A DNA stretch of 64,000 nucleotides from Caballeronia concitans (GTDB lineage Bacteria > Pseudomonadota > Gammaproteobacteria > Burkholderiales > Burkholderiaceae). The stretch is from positions 1 through 64,000 of the forward strand of contig NZ_FCNV02000001.1 of assembly GCF_001544615.1 (NCBI RefSeq), given 5' to 3'. Each line of letters begins with the position of its first letter. Positions within the stretch are counted from its first letter, which is position 1. A program made the position numbers and the translations under genes. The notes beneath the pieces were generated by a model, which saw only the letters and a list, made by a program, of their open reading frames with translations, had not been told where the DNA came from and did no database searches. Shown here one piece after another: positions 1 through 64,000 of the stretch.

Positions 1-208
1 TAAACCTTCCTCTTAATACTTCGTGTGAGACTCTTGATTACTTTTGCTATTGCCGATTCCGAAGAACCGGCCGCACTTGCCATCAAGCGCCCACACTTAT
101 CGGCTGTTAGTTTTTAAAGAGCACATCGCCTGACTTATCCACCTCACCGCACCAAGCGTCTTGCTCAGCGCCGCTTCCGTCCGGCGTTTGCTGCATCAGC
201 AGCAGAGA
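1..208 (-). other. 5' leader of an rRNA operon (16S gene lies beyond the left edge)
   Basis: Read on the minus strand, this stretch has the typical order of a Burkholderia 16S leader: a boxA-like element, then an AGCCGATAAGTGTGGGCG segment, then a tract containing AAGTAATCAAGAGTCTCACAC near the window edge. From memory these words precede 16S rRNA in this group. The mature 16S sequence itself is not in the window, so the gene is inferred from its leader and from the promoter next to it. The predicted 82-residue reading frame across this region is not a gene. Confidence 0.75.
112..123 (-). promoter_or_regulatory. boxA antitermination element of the rRNA leader
   Basis: The minus strand reads TGCTCTTTAAAA, one base away from the classical boxA core TGCTCTTTAACA that recruits NusB/NusE to rRNA transcripts. 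It sits between the promoter at 215-243 and the expected 16S start, which is the normal place. Confidence 0.75.
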
Positions 209-214
209 AACGAG

Positions 215-243
215 ATTATGAAGAATCTTTTTCTCTCTGTCAA
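215..243 (-). promoter_or_regulatory. Strong sigma-70 promoter of the rRNA operon
   Basis: On the minus strand a perfect -35 box TTGACA (238-243) is followed by a 17-base spacer and a -10 box CATAAT (215-220). The DNA immediately upstream, 244-270, is AT-rich and could be an UP element. Transcription would start near 208 and run off the left edge through boxA into 16S. Confidence 0.8.
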
Positions 244-400
244 CAGCTTTTTTTGCTTTCGCTTCTAAAAACTGTCGACTTCGAGGCCGCTTGTTTCGTT
301 TAGCGGCTCCCCGTCTTGCGACGAGGAGCGGAATATTAGGCCAACCAGATGCCAATTACAAGGTCATGACGAAGATTTTTTTCAGGCCCCGTCGCGACGC

Positions 401-1714
401 CTACTTCGCCGCCCCCACGACGGACTCAACCGGCACCGCTGCCGCCATCGCGGCATAGCCAGTGTCGCTCGGATGAATGTGGTCGCCGCTGTCGTACCGA
501 CGCTGCAGCGCGCTCGGACGCGCCGGATCCCGCAGCGCCTCGTCGAAGTCGATCACGCCGTCGAACGAACGGCTCGCGCGCAGCGACGCGTTCACCGCCG
601 TGCGGATCGCCTCGCGCTCGGGCGGCAGCGACGCCGGCGTCAGCGTCGCGCCGTAGATCTTGATGCCCCGCTGGTGTGCCTGCGCGATCAGCCGTTGATA
701 GCCGCGCAAGAGCGCGTCCGCGTTCACTTGCGTATGCGGCGCGTCGCAGTCGAGACCTTGGCGGGCGGGCATCGCGGCGAAGTTGATGTCGTTGATGCCG
801 ATCAACACGATGATCGCGCGCACGCCCGGCTGGCGCAGCGCGTCGCGATCGAAACGGCTGACCAGCGCCTCGCCGTAGCACGGTGAATTGCTCAGGAGCC
901 GATTTCCGCTAATACCCGCGTTGACCACCGCCGCCTGCCCGCCGCTCTTCTGCGCGATCTGGCGCGCGAGCGCGTCGGGCCACCGGCGATTCGCATTGAG
1001 CGTCGAGCGCATCCCGTCGGTAATGGAATCTCCGATCGCGACCACCGTGCGCGCCGACGGATTCTGCACCGACACGTTCGTGAGCCACGCGTATTGCGTG
1101 AATCGCGTGCGGAAGGACGCGGCGGACGCTTCCTCGGTCCGGTCGCCGGGCGTCGATACATAGTTAACCTGGCTCGCGATCCGATGCCACGCCACGAGCT
1201 TCTGCTCCTTCCCCATGAACATGCTGACCGCGATCGGCTGATCTCGGGCGACATCGAAAGCCACGGGATCGCTCGTCATCTGTCCGCCGGGCGCCACCGT
1301 CACGCTCTTGCGTCCGCCGAACAGCACCGGCCGGCCGGTCCCCGCCTGAATTGCCGCGCTGCTGCCGCTCACGGCACGCGCGACGCTCATCGAATCGACG
1401 ACGAGCGGCTCGGTCCCATACACATTACTGATATGCAGCCGCATTTCCTTGCCGGCGATCAGCGGATAGATCAACTGTCGAACGGTGCGCCCGCCGACGT
1501 CCGGCGCGCGATAAAGCGGCGGCGCCTTGTCCAGTTGCGGAATTGCTTGCAACGCCGTCGCCCAGGCGCTGACCCAGTGATCGTTGACGGGCGCGTTCGT
1601 CGAAGCGGACGCAGCGGGCGCGCCAGGCGCATCGGCGGCGAAAACGGGCGATACGAAAGCGAGCGGAACAGCAAGCGCGGCCGCGCGAATCGCGGCGAAA
1701 GCACGGAGTTTCAT
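401..1714 (-). CDS. Secreted SGNH/GDSL hydrolase (esterase/lipase family)
   Basis: This 437-residue protein begins with a signal peptide ending near residue 26 (SPVFA-AD). An N-terminal beta-rich region is followed by an SGNH hydrolase domain. The GDSIT block holds the nucleophile Ser230. Further blocks are NAGISGNR (block II Gly), IGINDI (block III Asn) and DHIHP near the C-terminus, which supplies the catalytic Asp/His. All catalytic elements are therefore present. It probably hydrolyses an ester in the periplasm or outside the cell, but the substrate cannot be read from sequence. It is a single gene divergent from the methyltransferase to its right. Confidence 0.88.
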   Translation of the reverse strand: MKLRAFAAIRAAALAVPLAFVSPVFAADAPGAPAASASTNAPVNDHWVSAWATALQAIPQLDKAPPLYRAPDVGGRTVRQLIYPLIAGKEMRLHISNVYGTEPLVVDSMSVARAVSGSSAAIQAGTGRPVLFGGRKSVTVAPGGQMTSDPVAFDVARDQPIAVSMFMGKEQKLVAWHRIASQVNYVSTPGDRTEEASAASFRTRFTQYAWLTNVSVQNPSARTVVAIGDSITDGMRSTLNANRRWPDALARQIAQKSGGQAAVVNAGISGNRLLSNSPCYGEALVSRFDRDALRQPGVRAIIVLIGINDINFAAMPARQGLDCDAPHTQVNADALLRGYQRLIAQAHQRGIKIYGATLTPASLPPEREAIRTAVNASLRASRSFDGVIDFDEALRDPARPSALQRRYDSGDHIHPSDTGYAAMAAAVPVESVVGAAK

Positions 1715-1849
1715 TCGGCGATGGCGTTCGGAGAAAGGCAGAATTGTGCCTGATCGTCACACGGATCGGTCTATCGACGCGGTCCGTCCGCCCGCGCATA
1801 CGAAATGGCCTCACAATGCAGCCAAATCCATTCGCGCGATAAACGAACC

Positions 1850-3013
1850 ATGCAATCCAGAAGCAGCACCTCAGACGTTCCGGCACAACTTCATTGGGAA
1901 GAAGACGGCGAAAGCCGCTCGGCCCGCTGGCGATCCGAAAGCGGCAATCAGCCGCCGAAGCGCCTCGTGATCGGTCACGATCAGATGACAGCAGATCACG
2001 CCTACCGGCTCGCCTGCGAAGGCACCGCGATTCTTTGGCGCGGCGACTTCCAGAACGCGCGCCAGTTGCTTCAGGCGATGGCCCGCCGCATTGACAACAA
2101 GCCGCGCAAGTCCAAAAAGGCGCCGGCCGAAAAGCCCGCCGCACCCGTCGATGCCTTTAATCTGCACCGTCTCGCGCAATCGCAACGCGCGCGCACGCTC
2201 GCGATGCTGATCCTCCCGCTCGATGAGCAGTACGCCATTCCGCTGCGCCGCGCGCCGGACGTGCGCCAGGCGTGCGAAGAGGCGTATGGGCCGGCGAAGG
2301 AAGCGTCGGTGGTATCGATGCGCGAAGTGCTCGGCCTGATCGGCGCGCATGAATGGCGCAAGAAAGGCGTCGAAATCAAGGCGACGGGCGGCCGGATTCA
2401 TCCGTATTACGGCGTTTTTTCGCCCGTGCGCGGCGAATATGTCGATCTGGTCGCGAACCAGCCGCTGCCGTCGACGTCGCTTGCTTTCGATATCGGCACC
2501 GGCACCGGCGTGCTCGCCGCGGTGCTCGCGCGTCGCGGTGTCGAGCGCGTCGTGGCGACGGACCTCGATCCGCGCGCGCTCGCCTGTGCGCGCGAAAACA
2601 TCGGCCAGTTGGGCCTCGGCAAGCAGGTCGATGTCGTCGAGGCGAATCTTTTCCCGGAAGGACGCGCGCCGCTGATCGTGTGCAATCCGCCGTGGCTGCC
2701 GGCGCGACCGAGCGCGGCGATCGAGCACGCGATCTACGATCCCGAGAGCCGCATGCTGCGCGGCTTCCTCGATGGTCTCGCCGCGCATTTGACGCCCGGC
2801 GGCGAAGGCTGGCTGATCCTGTCGGACTTCGCCGAGCATCTCGGATTGCGCACGCGCGCGCAGTTGCAGGAATGGATCGATGAGGCGGGATTGAAGGTGG
2901 ACGGGCGCATCGACGTCAAGCCGAATCATCCGCGCGCGATGGACAAGACCGATCCGCTGTTCGCGGCGCGGTCGGCTGAAGTGACGTCGCTTTGGCGGCT
3001 CGTGGCTCGGTGA
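1850..3013 (+). CDS. Class I SAM-dependent methyltransferase
   Basis: The 387-residue protein has a C-terminal Rossmann methyltransferase fold. Motif I reads FDIGTGTGVLAAVLA, the acidic loop reads ATDLDPRAL, and the NPPW motif typical of N5-glutamine or exocyclic-amine methyltransferases (PrmC, RlmG-like) reads VCNPPW. The roughly 170-residue N-terminal part may recognise the substrate. The substrate is unknown. An in-frame ATG at 1805 would add 15 residues; neither start has a clear ribosome site. It ends 6 bases before the convergent flavoprotein gene. Confidence 0.82.
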   Translation: MQSRSSTSDVPAQLHWEEDGESRSARWRSESGNQPPKRLVIGHDQMTADHAYRLACEGTAILWRGDFQNARQLLQAMARRIDNKPRKSKKAPAEKPAAPVDAFNLHRLAQSQRARTLAMLILPLDEQYAIPLRRAPDVRQACEEAYGPAKEASVVSMREVLGLIGAHEWRKKGVEIKATGGRIHPYYGVFSPVRGEYVDLVANQPLPSTSLAFDIGTGTGVLAAVLARRGVERVVATDLDPRALACARENIGQLGLGKQVDVVEANLFPEGRAPLIVCNPPWLPARPSAAIEHAIYDPESRMLRGFLDGLAAHLTPGGEGWLILSDFAEHLGLRTRAQLQEWIDEAGLKVDGRIDVKPNHPRAMDKTDPLFAARSAEVTSLWRLVAR

Positions 3014-3019
3014 AGCAAC

Positions 3020-4285
3020 CTACGATTTCCGATTCCCAAGCCACGCGAGCGCCCCTTCGCCCGCCACCAGCCCGCTCGCGAAACACGCCGTGAGCAAATA
3101 TCCGCCTGTCGGCGCTTCCCAGTCGAGCATTTCGCCGCAGCAGAAGACGCCGGGGAGCGCGGCGATCATCGACCGCTGATCGAGCGATTCGAACGCCACG
3201 CCGCCCGCGCTGCTGATCACTTCCGCGATCGGCCGCGGGCGCAGCACGCGCAACGGCAGCGCCTTGATGCGCGCGGCGAGCGTATCCGGATCGGCGAATT
3301 CTTCCTTGCCGACGCATTCGCGCAGCAGACCCGCCTTCAGGCCCGCGATGTGCAGCCGGCTCTGCAGATGGCTCGACATCGAGCGCGCCCCGCGCGGATG
3401 GCGCACATCCTCACGGACGCGTTCGGCGGAAAGCTGCGGCCCGAGGTCGAGCAGGATGTTCGTGCCGGCGTCGCCGCTCGCTGTCAGTTGGTCGCGGATC
3501 GGCGCGGACAGCGCGTAGATCAGACTTCCTTCGATCCCGTGCTCCGTGATCAGGCACTCGCCGACGCGCCAATCCACCGCGCCGTCCGCGCGCGCCACGC
3601 CGATTGCCACCGACTTGAGCGGCTCGCCCGCGAATCGGCTGCGGAAATGCGGCGTCCATTCGACGTCGAAACCGCAATTCGACGGCAGGAACGGCCGCAC
3701 ATCCACGCCACGCGCCGCCAGATGCGCGACCGCGCTTCCGTCCGAGCCGAGTTGCGGCCAACTCGCGCCGCCGAGTGCGAGCACGAGCGCGTCGTGACGG
3801 ACGCGCTTTTCGCCTTCCGGCGTGGCGAAGCGCGAAACCGACACGCCGTCGTCCGCCCAGCCGAGCCATCGATGCCGCATATGCAGCCGCACGCCCGACG
3901 CGCGCAGCCGATGCAGCCACGCGCGCAGCATTGGCGCGGCTTTCATGTCGGTCGGAAAGACGCGGCCCGAGCTGCCGACGAACGTCTCCACGCCGAGCCC
4001 GTGCACCCATTCGCGCAGCGCGGCGGCATCGAAACGATCGAGCAGCGGCGCGATATTCGGGCGACGCGCGCCGTATCGGGCGAGAAAGGCGTCGGCGGGT
4101 TCGGAGTGCGTGAGATTCATCCCGCCTTTGCCCGCCATCAGGAATTTTCGGCCGACGGACGGCATCGCGTCGAACACATCGACGCGCGCGCCGCCCGCCG
4201 CGAGCGCTTCTGCGGCCATGAGTCCCGCCGGGCCGCCGCCGACGACCGCGACTTCGACCGATTCAGTGTTATCAACAGACTCCAT
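3020..4285 (-). CDS. NAD(P)/FAD-dependent oxidoreductase of the HI0933/BaiN family
   Basis: The protein starts with an FAD-binding dinucleotide fold (VAVVGGGPAGLMAAE) and carries the family motif GRKFLMAGKGGMNLTHS. It ends with the second FAD contact CCGEMLDWEAPTGGYLLTACFASG. This matches the HI0933-like flavoproteins (TIGR03862 type), soluble enzymes of mostly unknown substrate. The chosen ATG at 4285 places the nucleotide fold about 10 residues in; an upstream ATG at 4318 is possible. It diverges from the MFS gene at 4471. Confidence 0.85.
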   Translation of the reverse strand: MESVDNTESVEVAVVGGGPAGLMAAEALAAGGARVDVFDAMPSVGRKFLMAGKGGMNLTHSEPADAFLARYGARRPNIAPLLDRFDAAALREWVHGLGVETFVGSSGRVFPTDMKAAPMLRAWLHRLRASGVRLHMRHRWLGWADDGVSVSRFATPEGEKRVRHDALVLALGGASWPQLGSDGSAVAHLAARGVDVRPFLPSNCGFDVEWTPHFRSRFAGEPLKSVAIGVARADGAVDWRVGECLITEHGIEGSLIYALSAPIRDQLTASGDAGTNILLDLGPQLSAERVREDVRHPRGARSMSSHLQSRLHIAGLKAGLLRECVGKEEFADPDTLAARIKALPLRVLRPRPIAEVISSAGGVAFESLDQRSMIAALPGVFCCGEMLDWEAPTGGYLLTACFASGLVAGEGALAWLGNRKS

Positions 4286-4470
4286 GCCCGGGAACCGTGA
4301 GAAAAACGAGAGCGACATTGTCGCATCGCGGCATTCACTGGGCGCGCACGAAAAGCCCGCCGCTTCTCGTAAGTCATTAAATAACAAAAAAGAATTTGGT
4401 CGCGCGACACCGCGCCAGTACGATCGCGCGATTCTCCGCATCTACAATTTTTCACCTTTCCGATTCCGCC

Positions 4471-5949
4471 ATGTCCGTTTCCATCGCGCCCGATCGCGCT
4501 TCCACCCGGGCCGCCGCCGATGCGCGCCCCGTCATCCGCAGCGCCGCGGATGTCTCCAGTCTCGTCAATCGCGGCGCGGCCGTCGGTAGCGATGCGCGCA
4601 TCGTCGTCGCCATCGCGCTAGGCGGGATTTTTCTCGATGCCTACGACCTCGGCGCCCTCGCGTTCGGCGTCAAGGACATCGCCCGCGAGTTTTCGCTGAC
4701 GCCGACTGGAACCGGTTTCGTCGCCTCCGCGATCACGTTCGGCGCGATCATCGGCGCATTCTTCGGCGGCTATCTGACCGACAAGGTCGGCCGTTATCGC
4801 GTGTTCATGGCCGACATGTTCTTCTTCGTCGTCGCGGCGATTGCCTGCGCGCTCGCGCCGAACGCGTGGGTGCTCGGCGGGGCGCGATTCGTGATGGGTC
4901 TGGGCGTCGGCATCGATCTGCCGGTCGCGATGGCGTTTCTCGCGGAGTTCTCGCGTTTGCAGGGACGCGGCAACAAGGCCGCGCGCGTCGCGATGTGGTG
5001 TCCGACGTGGTACGCCGCGATCAGCATTTCGTATTTGCTCGTGCTCAGCCTTTACTCGGTGCTGCCCGCGCACAACGCGGGCTGGCTGTGGCGGCTGATT
5101 CTGGGTTTCGGCGCGGTGCCGGCGATCGCGATCATCGCGATTCGCAGCCGCTACATGAGCGAATCGCCGGTGTGGGCGGCGAATCAGGGCGATCTGGCGA
5201 ACGCCGCCGCGATCCTCAAGCGCTCGTATGGCATCGATGCGCGCGTCGAGCCGGACGCGCTCGCCGCATCGAACGCGCCGAAAGCGCGCCGCGCCACGTT
5301 CGCCAACTACGGCGCGCTGTTGCGCGGCGTCTACCTGCGCCGCACGGTGCTGGCGACGGTGATCGCGATCGCTTCGTCGTTCGCGTATAACGCCGTCGCG
5401 TTCGGGCTGCCGGTCATCATTTCGAGCTTCCTCGCGCAGTCCATGCTCACCACGATTCTCGCGTCGCTCGCGCTGAATCTCTGCTTCGCGTTCGCGGGCG
5501 GCCTGTTCGCGGTCCGCACGGTGCCGAAGTTCGGCGCGTGGAACCTGACGGTCGTCGGCTACGCGTTTCAACTCGTGGCGCTCGTCGGGCTCGCGGTTGT
5601 CGGCAAGCCGGCGACGGGCGCGCAGGTCGTCATCGCGATCGCGTTGCTCGCCGCGTTCCTGCTCGGGCAAGGCATCGGGCCGGGGTCGCACAGCATGACG
5701 TTCGCATCGCTGAGCTATCCGACGTCGCTGCGCGGCGTGGGCGTCGGCTTCAATCAGACGCTGATGCGCGCAAGCTCGACCGTTTCGCTGTTCCTGTTCC
5801 CGGTGCTGTCGGCGGCGCTCGGCACGAAAGTGTTCTGGATCATCGCGGTCGCGCCGCTCGCGGGACTCATCGCGCTTTTCGCGGTGCGCTGGGAGCCGTC
5901 GGGTTATGACGTCGATGCCGAGGACTTCGCCGGACAGAATGCGAAGTAA
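4471..5949 (+). CDS. MFS transporter (sugar/metabolite:H+ symporter type)
   Basis: This 492-residue membrane protein has about 12 hydrophobic segments and the MFS loop signature GGYLTDKVGRYRVF between segments 2 and 3. An early Asp in FLDAYDLGALAFG and the R-rich helix 4 region fit the metabolite:proton symporter branch. The N-terminal 40 residues are hydrophilic and cytoplasmic. ATG 4471 was chosen because the hydrophobic core follows at the usual distance. The substrate is unknown. It is a single gene with its own terminator and is upstream of, but not in, the paa operon. Confidence 0.85.
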   Translation: MSVSIAPDRASTRAAADARPVIRSAADVSSLVNRGAAVGSDARIVVAIALGGIFLDAYDLGALAFGVKDIAREFSLTPTGTGFVASAITFGAIIGAFFGGYLTDKVGRYRVFMADMFFFVVAAIACALAPNAWVLGGARFVMGLGVGIDLPVAMAFLAEFSRLQGRGNKAARVAMWCPTWYAAISISYLLVLSLYSVLPAHNAGWLWRLILGFGAVPAIAIIAIRSRYMSESPVWAANQGDLANAAAILKRSYGIDARVEPDALAASNAPKARRATFANYGALLRGVYLRRTVLATVIAIASSFAYNAVAFGLPVIISSFLAQSMLTTILASLALNLCFAFAGGLFAVRTVPKFGAWNLTVVGYAFQLVALVGLAVVGKPATGAQVVIAIALLAAFLLGQGIGPGSHSMTFASLSYPTSLRGVGVGFNQTLMRASSTVSLFLFPVLSAALGTKVFWIIAVAPLAGLIALFAVRWEPSGYDVDAEDFAGQNAK

Positions 5950-5967
5950 AAGTCGAAGGCAAAAGAA

Positions 5968-6005
5968 AGCGGTGCAGGCTCGAAAGCAGCCGCACCGCTT
6001 TTTTT
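5968..6005 (+). terminator. Rho-independent terminator after the MFS gene
   Basis: GCGGTGC (5969-5975) pairs with GCACCGC (5992-5998) and is followed by a run of seven T, separating the transporter from the paa promoter. Confidence 0.85.
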
Positions 6006-6060
6006 ATGCCGATGTGCCGCGCCTAGGTGAATTCCCGGCAATCTCAAAAAAAGCAATTCC

Positions 6061-6084
6061 CCGACCGTCCGGTCGGTTTATAAT
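6061..6084 (+). promoter_or_regulatory. paa promoter with overlapping PaaR-type operator
   Basis: CCGACC (6061-6066) and GGTCGG (6071-6076) form an inverted repeat around GTCC, directly followed by a perfect -10 box TATAAT (6079-6084). The palindrome therefore lies in the spacer of the promoter, where a bound repressor would block RNA polymerase. TetR-type PaaR of Burkholderia cenocepacia is known to bind short palindromes in paa promoters. Assignment of this site to the PaaR encoded at 10809 is an inference. Confidence 0.75.
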
Positions 6085-6120
6085 CGGCCGACAGCGACTT
6101 CCCATGAGCGAGTGTCCGCC

Positions 6121-7122
6121 ATGTACACCCAATCTCTCGATCTTCCCGGCCAGCCCGTCGCCTCCGACGCGCCCGCCGACGCTTCCTCGGACCAGCAACG
6201 TTTCGACGCCGTGATGAAAGCCGACGGCAAGATCGAGCCGCAGGACTGGATGCCTGAGGCGTATCGCAAGACGCTGGTCCGGCAGATTTCGCAGCACGCG
6301 CATTCGGAGATCATCGGGATGCAGCCGGAAGGCAACTGGATCAGCCGCGCGCCGAGCCTGAAGCGCAAGGCGATCCTGCTCGCCAAGGTTCAGGACGAAG
6401 GCGGCCACGGCCTCTATCTATATAGCGCGGCGGAAACGCTCGGCGTGTCGCGCGATCAGCTCGTCGACGCGCTGCACGCGGGCAAGGCGAAATATTCGAG
6501 CATCTTCAACTATCCGACGCCCACGTGGGCCGATGTCGGCGTGATCGGCTGGCTGGTCGACGGCGCCGCGATCATGAATCAGATTCCGCTCTGCCGCTGC
6601 ACATACGGCCCGTACGCGCGCGCGATGATCCGCATCTGCAAGGAAGAGTCGTTCCATCAGCGCCAGGGTTTCGACGCCCTTCTCGCGATGATGAAAGGCA
6701 CAGAGGCGCAGAAGGATCTCGTGCAGCAGGCGGTGAACCGCTGGTGGTGGCCGGTGCTGATGATGTTCGGCCCGAGCGACAAGGATTCGATTCACAGCGG
6801 CCAGTCGTTCGCGTGGGGCATCAAGCGCATCTCGAACGACGATCTGCGCCAGAAGTTCGTCGATGCCACCGTCGAGCAGGCGAAGATTCTCGGCGTGACG
6901 CTGCCCGATCCCGATTTGAAGTGGAACGCGGTGCGCGGCGCGCACGATTACGGCGAGATCGACTGGGAAGAATTCTGGCGCGTCGTGAACGGCGACGGCC
7001 CGTGCAACAAGGAGCGCCTCGCCACGCGCGTGAAGGCGCACGACGACGGCGCGTGGGTGCGCGAAGCGGCGCTCGCCTACGCGGAGAAGCAGAAAGCCCG
7101 CGCCCAAAAACAAGCGGCATGA
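6121..7122 (+). CDS. paaA: 1,2-phenylacetyl-CoA epoxidase, catalytic subunit PaaA
   Basis: PaaA is the diiron oxygenase subunit of the PaaABC(D)E complex that epoxidises the ring of phenylacetyl-CoA in the cytoplasm. The 333-residue product has the family's landmarks, including [13 protein letters not shown] and [16 protein letters not shown], which contain the carboxylate/histidine iron ligands (ExxH type). Length is normal. ATG 6121 is preferred; an in-frame GTG at 6112 would add three residues. It is the first gene of the operon and overlaps paaB by 4 bases. Confidence 0.96.
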
Positions 7123-7424
7123 GCATGGAGACGATGAAGATGAACAAGGAATGGCCGATCTGGGAAGTCTTCGTGCGCAGCAAGCAGGGACTCGATCACA
7201 AACATTGCGGCAGCCTCCACGCGCCGGACGCGAGCGCCGCGCTGCGCATGGCGCGCGACGTCTACACGCGGCGTCAGGAAGGCGTGAGCATCTGGGTGGT
7301 GCCGTCGTCGGCGATCACGGCTTCGGACCCCGCCGACAAGGGCGAACTGTTCGAGCCCGCCGGCGACAAGATTTATCGGCATCCGACGTTCTTCGTGCTG
7401 CCCGACGAAATCAACCACATGTAA
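7119..7424 (+). CDS. paaB: 1,2-phenylacetyl-CoA epoxidase subunit PaaB
   Basis: PaaB is the small subunit that holds the PaaAC assembly together. The core [20 protein letters not shown] and the C-terminal half with [12 protein letters not shown] are characteristic. The ATG at 7119 overlaps the paaA stop (ATGA), suggesting translational coupling. A second ATG at 7140, preceded by GGAG at 7127-7130, would give the more usual N-terminus MNKEW and may be the true start. Confidence 0.94.
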
Positions 7425-7433
7425 GGGCGCGAC

Positions 7434-8231
7434 ATGAGCATCGAACATCTCGCCTATGTGCTGCGTCTCGCCGATAACGCGCTGATCCTCGGCCAGCGCA
7501 ACGCCGAATGGTGCAGCCACGGCCCGGCGCTGGAAGAAGACATCGCGCTCGCGAACATGAGCCTCGATCTGATCGGTCAGGCGCGGCTGCTTTATTCGCA
7601 CGCGGCCACGCTCGAAGCCGCGCTCACCGGCCAGCAGAAAACGGAAGACGACTACGCCTATTTCCGCACCGAGCGCGAGTTCGCGAATTACACGCTCGTC
7701 GAGTTGCCGCACTTCGGGCCGCTCGCCGGCACGGCGCGCACCGAGCGCGACTACGCGGTGACCATCGTGCGCAACTTCCTGTATTCGGCGCTGATGGCCG
7801 AACTGTGGACGGCATTGCAGGCATCGTCGGATGCGCAGCTCGCGGCGATCGCGGCGAAATCGATCAAGGAAACGCGATACCACTTGCACCACGCGCGCGA
7901 CTGGTTCGTGCGTTTCGGCGACGGCACCGATGAATCGCATCGTCGGGCGCAGGCGGCGCTCGATTACCTGATGCCCTACACGCGCGAGTTCTTTCATCCC
8001 GATGCAATCGAGCGCGCGGTCGCCGAAGCGGGCATTGCGCCGCTCGCGAGCGATTTCGAATCCGCGTGGCGCGAAACGGTGTCGTCGGCGATCGATGAAG
8101 CCACGCTGCGCGCGCCCGCCGACGTGAAGCACGTCAGCACCGGCAAGCTCGGCGAGCATTCGGAGCACATGGGTTATCTGCTCGCGGAAATGCAGAGCCT
8201 CGCGCGCCAACATCCGGGCGCGATCTGGTGA
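7434..8231 (+). CDS. paaC: 1,2-phenylacetyl-CoA epoxidase, structural subunit PaaC
   Basis: PaaC is a ferritin-fold paralogue of PaaA that lacks the full iron site and stabilises the catalytic subunit. The 265-residue product shows the expected helices, with EDIALANMSLDLIGQARLLY and KSIKETRYHLHHARDWFVRF as landmarks. It lies 9 bases after paaB and its stop codon touches the paaD start, consistent with a single transcript. Confidence 0.95.
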   Translation: MSIEHLAYVLRLADNALILGQRNAEWCSHGPALEEDIALANMSLDLIGQARLLYSHAATLEAALTGQQKTEDDYAYFRTEREFANYTLVELPHFGPLAGTARTERDYAVTIVRNFLYSALMAELWTALQASSDAQLAAIAAKSIKETRYHLHHARDWFVRFGDGTDESHRRAQAALDYLMPYTREFFHPDAIERAVAEAGIAPLASDFESAWRETVSSAIDEATLRAPADVKHVSTGKLGEHSEHMGYLLAEMQSLARQHPGAIW

Positions 8232-8758
8232 TGACGACCGCCCTCGCCCGCATCGACGACGCCGCGCTGCAACGCGCGTGGTCCGTCCTCGAAACTGTGC
8301 CCGATCCGGAAATCCCGGTCGTGTCGATCCGCGAGCTCGGCATTCTGCGCGACGTGCGTCACGGCGACGACGGCGTGCTCGAAGTCGTCATCACGCCGAC
8401 GTACTCGGGTTGCCCGGCGATGTCGCAGATCGCGGAAGACATCGCGCATGCGATCGACGGCGCGAATCTCGGCGCGCATCGCGTGCAAACGGTGCTCGCG
8501 CCCGCGTGGACGACCGACTGGATCACCGAGGAAGCACGCGAAAAGCTGCGTCGATATGGCATCGCGCCGCCGACGGGCGCGTGCAGCAGCGCGGAAAAGC
8601 CGCTGCGCTTCGTGCCGTACAAGAAGGACGTCGTCGCCTGCCCGCGCTGCGGCTCCGCGCATACGGAAACGCTCGCGCAGTTCGGATCGACGGCGTGCAA
8701 GGCGCTGTATCGCTGCATCGACTGCCGCGAGCCGTTCGATTACTTCAAGCCGTATTGA
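8231..8758 (+). CDS. paaD: Phenylacetate degradation protein PaaD (Fe-S maturation type)
   Basis: The N-terminal part is a DUF59/MIP18-like domain (ETVPDPEIPVVSIRELGILRDV, then TPTYSGCPAM). The C-terminal 45 residues form a zinc-ribbon-like module with two Cys pairs (CPRCGSAH and CIDCREPF). PaaD is thought to help assemble the iron-sulfur centre of the epoxidase system. The ATG at 8231 is used; an adjacent GTG at 8228 is possible. Confidence 0.93.
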   Translation: MTTALARIDDAALQRAWSVLETVPDPEIPVVSIRELGILRDVRHGDDGVLEVVITPTYSGCPAMSQIAEDIAHAIDGANLGAHRVQTVLAPAWTTDWITEEAREKLRRYGIAPPTGACSSAEKPLRFVPYKKDVVACPRCGSAHTETLAQFGSTACKALYRCIDCREPFDYFKPY

Positions 8759-8779
8759 TTTCCCAAAGACCCGATCATC

Positions 8780-9868
8780 ATGGCGACTCCGCAATTTCAT
8801 CCGCTGCGCATCCGCGACGTTCGTCCCGAAACCGCCGACGCGGTCACCGTCTCGTTCGACGTGCCGCCCGAACTGCGCGACGCCTTCCGCTTCACGCAAG
8901 GCCAGTTCGTGACGCTGAAGACGCATATCGACGGGGAAGAAACGCGCCGCTCGTATTCCATCTGCGTCGGCGTGACCGACTATGACCGCGACGGCGAATT
9001 GCGCATCGGCATCAAGCGCGTGCGCGGCGGGCGCTTCTCGAACTTCGCGTTCGATACGCTGAAGCCCGGCCACGAAATCGACGTGATGACGCCCGACGGA
9101 CGCTTCTTCACGCACCTCAACGCCGATCACGCGAAGCATTACGTCGCGTTCTCGGGCGGCTCGGGCATCACGCCGGTGCTGGCGATCATCAAGACGACGC
9201 TCGATATCGAACCCACGAGCCGCTTCACGCTCGTGTATGGCAACCGCAGCGTCGACGCGATCATGTTCGCCGAGGAACTCGAAGACCTGAAGAACCGCTA
9301 CATGAGCCGGCTCGCGCTGTATCACGTGCTCTCGGACGATCTTCAGGACGTCGAGCTCTTCAACGGCGTGCTGGACAAGGACAAGTGCAAGGCGTTCCTT
9401 GCGACGCTCCTGCCGCCGGATGAAATCGACGAAGCGTTCATCTGCGGCCCCGGCCCGATGATGGACGCCGCCGAATCCGCGCTGAAGGAATCGGGCGTGG
9501 CGCCGGAGCGCATTCATGTCGAGCGCTTCGGCACGCCGCTGCCGCAGGCAGGCGTTCCGCAGATCGAGATTACGGAAAGCACGCCGGCGGCGGATCTGGA
9601 ACTGATCATCGACGGGAAAAAGCGCAAGCTGCGCCTGCCGTACGAAGGCGTGAGCGTGCTGGACGTCGGCCTGAAAGCGGGGCTCGCGCTGCCGTATGCG
9701 TGCAAGGGCGGCGTCTGCTGCACGTGCCGCGCGAAGGTCGTCGAAGGCGAAGTGAAGATGGACAAGAACTACACGCTCGAGCAGCACGAAATCGACGACG
9801 GATTCGTGCTCACGTGCCAGTGTCATCCGGTGAGCGAGCGCGTCGTGGTGAGCTTCGACGAGCGCTGA
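8780..9868 (+). CDS. paaE: 1,2-phenylacetyl-CoA epoxidase reductase PaaE
   Basis: PaaE passes electrons from NADPH to PaaA. The 362-residue product has an FAD domain (RSYSICVG), an NAD(P) domain (FSGGSGITPVLAII and FICGPGPMMDA) and a C-terminal plant-type [2Fe-2S] ferredoxin domain (CKGGVCCTCRAK, then a distal Cys in TCQCHP). It closes the paaABCDE run; ring-opening and beta-oxidation genes (paaZ, paaF, paaH) are not in the window. Confidence 0.95.
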   Translation: MATPQFHPLRIRDVRPETADAVTVSFDVPPELRDAFRFTQGQFVTLKTHIDGEETRRSYSICVGVTDYDRDGELRIGIKRVRGGRFSNFAFDTLKPGHEIDVMTPDGRFFTHLNADHAKHYVAFSGGSGITPVLAIIKTTLDIEPTSRFTLVYGNRSVDAIMFAEELEDLKNRYMSRLALYHVLSDDLQDVELFNGVLDKDKCKAFLATLLPPDEIDEAFICGPGPMMDAAESALKESGVAPERIHVERFGTPLPQAGVPQIEITESTPAADLELIIDGKKRKLRLPYEGVSVLDVGLKAGLALPYACKGGVCCTCRAKVVEGEVKMDKNYTLEQHEIDDGFVLTCQCHPVSERVVVSFDER

Positions 9869-9971
9869 AAGCGCGGCGCAGCCCACACCGTCGCGCACGA
9901 CGATTGGCTTAAACTCAAGGATCGCGCCTGAGCGCGTGGAGCGGTCCTTTCGTCTTCTGCATGCCGACACC

Positions 9972-10784
9972 ATGAACATGATTCACGTCACGAACGGCGA
10001 CAGCGCGGCCCAATCGCTCACCGCGGCGCTTCGGCTCGCGGAGCGCGACGAGCAGGTGATCGCCCTGCGCGACGATCTCGCCGTCGGTCCCATCCGCGAC
10101 ATCGACGAATCGCCGGCCGCGCGCGCGGCGTTCTGGCGTCAGGTGTCGTACAGCACTATCGATTTCGAGGCCGAACTGAAGGCGCAGCAAGCGCTCTTCG
10201 GGCGTCTCGCGCGCGGCGACGCGCAGGTCGTCGTGTGGCACGGACAAAGCGCGGCGGATCAGCTCACGCTGCGCCGCGTCGCTTATCACTTGCGCAACGC
10301 GCCGCAGCGCCTGAACGAAGCAAAGCTCACGTTCGACGATCTCGCCATCGCCGCCGCCGACGCGCAACCGGAACGCGTCGGCCGGACCGATCGCGCGACC
10401 GCCGTCGGCATGTTTTCGCCGAAACAACTGCTCGCGAAACTGCCGAGCGCCGCGCCCATTTCGGTGCTGCGCATCAGCCGGCTCGCGCTCGAATGGCAGG
10501 AAGCGAAGCACTCCAACGCGGAAACGCGCCGCCTGCGCGACAACATGCTGGTGTCCGGCACGTGGATCGATGTCGATGAAGCGCTGCTCGAACTCGCGAC
10601 TGCGGAATGGCGGCCGGCGCGGCGCATCGCGGGCGAGGCGATGGGCCAATCCTTCGATTTCCTGCTGAGCGACTCGATCGCCTTCTGGCGATGCCGCGAA
10701 CTCGTCGCGGCGGGGCGGCTTAAAATACGCGGCACGCCGTCGGAGATCGTCGACGCCGAATTGCGACGCTCATCCCACACCTGA
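9972..10784 (+). CDS. DUF1835 domain protein of unknown function
   Basis: The N-terminal region, starting MNMIHVTNGDSAAQSL, is a DUF1835 domain, a family without established function. A Gly/Asp turn (TNGDSAA) and the central WHGQSAADQLTLRR segment are its recognisable parts. The C-terminal half is helical. ATG 9972 is chosen over a GTG at 9936 because homologues as I recall them begin just before the HVTNGD strand. It lies between paaE and paaR on the same strand, but a link to phenylacetate use is only positional. Confidence 0.75.
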   Translation: MNMIHVTNGDSAAQSLTAALRLAERDEQVIALRDDLAVGPIRDIDESPAARAAFWRQVSYSTIDFEAELKAQQALFGRLARGDAQVVVWHGQSAADQLTLRRVAYHLRNAPQRLNEAKLTFDDLAIAAADAQPERVGRTDRATAVGMFSPKQLLAKLPSAAPISVLRISRLALEWQEAKHSNAETRRLRDNMLVSGTWIDVDEALLELATAEWRPARRIAGEAMGQSFDFLLSDSIAFWRCRELVAAGRLKIRGTPSEIVDAELRRSSHT

Positions 10785-10808
10785 CAAGCCGAAAAGAACG
10801 TCCGATAA

Positions 10809-11414
10809 ATGGCCCGTACGAAAGCGCCCGACCACGAAACACAACGCGAACAGATTCTCGAACTCGCCGCCGCCAAATTCGCCCAGACGAGCTACCCGAG
10901 CACGTCGATGGCGGATCTCGCCGCCGCGAGCGGCACGTCGAAGGCGCGGCTCTATCACTATTACGAGAGCAAGGAAGCGATTCTCTTCGACCTGCTCGAC
11001 CGCTACACGAAGCGGCTGATGCTGATCATCGCGCAAGTGGAAGGCGCGAGCGCGCGGCGCGGCTTGAGCGAGCGCGAAGCCTTCGCGGACCTGGTGCGCG
11101 CGTTTCTCGCGGAATACGAGACGTCGCACAGCCGGCACGTCGCGCTTCTGAACGACGTCAAATATCTCGAAGACGCGCAGCGCGAGATCGTGCTCGATCG
11201 TCAGCGCGATATCGTCGCGGCCTTCGCGCGCCAACTCGCTCGCGCTTATCCGCAGCGCGTGACAAAGGAAAACCAGACCGCGTTCACGATGATGGTCTTC
11301 GGCATGATCAACTGGACGTTCACGTGGCTGAAGCCGGGCGGCAAGCTCGGTTACGGCGAGTTCGCCGAGCAGGTCGTCACGATGATCGAGCATGGGCTTG
11401 CCGAAAAGGCGTAA
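10809..11414 (+). CDS. paaR: TetR-family regulator, probable PaaR
   Basis: A 201-residue TetR/AcrR protein. Residues about 15-60 form the helix-turn-helix domain (AAAKFAQTSYPSTSMADLAAASGTSK then RLYHYYESKEAILFDLL). The C-terminal domain would bind a ligand; the known effector of betaproteobacterial PaaR is phenylacetyl-CoA. Location directly downstream of paaABCDE and the palindromic site at 6061-6076 support the assignment. It starts 24 bases after the DUF1835 gene and may share its transcript. Confidence 0.85.
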   Translation: MARTKAPDHETQREQILELAAAKFAQTSYPSTSMADLAAASGTSKARLYHYYESKEAILFDLLDRYTKRLMLIIAQVEGASARRGLSEREAFADLVRAFLAEYETSHSRHVALLNDVKYLEDAQREIVLDRQRDIVAAFARQLARAYPQRVTKENQTAFTMMVFGMINWTFTWLKPGGKLGYGEFAEQVVTMIEHGLAEKA

Positions 11415-11616
11415 GTCATGTTGCATTGCGGCGAATCGCCACCATTGATCTGACTTTTTCATTAAACCATTGAAAACGCGTATCTTTATCGCGATTCAAT
11501 AGACGTTTAGAACACACCCTCCACGATTTTTAAGGGTTTTCCCGTATGCGTTTCCGCTGAAGCGGATAGAATGCGTTTTGCTTTGCAGCATCCGCATCAA
11601 ACGACAGGAGAACACC

Positions 11617-12285
11617 GTGGAACTGACCTTCAACCGCAATGCCGAGCAGATCGTCGCGAGCGACCGTCCGCTGCCCGACGCCGCGCGTTTGCCAGTTCTC
11701 GTTCGCGAGCTGTCGTCGGCGGACCGCGAGCGTCTGCTCACGCACTTCCTCGCGCTCGACGAAGACGACCGCCTTCTGCGCTTCGGGCAGATCGTGCCGG
11801 ATCACGTCATCGAGCATTACGTCCGCAATCTCAACTTCACCAACGACACCGTCTTCGGCGTGTTCGACACCTCGCTGCAACTGGTCGGCGTTGGCCATCT
11901 GGCCTACTTGCCCGCTGACGGCGACAAGCGCACGGCGGAATTCGGCGTGTCCGTGCTGGAAAGCGCGCGCGGTCGCGGCATCGGCACGAAGCTGTTCGAA
12001 CGCGCCGCCATTCGCAGCCGCAACACGCACGTGTCGGTGCTGTACATCCACTGCCTGTCGCGCAATTCGACGATGATGCACATCGCGCGCAAATCGGGCA
12101 TGAAGATCGAGTACGCGTACGGCGAAGCGGACGCGTATCTGTCGCTCACGCCTGCCGATCAGGCCAGCATCATGGCCGAACTGCTTCAGGAGCAGGCCGC
12201 CGTCTTCGACTACGCGATCAAGCGCCAGGCGCATCGCGCAACGCAAATGTTCCAGGCGTTCATGCCGACCGCCGACGCATTCTGA
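11617..12285 (+). CDS. GNAT-family N-acetyltransferase
   Basis: This 222-residue protein has the GNAT fold: a strand GVGHLAYLPADGDKRTAEFGVSV followed by the acetyl-CoA loop SARGRGIGTKLFERA (R/Q-x-x-G-x-G/A motif). The acceptor is unknown. The start is GTG at 11617, chosen because AGGAG lies 8 bases upstream (11604-11610 region) and no ATG with such a site exists. It is a single gene ending in a terminator shared with the convergent Lrp gene. Confidence 0.85.
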   Translation: MELTFNRNAEQIVASDRPLPDAARLPVLVRELSSADRERLLTHFLALDEDDRLLRFGQIVPDHVIEHYVRNLNFTNDTVFGVFDTSLQLVGVGHLAYLPADGDKRTAEFGVSVLESARGRGIGTKLFERAAIRSRNTHVSVLYIHCLSRNSTMMHIARKSGMKIEYAYGEADAYLSLTPADQASIMAELLQEQAAVFDYAIKRQAHRATQMFQAFMPTADAF

Positions 12286-12324
12286 TTTCATCGAACAGCG
12301 CGGGTGCGCTGCGAGCGGGACCAC

Positions 12325-12349
12325 AAAGGGCGGCCGAGACCGCCCTTTT
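12325..12349. terminator. Terminator between GNAT and Lrp genes
   Basis: GGGCGG (12328-12333) pairs with CCGCCC (12340-12345), flanked by AAA on the left and TTTT on the right. The symmetry lets it serve the plus-strand acetyltransferase and, more weakly, the minus-strand regulator. Confidence 0.75.
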
Positions 12350-12369
12350 GCTTTGTGCGTCGACCGCGT

Positions 12370-12873
12370 CTAGCGCAGCGGCAACACCGTCGTTTCCTTG
12401 ATGCGTTCCAGCGAAAAGCTCGAGCGGACATCGATCACCGAAGGGTGATGCAGCAGCTGGTCCTCCACGAAGCGCGAGAAATGCTCCATGTCGCGCACCT
12501 GAACGCGCAGCAGAAAGTCCATTTCGCCGGTCATTGCGTCGCAAGCGACGACTTCCGGCCATGACCGCACCGCCTCGCGGAACAGATCGCCGTGCGTCGG
12601 CGGTTTCGGCGTGCCGGCGGCAACCGGCATGCCGCCGCGCTTTTCCAGCCGCACGTTGACATAGGCAAGCAGCCCGAGGCCCAGCTTTTTCGCGTCGAGC
12701 AGCGCGACGTAGCCGCGAATCACGCCCGTCTCCTCCAGCCGCCGGATGCGCCGCAGGCACGGACTCGGCGACAAACTCACGCGATCCGCGATCTCCTGAT
12801 TCGACAGCCGCCCGTTCTCCTGAAGAATCGCGAGGATTTTGCGGTCTATCGTGTCCAGCTCCGGTTCGGCCAT
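12370..12873 (-). CDS. Lrp/AsnC-family transcriptional regulator
   Basis: The 167-residue protein has an N-terminal winged helix (LDTIDRKILAILQENGRLSNQEIA, then CLRRIRRLEETGVI) and a C-terminal RAM/AsnC ligand domain (DAMTGEMDFLLRVQVRDMEHF). It is transcribed away from hppD across a 143-base gap containing an inverted repeat. Feast/famine regulators in this position commonly control the divergent amino-acid catabolic gene, so control of hppD in response to tyrosine or phenylalanine is a reasonable guess. Confidence 0.9.
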   Translation of the reverse strand: MAEPELDTIDRKILAILQENGRLSNQEIADRVSLSPSPCLRRIRRLEETGVIRGYVALLDAKKLGLGLLAYVNVRLEKRGGMPVAAGTPKPPTHGDLFREAVRSWPEVVACDAMTGEMDFLLRVQVRDMEHFSRFVEDQLLHHPSVIDVRSSFSLERIKETTVLPLR

Positions 12874-12941
12874 CTTCTATCTCCTCGTCGCGATTACGTG
12901 GCAGCTTCGTGCGCAATAGTAGGAAGCGACAAATTGTTTCG

Positions 12942-12974
12942 CAAGTTTTTGGCGCGATGCGATCGCTAAACTTG
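12942..12974. promoter_or_regulatory. Inverted repeat in the lrp-hppD intergenic region
   Basis: CAAGTTT (12942-12948) and AAACTTG (12968-12974) are perfect complements whose centres are 26 bases apart. The spacing is wide for a single dimer but suits an Lrp-type octamer contacting several helical turns. Assignment to the adjacent regulator is inferred. Confidence 0.45.
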
Positions 12975-13016
12975 TCTTCACGTCGCGTCAGGCGCGCACA
13001 GACTAGGAGACAGGCA

Positions 13017-14120
13017 ATGACCGCATCGAACTGGGAGAACCCCGTCGGCACCGACGGCTTCGAATTCATCGAATACACCGCGCCGGACCCGGTCGCGCTC
13101 GGGCGGCTGTTCGAGCAAATGGGCTTCACCGCCATCGCGAAGCATCGGCACAAGAACGTGACGCTGTATCGGCAAGGCGGGATCAACTTCATCATCAACG
13201 CCGAAAGCGATTCCTTCGCGCAACGGTTCGCGCGCCTCCACGGACCGTCGATTTGCGCGATCGCGTTTCGCGTCGCGGATGCGGGCAAGGCCTACCAGCG
13301 CGCGCTCGAACTCGGCGCGTGGGGCTTCGACAACAAGACCGGCCCGATGGAACTGAACATTCCGGCGATCAAGGGCATCGGCGATTCGCTGATCTATTTC
13401 GTCGATCGCTGGCGCGGCAAGAACGGCGCGCAGCCGGGCAGCATCGGCGATATCAGCATTTACGACGTGGACTTCGAGCCGATTCCCGGTGCGGACCAGA
13501 ACCCGGTCGGCCACGGGCTGACCTATATCGATCACCTGACGCATAACGTGCATCGCGGCCGGATGATCGAATGGGCCGAGTTCTACGAGCGCCTTTTCAA
13601 TTTCCGCGAAGCGCGTTACTTCGATATCGAAGGCAAGGTGACGGCGGTCAAGTCGAAGGCGATGAGTTCACCGTGCGGCAAGATCCGCATTCCGATCAAC
13701 GAGGAAGGTTCGGAGAACGCCGGCCAGATTCAGGAATATCTCGACGCGTATCACGGCGAAGGCATTCAGCACATCGCGCTCGGCACGGACAATATTTACG
13801 CGACCGTCGATGGCCTGCGCACGTCGAAGATTTCGCTGCTCGATACCATCGACACGTATTACGAGCTCGTCGACCGGCGCGTGCCGAATCACGGCGAGAA
13901 TGTCGCGGAATTGAGAAAGCGCAAGATTCTGATCGACGGCGTGCGCGACGAAATCCTGCTGCAGATTTTCACGGAGAACCAGATCGGCCCGATCTTCTTC
14001 GAGATCATCCAGCGCAAGGGCAATCAGGGCTTCGGCGAGGGCAACTTCAAGGCGCTGTTCGAATCGATCGAACTGGACCAGATGCGGCGCGGCGTGCTGA
14101 AGGACACGAGCGCGACCTGA
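13017..14120 (+). CDS. hppD: 4-hydroxyphenylpyruvate dioxygenase
   Basis: HppD converts 4-hydroxyphenylpyruvate to homogentisate in tyrosine catabolism. The 367-residue product has both vicinal-oxygen-chelate halves and the three iron ligands: His173 (YIDHLTHNV), His252 (IQHIALGTDN) and Glu329 (FFEIIQRKG). The C-terminal GNFKALFESIE helix that gates the active site is intact. ATG 13017 follows TAGGAGA at 13003-13009. The next step (homogentisate dioxygenase) is not in the window. Confidence 0.96.
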   Translation: MTASNWENPVGTDGFEFIEYTAPDPVALGRLFEQMGFTAIAKHRHKNVTLYRQGGINFIINAESDSFAQRFARLHGPSICAIAFRVADAGKAYQRALELGAWGFDNKTGPMELNIPAIKGIGDSLIYFVDRWRGKNGAQPGSIGDISIYDVDFEPIPGADQNPVGHGLTYIDHLTHNVHRGRMIEWAEFYERLFNFREARYFDIEGKVTAVKSKAMSSPCGKIRIPINEEGSENAGQIQEYLDAYHGEGIQHIALGTDNIYATVDGLRTSKISLLDTIDTYYELVDRRVPNHGENVAELRKRKILIDGVRDEILLQIFTENQIGPIFFEIIQRKGNQGFGEGNFKALFESIELDQMRRGVLKDTSAT

Positions 14121-14136
14121 TCCGTCGAGCGGGCGC

Positions 14137-14178
14137 AAAAAAAGGGACATGATGCATTCACGTCCCTTTTGTTTTTTT
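14137..14178. terminator. Bidirectional terminator between hppD and a small secreted-protein gene
   Basis: AAAGGGAC (14141-14148) pairs with GTCCCTTT (14162-14169). A run of A precedes it and TGTTTTTTT follows, so it can stop transcripts on both strands. Confidence 0.85.
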
Positions 14179-14219
14179 GGCGGCCGATCCTGTTGGTTAC
14201 TCAGCCGCGAGCGGTCGGG

Positions 14220-14423
14220 TCAGTTGACCGTATCGTCGCTGCTGCGCTCGGCGTCGCGGCGCTCTCCCGTGCGCGTCTGCGATGCCTGGACGCGAGCCTG
14301 CACCACTTGCGGAACGGACGTCGCCCCGAACGGCGAATTTGCGCGCGCGCCGCCCATCGGCGCGCTGATCGCAAAGAAGGCCGCCGAGACCATCAAGAAA
14401 TTCTGGATATGGCGTTGCTTCAT
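14220..14423 (-). CDS. Small secreted protein of unknown function (67 residues)
   Basis: The product starts MKQRHIQNFLMVSAAFFAISA and has a signal peptide that probably ends after GGARA (near residue 28), leaving a polar, Ser/Thr/Gln/Arg-rich mature peptide of about 39 residues. A strong ribosome site AAGGAG stands at 14430-14435 on the minus strand, and a terminator follows the stop, so this looks like a real gene despite its size. No family was recognised. Confidence 0.65.
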   Translation of the reverse strand: MKQRHIQNFLMVSAAFFAISAPMGGARANSPFGATSVPQVVQARVQASQTRTGERRDAERSSDDTVN

Positions 14424-14737
14424 CTAGTTTCTCCTTATAACTGCGTTACGACTCCTGGCAATTCCAGCGCGCACCGAAGCGCCCGTGGAACTGCGCAAGC
14501 GCCCGTTTAGACAGAGTTCTAAGCGAGGGTTCCGTGTGTCGGTCGCTTTTACATCTGTAACAAAACGCGTCGGAGCGACGGTGTCGATCGGAAGAATCTG
14601 AAGCGGAAACGGGTTTGTCCCACTGTCTGCGCGACGCAGGCATCGGCACACTTGAAGTCCCGGCCAACGCATCCACAAGGTGCGACGGCCCGAAACATGC
14701 TTTGGTGATCCCAAACTCGGGTGGAGGAAGACACATA
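14424..14737. other. Intergenic region before the indolepyruvate oxidoreductase gene
   Basis: About 310 bases separate divergent genes. The left edge holds the ribosome site of the small secreted-protein gene; the right edge holds GGAGGAAG (14722-14729) for the oxidoreductase. Promoters must lie here in both directions, but I see no convincing -35/-10 pair or operator. Confidence 0.6.
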
Positions 14738-17700
14738 ATGAACGCCCCGTTAGACGCAGAACAAAGAGCTTCGCTAGAGGCCGCGCTGAAATCCGTCACA
14801 CTCGACGACAAATACACGCTCGAACGCGGCCGCGCCTATATGAGCGGCATCCAGGCTCTGGTGCGCCTGCCGATGCTCCAGCAAGAGCGCGACAAAGCCG
14901 CCGGGCTCAACACCGCCGGATTCATCTCCGGCTATCGCGGTTCTCCCCTCGGTGTTCTCGACCAGTCGCTCTGGAAGGCGAAGAAGCATCTCGCCGGGCA
15001 TCAGGTCGTGTTTCAGCCGGGCGTGAACGAGGATCTCGCGGCCACCGCGGTCTGGGGCTCGCAGCAAGTCAATCTCTACCCGAGCGCGAAGTACGACGGC
15101 GTCTTTTCGATGTGGTACGGCAAAGGCCCCGGCGTCGATCGTTCCGGCGATGTCTTCAAGCACGGCAATTCGGCGGGATCGTCGCAGCACGGCGGCGTGC
15201 TCGTGCTCGCGGGCGACGACCACGCGGCGAAGTCATCGACGCTTGCGCATCAGTCCGAGCACATCTTCAAGGCGTGCGGGCTGCCGGTGCTGTTTCCGTC
15301 GAACGTGCAGGAATATCTCGATTTCGGCCTGCACGGCTGGGCGATGTCGCGCTACTCCGGCCTCTGGGTCGCGATGAAATGCGTGACGGACGTGGTGGAG
15401 TCGTCGGCGTCGGTGGATATCGATCCGCATCGCACGCAAATCGTGATTCCGACCGATTTCGCGATGCCCGAAGGCGGCCTCAACATCCGCTGGCCCGATC
15501 CGCCGCTCGTGCAGGAAGCGCGTCTGCTCGATTACAAGTGGTACGCCGCGCTCGCCTACGTGCGCGCGAACAAGCTGGACCGCATCGAGATCGATTCGCC
15601 GCATGCGCGCTTCGGCATCATGACGGGCGGCAAGGCGTATCTCGACGTGCGCCAGGCGCTCACTGACCTCGGCCTCGACGATCAAACCTGCGCGCAGATC
15701 GGCATTCGTCTCTATAAGGTCGGCTGCGTGTGGCCGCTCGAAGCGCAAGGCGCGCATGAATTCGCGCGCGGCCTCGACGAGATTCTGGTCGTCGAAGAAA
15801 AGCGCCAGATTCTCGAATACGCGATCAAGGAAGAGCTGTACAACTGGCCCGATGCGCAGCGTCCGCGCGTCTTCGGCAAATTCGACGAGAAAGACGGCGC
15901 GGGCGGCGAATGGTCGGTGCCGATGGGCAACTGGCTCTTGCCCGCGCATTACGAGCTGTCGCCGGCGATCATCGCGAAGGCGATCGCCACGCGGCTCGAC
16001 AAGTTCGATCTTCCCGCCGATGTGCGCGCTCGTATCGCTGCGCGCATCGCGGTGATCGAGGCGAAGGAGAAGGCGCTCGCGCGGCCGCGCGTCGAAGCGG
16101 AGCGCAAGCCGTGGTTCTGCTCGGGCTGTCCGCACAATACGTCGACGAACGTGCCGGAAGGATCGCGCGCGATGGCGGGCATCGGCTGTCACTACATGAC
16201 GGTCTGGATGGACCGCAACACGAGCACGTTCAGCCAGATGGGCGGCGAAGGCGTCGCGTGGGTCGGCCAGGCGCCGTTTTCCGGCGACAAGCACGTGTTC
16301 GCGAATCTCGGCGACGGCACGTACTTTCACTCCGGCCTGCTCGCGATTCGCGCGGCGATCGCGGCGAAGGTGAACATCACCTACAAGATTCTTTATAACG
16401 ATGCCGTCGCGATGACCGGCGGCCAACCCGTCGACGGCGTGCTGACCGTGCCGCAGATCACGCATCAGCTCGCGGCGGAAGGCGCGGCGAAGATCGTCAT
16501 CGTGACGGATCAGCCGGAGAAGTACACGCCGGATGTCGGCATTGCACCGGGTATCGAAGTGCATCATCGCGACGAACTCGACGACATTCAGCGCCAGTTG
16601 CGCGAAGTTGCGGGCACGTCCATTCTCATTTACGACCAGACGTGCGCCACCGAAAAGCGCCGCCGCCGCAAGCGCGGCGCGTTTCCCGATCCGGCGAAGC
16701 GCGTCGTCATCAACGAAGCGGTGTGCGAAGGCTGCGGCGATTGCTCGGTGAAGTCGAATTGCCTGTCGGTGGAACCGCTCGATACCGAGTACGGCACGAA
16801 GCGGCAGATCAACCAATCGACGTGCAACAAGGATTACTCGTGCCTCAACGGCTTTTGCCCGAGCTTCGTGACGGTCGAAGGCGGCCAGTTGAAGAAGCCG
16901 AAGGCGACGAGCGTTGCCGGCGATGCGATGCCGCCCGTTCCGACGCCGGACCTGCCTGAAATCGCGCGGCCGTATGGCGTGCTGGTGACGGGCGTGGGCG
17001 GCACGGGCGTCGTGACGATCGGCGCGCTGCTCGGCATGGCGGCGCATCTGGAGCAGAAAGGCGTAACCGTGCTCGATGTCACCGGACTCGCGCAGAAGGG
17101 CGGCGCCGTGATGAGTCACGTGCAGATTGCGAACCGTCCGGCCGATATCCACGCGACGCGCATCGCGATGGGCGAGGCGGATCTCGTCATCGGCTGCGAT
17201 GCGATCGTGACCGCGAGCGATGAGTGCGGCTCGCGGATGCAGCCGGGGCATACGCGCGTCGTCGTGAACAGCGCGCAGACGCCGACCGCCGCGTTCATCA
17301 AGGACCCGAACTGGCGCTTTCCGGGCGCGAGCGCGGAAGCCGATATTCGCGCGGCGGCGGGCGAGCATGTTGCGCTCGTCGATGCGAACCGCTTCGCCGT
17401 TGCCTTGATGGGCGATGCTATCTACACGAATCCGTTCGTGCTTGGCTATGCGTGGCAGAAGGGCTGGCTGCCGCTGCTGCATGAATCGCTCGTGCGCGCG
17501 ATTGAGTTGAATGCGGTGCAAGTCGAGAAGAATCTAGCGGCGTTCGAATGGGGACGGCGCGCTGCGCACGATCTTGCCGCGGTGATGCGGCTGGCTGGCG
17601 GCAAGCAGTCTTCGTCGGATGCGCCGGGCAAGATCATCGCGCTGCATACGCCGAAGGCGCTCGATACGCTCATCGACAAGCGGCTCGATTATCTGGCGAA

Positions 17701-18316
17701 GTATCAGAACGCGGCTTACGCGGCGCGGTATGGGCGCCTCGTCGCGGATGTGCGCGCGGCGGAGGCGGAACTTGGCGTCGGCGATTATTTGCTGACGGAA
17801 GCCGTCGCGCGGAATCTGCACAAGCTGATGGCGTACAAGGACGAGTACGAAGTCGCGCGGCTTTACGCGGACCCGGCGTTCATCGAAAAGGTGAAGAGCA
17901 GTTTCGAAGGCGACTGGAAGATCAAGTTCCATCTTGCGCCGCCGTCGCTTTCGAAGAAGGATGCGCACGGACGGCTGATGAAGAAGCAATACGGCCCGTG
18001 GATGATGTCCGCGATGCGGGTTCTCGCACGGCTCAAGTTCCTGCGCGGGACGGCTTTGGATGTTTTCGGGCGCACCGAAGAACGGAAGATGGAGCGGGCG
18101 TTGATTGTGGAATATGAAGTGCTCGTGCGCGAGTTGATCGCCGGATTGACGATGCAGAAGCTGCCTCTTGCGATTGAACTCGCGAATCTGCCGGATTCGA
18201 TGCGCGGGTACGGGCATATCAAGGAAAACAATGTCAAGGCGGCGAAGGTGAAGTGGGAGAAGCTGCTGGCGCAGTGGCGTTCAAATGAAGGTGGGGAGAA
18301 GCGGCAGGTGGCGTAG
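14738..18316 (+). CDS. Fused indolepyruvate ferredoxin oxidoreductase (alpha-gamma type)
   Basis: A 1192-residue single-chain 2-oxoacid:acceptor oxidoreductase. The N-terminal part is the pyrimidine-binding region (NTAGFISGYRGSPLG). The thiamine diphosphate site follows (GCHYMTVWMDRNT, LGDGTYFHSG, YNDAVAMTGGQP). A Cys-rich iron-sulfur segment CEGCGDCSVKSNC lies near residue 665, and the gamma domain starts at about 745 (VTGVGGTGVVTIG). Such fused enzymes oxidise aryl-pyruvates formed from aromatic amino acids to acyl-CoA, which from phenylpyruvate would be phenylacetyl-CoA, the substrate of PaaA. ATG 14738 follows GGAGGAAG. Confidence 0.9.
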   Translation: MNAPLDAEQRASLEAALKSVTLDDKYTLERGRAYMSGIQALVRLPMLQQERDKAAGLNTAGFISGYRGSPLGVLDQSLWKAKKHLAGHQVVFQPGVNEDLAATAVWGSQQVNLYPSAKYDGVFSMWYGKGPGVDRSGDVFKHGNSAGSSQHGGVLVLAGDDHAAKSSTLAHQSEHIFKACGLPVLFPSNVQEYLDFGLHGWAMSRYSGLWVAMKCVTDVVESSASVDIDPHRTQIVIPTDFAMPEGGLNIRWPDPPLVQEARLLDYKWYAALAYVRANKLDRIEIDSPHARFGIMTGGKAYLDVRQALTDLGLDDQTCAQIGIRLYKVGCVWPLEAQGAHEFARGLDEILVVEEKRQILEYAIKEELYNWPDAQRPRVFGKFDEKDGAGGEWSVPMGNWLLPAHYELSPAIIAKAIATRLDKFDLPADVRARIAARIAVIEAKEKALARPRVEAERKPWFCSGCPHNTSTNVPEGSRAMAGIGCHYMTVWMDRNTSTFSQMGGEGVAWVGQAPFSGDKHVFANLGDGTYFHSGLLAIRAAIAAKVNITYKILYNDAVAMTGGQPVDGVLTVPQITHQLAAEGAAKIVIVTDQPEKYTPDVGIAPGIEVHHRDELDDIQRQLREVAGTSILIYDQTCATEKRRRRKRGAFPDPAKRVVINEAVCEGCGDCSVKSNCLSVEPLDTEYGTKRQINQSTCNKDYSCLNGFCPSFVTVEGGQLKKPKATSVAGDAMPPVPTPDLPEIARPYGVLVTGVGGTGVVTIGALLGMAAHLEQKGVTVLDVTGLAQKGGAVMSHVQIANRPADIHATRIAMGEADLVIGCDAIVTASDECGSRMQPGHTRVVVNSAQTPTAAFIKDPNWRFPGASAEADIRAAAGEHVALVDANRFAVALMGDAIYTNPFVLGYAWQKGWLPLLHESLVRAIELNAVQVEKNLAAFEWGRRAAHDLAAVMRLAGGKQSSSDAPGKIIALHTPKALDTLIDKRLDYLAKYQNAAYAARYGRLVADVRAAEAELGVGDYLLTEAVARNLHKLMAYKDEYEVARLYADPAFIEKVKSSFEGDWKIKFHLAPPSLSKKDAHGRLMKKQYGPWMMSAMRVLARLKFLRGTALDVFGRTEERKMERALIVEYEVLVRELIAGLTMQKLPLAIELANLPDSMRGYGHIKENNVKAAKVKWEKLLAQWRSNEGGEKRQVA

Positions 18317-18339
18317 CTCGATTGCCCCGCTGGTTGACG

Positions 18340-18366
18340 GCGATTCGCGAAAAGCGAATCGCTTTT
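18340..18366 (+). terminator. Strong terminator after the indolepyruvate oxidoreductase gene
   Basis: GCGATTCGC (18340-18348), a GAAAA loop and GCGAATCGC (18354-18362) form a perfect 9-base stem followed by TTTT. Confidence 0.92.
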
Positions 18367-18625
18367 ACCCTTTCCGGCCTAGCCTAGCGAAGCGTTCCTT
18401 ATTTGGTCGTGGTTTACCCACGTAAGTCGACAGTCGGTGAAATTACTCACACGAGTAGTAGGAAGGCCGCACCTCAGTCCCGATCCTAGCGCTCTCGCTC
18501 GTGTTTACTACATCGCGCTCCCAGGCCGAACGGTCACGCCACCAAGATTGCCGGCGTAGCGCGATTACAGCTATGATTGACAATCAGGTGCCTTCGGCAA
18601 GTTCTTGTCAACAAAGCTTAGAAAA
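18367..18625 (+). other. Non-coding junction, likely left edge of a foreign segment
   Basis: After the terminator the base composition falls and no reading frame persists. Stop codons occur in all frames. ATTGACAATC near 18577 could be part of a promoter for the next gene but lacks a clear -10 partner. No tRNA, integrase or direct repeat was seen. Confidence 0.5.
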
Positions 18626-19786
18626 ATGACCAAGCATCACGACATCGATGAGAATTCTGAAGTTTTTGATTTTTCTCGTCATAAGCAAATCGCCATTGCC
18701 AAATATTTACCTTCCGTTGGCTTCCATGCTGATCTCGCTGCGACTGTTAAATTGATTACCCAAGAAGCATTGAAGCGGAGACAGATTCGCCCCCATTCTA
18801 TCGAGGCACGTGCCAAGGATCCGGAAAGTTTTGGCCGCAAAGCGGCGAAGCCATCAAAGATAGATCCGAGACGTCCAATGTATACCGATCCAGTCACTGA
18901 TATCACGGATAAAGCGGCGATACGCATCATCACCTTTTTTCCGCGGACGGTCCAACAGATCGATAAGATGCTCTTGGAAGAGTTTTTCGTTATTGAACAT
19001 GCGGTTAAGGGAGAGAGCCTTCTCGAAGAAGAGCGATTTGGCTATCAGAGCGTCCATTATTTGCTGAAGCTGAATGCTTCTCGGACTGCTCTACCTGAAT
19101 ATCAACGGTTCAGCGAGGCTGTTATCGAAGTTCAAGTTCGAACGATTCTCCAGCATACTTGGGCGGAGATCGAGCATGACATTCAATATAAGTCGTCATC
19201 GACGATTCCGCGCGATATTAAGCGTCGTTTCATGTCGCTTGCTGGACTGCTCGAGATAGCAGACCGAGAATTTCAAGCTATCCAAGATGCCGATCGCGAC
19301 CTAACGGAAAAAGCACAAACATTAATTTCGGCCGATGACGATCTCTCTACGGTTGAGATCACACCAAATTCACTCAGAACGTTCCTCGATAAGACGTTAG
19401 GGCCCGATGGGCGTATGTCGGATTTTTCATACGATTGGGAAACCCGAGTTTTGATGCGGTTGGGCTTTACCTCGCTAAACCAAGTAAAAGAGGTGCTTTC
19501 GAAGTATGACGATAATCAATTGTCCAGAATTGCTGAGGGAGGACGGCAAGGGCAATTAACGCGTTTGCAGCACGTGCTTCTTGCTGCTTTGGGTGAGAAG
19601 TTTATTGAACGCCATCCGTGGGCTCACGAGGATTGGTTTCAATCCAGACGGCGAAACATTTTAGAACGGTTCAGGGGGAGTAACATCCCAATCGGCGGTT
19701 ATGACCCGCAAGCCCACGAATCAATAGTCCAAAATATAGCGTCCACCGAAGAGTTAAATGGCGGTGCTAACGAGCCGGCGGACTAA
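18626..19786 (+). CDS. Lone RelA/SpoT-domain protein (alarmone-synthetase-like)
   Basis: The 386-residue protein has an N-terminal RelA/SpoT nucleotidyltransferase domain (about residues 45-200). Matching motifs are ARAKDPESFGRKA, DITDKAAIRIITFF, FGYQSVHYLLKL and EVQVRTILQHTWAEIEHD, the last containing the E-x-Q-x-R-T signature. No HD hydrolase, TGS or ACT domain is present. The C-terminal 190 residues are helical, have no cysteine, and match nothing I recognise, so the pseudo-zinc-finger of CapRel-type toxins is absent. Composition is clearly more AT-rich than its neighbours. ATG 18626 is used; a TTG at 18605 is in frame. It could be a small alarmone synthetase, a toxSAS toxin or a phage-sensing protein. 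Confidence 0.8.
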   Translation: MTKHHDIDENSEVFDFSRHKQIAIAKYLPSVGFHADLAATVKLITQEALKRRQIRPHSIEARAKDPESFGRKAAKPSKIDPRRPMYTDPVTDITDKAAIRIITFFPRTVQQIDKMLLEEFFVIEHAVKGESLLEEERFGYQSVHYLLKLNASRTALPEYQRFSEAVIEVQVRTILQHTWAEIEHDIQYKSSSTIPRDIKRRFMSLAGLLEIADREFQAIQDADRDLTEKAQTLISADDDLSTVEITPNSLRTFLDKTLGPDGRMSDFSYDWETRVLMRLGFTSLNQVKEVLSKYDDNQLSRIAEGGRQGQLTRLQHVLLAALGEKFIERHPWAHEDWFQSRRRNILERFRGSNIPIGGYDPQAHESIVQNIASTEELNGGANEPAD

Positions 19787-19893
19787 GCTGCGATTGCAGG
19801 GGGCGCCTTATCGCGCTAACTGGGTGGATCATTTAGCGGACCTCGAGCCGCTCCCGTTGATATAAGGCAGCAGACTGCCGACGGTCGTCAGCC

Positions 19894-19927
19894 GAAAAAA
19901 ACGGCGACCCATTCCCCGGATCGCCGT
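19894..19927 (-). terminator. Terminator of maeB
   Basis: On the minus strand ACGGCGA pairs with TCGCCGT around a loop of about 13 bases and is followed by seven T (19894-19900 on the plus strand as A). Confidence 0.85.
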
Positions 19928-19949
19928 CCCTGATTCACCAACCTACCGC

Positions 19950-22229
19950 TTACTTCCCGTGAGCCAACCCAGCATTGGCACTCGCCACCGCCGTCATATT
20001 GATGATTCGCCGCACGGTAGCCGCCGGCGTCAGAATATGCACCGGTTTCGCAGCACCCAGCAGGAACGGCCCGACCGTCACGCCCTCGCCGCTCACCATC
20101 TTGAGCAGGTTGTACGTGATATTCGCCGCTTCCACGTTCGGCATGATCAGCAGATTGGCCTCGCCATGCAGCGTCGTTCCCGGGAAGGCCGCCTTGCGCA
20201 CGGCCTCCGACAAAGCCGCATCGCCGTGCATTTCACCGTCCACTTCCAGATTCGGCGCGCGTTCCGCCAGCAGCTTGCGCGCTTCCGCCATGCGCTTGCT
20301 CGATGCGCTCGGCACGCTGCCGAAGTTCGAGTTCGACACCAGCGCCACCTTCGGCTGAATGCCGAATCGCTCGATTTCGCGCGCCGCGAGAATCGTCATG
20401 TCGGCGAGTTGCTCGGGCGTCGGCGTTTCGTTGACGTACGTATCGCTGATGAACAGATTGCGCCCTTGCAGCATCAGCAGATTCATCGCCGCGAAGTTGT
20501 TCGCGCCTTCCGCCTTGCCCAGCACCTGCTCGACGAACTTCAGATGATCCTGATACGTGTCGATGAGACCGCAAATCATGCCGTCCGCATCGCCCGTATG
20601 GATCAGGATCGCGCCGATCAGCGTGTTGAACTTGCGCAGCGCGGCCTTCGCGCTCTCCGGCGTCACGCCCTCGCGCGCCGCGATCTCGTGATACGCCTGC
20701 CAGCTCTTCTGATAACGCGGATCGTCTTCCGGATTCACGATCTCGAAATCGACGCCCGGCTTCAGCTTCGAGCCCATCTTCTGCAAACGCATTTCGACAA
20801 CAGCCGGGCGGCCGATGATGATCGGCTTCGCAATCTTCTCCAGCAGCACGAACTGCGCGGCGCGCAGCACGCGCTCGTCCTCGCCTTCCGCGAACGCGAT
20901 GCGCGCCGGAGCCGCCTTCGCCGCCGCGAACACCGGACGCATCACCATGCCCGTGCGATACACCGTCGCGCCGAGCGTCTCGCGATACGCGTCCATGTCC
21001 TGAATCGGACGCGTCGCGACGCCAGAATCCATCGCGGCTTGCGCCACGGCCGGCGCGATCTTGATGATGAGGCGCGGATCGAACGGCTTCGGAATCAGAT
21101 ACTCCGGACCGAATTCCAGCGAATGACCTTCGTAGGCCTTCGCGACTTCATCGCCCTGATCGGTCTCTTCCGCGAGTTCCGCGATCGCGCGCACGCACGC
21201 GAGCTTCATTTCCTCGGTGATGGTCGTCGCGCCGACATCCAGCGCGCCGCGGAAGATGAACGGGAAGCACAGCACGTTGTTGACCTGGTTCGGATAGTCC
21301 GAACGGCCCGTCGCGATGATGCAGTCCGGCCGCACCTTCTTCGCTTCTTCCGGGCGGATTTCCGGCTCCGGATTCGCCAGCGCGAGAATCAGCGGCTTGT
21401 CGGCCATGGTCGCGACCATCTCCGGCTTCAGCACGCCCGCGCTCGAACAGCCGAGGAACACGTCGCAGCCGTGCATCGCGTCGCCGAGCGTGCGCGCGTC
21501 GGTGCTCGCCTGATAGCGCTCCTTCGACGCGTCCAGGTTGCCGCGTCCTTCGTAGATCACGCCCTTCGAATCGGTCACGAGCGTGTTCGACTTCTTGAGG
21601 CCCAGATGCACGAGCAGGTCCAGACACGCAATCGCCGCCGCGCCCGCGCCGGAGCAGACGAGCTTCACTTCATCGAGCTTCTTGCCGACCACTTTCAGGC
21701 CGTTGAGAATCGCCGCCGACGCGATGATCGCCGTGCCGTGCTGGTCGTCGTGGAAGACGGGAATCTTCATGCGCTCGCGCAGCTTCTTTTCGATATAGAA
21801 GCATTCCGGCGCCTTGATGTCTTCGAGGTTGATGCCGCCGAGCGTCGGCTCGAGCATCGCGATGGCGTCGACGAGCTTGTCGGGATCGGTTTCATCGAGT
21901 TCGATATCGAACACGTCGATGCCCGCGAACTTCTTGAAGAGACAGCCCTTGCCTTCCATCACCGGCTTGGCCGCGAGCGGACCGATGTTGCCGAGACCCA
22001 GCACGGCCGTGCCGTTCGTCACGACGCCGACGAGATTCGCCCGCGACGTGTACTTCTGCGCGTCGAGCGGTTCGTCGAAGATCGCCATGCACGCGGCGGC
22101 GACGCCCGGCGAATACGCGAGCGAGAGATCGAGCTGATTCGACAGCGGCTTGGTCGGCGTGACCGAGATCTTGCCGGGACGCGGATTCTGGTGATACGCG
22201 AGAGCGCTTTGCTTCAGTTGTTCGTCCAT
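19950..22229 (-). CDS. maeB: NADP-dependent malic enzyme with phosphotransacetylase-like domain
   Basis: The 759-residue protein decarboxylates malate to pyruvate with NADP+. Its N-terminal 430 residues are the malic enzyme ([49 protein letters not shown]). The C-terminal 330 residues resemble phosphate acetyltransferase ([32 protein letters not shown]) and serve as a regulatory module in MaeB enzymes. Length is normal. It is a single gene with its own terminator. Confidence 0.95.
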
Positions 22230-22520
22230 GATTGACCTGATTATCCAGAGACGTTTGGGAATTTATTGGACAGGGTTCACAGCCTGCGACCGCTCTAACG
22301 ATGAGTGGACGGTGTGAATCGATGGACCCATGTTGTCAGTCGCCCGGTGCGTCGGATAGACACGGCGTCGCGCCCGGCTGAGGTTATAGCGGGCGGACGG
22401 AGGCTTGTTATTTTTTAGGACGTTCAGTGTACACCGCGCCCCTGAAATGACGCGCAGCAGCATTGCATTCCGCGAAAGCTGCCGCGCGCCGGAACGCCGC
22501 GTGTCAGGGCGTCGCGCGGG
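22230..22520. other. Intergenic region upstream of maeB
   Basis: About 290 bases between the start of maeB and the stop of the autotransporter gene, both on the minus strand. A TATAAC-like -10 box for maeB lies at 22382-22387 (read on the minus strand), but its -35 is poor. No gene or repeat was identified. Confidence 0.45.
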
Positions 22521-25421
22521 CTACCACGCGTAGCGCGCGCCGAGCCGCACGCCATATTGCGAATAGTCGTGTGCGCCCCACTGCCCCGAGAGATCGCTCC
22601 ATGCGGACCAGCCTTTCGCGAACGTGGCGTTCAGGCCGAGCCGCAGTTCGTAGCGATCGGTCGGATACATCTGCGGCAACGAGACATCGTTGAACGCGAT
22701 CGCGAGATTCGACTTGTCGTGCCACCAGTTGAACGCGACATGCGGCATGAAGCGCTTGCCGCTGCCGGCATCGATTTCACGCGACACGCGCACGCCCACG
22801 CGCGTAATGACATTGCTCGACGCGCCGTTCGTGATCGCCGTGCCATTCGGCTCCGTCAGGTCGATGCCGAGCTGACGCAGCCAGACCGCCTGCACTTGCG
22901 GCTCGAATCGCCACGACGCGCCGAGCGGTAACGCCCAGCCGCCTTCGATCGACGCCGCCCACGCTTTCGTGTGATACGCGACGTCGGGAAGGTCGTCGCC
23001 GCGCACGCCCTTGTCCATCCATCCGAACTGCAGCCACGAATCGACGTACGGGCCCAAGCGCGACCGCGCGTTCGCGAACCACGTCGCGTACATGCCGACG
23101 CTGTAGCCGTTCACCGTGCCCGTCGCGTGCGCGGTGTTGTCGGCGGCGGAGGCGTCGGTGTGGAAATAGCCGTAGCCGGCCATCGCGCCGATCTGGAAAC
23201 GATCGTCGTCGGTGAAGAGCCGGCCGCGCGCGAGATCGCCGCCGCCCTGCAGCAGCACGCTGTTCGTTCGCGCGCTGTATTCGTTCTCCGATGCGGCGCT
23301 TGCGGTCGTGCGGCCGACGAGACGCAGCCATGCGCCGTTGTCGCGTTCCTGCGAGCCGGACGCGGCATCGGCGGAAAGCGAGTTCATGCGATCGTCGAGG
23401 CTGTGCAGGAACAGCAATCGCGGCGCAGCCGCGTTGGCCAGATACGCGGGCACTTCCGGACGGTATTCCGGCGTGGGCGTGGGAGTGGGCGCGGGCGGTG
23501 TCGGCGTCGGCGGACTCGGCGGTGTCGGTGTCGGCGGACTCGGCGGCGTTGGCGGCGTTGGATCCGGCGGCGTCGGTGTCGGCGGTTCTGGAGGCGTCGG
23601 CGGTTCTGGAGGCGTAGGTGGAGAAGGCGGCGTCGGCGGCAGCGGCGGCTTCGGCGGTCGTTGCGAGCGCAAGTACCAGTTGCCGTCGTCAGGATCAGTC
23701 ACGCTTCCCCGATACAGACGATATTCATAAGGCCCCGCCACCGCCCGCCCGGTCAGCGTGAACGCCGTCGCGGGCGCGATGCCGCCGTCGATCGCCTCGA
23801 TCACGCGAATACCGTTGAACGTCAGCGCGCCTCGCCCGCCTGCATTCGCGATGCGCACGCTGGTCACGCCCGTCGCCGCGCCGCCATCGATCACGAGCCG
23901 GTCCGACGCCGACCGATCCCCGCCGAGCGCCGTGTTGAGCACGAGCGTCGCCGCGTCGCCGTGATACTGCCGCACCGTCAGCGTGTGGAACGCGCCATCG
24001 GGCGAGCGCGCAAAACCAACGACGCTGCCCGCGCTGATGAGGCTCGTCAGCGTCGAATCGCCGTTGATCCACCACGCCGAGCCGTTCACGAGCGCCGCGC
24101 GAAGAATCGCATCCGCCGACGCCGGCCCGCGCATCAACGACGCGCCGTAGAGTGTCGCGCCGTTCGCGGTGAGATCCAGTTCGCTCGCCCGCGCGACGCT
24201 GTCCACGGCGAGCAACGCCGGCCCCGCCGCGCCGCCGCCGGTGAGCGACACGCGCGCCGATCCGTCGATGACTCCGATCGCCGCGCCCTGACTGCTCGCG
24301 AGCGTCGTTGCGTCGAACACCGCCGACATCGGCGCGGACGATACCCCGCCGTTCACGCTCAACGCGTTCGCCCCGGCGCCCGACGCGCTCACCGCGCCGT
24401 TGCGCATCGCGATGGCGCCGCCGTCCAGCAACACGATGCCGTTCGCCAGCGCGCCGCTGGTCGCAACCTGCACGCCGTCGGCGTCGATCTGCGTGCCCGC
24501 GCCGCTCGCGACCAGTCCATGCGACGCCACGCCCGATGTCGTCACCGCGCCGCCGTTCATCGTGAGACTGCCCGAACCGGCGGCCAGCGCGCCGATCGCG
24601 TTGTCGCCGAGCGTCGTCACCGTCGTGCGGGTGGTGTCGATGTTCGCGTCCGCGACCGCCGCGTACAGCCCCGGCGAACCCGTGCCCTCGGTCCGGACAT
24701 CGACGCCGCGCAGCACCATCGAGCCGGGCGACGCGACGAATGCGCCCGGCGAGCCCGATCCCGTCGTGAGCACCGACGTGCGCCCGCCCAAAGCATCGAC
24801 AAGAATGCTCGATCCGCCCGACGTCTGCCCGAGCGCGCCCGCGTTGTCGCCGGCCGTCATCACCGAACTCGGGCCGAACAGTTCGAACGAGCCGGTCGCG
24901 ACGGTCACGCCGCCCGCCTGCAGCCCGTACGCGACGATGGTCGAATCGTGGAGCTGCATCGCCCCGCCATAGTCGATGAACACGGCATGCGACCGCTCGC
25001 CGTAGGTCGTCAGGCTGACGCGCCCGGTGATGATCTGCCCGTGGAACACGTGGACGCCGTTCGAATGCACGCCTTCTGTCGTGATGCTGGAGTTCGTGTC
25101 GCCGAAGTCGATGCGGCCGCCGCCGTCGACGTAGGCGCCCGTCGATTCGTCGCCGCTCGACAACAGCACGACGGGCGCGGTGACCGTGATCGATCCGCCG
25201 TTGGTGGCGTGGAAGACGGCGGCATAACTGGCGGCGCCGGTATTGAACGCGCCGCCGGCGACGGTTCCGTCGCAGCCGTCGGCGAGATAGGAAGTCGCGG
25301 ACGATGATGGCGGCGCACACGTCGCGGCTTGCGCGGCCGGTACGTGCATTGCCATCGAGAGCAGGAGCAAGAACAACCTGACGATCCGCGCGCCGGCGTT
25401 GTCCGCCTTGTCACGCAACAT
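22521..25421 (-). CDS. Autotransporter (type V secretion) with Pro-rich linker
   Basis: A 966-residue surface protein. Residues 1-32 are a signal peptide ending AQA. The passenger (about 33-585) is made of Gly/Ala/Ser/Thr/Val-rich turns typical of a right-handed beta-helix (pectin-lyase fold). A proline-rich linker of PPTP/PPSPP units spans about 588-652. The C-terminal 270 residues form the autotransporter beta-barrel, ending YGVRLGARYAW with the usual terminal aromatic residue. AAGGAAAA upstream supports the ATG at 25421. The adhesin-like role is inferred from architecture. Confidence 0.9.
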   Translation of the reverse strand: MLRDKADNAGARIVRLFLLLLSMAMHVPAAQAATCAPPSSSATSYLADGCDGTVAGGAFNTGAASYAAVFHATNGGSITVTAPVVLLSSGDESTGAYVDGGGRIDFGDTNSSITTEGVHSNGVHVFHGQIITGRVSLTTYGERSHAVFIDYGGAMQLHDSTIVAYGLQAGGVTVATGSFELFGPSSVMTAGDNAGALGQTSGGSSILVDALGGRTSVLTTGSGSPGAFVASPGSMVLRGVDVRTEGTGSPGLYAAVADANIDTTRTTVTTLGDNAIGALAAGSGSLTMNGGAVTTSGVASHGLVASGAGTQIDADGVQVATSGALANGIVLLDGGAIAMRNGAVSASGAGANALSVNGGVSSAPMSAVFDATTLASSQGAAIGVIDGSARVSLTGGGAAGPALLAVDSVARASELDLTANGATLYGASLMRGPASADAILRAALVNGSAWWINGDSTLTSLISAGSVVGFARSPDGAFHTLTVRQYHGDAATLVLNTALGGDRSASDRLVIDGGAATGVTSVRIANAGGRGALTFNGIRVIEAIDGGIAPATAFTLTGRAVAGPYEYRLYRGSVTDPDDGNWYLRSQRPPKPPLPPTPPSPPTPPEPPTPPEPPTPTPPDPTPPTPPSPPTPTPPSPPTPTPPAPTPTPTPEYRPEVPAYLANAAAPRLLFLHSLDDRMNSLSADAASGSQERDNGAWLRLVGRTTASAASENEYSARTNSVLLQGGGDLARGRLFTDDDRFQIGAMAGYGYFHTDASAADNTAHATGTVNGYSVGMYATWFANARSRLGPYVDSWLQFGWMDKGVRGDDLPDVAYHTKAWAASIEGGWALPLGASWRFEPQVQAVWLRQLGIDLTEPNGTAITNGASSNVITRVGVRVSREIDAGSGKRFMPHVAFNWWHDKSNLAIAFNDVSLPQMYPTDRYELRLGLNATFAKGWSAWSDLSGQWGAHDYSQYGVRLGARYAW
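23465..23655. repeat. Proline-codon repeat encoding the autotransporter linker
   Basis: The plus strand shows repeating GGCGGTGTCGGTGTCGGC-like words; on the coding strand these are CCG/CCC/ACG codons giving PPTPPSPPTPPEPP units. It is a length-variable low-complexity tract inside the gene, not an independent element. Confidence 0.8.
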
Positions 25422-25797
25422 GCAATTTTCCTTGTAATACGATGATCGTGCCGACCGGCTCGCGCGTTTGCGCGCCCTCGTTGGTGTCCGGTCAGTCTAT
25501 GAGCCGGCGCGCCCCGCCGCCGCTACGTATCCTTCAATAACCGGGTAACGGATACGAAACAACGGATGCGAAACAACGGCGCGCGCTCGCCCCGGCGCGC
25601 GGGCTCGGGTAAAATCGCCGGTTAGCCGTGCAGGGGATGAAGGGCGCGTTCCGCGTCGAAAGCCCCGTCGACACGCGCGCCGGAAAACGCGAGACAGTCC
25701 ATCGGAAGACGGCTCGTTTCGCGTCCAGCCCGTGCGCCAAGGGCCTCGCGCCGCCTCCTCGCTTCTCGAAGCGCCACACCAGTCCAAGGATTCGCCC
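25422..25797. other. Divergent promoter region of the autotransporter and pyrE
   Basis: This 376-base stretch separates divergent genes. It contains a 14-base tandem repeat (25547-25579) and a TAAAAT sequence at 25610-25615 that could be a pyrE -10 box without a good -35. A weak AAGGA (25786-25790) precedes the pyrE ATG. I see no gene in it. Confidence 0.5.
25547..25579. repeat. Tandem 14-base repeat upstream of pyrE
   Basis: AACGGATACGAAAC (25547-25560) is followed by AACGGATGCGAAAC (25561-25574) and AACGG (25575-25579), giving 2.4 copies with one mismatch. Confidence 0.8.
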
Positions 25798-26484
25798 ATG
25801 ACAGGCTTCGATCGCCAGACGATCTCCGACACCACCGCCAAGATGCTGCTCGAAGTTCAGGCGGTGCATTTCAACGCGGAAAAACCGTTCATCTTCACGT
25901 CCGGCTGGGCGAGCCCGGTTTATATCGACTGCCGCAAGCTGATCTCGTATCCGCGCGTGCGCCGCGGCCTGATGGAAATGGCGGAAGCCACCATCCTGCG
26001 CGATGTCGGCTACGAACAGATCGATGCCGTCGCCGGCGGCGAGACCGCGGGCATCCCGTTCGCCGCTTGGATCGCCGATCGCCTGATGGTGCCGATGCAA
26101 TACGTGCGCAAAAAGCCGAAGGGATTCGGCCGCAATGCACAGATCGAAGGTTTGCTGACCGAAGGCCAGCGCGTGCTGCTGGTCGAAGACCTGACCACCG
26201 ACAGCCGCAGCAAGATCAACTTCATCAACGCGCTGCGCACCGCCGGCGCGAGCGTGAACCACTGCTTCGTACTCTTCCACTACAACATCTTCAAGGAGAG
26301 CGTGTCGGTGCTGAAGGACATCGATGTCGAACTGCACGCGCTCGCTACGTGGTGGGACGTGTTGCGCGTCGCGAAGCAACAAGGCTACTTCGAGACGAAG
26401 ACGCTCGATGAAGTCGAGAAATTCCTGCACGCGCCCGCCGAATGGTCGGCTGCGCATGGCGGCGCGACCGCAGCACCGCAATAA
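25798..26484 (+). CDS. pyrE: Orotate phosphoribosyltransferase
   Basis: PyrE joins orotate to PRPP to make OMP in pyrimidine synthesis. The 228-residue product carries the PRPP-binding signature [13 protein letters not shown] and the family segment [25 protein letters not shown] 25798 gives the normal N-terminus. An in-frame start 66 bases upstream would add a non-conserved tail. It is a single gene with a terminator. Confidence 0.95.
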
Positions 26485-26513
26485 AGCGTTTGCTGTTTAA
26501 AGGGTAAAAGAAA

Positions 26514-26544
26514 AAGCTGCTGATTCACATCAGCGGCTTTTTTC
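26514..26544. terminator. Bidirectional terminator between pyrE and a response-regulator gene
   Basis: AGCTGCTGAT and ATCAGCGGCT pair around a short loop, with A-runs before and six T after, so it can serve both convergent genes. Confidence 0.85.
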
Positions 26545-26574
26545 ATTTATGCGCCGATTAAACGTTAATGCGCC

Positions 26575-27288
26575 TTATAGCGAGTTCGGATTGGACGCGG
26601 GAGAATCTTCAAGCGAACCGTCGCCCGAATACGCGGACAGGTTCATTAACCCGTTACTCTGCGCATACTGAAAAAGCTCGGAATCGCGTTCGATGCCGAG
26701 TTTGCGCATCGCCGTGTTTTTCTGCGTGCTGATGGTCTTGATACTGCGACGCAACTGGCCCGCGATTTCCGTGATCGTCATGCCCGACACGAAGAGGCGC
26801 ACGACTTCCAGTTCGCGCTTCGACAGGATGACGCCGCGCTGCTGCCCGCCCGCGCCGATTCCCATGCTGTCGAGCGCCGCCTTCACCGACGGCCCGAGAT
26901 ATTCCTGCCCGCGCATCACGTGCTGGATGGCCCAGCCGATGTGATTCATGTCGTCCGCCTTGTTGATGATCGACATGACGCCGACTTCGCGCAAACGTTT
27001 GAGCAAGGCCGGATTTTCGAGCATCGTCAATACGACAAGGCGCACCTTCGGGAACTGGCGGCCGATATAGCCGAGCAGCGGCATGCCGTCGCCATAGGAA
27101 CCGCCGGGCATGGCGAGGTCCGTGACGAGCACGTCGCACGATGTCTTTTGAAGAAGCTGGACGAGTTCGGTCGATTGCCGCGCCTGTCCGACTACATCGA
27201 CTTCGGGAAACTTGCTCAGCGCCTGAGTGGCGCCGAACAGGATCACCGGATGGTCGTCTGCAATGATGACTTGTATTCGCTGGCTCAT
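26575..27288 (-). CDS. NarL/RcsB-type response regulator
   Basis: The 237-residue protein has a receiver domain (ADDHP acidic pair, phospho-acceptor Asp in VTDLAMPGG, Thr in VVLTM, Lys in INKADD) and a C-terminal LuxR-type helix-turn-helix (LSKRELEVVRLFVSGMTITEIA, then KTISTQKNTAMRKLG). The length of the phospho-loop and the STQKN helix resemble RcsB. GGGGAAG precedes the ATG. No sensor kinase gene is adjacent, so its partner is unknown. Confidence 0.9.
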   Translation of the reverse strand: MSQRIQVIIADDHPVILFGATQALSKFPEVDVVGQARQSTELVQLLQKTSCDVLVTDLAMPGGSYGDGMPLLGYIGRQFPKVRLVVLTMLENPALLKRLREVGVMSIINKADDMNHIGWAIQHVMRGQEYLGPSVKAALDSMGIGAGGQQRGVILSKRELEVVRLFVSGMTITEIAGQLRRSIKTISTQKNTAMRKLGIERDSELFQYAQSNGLMNLSAYSGDGSLEDSPASNPNSL

Positions 27289-27567
27289 TTATTCTTCCCC
27301 GCATCCGGTTGATTCATTGCCACGCGAATCAATGCCAAATAGCTCATATTTTGCTCAACAGAGTCTGGAATCGTGACCGCCGTAAGAAGCGCCATACAGA
27401 ACGCCACTGAATTTGCGCTATAGGTTGAGTCCCAAGGATCAAGCTTTTAATGCTTTGTTGCAATGTTAAACTGCATCTTCGTATGAAGCGCATCACTGAG
27501 ACAAAAAACATCGTTGCAGTCGGTGAAACGCTGCTATATGCACGTTAGCTACTGCCAGGAGTCAGCT

Positions 27568-28158
27568 ATGCGCGTCGCATGCCGGATCATGCGCTCGAGA
27601 AATGCTGCGGTCGTTGCCTTTGGTGCAGTCAGTGCAATGACGCTGCTGTGTCATACACACGTGGTGGCGGCGCAGTCCGCGTTCAGCGTGTCGAGTCCGG
27701 ATCTCGCGCCCGGCAAGCCCGTGAGCCGCGAACTACTTTTCAACGAATCGGAGTGCAAGGGCGGCAACCGCTCGCCGCAGATCGCCTGGCGCGGCGCGCC
27801 CGCGCAGACGCGCAGCTTCGCGGTGACCATTTTCGATCCCGATGCGCCCGGACGCGGCTGGTGGCACTGGGCCGTCGCCGGCATTCCGGCGAGCGTCACG
27901 CATCTGTCGGCCAACGCGAGCGCGTCGGGCGCGCTGCACAAGCTCGGCGCGGTCGAAGCGCGCAACGATTGGGGCACCGACGGCTACGGCGGCCCGTGCC
28001 CGCCGCCGGGCAAGGCGCATCGTTATGTGGTCACCGTATATGCGCTCAACGACGAGGACCTGCGGCTGCGCCAGGGCACGCCCGCGCTCATGTTCGAGCA
28101 CGAAATCCGCACAATGGCCATCGCCAGCGCGCAACTCACCTTCACTGTCGGGCGATAG
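27568..28158 (+). CDS. YbhB/YbcL-family PEBP-like protein, exported
   Basis: The 196-residue protein starts with a signal peptide (hydrophobic stretch AVVAFGAVSAMTLLC, cleavage near VVAAQS). The mature part is a phosphatidylethanolamine-binding-protein fold with FDPDAPGRGWWHWAVAGIP and the downstream GYGGPCPPPGKAHRY motif. The biochemical role of bacterial YbhB/YbcL proteins is unclear. ATG 27568 follows CCAGGAG at 27555-27561. Single gene. Confidence 0.88.
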   Translation: MRVACRIMRSRNAAVVAFGAVSAMTLLCHTHVVAAQSAFSVSSPDLAPGKPVSRELLFNESECKGGNRSPQIAWRGAPAQTRSFAVTIFDPDAPGRGWWHWAVAGIPASVTHLSANASASGALHKLGAVEARNDWGTDGYGGPCPPPGKAHRYVVTVYALNDEDLRLRQGTPALMFEHEIRTMAIASAQLTFTVGR

Positions 28159-28360
28159 ACGATCGATCGCGCCGGGCGACCGTTGCGCTTTTTGCGTGCG
28201 CTCGCGCCGGTAAGCCCGAATTTGTTCTTGCTAGACTGGCCGCATCCGTCCGCCGGTCCTGTCCCCGCATTCGATCGCGTCGGCCGAGCTCCGGCGGCTA
28301 TCGTGCCATTCAGGTGCCATTTACGTGTCGATGCGCGCCGTCGGCGGCCAAGAGGGAATC

Positions 28361-28927
28361 ATGTCGAACATCATCATCGTTTATCACAGCGGATACGGTC
28401 ATACGAAGAAGGTCGCCGAAGCCGTGCTCGCGGGCGCAACCTACGCCGGCGCGAACGCCAGGCTGCTGCCGGTCAGCGAGATCGACGACGCCGCCTGGGC
28501 CGACCTCGACGCCGCCGACGCCATCGTCTTCGGCGCGCCGACGTACATGGGCGGCCCGTCCGCCGACTTCAAGAAGTTCGCCGACGCCAGTTCGAAACCG
28601 TGGTTCGCACAGAAATGGAAAGACAAGATCGCTGCGGGCTTCACAAATTCCGCGACGATGAACGGCGACAAGTTTTCGACGATTTCCTACTTCGTCACGC
28701 TCGCGATGCAGCACGGCATGATCTGGGCGGGCACCGGCATGATGCCGTCGAACACGAAGGCCGCGACGCGCAACGACCTGAACTTCGTCGGCGGTTTCAC
28801 GGGACTGCTCGCGCAATCGCCCGCGGATGCATCGCCTGACGAAGCGCCGCCTGTGGGCGATATCGAAACGGCGAAGGCGTTCGGCGCGCGCATCGCTGCG
28901 GTCACGGCGCGCTGGACCGGCCGGTAA
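28361..28927 (+). CDS. Flavodoxin-like / WrbA-like NAD(P)H:quinone reductase
   Basis: The 188-residue protein has the flavodoxin phosphate loop ([15 protein letters not shown]) and the aromatic FMN-binding loop [14 protein letters not shown]. The middle part with [24 protein letters not shown] resembles WrbA-family enzymes that reduce quinones by two electrons. ATG 28361 is preceded by AGAGGG. Physiological substrate not determined. Confidence 0.85.
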
Positions 28928-29057
28928 GGCTTGCGCCATTGCGCGCGCCGCGTTCAGTCTGCTGCGCGGCGCGACATCAACGGGTCCTCGGAAACGCCTT
29001 AGAATGACGTTTTTTGCGGCAGGCGCGCGCGTCGTCGCCCGAACCAGTGAGAGCGAG

Positions 29058-30011
29058 ATGACCACGAAAGTATTTGTCGACGGACAGGAAGGCACCACCG
29101 GCCTGAAAATCTTTGAATATCTGTCGCAGCGGCGTGACATCGAAGTGTTGCGTATCGACGAAGCGAAGCGGAAGGACGTCGAAGAGCGCCGCCGGCTCAT
29201 CAATGCGTCGGACGTGACGTTCCTGTGCCTGCCGGATGTGGCGTCGCGCGAATCGGTTTCGCTCGTCGATCCCGCCAACGCGAAGACCTGCGTGATCGAC
29301 GCGAGCACCGCCTTCCGCACGCACGACGACTGGGCGTACGGCCTGCCCGAACTGTCGCGCGCCCAGCGCGAGCGCCTGCGCACGGCAAAGCGCATCGCGG
29401 TGCCGGGCTGTCATGCGTCGGCGTTCGTGTTGTCGGTGCAGCCGCTCGTCGCGGGCGGTCTCATTCCGGCCGACTTCGCCGCACACGCCTATTCGATCAC
29501 CGGCTACAGCGGCGGCGGCAAGAAGATGATCGCCGAGTACGAAGCCGGCGGCGATGCGCGCCTCATGAGCCCGCGCGCCTACGCGCTCGGCCTGACGCAC
29601 AAGCATCTGCCGGAAATGTCAGTGCGCACCGGTTTGTCGCGCGCGCCGATTTTCACGCCGATCGTCGGACCGTTCCTGAAGGGTCTCGCGGTCACGACGT
29701 ATTTTTCGCCCGACCAGCTCGCGCGCACGGCCAGGCCGCAAGACGTGCGCGAGATGCTCGCCGAGTACTACGCGAACGAGCCGTTCATGCGCGTGATGCC
29801 GTTCGACGCCGAAAGCAATCTGGATAACGGTTTCTTCGACGTTCAGGCCTGCAACGACACGAATCGCGTCGATCTCTTCGTGTTCGGCAACGACGAGCGT
29901 TTCGTCACGGTCGCGCGTCTCGATAATCTTGGCAAGGGCGCATCGGGCGCGGCGATCCAGTGCATGAATCTGGCGATCGGCGCCGACGAGGGCACGGGAC
30001 TCGCACGCTGA
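29058..30011 (+). CDS. argC: N-acetyl-gamma-glutamyl-phosphate reductase (type 2)
   Basis: ArgC reduces N-acetylglutamyl phosphate to the semialdehyde in arginine synthesis. The 317-residue product is the shorter, type-2 form. It has a Rossmann start ([14 protein letters not shown]), the catalytic Cys in VPGCHASAF and the [12 protein letters not shown] segment. It lies alone with a terminator downstream; other arg genes are not nearby. Confidence 0.93.
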
Positions 30012-30031
30012 AATCGAATCGCATGGAACGC

Positions 30032-30060
30032 AAAAAGCCGACCTTCGGGTCGGCTTTTTT
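30032..30060 (+). terminator. Terminator of argC
   Basis: AAAAAGCCGACC, a TTCG tetraloop and GGTCGGCTTTTTT make a stable stem with a T tail. Confidence 0.93.
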
Positions 30061-30100
30061 CTTGCGGCGCAGCATCGGCTGCGAACAAAATCTATGGGCG

Positions 30101-30128
30101 AAAAAAAGCCCGCCTAGGTTGGCGGGCT
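30101..30128 (-). terminator. Terminator of the receiver-protein gene
   Basis: AGCCCGCC (30107-30114) and GGCGGGCT (30121-30128) pair; on the minus strand the stem is followed by seven T. Confidence 0.88.
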
Positions 30129-30203
30129 GAATCCATATCAGTGGAGACATGGAGGAGACAGGACCACTATACCAAGGAATTTGGTGCGACGCAACATCCG
30201 GTC

Positions 30204-30569
30204 TCACGGCTGCGTCATCGACAAGATGAATTGCAGCTGATCCGCGGAAATCGGCTTGACGAGATGGATGTCGAAGCCCGCTTCCTGCGTCATTTCGCGA
30301 TGCTGCGGCTGCCCCCAGCCCGTCAGCGCGACGAGCAGCAGCGCTGCGCCGTTCGGCGTCTCGCGCAAGGCACGCGCGGCGGCGAGACCATCGACGATCG
30401 GCATGCCGAGATCGAGGATCACCACTTCGGGCGCGAACTGCGCCGCCACTTCCACCGCCTGCGCGCCGTTCGCCGCAAGCGCCACTTCGTGTCCCATGCC
30501 GTTGAGCAGATGCGCGAGACCGGCCAGGGCGTCGTCGTCGTCATCGGCTATCAGGATGCGCTTGGTCAT
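30204..30569 (-). CDS. Single-domain response regulator (CheY-like receiver)
   Basis: A 121-residue protein that is only a receiver domain: acidic cluster ADDDDDA, phospho-acceptor Asp in VILDLGMP, Thr in VALTGWG and Lys in LVKPIS. There is no output domain. The LTGWGQ loop resembles the receivers attached to hybrid kinases. It ends 7 bases after a secreted-protein gene on the same strand, so both may be co-transcribed. Confidence 0.9.
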   Translation of the reverse strand: MTKRILIADDDDDALAGLAHLLNGMGHEVALAANGAQAVEVAAQFAPEVVILDLGMPIVDGLAAARALRETPNGAALLLVALTGWGQPQHREMTQEAGFDIHLVKPISADQLQFILSMTQP

Positions 30570-30576
30570 GACTGCC

Positions 30577-31008
30577 TCACCGGGTTGCGTAGATTTCGAG
30601 TTTCAGCTTGTTCGCGCCCGCCTGCGCCGCCGCGACTTCGGTGCGCGATCCGCGCGGTCCGATGCTGAAGTGCTGCCGCGCGGGCGAATTCTCATCGTGG
30701 ACGGCGTCGGGCAGGCAGGCGGCGATGTCCGCGGCCACGCCTTGCAGCGCGTCGGCGCTGGAGCCACCGTGCGGCGTCCACGTGCATCGGTAATTCGTCT
30801 GCGATGCCGCGCATTGCGCGTCGTCGCCATAGGAAAGCGCGATCGGGCGGCCATCCATCGCGGTCAGCGACGAAAATTTCGGCGATGCCGCCACGATGCG
30901 CTTCAGGGCATCGCAAGGGCTCGGGGTATCGTCGGCGCGGGCGGCTGTCGCGGCGAGAACGCCGCAACACAGCGCGGCAAGCACGACGCTTCGGCTCTTC
31001 GGATGCAT
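30577..31008 (-). CDS. Secreted protein of unknown function (143 residues)
   Basis: A signal peptide (residues 1-25, cleaved at TAARA-DD) precedes a mature domain with four cysteines (CDAL, QCAAS, RCTW, ACLPD) that could form two disulfides in the periplasm. AAAGGAG lies just before the ATG. No family was recognised. It heads a probable two-gene unit with the receiver protein at 30204. Confidence 0.75.
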   Translation of the reverse strand: MHPKSRSVVLAALCCGVLAATAARADDTPSPCDALKRIVAASPKFSSLTAMDGRPIALSYGDDAQCAASQTNYRCTWTPHGGSSADALQGVAADIAACLPDAVHDENSPARQHFSIGPRGSRTEVAAAQAGANKLKLEIYATR

Positions 31009-31253
31009 GGGCGTCTCCTTTCGTTCAAAGCCGGGATTCGCCCGCGCTCCGTCCCATGCAACGTGTCGCGGCGGCTCGGACGCCGCGCAACAGTTGCGTT
31101 CTGGCTGCTCTTGTCGTCGCCGCGAGTCGCGGGCTTTTGTCGACCGCTACTATCCGCCCGCTCGATCGCGCCTGTATGTTCGAAAGCGAATGAAGCGTCG
31201 CAACCGCAGCAAGGTGCGCACCAGTTTTTGCAGACGTTAGCGATCCCGAACGA

Positions 31254-31880
31254 TCAATGCCGCAAGAGCGCCATCATCGCGCCGAAGCCGATGAACACGC
31301 CGCCCGTCAGCCGGTTGAACGCCTGCGCGACGGCCGCGCTTCTTAGCGTGCCGCCGATGCGCGCGCCGACGCCCGCATAGGCCGCGTAGCAGCCGAGTTC
31401 GACGACGACGAACGTCGCCACGAGCACGATGAATTGAGGGAACACGGGTCGCGCGGCATCGATGGATTGCGGCAGCAGCGCGGCGGCAAAGAAGATCGAC
31501 TTGGGATTGCTGCTCGCGACGATGAAGCCATTTCGGAAGAGCGTCGGTGCATTGGCCTGCGCGTTGCCAGTCGCATCGCGCGCTTCGACCGCACTCGGCT
31601 TCGCGCGCCAGCTCTTCACGCCGAGCCACACGAGATACGCCGCCCCGGCGATGCGCAGCGCATCGAAAAGACGCGGCCACGCTTCGAGAAACACGCCGAG
31701 TCCCGCCGCCGAGACGGAGAGCATCAGCACGAGCGCGCAAAGGCTGCCGGCCATCGTCGCGGATGCGCGGCGCATGCCGTGGCGCGCGCCGTGCGTCATG
31801 ACGAGCAACATGCTGGGACCGGGAATCGCGGATACGACGAAGACAGTGGCGACGAACAGCCACCAGACATGCAGGCTCAT
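31254..31880 (-). CDS. LysE/RhtB-family amino-acid exporter
   Basis: A 208-residue inner-membrane protein with about six hydrophobic segments. The family signature appears after the first helix (IPGPSMLLVMTHGARHGMRRA), and NPKSIFFAAALLPQ follows segment 3. LysE proteins export amino acids or homoserine lactones; this one's substrate is unknown. Single gene, well separated from the secreted-protein gene upstream. Confidence 0.88.
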   Translation of the reverse strand: MSLHVWWLFVATVFVVSAIPGPSMLLVMTHGARHGMRRASATMAGSLCALVLMLSVSAAGLGVFLEAWPRLFDALRIAGAAYLVWLGVKSWRAKPSAVEARDATGNAQANAPTLFRNGFIVASSNPKSIFFAAALLPQSIDAARPVFPQFIVLVATFVVVELGCYAAYAGVGARIGGTLRSAAVAQAFNRLTGGVFIGFGAMMALLRH

Positions 31881-31965
31881 TGCGGCATCGAAAGGAGAAA
31901 GGGAGAGGATTATGCCGCGCGCCTCTCCCGGCGATGCCGCGTTGTCTCGTTATCTCGCTATCCTG

Positions 31966-32838
31966 CTATCGGCCCGCGCGACGCGCCGCCACCTGGCCGA
32001 GCACCGCGAAGTCCTTCTCGCCGTCGCCGTGAGCGAGCGCATCGACGAGGTTGTCGCGCACCACGCTCGCGACCGGCAGCGGCACGTTCACCGCATCGCC
32101 GGCGGCGATGGCGAGCCGCACATCCTTCAGTCCGAGCCGCGCCTTGAAGAGCGCGGGCTCGTAGCGGCGCTCGGCGATCATCTTCCCGTAGCCCGCGTAG
32201 ACCGGCCCCGGAAACAGCGAATTCGTGATGACGTCGAGGAACGCCTGCGCCTCGATGCCGTGTCCGGTCACGAGCGCCGCCGCTTCGCCGACGGTTTCGA
32301 TCGCCGAGGCCAGCATGAAATTCGCGGCGAGCTTCAGCACGTTCGCATGCTGCGGCTCTCGCCCGACGCGCCACGTCTTTTGCCCGAGCGCATCGAGCAC
32401 GGGCTGCACGCGGTCGATGTCCGCGTCCGCGCCCGCCGCGAGAATGTTGAGCTTGCCCGCCGCCGCGACATCCGGCCGCCCGAGCACCGGCGCCGCGACG
32501 TAAGCCACGCCGTGCTGCGCGTGCAGCTCCGCGAGTTCGACGGCGAGCGCCGCAGAGATCGTCGCCATGTTGACGTGCACGAGGCCCTTCGGCGCGTGCT
32601 TGAGCAAGCCGCCGTCGATGAGCACCGAACGCAGCGCGTGATCGTCGGCGAGCATGGAGAACGCGGCGTCGCCGGCGAACGCCTGCTCGGGCGTATCGAC
32701 CACGGAGGCGCCCTGATCCGCGAGCGCACGCGTCTTGTCGCGCGAGCGGTTCCACACGCGCACCGAATGTCCCGCCTTCAGCGCGTTGACCGCCATCGCG
32801 CCGCCCATTTCACCCAGTCCGATGAATCCGATATCCAT
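31966..32838 (-). CDS. NAD(P)-dependent beta-hydroxyacid dehydrogenase family protein
   Basis: The 290-residue protein opens with the nucleotide fold MDIGFIGLGEMGGAMAVNALKAGH and has the Lys-bearing helix KLAANFMLASAIETVGEA. The motif usually reading DAPVSGG is AAPVLGRPDVA here, a departure from 3-hydroxyisobutyrate dehydrogenases but common in GLYR1-like and imine-reductase-like members. Substrate unknown. The true start is 32838; a long upstream open frame exists only because of high GC. Confidence 0.85.
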   Translation of the reverse strand: MDIGFIGLGEMGGAMAVNALKAGHSVRVWNRSRDKTRALADQGASVVDTPEQAFAGDAAFSMLADDHALRSVLIDGGLLKHAPKGLVHVNMATISAALAVELAELHAQHGVAYVAAPVLGRPDVAAAGKLNILAAGADADIDRVQPVLDALGQKTWRVGREPQHANVLKLAANFMLASAIETVGEAAALVTGHGIEAQAFLDVITNSLFPGPVYAGYGKMIAERRYEPALFKARLGLKDVRLAIAAGDAVNVPLPVASVVRDNLVDALAHGDGEKDFAVLGQVAARRAGR

Positions 32839-32937
32839 GCCGTGCTCCACGAAGTGTTCGATGATCCGTATGCGTTCGCCCGCCAGTAAAGCACATCGTC
32901 CGGAAGCACGCAGCGGCGGCCAATGCCATACTGCTGC

Positions 32938-33696
32938 ATGGTCACGGCGCGCTTTCATTTCCATCACGAACTGAACGATTTCCTCGCCCGGTCGCAGCGG
33001 GGATGCACGTTCGAATGCGCGTGCCCGAAGGCGTCGTCGACCAAGCACATGATCGAGGCCCTCGGCGTGCCGCATACGGAAGTCGATCTTGTCGTGCGCA
33101 ACGGCCGTCCCGCCGGCTTCGACGTGCAAATCGAAGAAGACGACCTGATCGAGGCTTATCCGCCGCATCGCGCGCCGCCCGACATGGCCGATGGCGCGCT
33201 GCTGCTGCGTCCGCCGATGAAGGCATCGGACCTTCACTTCATCGCCGATGCGCATCTCGGCGGTCTCGCGCAAGTGCTGCGGCTCGGCGGCTTCGACACG
33301 CATTACGACAACAACTTCGCCGACGATGAAATCGAGCGCCTCGCGCTGGAGGAATCGCGCATCGTGCTGACGCGCGACCGCGAACTGCTCAAGCGCCGCA
33401 CCGTGCTGCGCGGCTGCTATGTGCGCGCGCTGCAGCCGGACGAGCAATGGCGCGAAATTGCCGAGCGGCTCGATCTTGCGCCGCACGTGCGCGCGTTCCG
33501 CCTGTGCCTGATGTGCAATGCGCCGCTGCGCCGCGCGATGCCCGACGAAATCGACGATCGCGTACCGGACGGCGTGCGTCAGCGTCATACGCGCTTCGTC
33601 ACATGCGATGTGTGCCGTCGCGTGTTCTGGGAAGGCTCGCACTGGAAGCGGATGCGCGCGCGCATCGACGCGCTGGCCGAAGCGAGCCAGGCGTGA
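32938..33696 (+). CDS. Mut7-C RNase-domain protein with N-terminal ubiquitin-like domain
   Basis: The 252-residue protein has a beta-grasp (ThiS/ubiquitin-like) N-terminal half, residues about 1-85, ending near IEEDDLIEAYPP. A Mut7-C domain follows: a PIN-like start FIADAHLGGLAQVLRLGGFDT, the acidic/basic segment IVLTRDRELLKRR, and a C-terminal zinc ribbon (CLMCNAPL and CDVCRRVFWEGSHWKRM). The fold suggests RNA cleavage, but function in bacteria is not established. ATG 32938 is used. Confidence 0.85.
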   Translation: MVTARFHFHHELNDFLARSQRGCTFECACPKASSTKHMIEALGVPHTEVDLVVRNGRPAGFDVQIEEDDLIEAYPPHRAPPDMADGALLLRPPMKASDLHFIADAHLGGLAQVLRLGGFDTHYDNNFADDEIERLALEESRIVLTRDRELLKRRTVLRGCYVRALQPDEQWREIAERLDLAPHVRAFRLCLMCNAPLRRAMPDEIDDRVPDGVRQRHTRFVTCDVCRRVFWEGSHWKRMRARIDALAEASQA

Positions 33697-33751
33697 GCGC
33701 GCGGCCACGTACAATACGGCACACTCAAAAACCGCCGCACTGGAGCATCGC

Positions 33752-34021
33752 GTGAACAAATTTCAACTGGAACAAAACAAGGCATTCAAGCTCGCCAACG
33801 ACCTGAAGCAAGGCGGCCGGGCGAACATCGGCGGCACGGCTGCGCCGAAGACGGATCGGCGCGAGCAGCGCAAGCTCGATCAGGCGAAGGGACTCGTGCC
33901 GTTCGCGTGCAAGCTCGACGAAAAGCTCGTCAGCCAACTGAAGGAACGCGCCGAATCGCACGAAGGCGGCATGACGGAAGTGCTGGCCGAACTGCTCGTC
34001 GCAGCAGGTCTGCAACGCTGA
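33752..34021 (+). CDS. Small basic cytoplasmic protein of unknown function (89 residues)
   Basis: The product begins VNKFQLEQNKAFKLANDLKQ and is rich in Lys, Arg, Gln and Glu, with a C-terminal amphipathic part (CKLDEKLVSQLKERAESHE) that could be a small DNA- or RNA-binding helix pair. The start is GTG at 33752, preceded by GGAG (33742-33745), and a TACAAT box stands at 33710-33715. It is 55 bases after the Mut7-C gene. No family recognised. Confidence 0.7.
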   Translation: MNKFQLEQNKAFKLANDLKQGGRANIGGTAAPKTDRREQRKLDQAKGLVPFACKLDEKLVSQLKERAESHEGGMTEVLAELLVAAGLQR

Positions 34022-34034
34022 TCGTCGAACGCCT

Positions 34035-34346
34035 CTACACGCTGCCTGCTTTTTCGATCACCAGGATGCGCGCCGCGCCCACCGGCTCGGCGTAATGCTC
34101 GTCGCCGGCCTGGGCGTGGAAGATGTCGCCAGCATTCAGCGTGACGGTGCGCTCGCCGTCGGCGTCACGCACATGCATGCGGACCACGCCGTCCATCACG
34201 GCGAAGACTTCCTCACCGTCGTTCACGTGCCATTTGTAGGGCGTGTCCGTCCAGTGCAGCCGGCACGACGTGCCGTTCATCACGCAGATATCGAGCGCGC
34301 CCCACGCGCGCTCGGCCGTGAACTTGCTGCTTTCGATCACTTTCAT
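34035..34346 (-). CDS. Cupin-domain protein (103 residues)
   Basis: A single small beta-barrel. The first cupin motif is partial (the HVNDGEEVFAVMDG segment), and the second reads GDIFHAQAGDEHYAEP. Possible metal ligands are the two His and the Glu in these motifs. Substrate unknown. It lies 10 bases downstream of the MFS gene at 34357 on the same strand, suggesting one transcript. Confidence 0.82.
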   Translation of the reverse strand: MKVIESSKFTAERAWGALDICVMNGTSCRLHWTDTPYKWHVNDGEEVFAVMDGVVRMHVRDADGERTVTLNAGDIFHAQAGDEHYAEPVGAARILVIEKAGSV

Positions 34347-34356
34347 GCGATGCCGC

Positions 34357-35646
34357 CTATCGAACGAGGTTGCGCGCTTCGTCGACGTCGGCGTGGCGCG
34401 CGGCCGGAATGCACGCGACCGCGACCAGCGAAATCACGAGACCGGCCATCACATAGAAGGTCGGCGCGAGCTGCGAACCGGTGATACGGATGAGCCACGT
34501 CACGATGAACTGCCCAAAGCCGCCGAAGATCATCACCGCGATGTTATACGCGAGCGACAAGCCGGTGGATCGCACGTTCGCGGGGAACAGCTCCGCGAGC
34601 AGCGCGCCGAACGGGCCGTAGTAGCCGGCGAGCGTGATCGACAACACGCTCTGCACGATGACGAGCCGCATCACGCTCGGCTCCGCCGCGAGCCACGCGA
34701 ACAGCGGATAGATCACGACGAGCGTGATGCCGAGCGACCACAGCGTGAGCCCCTTGCGCCCGATGCGATCCGACCATGCGCCCGCCACCGGGCACAGCAC
34801 CGTCAGCAGCAGATTGCCGACGATCAGCGCGGTGAACGACTGCCCGAACGGCAGTTTCAATTGCTTGACGGCGAACGTCGGCAGATAGGCGATCAGCACG
34901 TACACGGTGACCGTCAGCGCGACGACCGATCCGAGCCCGCACAGGATCTCGCGGCTATGCGCGCGGAACACTTCGCCGAGCGTCGCCCGGCGCGCGGTCT
35001 TTTGCGCGTGCAGAAACGCTTCCGTGTCCGCCATGTTGCGCCGGATGTACAGGCCGACCGGCCCGATCACGAGCCCGAGAATGAACGGCACGCGCCAGCC
35101 CCACGATTCGAGCGCCTCGGGCGACAGGCCGCGCGAAATCGCCGCGCCGACGACCGCGCCCAGCAGCAGCGCCGCCGCCTGGCTCGCCATCTGGAAGCTG
35201 CCGTAGAAGCCGCGCTTCGAGAACGGCGCGGCTTCGATCAGAAGCGCGGTCGAACTGCCGAACTCGCCGCCCGCCGAGAAGCCCTGCAACAGGCGCGCCG
35301 CCACGATCAGAAGCGGCCCGCCGATGCCGATCGCCGAATATGGCGGCGCAATCGCGAGCAGCAGAATGCCGAGCGTCATCAATCCGATGACGAGCATGAG
35401 CGCCGCCTTGCGCCCCGCGCGATCCGCATACAGCCCGAGCACGATGCCGCCGACCGGCCGCATCACGAAGGCGACGCCGAAGGTCGCGGTGGTCAGGAGA
35501 ATCGACGAGTAATCGCTTTCGCTCGGGAAGAACAGCCGCGCGATCACCACGGTCATGAAGCCGAACACGGTGAAGTCGTACCACTCCAGCGCGTTGCCGA
35601 TCACGGCGGCCGCTATGGCGCGCGCGTTCAATGGTCTGCCTGCCAT
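34357..35646 (-). CDS. MFS transporter of the metabolite:H+ symporter (MHS) family
   Basis: The 429-residue protein starts with the MHS signature IGNALEWYDFTVFGFM and has about 12 membrane spans, with the loop LYADRAGRKAAL between spans 2 and 3. Relatives carry citrate, alpha-ketoglutarate, proline/betaine or shikimate. Substrate not predictable here. It is followed by a small cupin gene. Confidence 0.9.
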   Translation of the reverse strand: MAGRPLNARAIAAAVIGNALEWYDFTVFGFMTVVIARLFFPSESDYSSILLTTATFGVAFVMRPVGGIVLGLYADRAGRKAALMLVIGLMTLGILLLAIAPPYSAIGIGGPLLIVAARLLQGFSAGGEFGSSTALLIEAAPFSKRGFYGSFQMASQAAALLLGAVVGAAISRGLSPEALESWGWRVPFILGLVIGPVGLYIRRNMADTEAFLHAQKTARRATLGEVFRAHSREILCGLGSVVALTVTVYVLIAYLPTFAVKQLKLPFGQSFTALIVGNLLLTVLCPVAGAWSDRIGRKGLTLWSLGITLVVIYPLFAWLAAEPSVMRLVIVQSVLSITLAGYYGPFGALLAELFPANVRSTGLSLAYNIAVMIFGGFGQFIVTWLIRITGSQLAPTFYVMAGLVISLVAVACIPAARHADVDEARNLVR

Positions 35647-35824
35647 GCGAATCCCTCAGTGGTGGATGTGCCTCGGACTCATGCCCGATGATGTCACGCG
35701 CCGCGCCGCCCTGCCTTTTTCGTCATGGCTCATGCCTCTCGCGCGCTATTTTTAGTCCTGGCGAGTGTAAAGACCGCACGTTGGGTTATCAAGCGATGAG
35801 GAAAAGCGATAAGCGACAGGCAAG

Positions 35825-35862
35825 AAAAAGCGCGCCGGGCTTCGCAGCCGGGCGCGCTTTTC
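35825..35862 (-). terminator. Terminator of the HiPIP gene
   Basis: AAAAGCGCGCC and GGCGCGCTTTT pair; on the minus strand the stem ends in TTTTTC just after the HiPIP stop codon. Confidence 0.88.
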
Positions 35863-35882
35863 ACCGATACATTCGCTTCGCG

Positions 35883-36197
35883 TTACGCCTTCTTCGCGTA
35901 GGCGCTGCACCAGCCCTTCGAGGCGACGAGCTTGTTCGCGAACATCGGGCACGGCGCGAACGCATCGGCGGCTTTGCCCTGATAGAACTGACAGTTGCCG
36001 CAATCCTGGCCGGCCGCGTATTTCGGGAACTTGGCCTTGTCGACCTTGCTCGCGTCGAGCTTGTAGCCGAGCGCCTGCGCGGTCGGATCGCTTTCCTCGA
36101 CTTTCGGCGCGTCGGCGAAAGCGGCGCGCGAACCGAGCGCGAACGTCGATGCAACGCCCACGCTGGTGATCAGAAACGTGCGACGGGAAGTCTTCAT
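35883..36197 (-). CDS. High-potential iron-sulfur protein (HiPIP), Tat-exported
   Basis: The 104-residue precursor has a twin-arginine signal (TSRRTFLITSVGVAST) cleaved after AAFA. The mature part carries the four Cys ligands of a [4Fe-4S] HiPIP: the CGNC pair, then CPMF and the C-terminal GWCSAY. HiPIPs carry electrons in the periplasm, for example to oxidases. ATG 36197 is preferred because the Tat motif then sits at residues 3-8. No partner oxidase is adjacent. Confidence 0.93.
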   Translation of the reverse strand: MKTSRRTFLITSVGVASTFALGSRAAFADAPKVEESDPTAQALGYKLDASKVDKAKFPKYAAGQDCGNCQFYQGKAADAFAPCPMFANKLVASKGWCSAYAKKA

Positions 36198-36308
36198 GGT
36201 GACTCGCTCCATGTTGTATTGGGGGATTTCGCCGTTCTGACGACGGCGATGCCCGAGCATAACAACACCGAGGCGAATGGATGACGACGAATGCCGAAAA
36301 TAAGCGCT

Positions 36309-37409
36309 TCAGCGCGCCATGTCCGCCACGCGTTCGCCGATGGCGAGCGACGCCGTCAGCCCCGGCGATTCCATGCCGAACAGGTTCACGAGTCCCGGCA
36401 CGCCGTGCGCGGATTTGCCCTGGATCATGAAATCGGCGGCGGCCTGACCGGGGCCAGAGAGCTTAGGCCGGATGCCCGCGTAGGCCGGCTGCAACGCGTC
36501 GTCGGGGAGGCCGGGCCAGTACGCGCGGATCGCGGCGTAGAAGGAATCGGCGCGGCGCGGATCGACGTCGTAGTTCAGCGACGTCACCCATTCCACGTCG
36601 GGGCCGAATTTCGCCTGACCGCCCATGTCGATCGTCAGATGCACGCCGAGGCCGGCTTCGTTCGGCATCGGATAGATGAGACGCTCGAACGGCGCGCGCC
36701 CGCTCACGCTGAAGTAATTGCCCTTCGCGAAATAAAGCGGCGGCACGTGGCGGTCGTCGAGGCCGCGAATGCGCCGCGCGATGTCGTTCGCGTGCAGCCC
36801 CGCGCTGTTGATCAGATACGACGCCCTGAAGCGCGCGGGCGCGTCGCCGCCGGTTTCGACGATAAAGCAGCCTTCGCGCGCATCGATGTCGACGACCGGC
36901 GTATGGAACACGACGCCGGCGCCGTGATTTTCCGCATCGCCCTGGTACGCGAGCATGAGCTGATGGCTATCCACGATGCCCGTGCGCGGCGAATACACCG
37001 CTTCGACGCATTGCAGTTGCGGCTCCATTGCCAGCGCCTCTGCGCCGCTGACGCGAACGAGTCCTTCGACGCGATTCTCGATGCCCTTCTGCTCGAGCGC
37101 CGCGAGCTGCGGAATCTGGTTGCGCGCCGTCGCGACGAGCAGCTTCCCGCATTGCCGATGCGGCACGCCGTGCGCCGCGCAGTACTCGTAGAGCATTTCG
37201 CGTCCGCGCACGCAGAGTTCGGCCTTGAGCGAGCCGCGCGGATAGTAGATGCCGGCGTGAATCACTTCGCTGTTGCGCGAACTCGTGCCGACGCCGATGG
37301 CTTCGCCCGCTTCCAGCACGACGACTTCGCGCCCGCGCATCGCCAAAGCCCGCGCGATGGCGAGCCCGACGACGCCCGCCCCGATGACCACGCATTCGAT
37401 CCGATCCAT
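36309..37409 (-). CDS. FAD-dependent oxidoreductase, L-2-hydroxyglutarate oxidase-like
   Basis: The 366-residue DAO-superfamily protein starts with [20 protein letters not shown] and has the LhgO-type motif [15 protein letters not shown] and a late Gly-rich FAD contact ([12 protein letters not shown]). It probably oxidises a 2-hydroxyacid or amino acid. L-2-hydroxyglutarate is the best guess by motif. It is shorter than E. coli LhgO (about 420 residues). Single gene, 111 bases upstream of the HiPIP gene. Confidence 0.83.
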
Positions 37410-37594
37410 GTCCCTTTCCGCGCCAACCCGATGCTAACTATTCTACGTGGGCAACTATTGCGCGTTGCACAACAAACGCACAGGGAAGGCGTCGTTTTCC
37501 GGTGCAATTCGGATAAAGCCAAGAATCCGGCCGCCAGAATACGAAAAAGACCGGTTTTCAGGCCGTTTCTGGCCGTTTTGCCATTTTCGGGGCG

Positions 37595-38572
37595 TCAGAA
37601 TCCCATCGATTTCCGGCGCGACTGGCGATCGAGCTGGATATCGCGCGCCTCGACGTGATGCCTTCCGTCGATGCGCGCGTTGCCGAACGCGTTGAGCATC
37701 GCGCGCCGCATGCCGCGCGGCGACGCTTGCGTGAGCGCATCGAGCGGCGCATCGCCGAGCGTTTCGGGAAAGCGCCCGCCCCACGCGTGCGCTTCGCGGA
37801 TCTCGGCGTAGATCGCCTGCCCGATGCGCCGCGCGCCGTCGCGGTCCGGCGCGGGAATCTCGTACACGTTCATGCGGTTCAGAAGCGGCTCGGGGATCGC
37901 GCGCGCGTCGTTGGCCGTCGCAATCCACACGATGTTGCCCGCGTTGATCGGCACCTCGGCGAATTCGTCGATGAACGCCTTCGCCGTGTCGTGCTCGAGC
38001 AGCGCGTAGAGCGCGCCCAGCGGATCGTATTGCGCGTCGCCGGTGGCCTTGTCGATTTCATCGACGGTGATGACGGGGTTCGCGTAGCTGCCGTTCACGA
38101 GCGCGTCGAACACCTTGCCGGGCTTCGCGTTGCGCCATTGCGACGACGCGCCCGACAGAATCCAGCCCGCCGTGAGCGAGCTCATCGCGACGTAATGCGA
38201 TGACGTGCCGAGCAGCCGCGCAAGCTGCTTCGCGAAATGCGTCTTGCCGATGCCCGGCTCGCCGAGCAGCAGCATCGGCATGAGTTCGAGGCGGTCGTCG
38301 GTTTCGAGGCACAGCGCGATCTGCTTGCGAATGTCGTCGAGCGGTTCGTCGAAATTCGGCAGCGAAGCCACGAGATCGTCGATGGAAGGCATGCGGTTGG
38401 GCTTCACGCAGAAGCGCAGATTGCCCACCTTCAGCATCTTTTCGTAGGTGGCGCGCAGCGCGTCGCTTGCGCCATCGGAGAGTTCGTTGAGCGCGGTTTC
38501 CACGTCGTCGAGACTGTAGACCTTACTGAACGATGCCACCGCCAGTTCCTGTTTCACCACGGCCGTCGTCAT
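37595..38572 (-). CDS. Lon-like AAA+ ATPase without protease domain
   Basis: The 325-residue protein has a complete AAA+ module: Walker A LLLGEPGIGKTHFAK, Walker B PVITVDEIDKATG, sensor 1 IVWIATANDARAI and sensor 2 SPRGMRRAML. The arrangement resembles Lon, but no Ser/Lys protease domain follows. A short N-terminal segment precedes the ATPase. It may remodel proteins; no client or partner is encoded next to it. ATG 38572 is chosen over an upstream in-frame start at 38629. Confidence 0.85.
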   Translation of the reverse strand: MTTAVVKQELAVASFSKVYSLDDVETALNELSDGASDALRATYEKMLKVGNLRFCVKPNRMPSIDDLVASLPNFDEPLDDIRKQIALCLETDDRLELMPMLLLGEPGIGKTHFAKQLARLLGTSSHYVAMSSLTAGWILSGASSQWRNAKPGKVFDALVNGSYANPVITVDEIDKATGDAQYDPLGALYALLEHDTAKAFIDEFAEVPINAGNIVWIATANDARAIPEPLLNRMNVYEIPAPDRDGARRIGQAIYAEIREAHAWGGRFPETLGDAPLDALTQASPRGMRRAMLNAFGNARIDGRHHVEARDIQLDRQSRRKSMGF

Positions 38573-38790
38573 GTCGCACCCCGTCTTTTGATTGATCGAC
38601 GATTCAGTGTATCGATGACAAAACCGCACGCAAGCGAGCAGTCCCGCGCGTCTGCTGCCAATCGAATGTTGTTGCTCGAAGCTGCAAGCCTAAGACGCCG
38701 GGCGCTAGTATCATCGTCGGGATCGATGCGCCGGGCGGGTTCGGAACGTGCTCCCGGACATGACTGACCCGCGCGCCGGAGAAGCTTTCA

Positions 38791-39321
38791 ATGACGAAAA
38801 CAAACCGCACCGCATTTCTGTATCCGATCCGATCCGCGCTTCTGTTGAGCGCCTGCCTCGCCGCGAGTCACGGCGTCCTCGCGCAAAGCGCGCCGCAGCC
38901 GGTCGACTGGGAGCTGCAGGTCGTGCGCGACGGCCAGCAGATCGACTCGTTTTCGGCGACGACGAACGTCGGCCAGGCGCGCACGGATACGCATCACGAT
39001 GTCGTGCAGAACCGCGTCGGCTGCGCCGACAAACCCGCGGGCGACATCGACCTGCAACGCACCGTCACCGTGTCGCCGACGCACGCGAGCGCCGACGACA
39101 TCACGCTCGCCATCGATGCGCAAGAGACGATCGAAGACGATGCGTCGCGTACTTCGACGTCCGGCTGCAAGGTGCCGCCGACGCCGCGTCAGGTGAGCGG
39201 CTCGCATCCCGGTCTCGTGGTGAAGCCGGGTGAATGGGCGCAGTGGCAGATCATCGACAGCAATCCGTCGCTGGCGTACCGGGTGCGCGCCAGCCTCGCT
39301 CCATCCGCGCCGGCCGAGTGA
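38791..39321 (+). CDS. Exported protein of unknown function (176 residues)
   Basis: A signal peptide (RSALLLSACLAASHGVLAQS, cleaved near LAQ-SA) precedes a beta-rich, acidic mature domain with two cysteines (VGCADKP and SGCKVPP) that may form a disulfide. It probably resides in the periplasm. It lies 32 bases upstream of the EEP-phosphatase gene on the same strand. No family recognised. Confidence 0.75.
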   Translation: MTKTNRTAFLYPIRSALLLSACLAASHGVLAQSAPQPVDWELQVVRDGQQIDSFSATTNVGQARTDTHHDVVQNRVGCADKPAGDIDLQRTVTVSPTHASADDITLAIDAQETIEDDASRTSTSGCKVPPTPRQVSGSHPGLVVKPGEWAQWQIIDSNPSLAYRVRASLAPSAPAE

Positions 39322-39353
39322 CCGGGCGTCGGCGCGTACAACACAACGAACGC

Positions 39354-40160
39354 ATGCGAAACCCAGAACATCTTCCGCCAGCACCGTCCGCGAAAGCGGT
39401 CACGCCGGATTTCACGGCGGTGAGCTGGAATCTGCACAAGGGCCGCTCGCCGCTCGGCCTGCGCGCGTGGAGCGCGATGCAGCGGTGGGTTCAGACCACC
39501 AACGCGGACGTCTACTTTCTTCAGGAAGCGATGGCGCGGCGGCTGCCGCAGCCGGTGCTCGCAAGCGGTTTCGGCAAGCCGCTTGCCGGTCCGCTCGACG
39601 ATGTCTGGCATTGCCAGGCCACCGAAATCGCCACCGCGCTCGAGTTGCAGATCGCGCTCGGGCCGAACGTGTTCAAGCCGTCGTGGCGGCACGGCAACGC
39701 GATTCTCTCGCCGCATCCGCTGGATCTTTCCGGGCGATGGGACATTTCCGCGCATCGCTTCGAAAAGCGCGGGTTGCTCGTCGCGCGTGCGACGTTCGCG
39801 GGCCGGGCGGTCACGCTGCTATGCGCGCATCTTGCGCTGACGCGTCAGGCGCGGCTGCGTCAGATGAACTGGATCGCGCACTGGATCGCGAAGGAAGCGC
39901 CGGACGGCCCGCTCGTGCTCGCCGGCGACTTCAACGACTGGCGCAACGACTCGGTGCCGCTCTTCGGCGAACTCGGCATGAACGAAGTGGCGACGATGCT
40001 CGGCGAATCCGGCCGCACGTTCCCCGCGTTTTCGCCGGCGCTCGCGCTCGACAAGATGTTCGTGCGCGGTCTCAGACCCGTCGAATGGCTCGTGCCGACG
40101 CAGGACACCGCGTGGCTCTCCGATCACCTGCCGTACATGGCGCGGCTGCGGGTCGAGTGA
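39354..40160 (+). CDS. Endonuclease/exonuclease/phosphatase (EEP) family protein
   Basis: The 268-residue protein has the EEP catalytic set: SWNLHKG (Asn), FLQEA (metal-binding Glu), LVLAGDFNDWRNDS (Asp/Asn) and the C-terminal LSDHLPYMARLRV (Asp/His pair). It could act on nucleic acid, phospholipid or phosphoinositide-like esters. There is no signal peptide. It converges with the receiver gene at 40168. Confidence 0.88.
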   Translation: MRNPEHLPPAPSAKAVTPDFTAVSWNLHKGRSPLGLRAWSAMQRWVQTTNADVYFLQEAMARRLPQPVLASGFGKPLAGPLDDVWHCQATEIATALELQIALGPNVFKPSWRHGNAILSPHPLDLSGRWDISAHRFEKRGLLVARATFAGRAVTLLCAHLALTRQARLRQMNWIAHWIAKEAPDGPLVLAGDFNDWRNDSVPLFGELGMNEVATMLGESGRTFPAFSPALALDKMFVRGLRPVEWLVPTQDTAWLSDHLPYMARLRVE

Positions 40161-40167
40161 GGGAAAG

Positions 40168-40560
40168 TCAGGCGCGCGCGAGCAGCGCCTCGATCTCGTC
40201 GATGGAAACGGGCTTCGTGAGGTGATGATCGAAGCCCGCATCGAGCGCGGTCTGACGGTCGGCGGCGCTGCCGTAGCCGGTGAGCGCGAGCAGCAACGCG
40301 TGGCGGGTCGCGTCGCGCTTGCGCATCTCGCGCGCCACGTCGAAGCCGCTCATTCCCGGCAAGCCGATATCCAGCACCACCACGTCGGGCCGGAATTCGT
40401 CGATGGAGGCGAGCGCGCGTGCGCCGTCGTGCTCGGTGCGCACTTCGTGGCCGAGCGCTTCGAGCAGCATCGACATGGCGAGCGCCGCGTCGGCGCTATC
40501 GTCGACGAGCAGAATGCGGCGGCTCTCCGTGCCGCCGTGCGCTCCGGCGCTGGTGGTCAT
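40168..40560 (-). CDS. Single-domain response regulator (CheY-like receiver)
   Basis: The 130-residue protein is a lone receiver: LLVDDSADAA, phospho-acceptor Asp in VVLDIGLP, Thr in LALTGYGS and Lys in LTKPVS. It is a clear paralogue of the protein at 30204, with the same hybrid-kinase-like LTG(W/Y)G loop. No output domain and no adjacent kinase. The ATG at 40560 follows a short non-conserved open stretch. Confidence 0.88.
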   Translation of the reverse strand: MTTSAGAHGGTESRRILLVDDSADAALAMSMLLEALGHEVRTEHDGARALASIDEFRPDVVVLDIGLPGMSGFDVAREMRKRDATRHALLLALTGYGSAADRQTALDAGFDHHLTKPVSIDEIEALLARA

Positions 40561-40688
40561 GCGTCCCCGCGATTTTGAGATGGCCCGGCCGACTGTAGCA
40601 TACGCTGCATAGAAACGATGAGACCGCAACGCCGTGACGCGACGGCTCTGCTATCGTGAATGTTTCGGCCGCATCGACGCGCTTTGCC

Positions 40689-41288
40689 ATGTTCGATCTA
40701 TTCGACGACATCCCCAAGCCCGACATCGCGTGGCACCCGGACTGGATCGCCGCGGACGCCGGTTCCGACCTGATGGGCGCGCTGATCGAGGAGGTGCGCT
40801 GGCAGCAGGACTTCATGAACACGCCGGGCGGACGCGTGCCGCTGCCGCGCCTGACCGCGTGGCAGGGCGAGCCCGACGCCGTCTATGTCTACTCGGGCAT
40901 CCGCAACGTGCCGCAGCCGTGGACGCCCGCCGTCGCGCAACTTCGCGATGCCGCGCAGGAAGCGGCCGGCGCGCGCTTCAACAGCGTGCTGCTCAACCGC
41001 TATCGCGGCGGGCTCGACAGCATGGGCTGGCACGCGGACAAGGAACGCGAGCTCGGGCCGGAGCCGGTGATCGCATCGGTGAGTCTGGGCGCGGCGCGCA
41101 GCTTCGAATTCCGCCACGTCCGCACGCACGCGACGCACACGCTGTCGCTCACGCACGGCAGCTTGCTCGTGATGCGCGGACGCACGCAGCTCGAATGGGT
41201 GCATCGCGTGCCGAAAGAGCCGGGCGCGCGCGGCGAGCGCATCAATCTCACGTTTCGCTGGGTGGATGCGTCGAAGGCGCGCCGCTGA
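40689..41288 (+). CDS. alkB: AlkB-type 2-oxoglutarate/Fe(II) dioxygenase
   Basis: The 199-residue protein has the AlkB iron site HxD (GMGWHADKERELGP) and a distal His in EWVHRVPKE, followed by RINLTFR with the 2-oxoglutarate-binding Arg. AlkB proteins demethylate alkylated bases in DNA or RNA. The short form resembles AlkB2/AlkB3-like members. ATG 40689 is used; a GTG at 40656 is in frame. It ends 1 base before the convergent RidA gene. Confidence 0.9.
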   Translation: MFDLFDDIPKPDIAWHPDWIAADAGSDLMGALIEEVRWQQDFMNTPGGRVPLPRLTAWQGEPDAVYVYSGIRNVPQPWTPAVAQLRDAAQEAAGARFNSVLLNRYRGGLDSMGWHADKERELGPEPVIASVSLGAARSFEFRHVRTHATHTLSLTHGSLLVMRGRTQLEWVHRVPKEPGARGERINLTFRWVDASKARR

Positions 41289-41289
41289 A

Positions 41290-41688
41290 TCAGGGCCGTT
41301 TCGCGACGAAATCGATCTCCACGAGCGCATCGCGCGCAAGCCCCGTCACGCCGATGCACGTACGCGCCGGCAGCGGCTTCGGCGCGAAATACGAGCGGTA
41401 GACGGCGTTCATCGCGTCGTAATCGCGCTTGAATTCGGTCAGGTAGATGCGCACGGACACGACGTTGTCGAGCGTGAGGCGAAGTCCCGTCAGCACGAGA
41501 ATCAGGTTGTCCATCACGCGCCGCGTTTGGGCCGCGATGCCTTCGGGCAGCGGCGCGCTGTCGTCGTCGGGATGCGTCGGCATCTGGCCGGTCAGAAAGA
41601 CCCAGCCGTCGGCTTCCGCCGCGTGCGAGAACGGGCCGACGGGCGTCGGCGCGGCGTCGATCATCGAGAATTTGGGCTGCGTGGTCAC
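41290..41688 (-). CDS. RidA/YjgF-family protein
   Basis: The 132-residue protein fits the RidA family, whose members hydrolyse reactive enamine/imine intermediates. Landmarks are APTPVGPFSHAAEADGWVFLTGQMP and the C-terminal PARTCIGVTGLARDALVEIDFVA, including the Arg and Glu of the active-site pocket. The start is GTG at 41688, supported by AAGGACA upstream; the first downstream ATG would cut into the fold. Confidence 0.9.
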   Translation of the reverse strand: MTTQPKFSMIDAAPTPVGPFSHAAEADGWVFLTGQMPTHPDDDSAPLPEGIAAQTRRVMDNLILVLTGLRLTLDNVVSVRIYLTEFKRDYDAMNAVYRSYFAPKPLPARTCIGVTGLARDALVEIDFVAKRP

Positions 41689-41858
41689 GTTATGTCCTTG
41701 GGGCTCGCGCTGATGACGTCGATCAGGCGCCCTGCACGTTAGCGCGACAAAATTCGCGCCGTGCGCAGAACTGTCGTTTGCACCGCTTCGATGCGAAGAT
41801 GACAGCCTTACAGTCGTACGACGCACACCGACAAGAACCCCGACCACGGAGCCACTCG

Positions 41859-42356
41859 ATGCTGCCCTACCCCGTCTTCACCGATGCCGTCCTGCGCATG
41901 CTGTGCGCGGTGCTGGTGGGCTGCATCATCGGCATCGACCGCGATCTGCACGGCAAACCGACCGGCATGAAAACGCTCGGGCTGGTGTCGCTCGGCGCGT
42001 GCATCGCCACGATGTGCGCAATGGGCTTCTCCACGCGCACGCTGTCCGACGACGCCGACGTGTCGCGCGTGGTGCAGGGCATCGTGACGGGCATCGGCTT
42101 TCTGGGCGCGGGCGTGATCATCCAGAATCAGGCGGAAAACCGGATTCGCGGCCTCACGACGGCGGCCTCGATCTGGGTCACGGCGGCGGTCGGCATTCTG
42201 TGCGGGCTCGGCGTGTGGAGTCTCGCGCTCGTTGCGACCGTCTTGCTGATCGCGCTCTTGATCGTGGGGCGCATCATCGAGAAAAGCCTGCATCGGCGAT
42301 GGATGCGCAAGCCGCCCGACGAACGCGCCGCGCACGGTCCGGTAGAAGAGGACTGA
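41859..42356 (+). CDS. MgtC/SapB-family membrane protein
   Basis: The 165-residue protein has four to five hydrophobic helices and the family motifs CIIGIDRDLHGKPTGMKTLGLVSLGAC and GFLGAGVIIQNQAENRIRGLTTAASIWVTAAVGILCG. It is the short, membrane-only form without the C-terminal ACT-like domain of virulence MgtC. Role may be magnesium or acid stress; not provable here. Confidence 0.9.
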   Translation: MLPYPVFTDAVLRMLCAVLVGCIIGIDRDLHGKPTGMKTLGLVSLGACIATMCAMGFSTRTLSDDADVSRVVQGIVTGIGFLGAGVIIQNQAENRIRGLTTAASIWVTAAVGILCGLGVWSLALVATVLLIALLIVGRIIEKSLHRRWMRKPPDERAAHGPVEED

Positions 42357-42363
42357 GCGGCGC

Positions 42364-42480
42364 GCGGCTCATGCAATCGAGTCCCGCGAGCTTGGCCGCG
42401 TAGAGCAGCGCATCGGCGCGCGCCATCAGCGCACCTTGAGCCGATGCGCCGCGACGCGCCAACTGACGTTCAGACGCCGC
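42364..42480 (-). pseudogene. Frameshifted remnant of a GGDEF (diguanylate cyclase) C-terminus
   Basis: Read on the minus strand, one frame gives RRLNVSWRVAAHRLK, matching the SIGVA strand near the end of GGDEF domains. After a frame change the next frame gives GALMARADALLYAAKLAGLD, matching the final ADxALYxAKxxGR helix. The two pieces are in the right order and distance, but no open frame joins them, and the GG(D/E)EF loop and everything upstream are gone. It is squeezed between mgtC and a terminator. Confidence 0.65.
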
Positions 42481-42485
42481 GCCAT

Positions 42486-42524
42486 GAAAAAACGCGGCGG
42501 ACCATGAGGCCCGCCGCGCCTTTC
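42486..42524 (-). terminator. Terminator of the small His/Arg/Glu-rich protein gene
   Basis: AACGCGGCGG and CCCGCCGCG pair; on the minus strand the stem is followed by TTTTTT. Confidence 0.85.
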
Positions 42525-42544
42525 GAAACCGGATTCGTTACCGC

Positions 42545-42829
42545 TTACCAACCGTGGCGATCGTGCCAGCGCTCTTCGCGGCGCATCTCGTGCCGCCAGT
42601 GACGTTCGCGCCGCTCGCGCCATTCGTGCTCGCGCCAGCCTTCGTCGCGATAGCCGTAGCCATAGCCATACGCGACCGGAGCCGGCTGCACGTACACCGG
42701 TTGCGCCGCGTAGTAGGCCGGCACGCCCACGCCTACCGCCACATCGACATGCGCAGAAGCCGATGCCGATATCGCAAGCGCCGCCATCCCCGCCAGCCCG
42801 ACCACCGTACCAAGCAGTTTCTTCTTCAT
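42545..42829 (-). CDS. Small exported protein with a His/Arg/Glu/Trp-rich tail (94 residues)
   Basis: A signal peptide ends near SASA-HV. The mature protein has a Tyr/Pro/Val segment with GYGYGYRDEGW and then a charged tail made of REHEWRER/RHWRHEMRREER-like units. Such tails can bind metal or polyanions, but nothing is proven. AGGGGGA precedes the ATG at 42829 and a good terminator follows. Similar YXXQPVYV-type small secreted proteins are common in Burkholderiaceae, as I recall. Confidence 0.8.
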   Translation of the reverse strand: MKKKLLGTVVGLAGMAALAISASASAHVDVAVGVGVPAYYAAQPVYVQPAPVAYGYGYGYRDEGWREHEWRERRERHWRHEMRREERWHDRHGW

Positions 42830-42945
42830 TTTGCTGTCCCCCTGCACCGAGTGCCGTGTGAGTGAGTGTAGTCTAGAAGGCGCGGCCGGACACAGGTGCA
42901 ACAGCGCTGCGAGAAAAGTAACGTGGCGTAACGGCCGCGTCGCGT

Positions 42946-43368
42946 TCAACGCACGCGCTTGCCGCTTTCGTCGATGACCACTTCGCCGTCTTCCTTCGTG
43001 AACGGTCCTTGTTGCGGCGAAGGCAGGATATCGATCACCAGTTCCGATGGCCGGCACAGCCGCGCGCCGATCGGCGTATCGACGAACGGGCGGTTGATGA
43101 GAATCGGATGCGCGAGCATGGCGTCGATGAGCTGATCGTCGGTGAGCGCGGGATCGCCCAGGCCGAGTTCCGCATACGGCGTGCCTTTCTCGCGCAGCGC
43201 GTCGCGCACGGAAAGACCGGCGCGCGCGATGAGCGCGGTGAGCGTCTCGCGGCTCGGCGGATGCGTCAGATACTCGACGACATTCGGCTCGATGCCCGCG
43301 TTGCGGATCAGCGCGAGCGTGTTGCGCGAGGTGCCGCATTTCGGGTTGTGATAGATGGTGACGGTCAT
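42946..43368 (-). CDS. arsC: Arsenate reductase, glutaredoxin-coupled type
   Basis: ArsC reduces arsenate to arsenite using glutathione/glutaredoxin. The 140-residue product has the catalytic Cys in YHNPKCGTSRNTLALI and the Arg-bearing downstream loops (LINRPFVDTPIGARLCRPSE). Length matches the E. coli plasmid enzyme. AAGGAGA supports the ATG. No arsB/acr3 pump or arsR gene is nearby, so it is probably the common stand-alone chromosomal copy. Confidence 0.93.
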   Translation of the reverse strand: MTVTIYHNPKCGTSRNTLALIRNAGIEPNVVEYLTHPPSRETLTALIARAGLSVRDALREKGTPYAELGLGDPALTDDQLIDAMLAHPILINRPFVDTPIGARLCRPSELVIDILPSPQQGPFTKEDGEVVIDESGKRVR

Positions 43369-43692
43369 CGCGTTCTCCTTCGGTTCTCAATCTTCGTAAA
43401 CGAATTGCATTCTATTGCCGACGCACGGCCAACACACGTCCAACACACGCCGTCGATGTCGCCCGCGCCCGCATCGCGTCATGTGCACGACTAAATCTCC
43501 GGCGTATAAGCGTATTTGCTGTTCATTGCGAAACGCGCCGCCTATAACGGAAATGCCGCAAGCGCGCGTCACGCGAAGCGGCGTGATGCACGAACGTCCG
43601 CACTGCGCGCTTTCGACGGCTGATGAGCAGCATATCGAATAGCGAACGGATGCGCGGCACTCGCGCGGCGCATCAATCAAGGAGTCGACGAC
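43369..43692. other. Intergenic region between arsC and a small secreted-protein gene
   Basis: About 320 bases between divergent genes. It contains AAGGAG (43680-43685) for the right-hand gene and AAGGAGA (minus strand) for arsC. I see no convincing promoter boxes, gene or repeat in the middle. Confidence 0.5.
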
Positions 43693-43986
43693 ATGAAATC
43701 CAGTCTGGCCATGACGGCGCTTGCCGTCTCGTTACTCGCTGCTGCGGGCGTCGCATCCGCGCAGCAAACCTACTATCGGACCGCGCAAGTGCCAGGGCAA
43801 GCCACGCCGGATACGTGGACGCAGCCCGGCACGATGCAGCAAGGCGCAAACATGCAAACGGGCGATGCATCGTATGGCGGCGTGCCGTCGACACGAGGCG
43901 GCGCCGGATCGATGAGCATGGGCGGCAGCCCCATCTCCAAGCCGTGCGTGCGCGGCCCTCAGTGCGATATCTTCTTCGGGAACTGA
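43693..43986 (+). CDS. Small secreted protein of unknown function (97 residues)
   Basis: A clear signal peptide (MTALAVSLLAAAGVASAQQ, cleaved after ASA) is followed by a Gln/Gly/Thr/Ser/Met-rich low-complexity mature region and a C-terminal CVRGPQCDIFFGN with two Cys that could pair. AAGGAG lies 8 bases before the ATG and a terminator-like hairpin follows. No family recognised. Confidence 0.75.
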   Translation: MKSSLAMTALAVSLLAAAGVASAQQTYYRTAQVPGQATPDTWTQPGTMQQGANMQTGDASYGGVPSTRGGAGSMSMGGSPISKPCVRGPQCDIFFGN

Positions 43987-44006
43987 TGCGTTGGCATCGG
44001 TGCATC

Positions 44007-44046
44007 GGGACGCGTCTCCCGCAATGGCGGACGCGCCCTTTTCCCT
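44007..44046 (+). terminator. Probable terminator after the small secreted-protein gene
   Basis: GGGACGCGTC and GGACGCGCCC pair imperfectly (one bulged A) and are followed by TTTT. Confidence 0.6.
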
Positions 44047-44062
44047 CTCCTCCGGATTCCCC

Positions 44063-44329
44063 ATGCACCGCGACGCGTTCCTCGCCCTTCTTCCCGCCGA
44101 AGGCTTTCACGAAGTCGTCACCGTCACGCGCGAGCCGAACGGTTCGCTCGATGCGCACACGCATCCGTTCGAAGCGAAAGCGCTGATCGTCGAAGGCGAA
44201 TTGACCATCCGCATCGGCGATGACGCGCGGCTGTATCGCGTGGGCGACATCTTTCATCTGCCCGCGAATGTCGAACATACGGAGCAGTATGGGCCGCACG
44301 GCGTGAGCTATCTCGTCGGGCGAAAGTAG
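44063..44329 (+). CDS. Cupin-domain protein (88 residues)
   Basis: A compact single cupin: motif 1 LDAHTHPFEAKALIVEGELTI supplies His, His and Glu ligands and motif 2 GDIFHLPANVEHTEQYG supplies the last His, so a metal site is likely. Substrate unknown. ATG 44063 is used; an in-frame ATG at 44024 lies inside the preceding terminator hairpin and is less likely. Confidence 0.85.
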   Translation: MHRDAFLALLPAEGFHEVVTVTREPNGSLDAHTHPFEAKALIVEGELTIRIGDDARLYRVGDIFHLPANVEHTEQYGPHGVSYLVGRK

Positions 44330-44392
44330 CGCGGCGCACGCGCGGACTTCCTGTTCGCTACACTCTTCACGGGTCCGGACAGGAGACGCCTC

Positions 44393-45238
44393 ATGGCAAC
44401 GAAGAAGAAAAGCGAGAGGAGCGAGAAGAGCGGGAGCGCGGGACGCATTCTCATCGGTGTCGGCGGATGGAACTTCGAGCCGTGGCGCGGCACGTTCTAT
44501 CCGGACGATCTTGCGCAAAAGCGGGAACTGGAATACGCGAGCCGCGCGCTCACGAGCATCGAAGTGAACGGCACGTTCTACGGTTCGCAAAAGCCCGCGA
44601 CGTTCGCCAAATGGCACGACGAAACGCCCGACGACTTCGTGTTCTCGCTGAAGGCCTCGCGCTATTCGACGCATCGCCGGGTGCTCGCCGAAGCGGGCGA
44701 ATCCATCGAGCGTTTCTTCGCGAGCGGCGTGCTCGAACTCAAGGACAAGCTCGGTCCGATCAACTGGCAATTCGCGCCGACCAAGCAGTTCGATCCCGAA
44801 GACTTCGAAAACTTTCTCAAGCTCCTGCCGCAGGAAGTGCAGGGACGCGCCATTCGCCATGCCGTCGAAGTGCGGCACGAAAGTTTCGCCGATCCGGCGT
44901 TCGTCGCGCTATTGCGCAAATACGGCGTGGCCGTCGTCGCGGCGGGCGATTCGAAGTATCCGCAAATCGCGGATGTGACCGCGCCGTTCGTCTATGCCCG
45001 CATCATGGGCACGACCGAAAAGCCCGCGAAAGGCTACCCGAAGGCCGCGCTCGACCGCTGGGTCGCGCGCGCGAAGGAATGGGCGGCGGGCGGCGCACCC
45101 GACGACTTGCAGACGGTCGGCGAACCGCCCGCGAAGGCATCGGCGCGTGACGTGTATCTGTACGTCATCAGCGGCCACAAGGCCGTCAACCCGCTCGCCG
45201 CGATGGCGCTCATCGAACGGCTGAAGCGCGAGTCGTAG
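44393..45238 (+). CDS. DUF72-domain protein
   Basis: The 281-residue protein starts with a Lys/Ser/Glu-rich tail and then the DUF72 (YecE-like) TIM-barrel-like domain: VGGWNFEPWRGTFYPDDLAQ, SIEVNGTFYGSQKPATFAKW and the later YARIMGT strand. Function of the family is not established. It stands alone and converges with gudD 7 bases away. Confidence 0.88.
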   Translation: MATKKKSERSEKSGSAGRILIGVGGWNFEPWRGTFYPDDLAQKRELEYASRALTSIEVNGTFYGSQKPATFAKWHDETPDDFVFSLKASRYSTHRRVLAEAGESIERFFASGVLELKDKLGPINWQFAPTKQFDPEDFENFLKLLPQEVQGRAIRHAVEVRHESFADPAFVALLRKYGVAVVAAGDSKYPQIADVTAPFVYARIMGTTEKPAKGYPKAALDRWVARAKEWAAGGAPDDLQTVGEPPAKASARDVYLYVISGHKAVNPLAAMALIERLKRES

Positions 45239-45245
45239 ATTCGCC

Positions 45246-46595
45246 TCAACGCACGAGGCACGGCCGCTTGTTGTCGAACTTCCAGTTCGGAATGAGAAAT
45301 TGCATGGCGATGCCGTCGTCGCGCGCGCCGAGACCGTGCTCCAGATAGAGCGCGTGCGCCTTTTCGATTTCGTCCATGTCGAGTTCGACGCCCAGGCCCG
45401 GCGTCTCCGGCACCTTCACCTTGCCGCCGACGATCCGCAGCGGATCGCGCGTCAGGCGCTGGCCGTCCTGCCAGATCCAGTGCGTGTCGATCGCGGTGAT
45501 CTTGCCGGGCGCGGCGGCGGCGACGTGCGTGAACATCGCGAGCGATACATCGAAGTGATTGTTCGAATGCGATCCCCACGTGAGGCCCCAGTCGTTGCAC
45601 ATCTGCGCGACGCGCACGGAGCCTTGCATCGTCCAGAAATGGGGATCGGCGAGCGGGATATCGACCGATTGCAGCTGGATGGCGTGGCCCATCTGACGCC
45701 AGTCCGTCGCGATCATGTTCGTCGCGGTCGGCAAGCCCGTCGCGCGGCGGAATTCGGCCATCACTTCGCGGCCCGAATAGCCGTTCTCCGCGCCGCACGG
45801 ATCTTCCGCGTAGGCGAGCACGTCGTGCTTGTCGCGGCACAGGCGAATGGCTTCCGCGAGCGACCACGCGCCGTTCGGATCGAGCGTCACGCGCGCCTCG
45901 GGGAAACGCTCCGCGAGCGCGGTCGCCGCTTCCATTTCGGCATCGCCCGACAGCACGCCGCCTTTCAGCTTGAAGTCGTTGAAGCCGTAGCGCGCCTTCG
46001 CCGCCTCCGCCAGGCGCACGACGGCTTCGGGCGTCAGCGCTTCTTCGGTGCGCAGGCGTTCCCAGTCGTCGCGGCCATCGGCGCCGCTCGCGTACGGCAG
46101 GTCGGTCTTGTTGCGATCGCCGATGTAGAACAGATAGCCGAGCATCTCCACTTCGTCGCGCTGCTGCCCTTCGCCGAGCAGCGCCGCGACCGGCACGCCG
46201 AGATGCTGCCCGAGCAGATCGAGCAGCGCGGCTTCGAGCGCGGTGACGGCGTGGATGGTCGTGCGCAGATCGAAGGTCTGGAGGCCGCGCCCGCCGGCAT
46301 CGCGATCCGCGAACTGCGTGCGCACACGGTTCAGCACCGCCTGCATGTTGCCGATGGATTGCCCGACGACGAACGCGCGGGCATCGTCGATAGTCTTGCG
46401 GATGTTCTCGCCGCCCGGCACTTCGCCGATGCCGGTGTTGCCCGCGCTGTCTTTCAGAATCACGATGTTGCGCGTGAAGAACGGGGTGTGCGCACCGGAG
46501 AGGTTCATCAGCATGCTGTCGCGGCCCGCGACGGGCACGACGCGCAGTTCGGTGACTTTCGGAGTGGCGTTGGGTTGCATTGCGTTGGTCGACAT
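45246..46595 (-). CDS. gudD: Glucarate dehydratase
   Basis: GudD dehydrates D-glucarate (or L-idarate) to 5-keto-4-deoxy-D-glucarate. The 449-residue enolase-superfamily protein has the KxK catalytic pair ([10 protein letters not shown]), the metal Asp in LDPNGAW, the [10 protein letters not shown] loop and the His base in [15 protein letters not shown]. It is the last gene of a minus-strand run with the transporter 34 bases upstream. Confidence 0.95.
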
Positions 46596-46629
46596 GTGAG
46601 TGATCCCGAAGTTGAGTGTCTGGCCGCGT

Positions 46630-48003
46630 TCAGTGCGCGTTGCGATGCGCCGCGTGTCCGACGGGCGTCCCGTCCGATCGGCGACGATTGCGCGTGAGGA
46701 AAGCCGCCGCCGCCGCGATCAGCGACGCGACGCCGAGCCCGTACAGCCCGCCCGACACCGAGCCCGTGTGTTGTTGAAGATAGCCGAAGGTCGCGGGCGC
46801 GAAGAAGCCGCCCAGATTGCCGACCGAGTTGATGAGCGCGATCACGCCGGCCGCGACGCGGGCATCGAGATAGCCTTGCGGAATCGGCCAGAACAGCGAC
46901 GCCGCCGCCTTGAAGCCGATCGCCGAGAAGCAGATCGCCACGAACGACAGCACCGCGTTGCCCGTCGTCGATGCGAACAGCCCGCACGCCGCGATCACGA
47001 GCGCCGCCGCGAGCCACGCCTGCTGGAAGCGCCAGCGCGCGGAGAGCAGCGCGAAGCAGTACATCGCGACCATCGCGATCAGCCATGGAATCGCGTTGAA
47101 AAGGCCGACCTGGAAATCGGTGAGGCCGCCCATCTTGCGGATGATCGTCGGCAGCCAGAACGTCGCGGCGTAGATGGTGAGCTGGATCGCGAAATACAGC
47201 AGGCAGAACAGCGCGATCTGCGGGTCTTTCAGAAGCTGGATCGCGGGAACGTGACGGCCGCCCGCGGCTTCGCGCTCGGCCTGCTCGCCCGCGATCGTCT
47301 TTTCGAGCACGGTGCGCTCGTCGGCGGTGAGCCAGTGTGCATCCGCGATGCGCGACTTCAGCAGCATCCAGCTCACGCCGCACAGCAGCACGGAGAAACC
47401 GCCTTCGATGAGGAACATCCACTGCCAGCCGTGCAGCCCGAGGCCGCGAATGGACAGCAGACTGCCGGTGATCGGACCCGACAGCACGGACGCGAACGCG
47501 GAGCCGCCGAGGAAGATCGCGATTGCCTTGCCGCGCTCCTTCTGCGGCAGCCATTGCGTGAAATAGAACACGACGCCCGGGAAGAAGCCCGCTTCCGCCA
47601 CGCCGAGCAGAAAGCGCAGCACGTAGAACGACGTGTCGTTCCAGACGAAAGCCATCGCCGCCGCGACGATGCCCCACGTCCCCATGATCCGCGTGAGCCA
47701 CGCGCGCGCGCCGTACTTCTGCATCAGCACGTTGGACGGCACTTCGAACAGCGCATAGCCGATGAAAAACAGCCCGCTGCCGAGCCCGTACGCCGCCGCG
47801 CCGATGCCGAGATCGGTCTGCATGTGCGAATTGACGAAGCCGACGTTCACGCGGTCGATGTAATTCGCGATGAACATGATCAGGAACAGCGGCAGGACGT
47901 GACGCTTGACCTTGGAACTGGCCGACTCGAGCAAATCGTCGGCGCGCGGGGCGGGGGCGGATCGCAAGGCTGTCTCCTGATGGTGTAGGTTGTCTGACGA
48001 CAT
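46630..48003 (-). CDS. MFS transporter, probable D-glucarate/galactarate permease
   Basis: The 457-residue protein belongs to the anion:cation symporter (GudP/ExuT) branch: [20 protein letters not shown] at span 1, [23 protein letters not shown], and [20 protein letters not shown]. Twelve spans are visible. Co-orientation with gudD supports uptake of glucarate or galactarate. ATG 48003 is used; an in-frame start 27 bases upstream is possible. Confidence 0.9.
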
Positions 48004-48110
48004 CTTAGGGTCATCGGACGACTCGCGCATCGCGTGTTTACCCTCTACGACTCTGGCTTCGAGGGTCCGTCATAGGCCTACGATGACGCAGAGAGTAGAC
48101 GTCTGACGAC
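47992..48110. promoter_or_regulatory. Repeated GTCTGACGAC words upstream of the transporter gene
   Basis: GTCTGACGAC occurs at 47992-48001 and again at 48101-48110, with a related GTCATCGGACGAC near 48010-48022. Both lie around the expected minus-strand promoter of the transporter-gudD unit. Together with similar words at 49957 and 50070 they may be binding sites for the GntR/FadR-type protein at 50220. This is pattern evidence only. Confidence 0.4.
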
Positions 48111-48120
48111 TGCTGAAATG

Positions 48121-48146
48121 AAGAAGCCGGCTTGCGCCGGCTCGAT
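48121..48146 (-). terminator. Terminator of the GarR-like reductase gene
   Basis: On the minus strand GAGCCGGC, a GCAA loop and GCCGGCTTC are followed by a T-rich stretch. Confidence 0.75.
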
Positions 48147-48165
48147 CCTCGCGACTGCGCGAAAC

Positions 48166-49062
48166 TTACTTCGCGTCCTGCCCGATCTCGTGGTTCGCCA
48201 GGAACTCCAGCGCGCGAACCATGCCCGAGTGATCCCACGCCTTGCCGCCGTGCGCGGTGCACGCGTTGAAGAGCGCCTGACACGTCGCCGTGTTCGGCAG
48301 CGAGACGCCGAGCGATTGCGCCGTCGAGAGCGCCAGATTCAAGTCCTTCTGATGCAGTTCGATCCGGAAGCCGGGATTGAACGTGCGCTTGGTCATCCGT
48401 TCGCCGTGGACTTCGAGAATACGCGACGAAGCGAAGCCGCCCATCAGCGCGGTGCGGACCTTCTCGGCATCGACGCCCGCCTTCGACGCGAGCAGCAGCG
48501 CCTCGCCGACCGCCTCGATCGTCGCCGCGACGATCACCTGATTCGCGACCTTGCAGACCTGGCCCGCGCCGACTTCGCCGATCAGCGAGATGTTCTTGCC
48601 CATCATCTCGAAGAGCGGCTTGACCTTGTCGAAGGTCGCCTGCGCGCCGCCGACCATGATCGTGAGCGATGCCGCCTTCGCGCCGACTTCGCCGCCGGAG
48701 ACGGGCGCATCGAGGTAATCGGCGCCGCGCTCGCGGACTTTCGCGGCGAACTCGCGCGTCGCAATGGGCGAAATCGAACTCATGTCGACGACGATCTGCC
48801 CCGCGCGCAGCGAATTCGCGACGCCGTTCTCGCCGAACAGCACGCGCTCGACGTCAGGCGTATCCGGCACCATCAGGAAGATGATGTCCGCTTTCCCCGC
48901 GACGGCCGCAGGGCTGTCGCATGCCGTGGCGCCCGCCTTCGTCAGTTCGTCGGGCACGCCGCTGCGCGTGAACGCCGCCAGTTCCACGCCGTTCTTGACC
49001 AGGTTCGCGGCCATGGGAAGCCCCATGATGCCGAGTCCGATGAAGCCTGCTTTTGTCGTCAT
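48166..49062 (-). CDS. garR: 2-hydroxy-3-oxopropionate (tartronate semialdehyde) reductase
   Basis: The enzyme reduces tartronate semialdehyde to D-glycerate with NAD(P)H. The 298-residue product has the nucleotide fold GFIGLGIMGLPMAANLVKNG, the substrate motif DAPVSGGEVGA, and the catalytic Lys in GQVCKVANQVIVA. The GarR/GlxR subgroups are close. GarR is chosen because of the glucarate neighbours. AGGAGCG precedes the ATG at 49062. It lies 60 bases downstream of the aldolase. Confidence 0.9.
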   Translation of the reverse strand: MTTKAGFIGLGIMGLPMAANLVKNGVELAAFTRSGVPDELTKAGATACDSPAAVAGKADIIFLMVPDTPDVERVLFGENGVANSLRAGQIVVDMSSISPIATREFAAKVRERGADYLDAPVSGGEVGAKAASLTIMVGGAQATFDKVKPLFEMMGKNISLIGEVGAGQVCKVANQVIVAATIEAVGEALLLASKAGVDAEKVRTALMGGFASSRILEVHGERMTKRTFNPGFRIELHQKDLNLALSTAQSLGVSLPNTATCQALFNACTAHGGKAWDHSGMVRALEFLANHEIGQDAK

Positions 49063-49122
49063 GTATCGCTCCTTGTGTGCTGTGTGTGCCTTGTTCATGT
49101 GTCGATGCGCGGTCTTCGCAGC

Positions 49123-49908
49123 TTACTCTTCGATGAAGTGTTTCTTCACGGCTTGCGCCGCGTTGCGCAGCAACCCGAGATCGGCACAGACGGCGACGAG
49201 CGTGCAGCCCATCGACAGATAGCGGTCCGCGTCCTGCTGCACCGGCGCGAGGATGCCGCTCGGCTTGCCCGCGGCGTGCGCGCGCTCGAACACGTGCGCG
49301 ATGGCCGCCTGCACGTCCGGATGATTCGGGTTGCCGAGATGGCCGTAAGCGGCGGCGAGATCGGACGGGCCGACGAACAGCGCATCGACGCCGTCGACGG
49401 CGGCGATTTCGTCGATGGCATCCACGGCTGCCCGACTTTCGATCTGCACCGCGACGCTGATATTGTCGTTCGCGATATTGAAGTAGTCCGCGATGGTCCC
49501 GTACCGGTTCCCGCGATGCCCCACCGACACGCCCCGGATGCCGTGCGGCGGATAACGCGTCGCGGCGACGGCGCGGTGCGCGTCGGCGGCGCTATCGACG
49601 AACGGAATCAGGAAGTTCACGAATCCGCCGTCGAGCAGCCGCTTGATCGCGACGGGCTCGTTCGCCGGCGGCCGCACGACGGGCGCGCTCACGCTGTCCT
49701 TGAGAGCCATCAGTTGCGGAATGAGCGTGAGCGCATCGTTGGGCGCGTGCTCGGCGTCGAGCAATATCCAGTCGAAGCCGACGACGCCCAGCAACTCGGT
49801 GACGATCGGACTGGCCAGCGACGACCAGCAGCCAATCAGCTTCTTTCTCTCGCGCAGCGACGCCCGGAACGCGTTGGGCAACGGTTGATACGGTGTCGAA
49901 GACGGCAT
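49123..49908 (-). CDS. garL: HpcH/HpaI-family aldolase, probable 5-keto-4-deoxy-D-glucarate aldolase
   Basis: The 261-residue class II aldolase has [14 protein letters not shown] (metal Glu region), [15 protein letters not shown] and [19 protein letters not shown], then [15 protein letters not shown]. GarL splits 5-keto-4-deoxy-glucarate into pyruvate and tartronate semialdehyde, exactly the link between GudD and GarR. HpaI-type aldolases are similar, so the assignment rests partly on context. GGGGAGG precedes the ATG. Confidence 0.88.
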
Positions 49909-49956
49909 GGTGCCTCCCCGTGGCGGCTGGATCGGTGGATTTTGGCTTGCGACTAA

Positions 49957-50085
49957 GTCGTAGGATGTCTTAACAGAAGGTATCGCGATTCCGGCCATCC
50001 GGAACAGGAGCGTTAACCCTTAAAGTGCCTCTGTGTGCCGCGCTCGCGCGATCATCTGTCGCTTCTCTTGTCATACGATGTCTTA
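49957..50085. promoter_or_regulatory. Paired operator-like 16-mers between garL and its regulator
   Basis: GTCGTAGGATGTCTTA (49957-49972) and GTCATACGATGTCTTA (50070-50085) share 14 of 16 bases and sit in the divergent gap, one near each gene. A relative, GTCTGACGACATCTTA, is at 47992-48007 before the transporter gene. Shared GTC...GA...CTTA bases make these candidate sites for the GntR-type regulator. Confidence 0.5.
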
Positions 50086-50105
50086 TATATCGCGTTGTCG
50101 CCGAA

Positions 50106-50134
50106 TTGACGATCCGCCTGCCGAACTTCATGAT
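50106..50134 (+). promoter_or_regulatory. Probable promoter of the GntR-type regulator gene
   Basis: TTGACG (50106-50111), a 17-base spacer and CATGAT (50129-50134) match sigma-70 boxes at 5 and 4 of 6 positions. It lies 20 bases after the operator-like 16-mer at 50070 and 85 bases before the start codon. Confidence 0.5.
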
Positions 50135-50219
50135 GGTTCATCAGACCTCGTTGTCAAAGCATGTATGCGTGGGCATCGAGGTCGTCCGACCTCAACTTTT
50201 CCCGAATTGCAGAACGAAA

Positions 50220-50924
50220 ATGGCCAGCCTCACCGATAAAGTCGTCGCCGCCCTCATCGAAGAGATCGAGCGCGGCGTGCTCCGCCCCGGCGACAAGATT
50301 CCGACCGAAGTCGCGTTGATGAAGCAGATGTCGGTGAGCCGGTCGGTGGTGCGCGAGGCGGTGTCGCGGCTTCAGGCGGCGAATGTCGTCGAGACGCGGC
50401 ATGGCATCGGCACGTTCATCCGCGCGATGGCGGATCGCGAATCGGTGCGGCTCAAGGACGCCGATCTGTCGAACTTGCTCGATGTGATGGCGATCATCGA
50501 ATTCCGGATCGATTTGGAAGGCGCGGCGGCCGCGCTCGCGGCGGGGCGCCGGACCGAGCAGCATCTGAAGCAGATTGCCGGGGCGCTCGATCGTTACGAA
50601 GAGCAGGTCGCCAATGGCAGCACCGATGTGCTCGAGCATGACGTCGAGTTTCACTTGCAGATCGCGCGGGCGAGCGGCAACCGGTATTTCTACGACGTGC
50701 TCAGCCAGATGGGACGCGCCGTGAGTCCGCGCACGCGGCTCGGCAAGGCGGAGATTGCGGAGCTGGATCAGATCGAACGGTTACGCAACGTGCTCAACGA
50801 ACACAAGGCGATCTATCAGGCGATCGTTCGCCAGGATGCCGACGATGCCCGCGCCGCGATGCGCATGCATTTGAGCAACAGCCGTGAAAGGCTGCGTCAG
50901 GCGCATGAGACTGCGGTGAACTGA
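50220..50924 (+). CDS. GntR-family (FadR/FCD) transcriptional regulator
   Basis: The 234-residue protein has an N-terminal winged helix (LRPGDKIPTEVALMKQMSVSRSVVREAVSRLQAANVVETRHGIGTF) and a C-terminal helical FCD domain (EFRIDLEGAAAALAAGR, HDVEFHLQIARASGN, EHKAIYQAI with metal-binding Asp/His residues). Its position, divergent from garL, makes it the likely regulator of the glucarate genes, sensing a sugar acid. ATG 50220 gives the usual short N-terminus. Confidence 0.92.
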   Translation: MASLTDKVVAALIEEIERGVLRPGDKIPTEVALMKQMSVSRSVVREAVSRLQAANVVETRHGIGTFIRAMADRESVRLKDADLSNLLDVMAIIEFRIDLEGAAAALAAGRRTEQHLKQIAGALDRYEEQVANGSTDVLEHDVEFHLQIARASGNRYFYDVLSQMGRAVSPRTRLGKAEIAELDQIERLRNVLNEHKAIYQAIVRQDADDARAAMRMHLSNSRERLRQAHETAVN

Positions 50925-51664
50925 ACTGCTCCGGTTTTGAGCGACGCTGCATGCGTCTCTAAGTAAACAAAAGGATTCGTATGTATACGTGGTAGTAGTT
51001 AACAAGCCTGCCACTTTTCAGTGGATAACCCGATTCGCGCGTTTCGCGTCAATGACTTGCGAAGTAAACAACTTCGGTATGAATCGGCGGATTGCGGATG
51101 GAAGCGAGGACAACTTTCGGGACTTTTTCGGAATCGCCGAGTTATGCAGAAAGCGCGAACAGTTTACGCGGCGGGGTTTGTACAGGGTTGTCCACAGGTA
51201 AACGCGGGGACGTGGCGGGAAAAGACTGTCCATCGCGCGTACCGAATAATTTCATTCACGCAAGTCGCGGCAGCGCGGCGCTTCTGCTAGTCCATCTTTC
51301 CCAACCCGACGTTACACAGCTAGGTGTCTGCCAGGACAGTGCCGAACTGAAGCCAACGAACGGCTTTCTTCGCCAAGCTGCGCTACCGGGACAAGGCCTT
51401 ACACAACGTGCCGCCACGCACGTAAGAAGCGCTCTGTCTCGCGTAGAACTTAAGAACGGTCAACGCTACATGCCCTGCATTCGTTGAGCGTGGGATATGA
51501 TCTCAGCACTATGTGAGGGCCAGGGAGCAACAGTGGGCCACCGCCGTCTGCACATATCTGTTGCTTCCTAGCGCAACTACGTGCAGACCGATCGCAGGCG
51601 ATCGTGAAGTAGTGAGCCATTTTTGGTTAGATAACCTAAATAATTTAAGCAGAAGAGTCGCAAT
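50925..51664 (+). other. Long region without a convincing gene, upstream of hamA
   Basis: About 740 bases. Short open frames exist on both strands, none with a ribosome site, domain or codon pattern I trust. GTGGATAAC (51020-51028) and TTGTCCACA (51187-51195) look like single DnaA boxes. The last 60 bases before hamA are AT-rich (TTAGATAACCTAAATAATTT) and probably contain its promoter. No transposase, integrase or att-like direct repeat was seen. Confidence 0.55.
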
Positions 51665-52504
51665 ATGGCGGGGCCCTTTTTCAAAATCGTGGTCAATGAT
51701 CTTGCGAGGACGCCAAGGCTTACGGGCATCTGTGCCGGTTATGAGCTGGGCGCATGGCGTGCCGACCAGCTCTCAAAACTCCTCTTTCAATCCCTACCAG
51801 ACTTCTGTCTCCGTTACTCAGAGTACCACAGCATCGACGCAGGAAACGCCGCTGAGCGACTAGGCGAGGCGGCGAGGAAGATCTATCAGACTGACGCGTA
51901 TCGAAATCGTGGTGAATTCGGCGAGTTAATATTGCACGTTGCGCTCAAGAAGGTGTTCGCAACCCTTCCGGCGATATCGAAGATCTACTTCAAAGACTCG
52001 AGTAATCATGCGGTCAAGGGCTTCGACGCCGTTCATGTCGTTCCTACTCAGGCCGGTCTCGAGCTGTGGCTCGGCGAGGTTAAGTTTTACCAGAACATTG
52101 GGAAAGCGATTACCGACGTTTGTCTCGAGCTTGATGCGCACTTCGAGCGTGAGTATTTGCGAGATGAGTTCTTGCTCATCAAAGGCAAGATTGACGAGAC
52201 GTGGCCTCATGCACAGAGATTGCAACAACTTCTTGACGAGACCGTTTCATTAGATGCTGTTTTTGATGTCGTGGTTGTACCTGTGTTGCTGACGTATAAC
52301 AGTCCAACGACAGCGCTTCACAACCAAAGTACTGACGAGTATCTACGTTTGCTAACGGCCGAACTTGAGAAACACTATCAAACATTCATCTCGAAGAACA
52401 ACCTGACACACATTGAAGTACGCCTCATTCTCTTCCCACTGAGCGAAAAAAAGCTCCTTGTCGATGCGCTCCATAAGCGGCTGGAGATTTACCAATGCCT
52501 TTAA
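51665..52504 (+). CDS. hamA: HamA, DUF1837 nuclease-like subunit of a Hachiman anti-phage system
   Basis: The 279-residue protein matches the DUF1837 family that defines HamA. A PD-(D/E)XK-type nuclease core is visible: Glu84/Glu87 in GEFGELILHVAL, Asp121 in KGFDAVHV and the E-x-K pair Glu138/Lys140 in LWLGEVKFY. In studied Hachiman systems HamA is a DNase held inactive by the helicase HamB until phage infection damages DNA. The gene overlaps hamB by 10 bases. Composition is AT-richer than the flanks. Confidence 0.9.
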   Translation: MAGPFFKIVVNDLARTPRLTGICAGYELGAWRADQLSKLLFQSLPDFCLRYSEYHSIDAGNAAERLGEAARKIYQTDAYRNRGEFGELILHVALKKVFATLPAISKIYFKDSSNHAVKGFDAVHVVPTQAGLELWLGEVKFYQNIGKAITDVCLELDAHFEREYLRDEFLLIKGKIDETWPHAQRLQQLLDETVSLDAVFDVVVVPVLLTYNSPTTALHNQSTDEYLRLLTAELEKHYQTFISKNNLTHIEVRLILFPLSEKKLLVDALHKRLEIYQCL

Positions 52505-54624
52505 GTTTCACCGAGATCCGCGCGAAAATAGCGACCGCCGCGCTAGCAGGAATATCAGACCCTTTCTCACTCTTGCAAGATGTCTCCAGTTTCCTTAACG
52601 TCTCGCGGGGCACGAGCGAGGAACATTTTGGACAGGAACTGGTTATTCGCTTACTCGACATCCGGCATATGTTCGAAGCGCATGCTGTCATCATAGACGC
52701 GCTCGTCCGTGAATCGGGTCTTTTTCCCTATCTTAATCCTGACCGACTTGGTATCGCCGATGCCCTTGCATACGAAATGCACCGTCCGGCTGCTAATTCA
52801 GACACAGTTTTTCACCGGGCACAGGCGCAAGTATTTGATCACATCATGTCCGGCAGGAGCGTAGTATTGAGCGCGCCGACGAGTTTCGGGAAAAGCCTAA
52901 TCATCGACGCAATCGTGCATTTGGGCCGTTTTCGCAACATCGTAATCGTGGTCCCGACGCTAGCACTGCTTGACGAAACGCGACGCCGCCTTGCAGCGCA
53001 CAGCACGAGATACAAAATCATTACCCACTCGTCACAAACTCCCGCTGATCGCAATATCTTCGTGCACACGCAGGAGCGAGTCATACAGAACGAGCACATA
53101 CAGAAAACCGATTTCTTCGTTATAGATGAGTTCTACAAGCTAAACCCGGGAGAAGATGACGGCCGCGCGCAAATGCTGAACTTAGCTTTCCATAAGCTTT
53201 CAAAACAGGCAAGTCAATTTTATATGCTCGGCCCCAACATTCAGAACATCCCGGACGGTTTCATCGAGAAGTTTCAATGCCGATTCATTCGCACCGACTT
53301 CAACACTGTCGCCTCCGAAATTCATCGCTTTGACGTGCAGGACGACACGACTCACGCTGTTGATCTGTGTACACGGCTGAAAGAACCCACGCTGATTTAC
53401 GTTCGATCGCCAGCACGAGCTCACGCGCTGGCTACTAAGTTGGCGAACGCGTTGGGCGACGTCGGAGCTGCCTCGGCAAAGGAAACCTCGCAGTGGGTCA
53501 AGGAGCGTTACCACTCCGACTGGTCGTTTGCCAAGGCACTCAGCGCTGGCATTGGGATACATCATGGCAAATTGCCGCGCTCGCTTACTCAGCTCATGGT
53601 GCGTCGCTTCAACGAAGGCGCAATACGCTTTTTGGTATGCACGTCAACTTTAATTGAAGGAGTCAACACGCGTGCTAAACATGTGATTGTCCTCGATAAC
53701 AAAATCAACAATAGAAAGTTCGACTACTTCACGTTTTCGAATATCAAGGGTCGCTCGGGTCGAATGCTGAAGCATTTTATTGGGCACGTCTATCTCTACC
53801 ATGAGCCTCCGCAGGCAGAATTGCCGTTGGTCGACATACCCGTGGTGACGCAATCAGACGACGCTAGCGACGCGTTGCTGATTCAGTTAGAACCGACCGA
53901 ACTCACCGCGTCATCATCGGGGCGGGTAAGACAGTACTATGAGGACCCCCTCCTGAGCCTTGAGGTCCTACGAGAGAATGCAGGAATCGACCCAGCGGCG
54001 CAACTCGCCGTAGCTCAAGCAATCGTCAGAGACCTTCGCCGGGCTCACACTATGCTTTCGTGGCGGGGCTTTCCATCGTTTGAGGAGTTGGCCTACCCGT
54101 GTGACTTGCTTTGGAAGCATTTCACCGAAGGTCGACCGCGGTCCGGCGCAACGACTGCTAGACACCTCGCCTTTCTGCTGCGGCGCCTATTGCGAGCCCG
54201 CAGGTTCAGCGATGCACTCGCGCTTTTCCACCGCGATGGAAGGCATGTCGACGACGCCATCGAAACGCTGCTCGACTTTCAGCGTCAATGGGCCGAGTTT
54301 CGAGCACCGAACCTTCTCTCTGCTGTCGACCGAATTCAACGCCACGTCTTCGAGAAATATGGACTGGCGGCTGGTAACTACGAAGCGTTCATCGGCAGAG
54401 TTGAGAACGTAGGCCGTCCTCCTGTAGTAAATGCGCTGGACGAGTACGGGCTTCCGACGCAAATAGGACAAGTGGTCTGGAAGGAACTTGGCCGGCCTGA
54501 CACGCTTGACGAGATGCTTGAGGCGCTGCGCTCGCGAGACCTCTATTACCTTGAACTTACCGGATTTGAGAACCGCTTCGTACAGGATGTCCGAAATAGC
54601 CTAATGCCTACCCGAGTCGCATAG
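52495..54624 (+). CDS. hamB: HamB, superfamily 2 helicase of a Hachiman anti-phage system
   Basis: The 709-residue protein has an N-terminal domain of about 110 residues, then an SF2 helicase: Walker A APTSFGKS (127-134), VVPTLALLDE (motif Ia), Walker B VIDEFYK (about 209-215), the second RecA lobe with HHGKLPRS and CTSTLIEGVNTRAKHVIV, and motif VI IKGRSGR. A 250-residue C-terminal region follows. It overlaps hamA by 10 bases, so the two are translationally coupled and likely form one complex. Length is in the lower range for HamB. Confidence 0.9.
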   Translation: MPLSFTEIRAKIATAALAGISDPFSLLQDVSSFLNVSRGTSEEHFGQELVIRLLDIRHMFEAHAVIIDALVRESGLFPYLNPDRLGIADALAYEMHRPAANSDTVFHRAQAQVFDHIMSGRSVVLSAPTSFGKSLIIDAIVHLGRFRNIVIVVPTLALLDETRRRLAAHSTRYKIITHSSQTPADRNIFVHTQERVIQNEHIQKTDFFVIDEFYKLNPGEDDGRAQMLNLAFHKLSKQASQFYMLGPNIQNIPDGFIEKFQCRFIRTDFNTVASEIHRFDVQDDTTHAVDLCTRLKEPTLIYVRSPARAHALATKLANALGDVGAASAKETSQWVKERYHSDWSFAKALSAGIGIHHGKLPRSLTQLMVRRFNEGAIRFLVCTSTLIEGVNTRAKHVIVLDNKINNRKFDYFTFSNIKGRSGRMLKHFIGHVYLYHEPPQAELPLVDIPVVTQSDDASDALLIQLEPTELTASSSGRVRQYYEDPLLSLEVLRENAGIDPAAQLAVAQAIVRDLRRAHTMLSWRGFPSFEELAYPCDLLWKHFTEGRPRSGATTARHLAFLLRRLLRARRFSDALALFHRDGRHVDDAIETLLDFQRQWAEFRAPNLLSAVDRIQRHVFEKYGLAAGNYEAFIGRVENVGRPPVVNALDEYGLPTQIGQVVWKELGRPDTLDEMLEALRSRDLYYLELTGFENRFVQDVRNSLMPTRVA

Positions 54625-54909
54625 GCGGAAAGGCTTGCCGGACAGCGTGCCGCTATACGATGCTTTCTAGACTTGATCGCGACTCTGATCGCTGATGCTA
54701 TCGCAGACTCTGTCGGGACTTTCTTTCCTAAGCGTTGGTTCAATGAAGCGTGCAGCTTGCGGCCGCTCATATAGCCGACCGCAAATTGCTGCAGTTTGGA
54801 CAGTTGCTTAAGACATGCTCCGTCCGCTTCAGGTAAAACTCCCGAAAACGATAAGTGATGGTATGAGGCGGTCACAAACAACAACAAAAACGGCAGTCCC
54901 TCCTCCTCC
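54625..54909. other. Non-coding gap between hamB and the 3' end of glmS
   Basis: These 285 bases separate convergent genes. No clear Rho-independent hairpin follows glmS, and a predicted 113-residue minus-strand frame overlapping hamB has no recognisable domain or ribosome site. The part next to glmS is where Tn7 normally inserts, but I find no terminal repeats of a Tn7-like element. Confidence 0.5.
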
Positions 54910-56727
54910 TCACTCCACCGTCACCGACTTAGCCAGATTCCGCGGCTTATCGACATCCGTCCCGCGCGCGCACGCCGTGTGATACGCGAGCAACTGCAGC
55001 GGCACCACGTGCAGAATCGGCGACAACGCCCCGTAGTGCTCCGGCATCCGGATCACATGAATGCCGTCTTCGCTGACGATGCGGGTATCCGCATCCGCGA
55101 ACACATACAGTTCGCCGCCGCGCGCCCGCACTTCCTGCATGTTCGACTTCAGCTTCTCCAGCAGCGTATCGTTCGGCGCGACGGTGACGACCGGCATCGC
55201 CTCCGTCACAAGGGCAAGCGGCCCATGCTTTAGTTCGCCCGCCGGATACGCCTCCGCGTGGATATACGAAATCTCCTTGAGCTTCAGCGCGCCTTCGAGC
55301 GCGATCGGATAATGCAGCCCGCGCCCGAGGAACAGCGCATTCTCCTTGCGCGCGAACTCTTCGGACCACGCGATGATCTGCGGCTCCAGCGCCAGCACGC
55401 TATTCAACGCCGCCGGCAAGTGACGCAACTGACCGAGATACGCCGCTTCCTGCTTCGCATCGACGCGGCCGCGCAATTTCGCCAGCGTCACCGCCAGCAC
55501 GAACAGGCCGACGAGCTGCGTCGTGAACGCCTTCGTCGATGCCACGCCGATCTCCGTTCCCGCATGCGTCAGGAACGCGAGTTCCGTCTGACGCACCATC
55601 GCGCTCGTCGCGACGTTGCACACGGCGAGCGTGTGCGCGTGACCGAGCGATTGCGCGTGCTTCAGCGCGGCGAGCGTATCGGCGGTTTCGCCCGACTGCG
55701 AAATGACGACGACCAGCGCCTTCGGATTCGGCACCGACTCGCGATACCGATACTCGCTCGCAATTTCCACCTGCGTCGGAATCTTCGCGATGGATTCGAG
55801 CCAATACTTCGCCGTCAGCCCCGAGTAATAGCTCGTGCCGCACGCGAGAATCAGCAGGCTGTCGATGTCCGCGAACACGTCCTTCGCGTTCTCGCCGAAG
55901 AGGTTGGCGGTGAATTCATCGCCTTGCGGAATCGTGTCGGTGATCGCGCGCGGCTGCTCGAAGATTTCCTTCTGCATGAAATGACGATACGGCCCGAGTT
56001 CCACCGCGCCGCCGTACGCCGCCACCACGCGCACTTCGCGCTCGGCGGGCAAGCCCTGACGATCCACGATCTTCACGCCGTCCAGCGCGATTTCGACGAC
56101 ATCGCCCTCTTCGAGGAACGCGAAGCGATCGGTGCTGCCGGCGAGCGCGAGGGCATCGGATGCGAGGAAGTTTTCGCCCTCGCCCACGCCCACGACGAGC
56201 GGCGAACCCTGGCGCGCGCCCACCACCGTATGCGGCTGATCCTTATGAATGACCGCGATCGCATATGCGCCGTGCAGCAGCTTGACGGCTTCGCGCACGG
56301 TCTGGAACAGATCGCCGCGATACATGCTGTGAATCAGATGCGCGATGACCTCGGTGTCCGTCTGCGACACGAACTCGTAGCCCTTGTCGCGCAGCATCGT
56401 GCGCAGCGACTCGTAGTTCTCGATGATGCCGTTGTGCACGAGCGCGACCGTATCGCGCGAAAAGATGGGATGCGCGTTGTCGGTGACGGGCGCGCCGTGC
56501 GTGGCCCATCGCGTGTGCGCGATGCCCGTCATGCCGGCAAGGCTCGATTCCTTCACTTGCGCGTCGAGATCCGACACCCGCGCGACGCTGCGCGCGCGGC
56601 GCGGCTCGCCATGACTCAGCACGGCGACGCCGCACGAGTCGTAGCCGCGATATTCCAGCCGCCGCAAACCTTCGACGAGCACCGGGACGATGTTACGTTG
56701 CGCTACCGCGCCGACAATTCCGCACAT
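54910..56727 (-). CDS. glmS: Glutamine-fructose-6-phosphate aminotransferase
   Basis: GlmS makes glucosamine-6-phosphate, the entry to peptidoglycan and LPS amino sugars. The 605-residue protein starts [12 protein letters not shown], exposing the catalytic Cys2 of the glutaminase domain. Two SIS sugar-isomerase domains follow ([25 protein letters not shown] and [20 protein letters not shown]), and it ends in the conserved [19 protein letters not shown] precedes the ATG. It is downstream of glmU on the same strand. Confidence 0.97.
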
Positions 56728-56799
56728 GGCGTTATCCTTTGATATCCGAATCAGACGCACCTATCGAAAGGCCGCGCGTTCAGCACGGCCCAGCGCGCT

Positions 56800-58161
56800 T
56801 CAAACCTTCTTCTTGGTCGGGCGAACGTAGCCCGTCTTGCTGACCTGGCGCTTCTCGTTCAGCACCAGCTCGCCCTCACCGACGTCCTTCCACACCGTCG
56901 TGCCCGCCGCAATCGTCACGCCGCGCGCCACGCGCACCGGCGCGACGAGTTGCGTATCGGAGCCGATGAACACGTCGTCCTCGATCACCGTGCGATGCTT
57001 GTTCGCGCCATCGTAATTACAGGTGATGGTGCCCGCGCCCACGTTCACGCGCGCGCCGATATCGGAATCGCCGATATAGCTCAGGTGGTTCGCCTTCGCG
57101 CCGTGGCCCATGACCGCGTTCTTCACTTCGACGAAATTGCCGACGTGCGCTTCGTCGCCGAGCACCGCGCCCGGACGTAGCCGCGCGTACGGGCCGAGCA
57201 CGACCTTCGCGCCCGTCGTGCCGCCTTCGATATGCGTGTACGCATCGACGCGCGTGCCCGCGCCGATCGACGCATCGCGGATCACGCAGTTCGGCCCGAT
57301 GCTCACGTTGTCCGCGAGCGTCACGCGGCCTTCGAACACGCAGTTCACGTCGATCGACACGTCCGCGCCGCATTCCAGCGTGCCGCGCACGTCGATGCGC
57401 GCGGGATCGGCGAGCGTGACGCCCGCATCGAGCAGCGCGTACGCCACATTGCGCTGATGCACGCGCTCCAGTTCCGCGAGCTGCACCTTGCTGTTCACGC
57501 CGAGCGTTTCCCATTCGGCGTCGGGCTGCGCGGTCACGACCTCGACGCCCGCTTCGATCGCGCGTTCGACGACATCGGTCAGATAGAACTCGCCTTGCGC
57601 GTTGTCGTTCTTGAGCGACGCGAGCCACGCTTCGAGCGTGCGCGTCGGCGATACGACGATGCCCGTGTTGATTTCCGCGATGCGCCGTTCTTCGTCGCTC
57701 GCATCCTTCTGCTCGACGATCTTCCGCACCGCGCCGTTCGCGTCGCGCACGATGCGGCCGTAGCCGGTCGGATCGTCCACGGTCACCGTGAGCACGCCGT
57801 AGCGTTCGGTGCCCGCCGCGTCGAGCAGACGCTTCAATGTGCTCGCGCGCGTGAGCGGCACGTCGCCGTACAGCACGAGCGTGGGCACGGACGGATCGAG
57901 CAGCGGCAGCGCCTGCTGCACGGCGTGTCCGGTGCCGAGTTGTTTGTCCTGCACGGCGAACTGCACGTCGGGCGCGCCGACGGCATCGCGCACTTTTTCC
58001 GCGCCGTGTCCGACGACGACGACGAGGCGCGTGGGCGACAGCGTGCGCGCCGTGTCGATGACATGCGCGAGGAGCGGCCGGCCCGCCAGGGGATGGAGCA
58101 CTTTCGGCAGGGCGGAGCGCATGCGCTTGCCCATGCCGGCAGCCAGAATGACGATATTCAT
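56800..58161 (-). CDS. glmU: Bifunctional GlcN-1-P acetyltransferase / GlcNAc-1-P uridyltransferase
   Basis: GlmU acetylates glucosamine-1-phosphate and joins it to UTP. The 453-residue protein has the uridyltransferase signature [22 protein letters not shown] and a C-terminal left-handed beta-helix of hexapeptide repeats ending in [14 protein letters not shown]. The acetyltransferase His lies in [13 protein letters not shown]. It is 72 bases upstream of glmS, and the pair probably forms one transcript for UDP-GlcNAc synthesis. Confidence 0.97.
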
Positions 58162-58269
58162 CGCGGGTTCTTGCAGATGGAAGCCAGGTTTAAGGTCGGG
58201 CCAATATAGCACGCGAACATGGCCGAAACGGCGTGCGAAAAAGCGCGCCGGGGCCTGCTGGAGAAGGTC

Positions 58270-59229
58270 TTACAGGTCGTCGAACTGGACAATTGAAATA
58301 GCGTTCGGCGTGCCTGACGGTTCGCTCGCGCACGGTTCTTCGTCGAACGCGATATCGCCCTGCGGGTCGGCCTCGCCGGTCGCGCGCAGGCCGGCGAACG
58401 GGAAAAGCGCGGTATCCATCAGATGCGACGGCACCACGTTCGACAGCGCGTTGAACATGTTTTCCACGCGCCCCGGGAAACGCTTGTCCCATTCGCGGAT
58501 CAGCGCCTTCATTTCCGCGCGCTTCAGGTTCGGCTGGCTGCCGCACAGATTGCACGGAATGATCGGGAATTCGCGCAGTTCGGCGTACTTTTCCAGATCC
58601 GTTTCCTTCACGTACGCGAGCGGACGGATCACGACGTTCTTGCCGTCGTCGGATTGCAGCTTGGGCGGCATGCCCTTCAGCTTGCCGCCGTAGAACATGT
58701 TGAGCAGCAGCGTCTGAAGGATGTCGTCGCGATGATGCCCGAGCGCGATCTTCGTCGCGCCCAGCTCGCCCGCCACGCGATACAGAATGCCGCGACGCAG
58801 GCGCGAGCACAGCGAGCACGTGGTCTTGCCTTCCGGCACCAGCCGCTTGACGATGCTGTACGTGTCCTGATTTTCGATGTGGAACGGAATATCGAGCTTC
58901 GACAGATATTCCGGCAGCACGTGTTCCGGAAAGCCGGGCTGTTTCTGATCGAGATTGACGGCGACGATCTCGAAGTCGATCGGCGCGCGTTCGCGCAGGC
59001 GCATGAGAATCTCGAGCATCGCGTAGCTGTCCTTGCCGCCGGACAGGCACACCATGACCTTGTCGCCCTCTTCGATCATGTTGAAGTCGCCGACCGCCTG
59101 GCCGACCTGGCGCGCGAGCCGCTTGAACAGCTTGTTGTTCTCGTACGCTTCCTTCTGCTGGCGCCGGGTCAGCGCCTCGCGCGCGGGCTTTTCTTCTTCG
59201 ACGTTTTGAATGGCTTCACGCGCGTTCAT
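58270..59229 (-). CDS. ttcA: tRNA 2-thiocytidine(32) synthetase TtcA
   Basis: TtcA thiolates cytidine 32 of certain tRNAs. The 319-residue product has the PP-loop [10 protein letters not shown], the first Cys pair [12 protein letters not shown] and a further Cys pair [12 protein letters not shown], which together bind its [4Fe-4S] cluster. A C-terminal extension of about 30 residues is acidic. It starts inside the folB stop codon (ATGA overlap), so both are translated from one message. Confidence 0.95.
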
Positions 59230-59627
59230 GCTCGTTCCTCTTTGATGCGGAAGACTTCGACGCCCACCGCGTCGCAGTCCGGATAGACGTCGGGCTTTTC
59301 CGTCGATACGGCGACCGCCCGCACGTTCGGATGCGCGAGCAGCGCGGCGGCGACATCGTCGCAAAGCGTTTCCTGCAAATGGATGTGGCCGCGCTTCACG
59401 CGTTCGGCGATGGTCGAGCGCATGAAGTCGTAATCGACGACTTCGGCGAGCTTGTCCGCGACGGGCGTGGACAGCGCGAGCGGCACGAACAGTTCGACGT
59501 TGATCACGACGCGCTGCTCGCCGCGCTTTTCGAAGTCGTGCACGCCGATGTTGATGCGCACTTCGTAGTTGCGCAGAAAAAGCCGCCGGCAATCGGTGAG
59601 CCGGGGATGCGAAAGAGCGGCAAGCAT
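59226..59627 (-). CDS. folB: Dihydroneopterin aldolase
   Basis: FolB cleaves dihydroneopterin in folate synthesis. The 133-residue product has the family motifs [25 protein letters not shown], the central [13 protein letters not shown] segment and the C-terminal [18 protein letters not shown]. The N-terminal 14 residues vary in the family, so the exact start is open. It lies between the SDR gene (16 bases upstream) and ttcA (4-base overlap). Confidence 0.93.
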
Positions 59628-59643
59628 GGGTGTGTTTCCAAGG

Positions 59644-60489
59644 TTAAGGCTTTCGCGCGCCGATCAGGTACATCACGTCGCGCGTGCTCGGCACGAGATG
59701 CTGGCCGCCATCGACGACGAGCGTCGTGCCCGTCACGCCGTGCGCGTTCGCCAGATAGCACGCGGCCTGCGCGAGATCGTCCACGGTCGATGCGCGCCCG
59801 AGCGGCGTCACGCGATGCGCCTCTTCGAACGACGCGGGCGTCTGCCACGCCGACACCAGCGTCAATCCCGGCGCCAGCCCGACCACACGCAGCTTCGGCG
59901 CGAGCGCCTGCGCGAGCGCGACGGTGGCGTTGTCGAGCGCGGCTTTGGTCAGCGTGTAGGACAGGTAGTCCGGGTTCATGTTGTACAGCTTCTGGTCGAG
60001 CACGTTGATGACGACGCCGCGCCGGGCGTCGTCGGTCGCGGCGGCTTCCGGCGTCGCTTCGTGCAGCTTGCGCGCGAGCGTGAGCGGCGCGGCGACGTTC
60101 ACCGCGGCCATCTGCATGAGCTTTGCGTAGGTGAAATTCGTGGCGGTGTCTTCGTCGAAACGCGAGGCGCAGTTCACCACGCATTGAAGCGCGCCGAATG
60201 CTTCGACGCACGCGGGCACGAGCCGCGCGGTTTCGGTTTCATCGGCGAGATCGGCTTTGAGCGCGACCGCGCGGCGGCCGAGCGCTTCGATCTGCGCGAC
60301 GGTTTCGTGCGCCTCGCGCTCCGAGTGGCCGTAGTGCACGGCGACGTTCCATCCCTGGCGCGCGAATTCCAGCGCGATGCCTCGCCCGATGCGCTTTCCG
60401 GCGCCGGTCACGAGAACGGCGCGCGCGCGCGTCTCCGCGGACGCGGATTCAGACGATTTTGCGGGAGAGAACGGCGAGGAAGCGCTCAT
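59644..60489 (-). CDS. SDR oxidoreductase, pteridine-reductase/FolM-like
   Basis: The 281-residue protein has the cofactor motif TGAGKRIGRGIALEFA. The Arg in TGxxxRxG is typical of pteridine reductases and FolM rather than of general SDRs. The catalytic Tyr/Lys pair is in SYTLTKAALDN and the Gly-rich C-terminus reads GTTLVVDGGQHLV. Placement just before folB supports a role in dihydrofolate or dihydromonapterin reduction. General SDR function cannot be excluded. Confidence 0.82.
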   Translation of the reverse strand: MSASSPFSPAKSSESASAETRARAVLVTGAGKRIGRGIALEFARQGWNVAVHYGHSEREAHETVAQIEALGRRAVALKADLADETETARLVPACVEAFGALQCVVNCASRFDEDTATNFTYAKLMQMAAVNVAAPLTLARKLHEATPEAAATDDARRGVVINVLDQKLYNMNPDYLSYTLTKAALDNATVALAQALAPKLRVVGLAPGLTLVSAWQTPASFEEAHRVTPLGRASTVDDLAQAACYLANAHGVTGTTLVVDGGQHLVPSTRDVMYLIGARKP

Positions 60490-60502
60490 TTACAATACTG
60501 GG

Positions 60503-61708
60503 ATGAATCCGAAAGCTCGACAATCCGATAGTTTACCTGCTCCGGGCGCCGACGCGCTCGCGCAGTCCGAGGCGCTGACGCAGTTGATCCGCGAGCGCAT
60601 CGCGGCGGCGGGCGGCTGGTTGCCGTTCGACCGATACATGGACCTTGCACTGTACGCGCCCGGCCTCGGCTACTACAGCGGCGGGGCGATGAAATTCGGC
60701 CGTCGCGCGGAAGACGGCAGCGACTTCGTGACCGCGCCGGAATTGTCGCCGTTGTTCGCGAAGACGCTGGCGCGGCCGGTGGAGCAGGCGTTGCGCGAGA
60801 GCGGCACGCGCCGCGTGATGGAGTTCGGCGCGGGCACGGGCAAGCTCGCGGCGGGGCTTTTGACGGCGCTTGCCGAGCTGGACGTGGAGATCGAAAGTTA
60901 CGAGATCGTCGATCTGTCGGGCGAATTGCGCGATCGTCAGCGCGCGACGCTGATGGCGCAGGCGCCGACGCTCGCCGCGAAGGTGGAATGGATCGATGCG
61001 TTGCCGGACGCGTTCGAAGGCGTGGTGATCGGCAACGAGGTGCTGGACGCGATGCCGGTGCGGCTCGTGGTGCGCAAGCTGGGCGCGTGGCATGAGCGTG
61101 GCGTGGTGGCTGAAGGCGAGGGTTTCGCGTTCGCGGACCGGCCGGTCGCGGTAGATGCGCAGATCGAACAGATCGATGCCGCCATCGACGAAACCAACGA
61201 CGAGCCGTTTGCCGAATATGTCACCGAGACGCACGAAGCGGCGCTGGCGTTCACCAAGACGGTTTGCACGATGCTCGTGCGGGGCGCGGCGTTCTTTATC
61301 GATTATGGATTTCCGCGCCGCGAGTTTTATCATGCGCAGCGCGCGGGCGGGACGTTGATGTGTCATTACCGGCATCGGGCGCATGCGGATCCGTTTTTGT
61401 ATCCTGGGTTGCAGGACATTACGGCGCACGTGGAATTTACGGGCATCGCCGAGGCGGGGGTGGAAACGGGCGCGGATTTGCTCGGTTTTACATCGCAGGC
61501 GCGGTTTCTGATGAATGCCGGCGTCACTGATGTTTTGAGCGATATCGATCCGAGCGATGTGAAGCGATTTTTGCCTGCGGCGAATGCGGTGCAGAAGCTT
61601 TTATCCGAAGCGGAGATGGGCGAGCTGTTCAAGGTGATCGCGTTTTCGCGCGGTATTTCCGGTACGGTCGATGCGTTCATGTCGGGCGACCGTTCTCATA
61701 CGCTTTGA
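60503..61708 (+). CDS. MidA/NDUFAF7-type SAM-dependent methyltransferase
   Basis: The 401-residue protein matches the DUF185/MidA family: GYYSGGAMKFGRRAEDGSDFVTAPELSPLF, the SAM motif MEFGAGTGKLAAGLL and the GNEVLDAMPVRLVV segment. The human member NDUFAF7 methylates an Arg of complex I; the bacterial substrate is uncertain. Its start is only 13 bases from the divergent SDR start, so the two genes' promoters must lie inside each other's coding region. Confidence 0.9.
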   Translation: MNPKARQSDSLPAPGADALAQSEALTQLIRERIAAAGGWLPFDRYMDLALYAPGLGYYSGGAMKFGRRAEDGSDFVTAPELSPLFAKTLARPVEQALRESGTRRVMEFGAGTGKLAAGLLTALAELDVEIESYEIVDLSGELRDRQRATLMAQAPTLAAKVEWIDALPDAFEGVVIGNEVLDAMPVRLVVRKLGAWHERGVVAEGEGFAFADRPVAVDAQIEQIDAAIDETNDEPFAEYVTETHEAALAFTKTVCTMLVRGAAFFIDYGFPRREFYHAQRAGGTLMCHYRHRAHADPFLYPGLQDITAHVEFTGIAEAGVETGADLLGFTSQARFLMNAGVTDVLSDIDPSDVKRFLPAANAVQKLLSEAEMGELFKVIAFSRGISGTVDAFMSGDRSHTL

Positions 61709-61718
61709 GTTTGCGATC

Positions 61719-61913
61719 ATGATCCGCTGGCTGCTCACTACGTTTGTTGCACTCATGGTGCTTTCGGCCTGCTGGCCGTGGCTTAGGAAGATCGGCATCG
61801 GACGGTTACCCGGGGATTTCACTGTCCGCATATTCGGACGGGAATATTCTTTTCCTTTTATGTCGACGGTTTTGCTCTCGCTTTTGCTTTCGTTTATTGC
61901 GCGGGCGCTTTGA
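61719..61913 (+). CDS. DUF2905 small membrane protein
   Basis: The 64-residue product has two hydrophobic segments (LLTTFVALMVLSACWPWL and STVLLSLLLSFIARAL) around the conserved loop KIGIGRLPGDFTVRIFGREYSFPF, which identifies DUF2905. Function unknown. It begins 10 bases after the methyltransferase and is probably co-transcribed with it. Confidence 0.88.
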   Translation: MIRWLLTTFVALMVLSACWPWLRKIGIGRLPGDFTVRIFGREYSFPFMSTVLLSLLLSFIARAL

Positions 61914-61924
61914 GTTTTTTCTTT

Positions 61925-62580
61925 TTCTTCGTTTTTCTTCGTTTGTTCGCGTCGGTCTATTAGCACGCCCCTCCCCGGGGCAGGGGTCACTTTCTTTGCT
62001 GCTGCAAAGAAAGTAACCAAAGAAAGCAGCTTTTCGGGCCCGAAGCACTGACTGCGTGATCACTCCGTAGAACCAGATTGGCACTCAGCTTGACACAGCC
62101 CTGAATCACCTTCCGCGCCCGCTGAGCGCCACCCCATGCGAGCCCCCGGGCTCGACAACACCGTCGGTACGTGACGCGCCGCGCGACAGCGCAAACTTCA
62201 AAGACAGTCACTCGCCACCGCTAAACCCTACTCGTGGGTGATCTGCGCGTGGCTTGTAGTTGTAGTTTGCAGTTCGTGGTTTGCGTTTGTGCTTGTGGCT
62301 ATCGTGTGCGGTTTTTATTTCTACGTGTGCGGCAGTGCCCGATGGTGTTGACGAGCCCGGGGGCTCGCATGGGGTGGCGCTCAGCGGGCGTGGAAGGTAA
62401 TTCAAGGTTGATTCAAGCTGAGTGCCAACGTCGTTCTACGGAGTGCTCCGTCAAAACTGACTGCGGGCGAAAAAGCTGCTTTCTTTGGTTACTTTCTTTG
62501 CAGCAGCAAAGAAAGTGACCCCCGCCCCGGGGAGGGGCGAGCTAATAGACCGACGCGAATAAACGAAGAAACGAAGAAAC
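61925..62580. repeat. Long imperfect inverted repeat between convergent genes
   Basis: The left arm (about 61925-62165) is repeated in reverse complement at about 62340-62580, separated by about 175 bases of unrelated DNA. Two blocks are perfect: 52 bases (61983-62034 with 62471-62522) and 39 bases (62116-62154 with 62352-62390). Each arm also contains its own hairpins: ACTTTCTTTGC-TGCT-GCAAAGAAAGT and CGAGCCC-CC-GGGCTCG. No open frame in it looks like a transposase or gene. The inner hairpins may stop transcription from both flanking genes. Confidence 0.9.
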
Positions 62581-62587
62581 AGAAAGA

Positions 62588-63829
62588 TTAAGAAGCACCA
62601 AAAACAGCGTCGTGCACGGCCGCAACCCGTGCCTCATGTACAGCATCCTTGATGCGAGAAGGCTGAGAAGCAAACCGCTGTGCAACAGCCCCCGCATCGA
62701 CTGAACGTGCAGCAACGAGTGCAACCCGTAACCGCTCAGCCTGCGGATAAGGCTGCTCCTCGAGCCCGAGCCGCCCGCGTATATCCGCCAGACAGGCCTG
62801 CAACGCCTCCGCAAACCGCGCCGGCTTACGCAACGCATCGGATCGTTCGAACAAGCGCACGAGCGCCGCCGCGCTCATATCCATCACGCGATGAATATTC
62901 CCATGCTCACGCGCGACGAGCATCGCCAGATCGCGACACTCGTTCGGCACGCGCAACCGCTCAGACAAAGGCTTGAGCAAATCCAGACTTCGCCCCTCAT
63001 GCCCGATATGCCGCGGCAAAACATCGTCCGGCGTCGTCGCCTTGCCGAGATCGTGCGTCAGCGCCGCGAACCGCACCGGCAACGCGAAACCCTGCGACGC
63101 CGCATAGTCGAGCACCATCATCACGTGCACGCCCGTATCCACTTCCGGATGGTAATCGGCACGCTGCGGCACGCCCCACAACGCATCCACCTCGGGAAGA
63201 ATCCGCGCCAGCGCGCCGCAGCCACGCAACACCTCGAACATGCGCGACGGCTTCTTCTCCATCAGCCCGCGCGATACTTCCTGCCACACACGCTCGGGCA
63301 CGAGCGCATCGACCTCGCCCGCTTCGACCATCTTCTTCATCAACGCCTCGGTCTCCGACGCGACGCGAAAATCCGCAAAACGCGCCGCGAATCGCGCCAG
63401 CCGAAGAATGCGCACCGGATCCTCGATGAACGCATCGCCCACATGCCGGAACAACCTGTTCGCGAGATCGGACTGGCCGTCGTACGGATCGATCACCGGA
63501 CCCGTCAGCTCGCCCGCCGGATTCACCTCGCGCGCCATCGCGTTGATCGTGAGATCGCGCCGCGCCAGATCCTCTTCGAGCGTCACGTCCGGCGAATAAT
63601 AGAACTGGAAGCCGTGATAGCCCGCCGCCGTCTTGCGCTCCGTGCGCGCGAGCGCGTATTCCTCGTGCGTCTGCGGATGCAGGAACACCGGAAAATCCTT
63701 TCCCACCGGCCGATACCCCTGCGCCACCATCTGCTCGGGCGTCGCGCCCACGACCACGTAATCGCGGTCCACCACCGGCATGCCGAGCAACTCGTCGCGG
63801 ATCGCGCCGCCTACCGCGTAGATATTCAT
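62588..63829 (-). CDS. cca: CCA-adding tRNA nucleotidyltransferase (multifunctional)
   Basis: The enzyme builds or repairs the CCA end of tRNAs. The 413-residue class II protein has AVGGAIRDELLG, the metal Asp pair in VVDRDYVVVG, RDLTINAMA, and EDPVRILRLARFAARF. The C-terminal HD phosphohydrolase domain (HVMMVLDYAA..., ALTHDLGKATT) marks the E. coli-like multifunctional form. ATG 63829 overlaps the stop of the GST gene (ATGA). Confidence 0.96.
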   Translation of the reverse strand: MNIYAVGGAIRDELLGMPVVDRDYVVVGATPEQMVAQGYRPVGKDFPVFLHPQTHEEYALARTERKTAAGYHGFQFYYSPDVTLEEDLARRDLTINAMAREVNPAGELTGPVIDPYDGQSDLANRLFRHVGDAFIEDPVRILRLARFAARFADFRVASETEALMKKMVEAGEVDALVPERVWQEVSRGLMEKKPSRMFEVLRGCGALARILPEVDALWGVPQRADYHPEVDTGVHVMMVLDYAASQGFALPVRFAALTHDLGKATTPDDVLPRHIGHEGRSLDLLKPLSERLRVPNECRDLAMLVAREHGNIHRVMDMSAAALVRLFERSDALRKPARFAEALQACLADIRGRLGLEEQPYPQAERLRVALVAARSVDAGAVAQRFASQPSRIKDAVHEARVAAVHDAVFGAS

Positions 63830-64000
63830 CGCGCGCTTTCCTTGCGGGCATCGTCGATCCACGCAGTCACCGCCGGCAGTTGCGTCATCCGGTTCGCATA
63901 CGCGCGCGATGTCTCGCTCAACGCCGGCTCATACGAGTTGAAGCGCATGACGACAGGCGCATACATCGCGTCCGCGATGCAGAAATCGCCGAACAGAAAC
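63826..64000 (-). CDS. Glutathione S-transferase, C-terminal end only (cut by window edge)
   Basis: The last 57 residues, beginning FLFGDFCIADAMYAPVVMRF, match the C-terminal helical domain of GST-family proteins, where the FSIADAMYAPV helix carries the conserved N-capping Asp. The stop overlaps the cca start by 4 bases, suggesting one transcript. The start and the thioredoxin-like domain lie beyond the right edge. Confidence 0.85.
   Translation of the reverse strand, partial: FLFGDFCIADAMYAPVVMRFNSYEPALSETSRAYANRMTQLPAVTAWIDDARKESAR

Follow-up and report, generated by a model that had tools for sequence, protein, structure and literature searches.

Two overlapping genes, poorer in G+C than their neighbours, lie behind glmS in the 64,000-nucleotide stretch of Caballeronia concitans DNA analyzed here (the window), and had been read in the original prediction as a complete Hachiman-type pair, a HamA nuclease followed by a HamB helicase. 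Does the pair belong to this family, what sort of site does it occupy, and where does it stand relative to AbpAB of E. coli K-12, which provides its closest relatives of known structure?

The hamA-hamB pair

The two genes, as they appear in the list of open reading frames, are:

51665..52504, plus strand: hamA, 279 aa, DUF1837/HamA nuclease with D121, E138-x-K140 and E84/E87 intact
52495..54624, plus strand: hamB, 709 aa, compact Ski2-like SF2 helicase with Walker A, Walker B and motif VI intact

Both frames start and end where the original prediction had placed them, and overlap by 10 bases (52495-52504) as it described. A GGAG, seen by eye eight bases ahead of the hamB ATG, resides within hamA, a placement that fits translational coupling of the two genes.

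HamA matches the Pfam HamA family PF08878 (4.3e-57, 194 bits against a cut-off of 25) and, as top-ranked profile and over nearly its full length, the HamA profile of PADLOC (7.6e-115, 381 bits). No domain besides PF08878 was found by Pfam at E <= 1, and NCBIfam returned no HamA match. HamB is matched at residues 18-700 by the PADLOC HamB profile, again top-ranked (7.9e-236, 783 bits); among Pfam domains DEAD and Helicase_C score above and ResIII below cut-off, and the only NCBIfam matches, led by Hel308-type helicases, fall far below curated cut-offs. The matches to PF08878 and to the PADLOC HamA and HamB profiles lie far beyond chance, and no other family does better in the profile searches. 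On these grounds the pair is classed as a member of the Hachiman family, and the original reading holds on every main point. A scripted check located in HamA the residues singled out originally, E84, E87, D121, E138 and K140, the D-(G)ExK nuclease motif being made up by D121, E138 and K140, and in HamB the motifs APTSFGKS (from residue 127), VIDEFYK (from 209) and GRSGR (from 419). R82, G83, E84, G86, E87, D121, E138 and K140 are invariant in an alignment of 30 unfused HamA, as are in 31 compact HamB T129/S130/G132/K133 of Walker A, D211/E212 of Walker B and G419/R420/G422/R423 of motif VI. In the wider set of 86 HamA analyzed below, which includes loci from the best 80 of 212, two live members (L140 and L153) carry L at position 84, and E84 is therefore less strict than D121, E138 and K140. 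On sequence grounds the pair may be called complete, and is possibly active.

Among solved structures, the best matches of the pair are AbpB and AbpA. The best relative of HamB is by far E. coli AbpB (8zue_B, 729 aa; phmmer 8.5e-103), followed by an 853-aa chain deposited as DNA polymerase theta (4.4e-21); the 1174-aa HamB chain of 8vx9, which we infer to be the ECOR31 protein of PMC12278908, is matched over a short stretch only (phmmer 7.3e-6). Searched as a single sequence, HamA retrieved nothing from PDB at E <= 1, and the profile of the 30 unfused HamA one chain, AbpA of 8zue, matched on its C-terminal HamA domain (3.2e-19); no other solved HamA was found by this profile at E <= 1.

The PF08878 match in the window is the sole one in the 6.17-Mb assembly (47 contigs). 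Within the genus, HamA was found in two of 58 genomes; in a sample of 398 genomes of the phylum, PF08878 occurs in 16. The present genome is included in both counts. The nearest sequences found are those of G033, of the same genus (66% amino acid identity for both proteins), and Pandoraea pneumonica (63% for HamA, 61% for HamB). Adjoining or overlapping hamA and hamB genes, in this order, recur in relatives; G033 (L050) and Pandoraea (L086) have the very same 10-base overlap, and HamA is unfused and live in both, as in the window. Nucleotide identity to the two is about 59-64% and dN 0.25-0.35; dS was returned as -1, hence no dN/dS ratio is given. As we take this value as saturation, and both genes are intact despite the divergence, hamA and hamB are in our reading under purifying selection.

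HamA matches were found in eight plasmid records, the best places all being below 60% identity, and in two phage records. None of the 35 plasmid records matching window 51000-55000 covers 80% of it, and the ten of them listed cover the glmS end only; no plasmid or phage source of the pair emerged from the records searched. No paper joining Hachiman with Caballeronia, or with Paraburkholderia and defense, was found in the open-licence literature.

The insertion site behind glmS

The DNA which surrounds the pair is organized as follows:

50025..50924, plus strand: GntR-like regulator gene, core gene flanking the insert on the side away from glmS (named by eye)
51209..54909, no strand: inserted segment of about 3.7 kb, with hamA, hamB and non-coding flanks, absent from the congener G012
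54910..56760, minus strand: glmS, core gene with the insert at its 3' end (named by eye)

Homology to the corresponding locus of G012 (L069) stops in blastn at position 51208 and resumes at 54910, about 3.7 kb of the window thus facing about 75 bp, which include a hairpin resembling, by eye, a glmS terminator. The spacing between the GntR-like gene and glmS matches is accordingly 373 bp in G012 vs. 3992 bp in the window. A 451-base query from the 3' end of glmS was matched, in some cases partially, in all 58 genomes of the genus, and a similar counterpart of the GntR-like gene flanks glmS in many relatives. The AT-richness pointed out originally is real, G+C being 0.502 in hamA and 0.535 in hamB vs. 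0.61-0.67 in six flanking genes, and GC3 0.58-0.59 vs. 0.76-0.88. We are confident that the pair is a Hachiman system of the compact-helicase subtype, made up of two genes and acquired by horizontal transfer.

A Tn7-like transposon, or an island integrating at glmS, was considered for the present locus and rejected: no integrase or transposase was seen by eye in the reading frames of 51209-54909, no second glmS end was found in the window with up to three mismatches allowed, and no terminal repeat was convincing, only short repeats of low identity being detected. The locus is possibly a decayed mobile element.

The glmS region was monitored in 40 of the 57 other genomes of the genus. The nearest of five core neighbours lies about 0.37-0.6 kb from glmS in 13 of the 40 loci (in L067, L068, L072 and L078 it is an HpcH-like gene, and the GntR match was not found) and 1.1-5.6 kb away in eight; none of the five was found in the stretch fetched from the remaining 19, where the neighbourhood therefore differs or the insert is longer. 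Twenty reading frames located within about 6.5 kb behind glmS in ten of the 40 loci, a non-random sample selected by eye on the basis of length and low G+C, gave matches of the defence or toxin-antitoxin type in eight loci: Lamassu LmuA/LmuB and an RnlA-type toxin in G047, IetA in G002, an LmuA/Cap4 fragment and RES in G041, HipA in G006, Xre-RES in G020, DarT and a UvrD-like helicase (GajB model, 2.4e-22) in G011, PDC-S11 in G017, and a weak PDC-M04A match (6.1e-9) in G052. The reading frames tested in G015 and G021 had no such match. The region behind glmS is thus variable in this genus, and often hosts defence or toxin-antitoxin genes. None of the literature titles found on glmS together with attTn7, defence islands or integration hotspots concerned this genus. 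The copy of the pair in G033 resides elsewhere, at 2.88 Mb vs. 3.78 Mb for the best-matching glmS on the same contig.

Additional short copies of the 3' end of glmS were spotted in congeners (G021:C35:50751-50792, G037:C2:1371104-1371154, G009:C1:489769-489825), one of them about 140 bp from glmS itself, and possibly are leftovers of elements integrating there. The 50958-51208 interval, between the GntR-like gene and the insert, is about 72-87% conserved in several congeners; nothing in Rfam matches it at gathering score, and it holds sequences which by eye resemble DnaA boxes. Elsewhere in the window, a lone gene of low G+C (18605-19786), set between indolepyruvate-ferredoxin-oxidoreductase-like and malic-enzyme-like genes (named by eye), has a RelA_SpoT domain (Pfam 9.7e-17) and matches PADLOC PDC-S33 (6.2e-10), and is possibly a toxin or defence gene of the alarmone type. 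The sole Rfam match of the window is a Betaproteobacteria_toxic_sRNA (30100-30160, minus strand, 70.6 bits), and no tRNA was found in the tRNA search.

Live and dead HamA on the compact-helicase branch

Contigs were scanned with an alignment of eight HamB, and the best 80 of 212 confirmed loci, a choice biased to close relatives, were taken. With the window, E. coli AbpAB, G033 and five loci from the phylum, they supplied a set of 86 HamA of at least 250 aa, all partnered with compact helicases (about 700 aa). Left out of the residue count were L051, L052, L055, L057 and L058 (long-helicase or split type), L061-L065 and L143 (no HamA profile match) and L132 (a 73-aa fragment only); the counts include the duplicates or near-duplicates L053/L096, L054/L116, L056/L121 and L155/L156. 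In this set, drawn from the best 80 of 212 loci, D121, E138 and K140 are retained in all 72 HamA with N-terminal extensions of up to 149 residues, and all three are replaced in the 14 with extensions of at least 216. Pfam detected a Cap4 nuclease in five and a trypsin domain in two of seven such dead HamA, and HamA only in three live proteins with longer N-termini. The association of fusion with a dead HamA has already been reported for Hachiman fusions and AbpAB, in passages of PMC12799240 and PMC12278908; the split seen here repeats the published pattern on one branch and is not new. By its residues the window HamA counts as a 'live nuclease', on the branch to which AbpAB and the protease-HamA fusions also belong.

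The helicases were arranged in a quick tree of 85 rows, without bootstrap, which draws on the same best 80 of 212 loci; duplicates or near-duplicates (L096, L116, L121, L156), rows L051, L052, L061-L063 and L065, and three loci in which no HamB reading frame of at least 590 aa was recovered (L114, L165, L064) were left out. AbpAB-type helicases form a set of 12 rows (SH-aLRT 99) amid unfused pairs, 11 with a dead HamA and one with no HamA recovered. Helicases of the trypsin-type fusions stand apart as a pair (SH-aLRT 100). The window HamB clusters, with equal support (SH-aLRT 100), with those of G033 and Pandoraea pneumonica. The deep order is unsure because of long end branches (2.18 for AbpB, 3.5-5.1 for outgroups). 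Two changes to fused, dead HamA are needed on the 85-row tree, and the starred branches force two; a single clade of dead sites is not rejected by the AU test on a hand-chosen subset of 47 rows (p-AU 0.463). Neither one nor two origins is claimed.

We lean slightly towards regarding the window pair as the live, unfused state ancestral to the AbpAB type, from which a Cap4 or protease domain was gained and the HamA site later lost. In this ancestral-state reading, we propose, the dead HamA would be kept only as the docking and release part of the helicase. Passages of PMC12278908 call it enigmatic why AbpAB keeps a dead HamA; if the ancestral-state reading is true, compact HamAB, on the very branch which holds AbpAB, would provide a direct control on this point.

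That the pair might belong with AbpAB and not with Hachiman proper, having the same type of helicase and an AbpAB-like working, is suggested by the structural matches, AbpB being the closest solved relative of HamB and AbpA the one PDB match of the HamA profile, and by the position of AbpAB-type helicases inside the compact HamB tree. The domain content contradicts this membership: AbpA combines a Cap4 nuclease (1e-55) with a HamA domain devoid of D/E/K, whereas the window HamA has no Cap4 and an intact site, and the pair branches with other unfused pairs, apart from AbpAB. We consider this alternative very improbable. Even less credible is a housekeeping nuclease-helicase devoted to DNA repair rather than defence. 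HamB does match Hel308 and other Ski2-like helicases, yet less well than HamB and AbpB; the occurrence is patchy in both genus and phylum (2/58 and 16/398 genomes), G012 lacks the pair, and the stretch which hosts the G033 copy has reverse-transcriptase, WYL and PDC-S26 matches.

A silent remnant, in which coding-intact Hachiman genes are unexpressed or non-functional, would be compatible with the family assignment, and is an unlikely though less remote alternative. A crude scan of 50800-55100 for sigma-70 consensus promoters found no promoter-like site, vs. a mean of 2.1 in shuffled sequences; the hairpin resembling the glmS terminator in G012 was not seen by eye in the window, no terminator-like site was found on the minus strand between hamB and glmS, and the codon usage of hamA and hamB is unlike that of neighbouring genes. 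Against silence, both frames are open, catalytic residues are retained, and the same layout is kept in relatives at 61-66% amino acid identity. An inverted repeat noticed by eye 28 bp before the hamA start (GGTTA-GA-TAACC, 51625-51636) is a possible operator.

Proposed working and comparison with known systems

By analogy with published relatives, the window pair is most likely an abortive defence that senses DNA integrity. HamA and HamB would most likely form a complex, in which HamB, acting as a Ski2-like 3'-5' DNA helicase, would survey DNA and restrain HamA, a nuclease of the PD-(D/E)xK type. Broken or replicating phage DNA would load into HamB, and ATP hydrolysis would then activate HamA; degradation of both phage and host DNA would kill the cell and block phage spread. 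The analysis itself establishes family membership, the order and overlap of the genes, intact catalytic residues, lineage, and where the site has or lacks the pair. Complex formation, DNA sensing, activation of HamA by DNA damage or phage replication intermediates, nuclease action and abortive outcome are all modelled on published relatives, ECOR31 HamAB (passages of PMC12278908) and AbpAB (passages of PMC10732053). Details such as the RecA2 loop of PMC12278908 may differ in the compact HamB, which falls short of the 1174-aa chain by about 460 residues, and for the same reason the entire compact branch may be mechanistically unlike the long-HamB type.

The general biology of such systems is already in print. 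The locus adds a clean, intact-looking compact Hachiman for a Burkholderiaceae genome. Its extra value is modest: it gives AbpAB a counterpart with a live nuclease, and is one of the occupants of the variable region beside glmS.

With Hachiman of ECOR31, as described in passages of PMC12278908, the pair shares the two-gene make-up, a DUF1837 nuclease HamA with D-E-x-K, and a Ski2-like HamB. The HamB chain of 8vx9 is however longer, at 1174 aa vs. 709 aa in the window, and its weak similarity is confined to a short part of the helicase. The HamMAB and protease-HamA fusions of PMC12799240 are represented on the same compact branch by the helicases of L059 and L147, but carry a trypsin-like domain fused to a HamA without D/E/K residues, a fusion not found in the window HamA (Pfam, E <= 1); according to passages of PMC12799240, HamMAB also has a separate pro-nuclease, HamM. 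AbpAB of E. coli K-12 is taken as a Hachiman variant in passages of PMC12278908, and as not a direct Hachiman equivalent in those of PMC10732053. It shares with the window pair a compact helicase (709 aa in the window, 729 in AbpB, with 33% identity over 690 aa) and a HamA-like domain in the helicase partner. In contrast, AbpA features an N-terminal Cap4 nuclease (PF14130, 1e-55) absent from the window HamA, and its HamA domain, which reads LENVH and GFSEL at the columns of the catalytic residues, lacks the D/E/K that the window protein retains.
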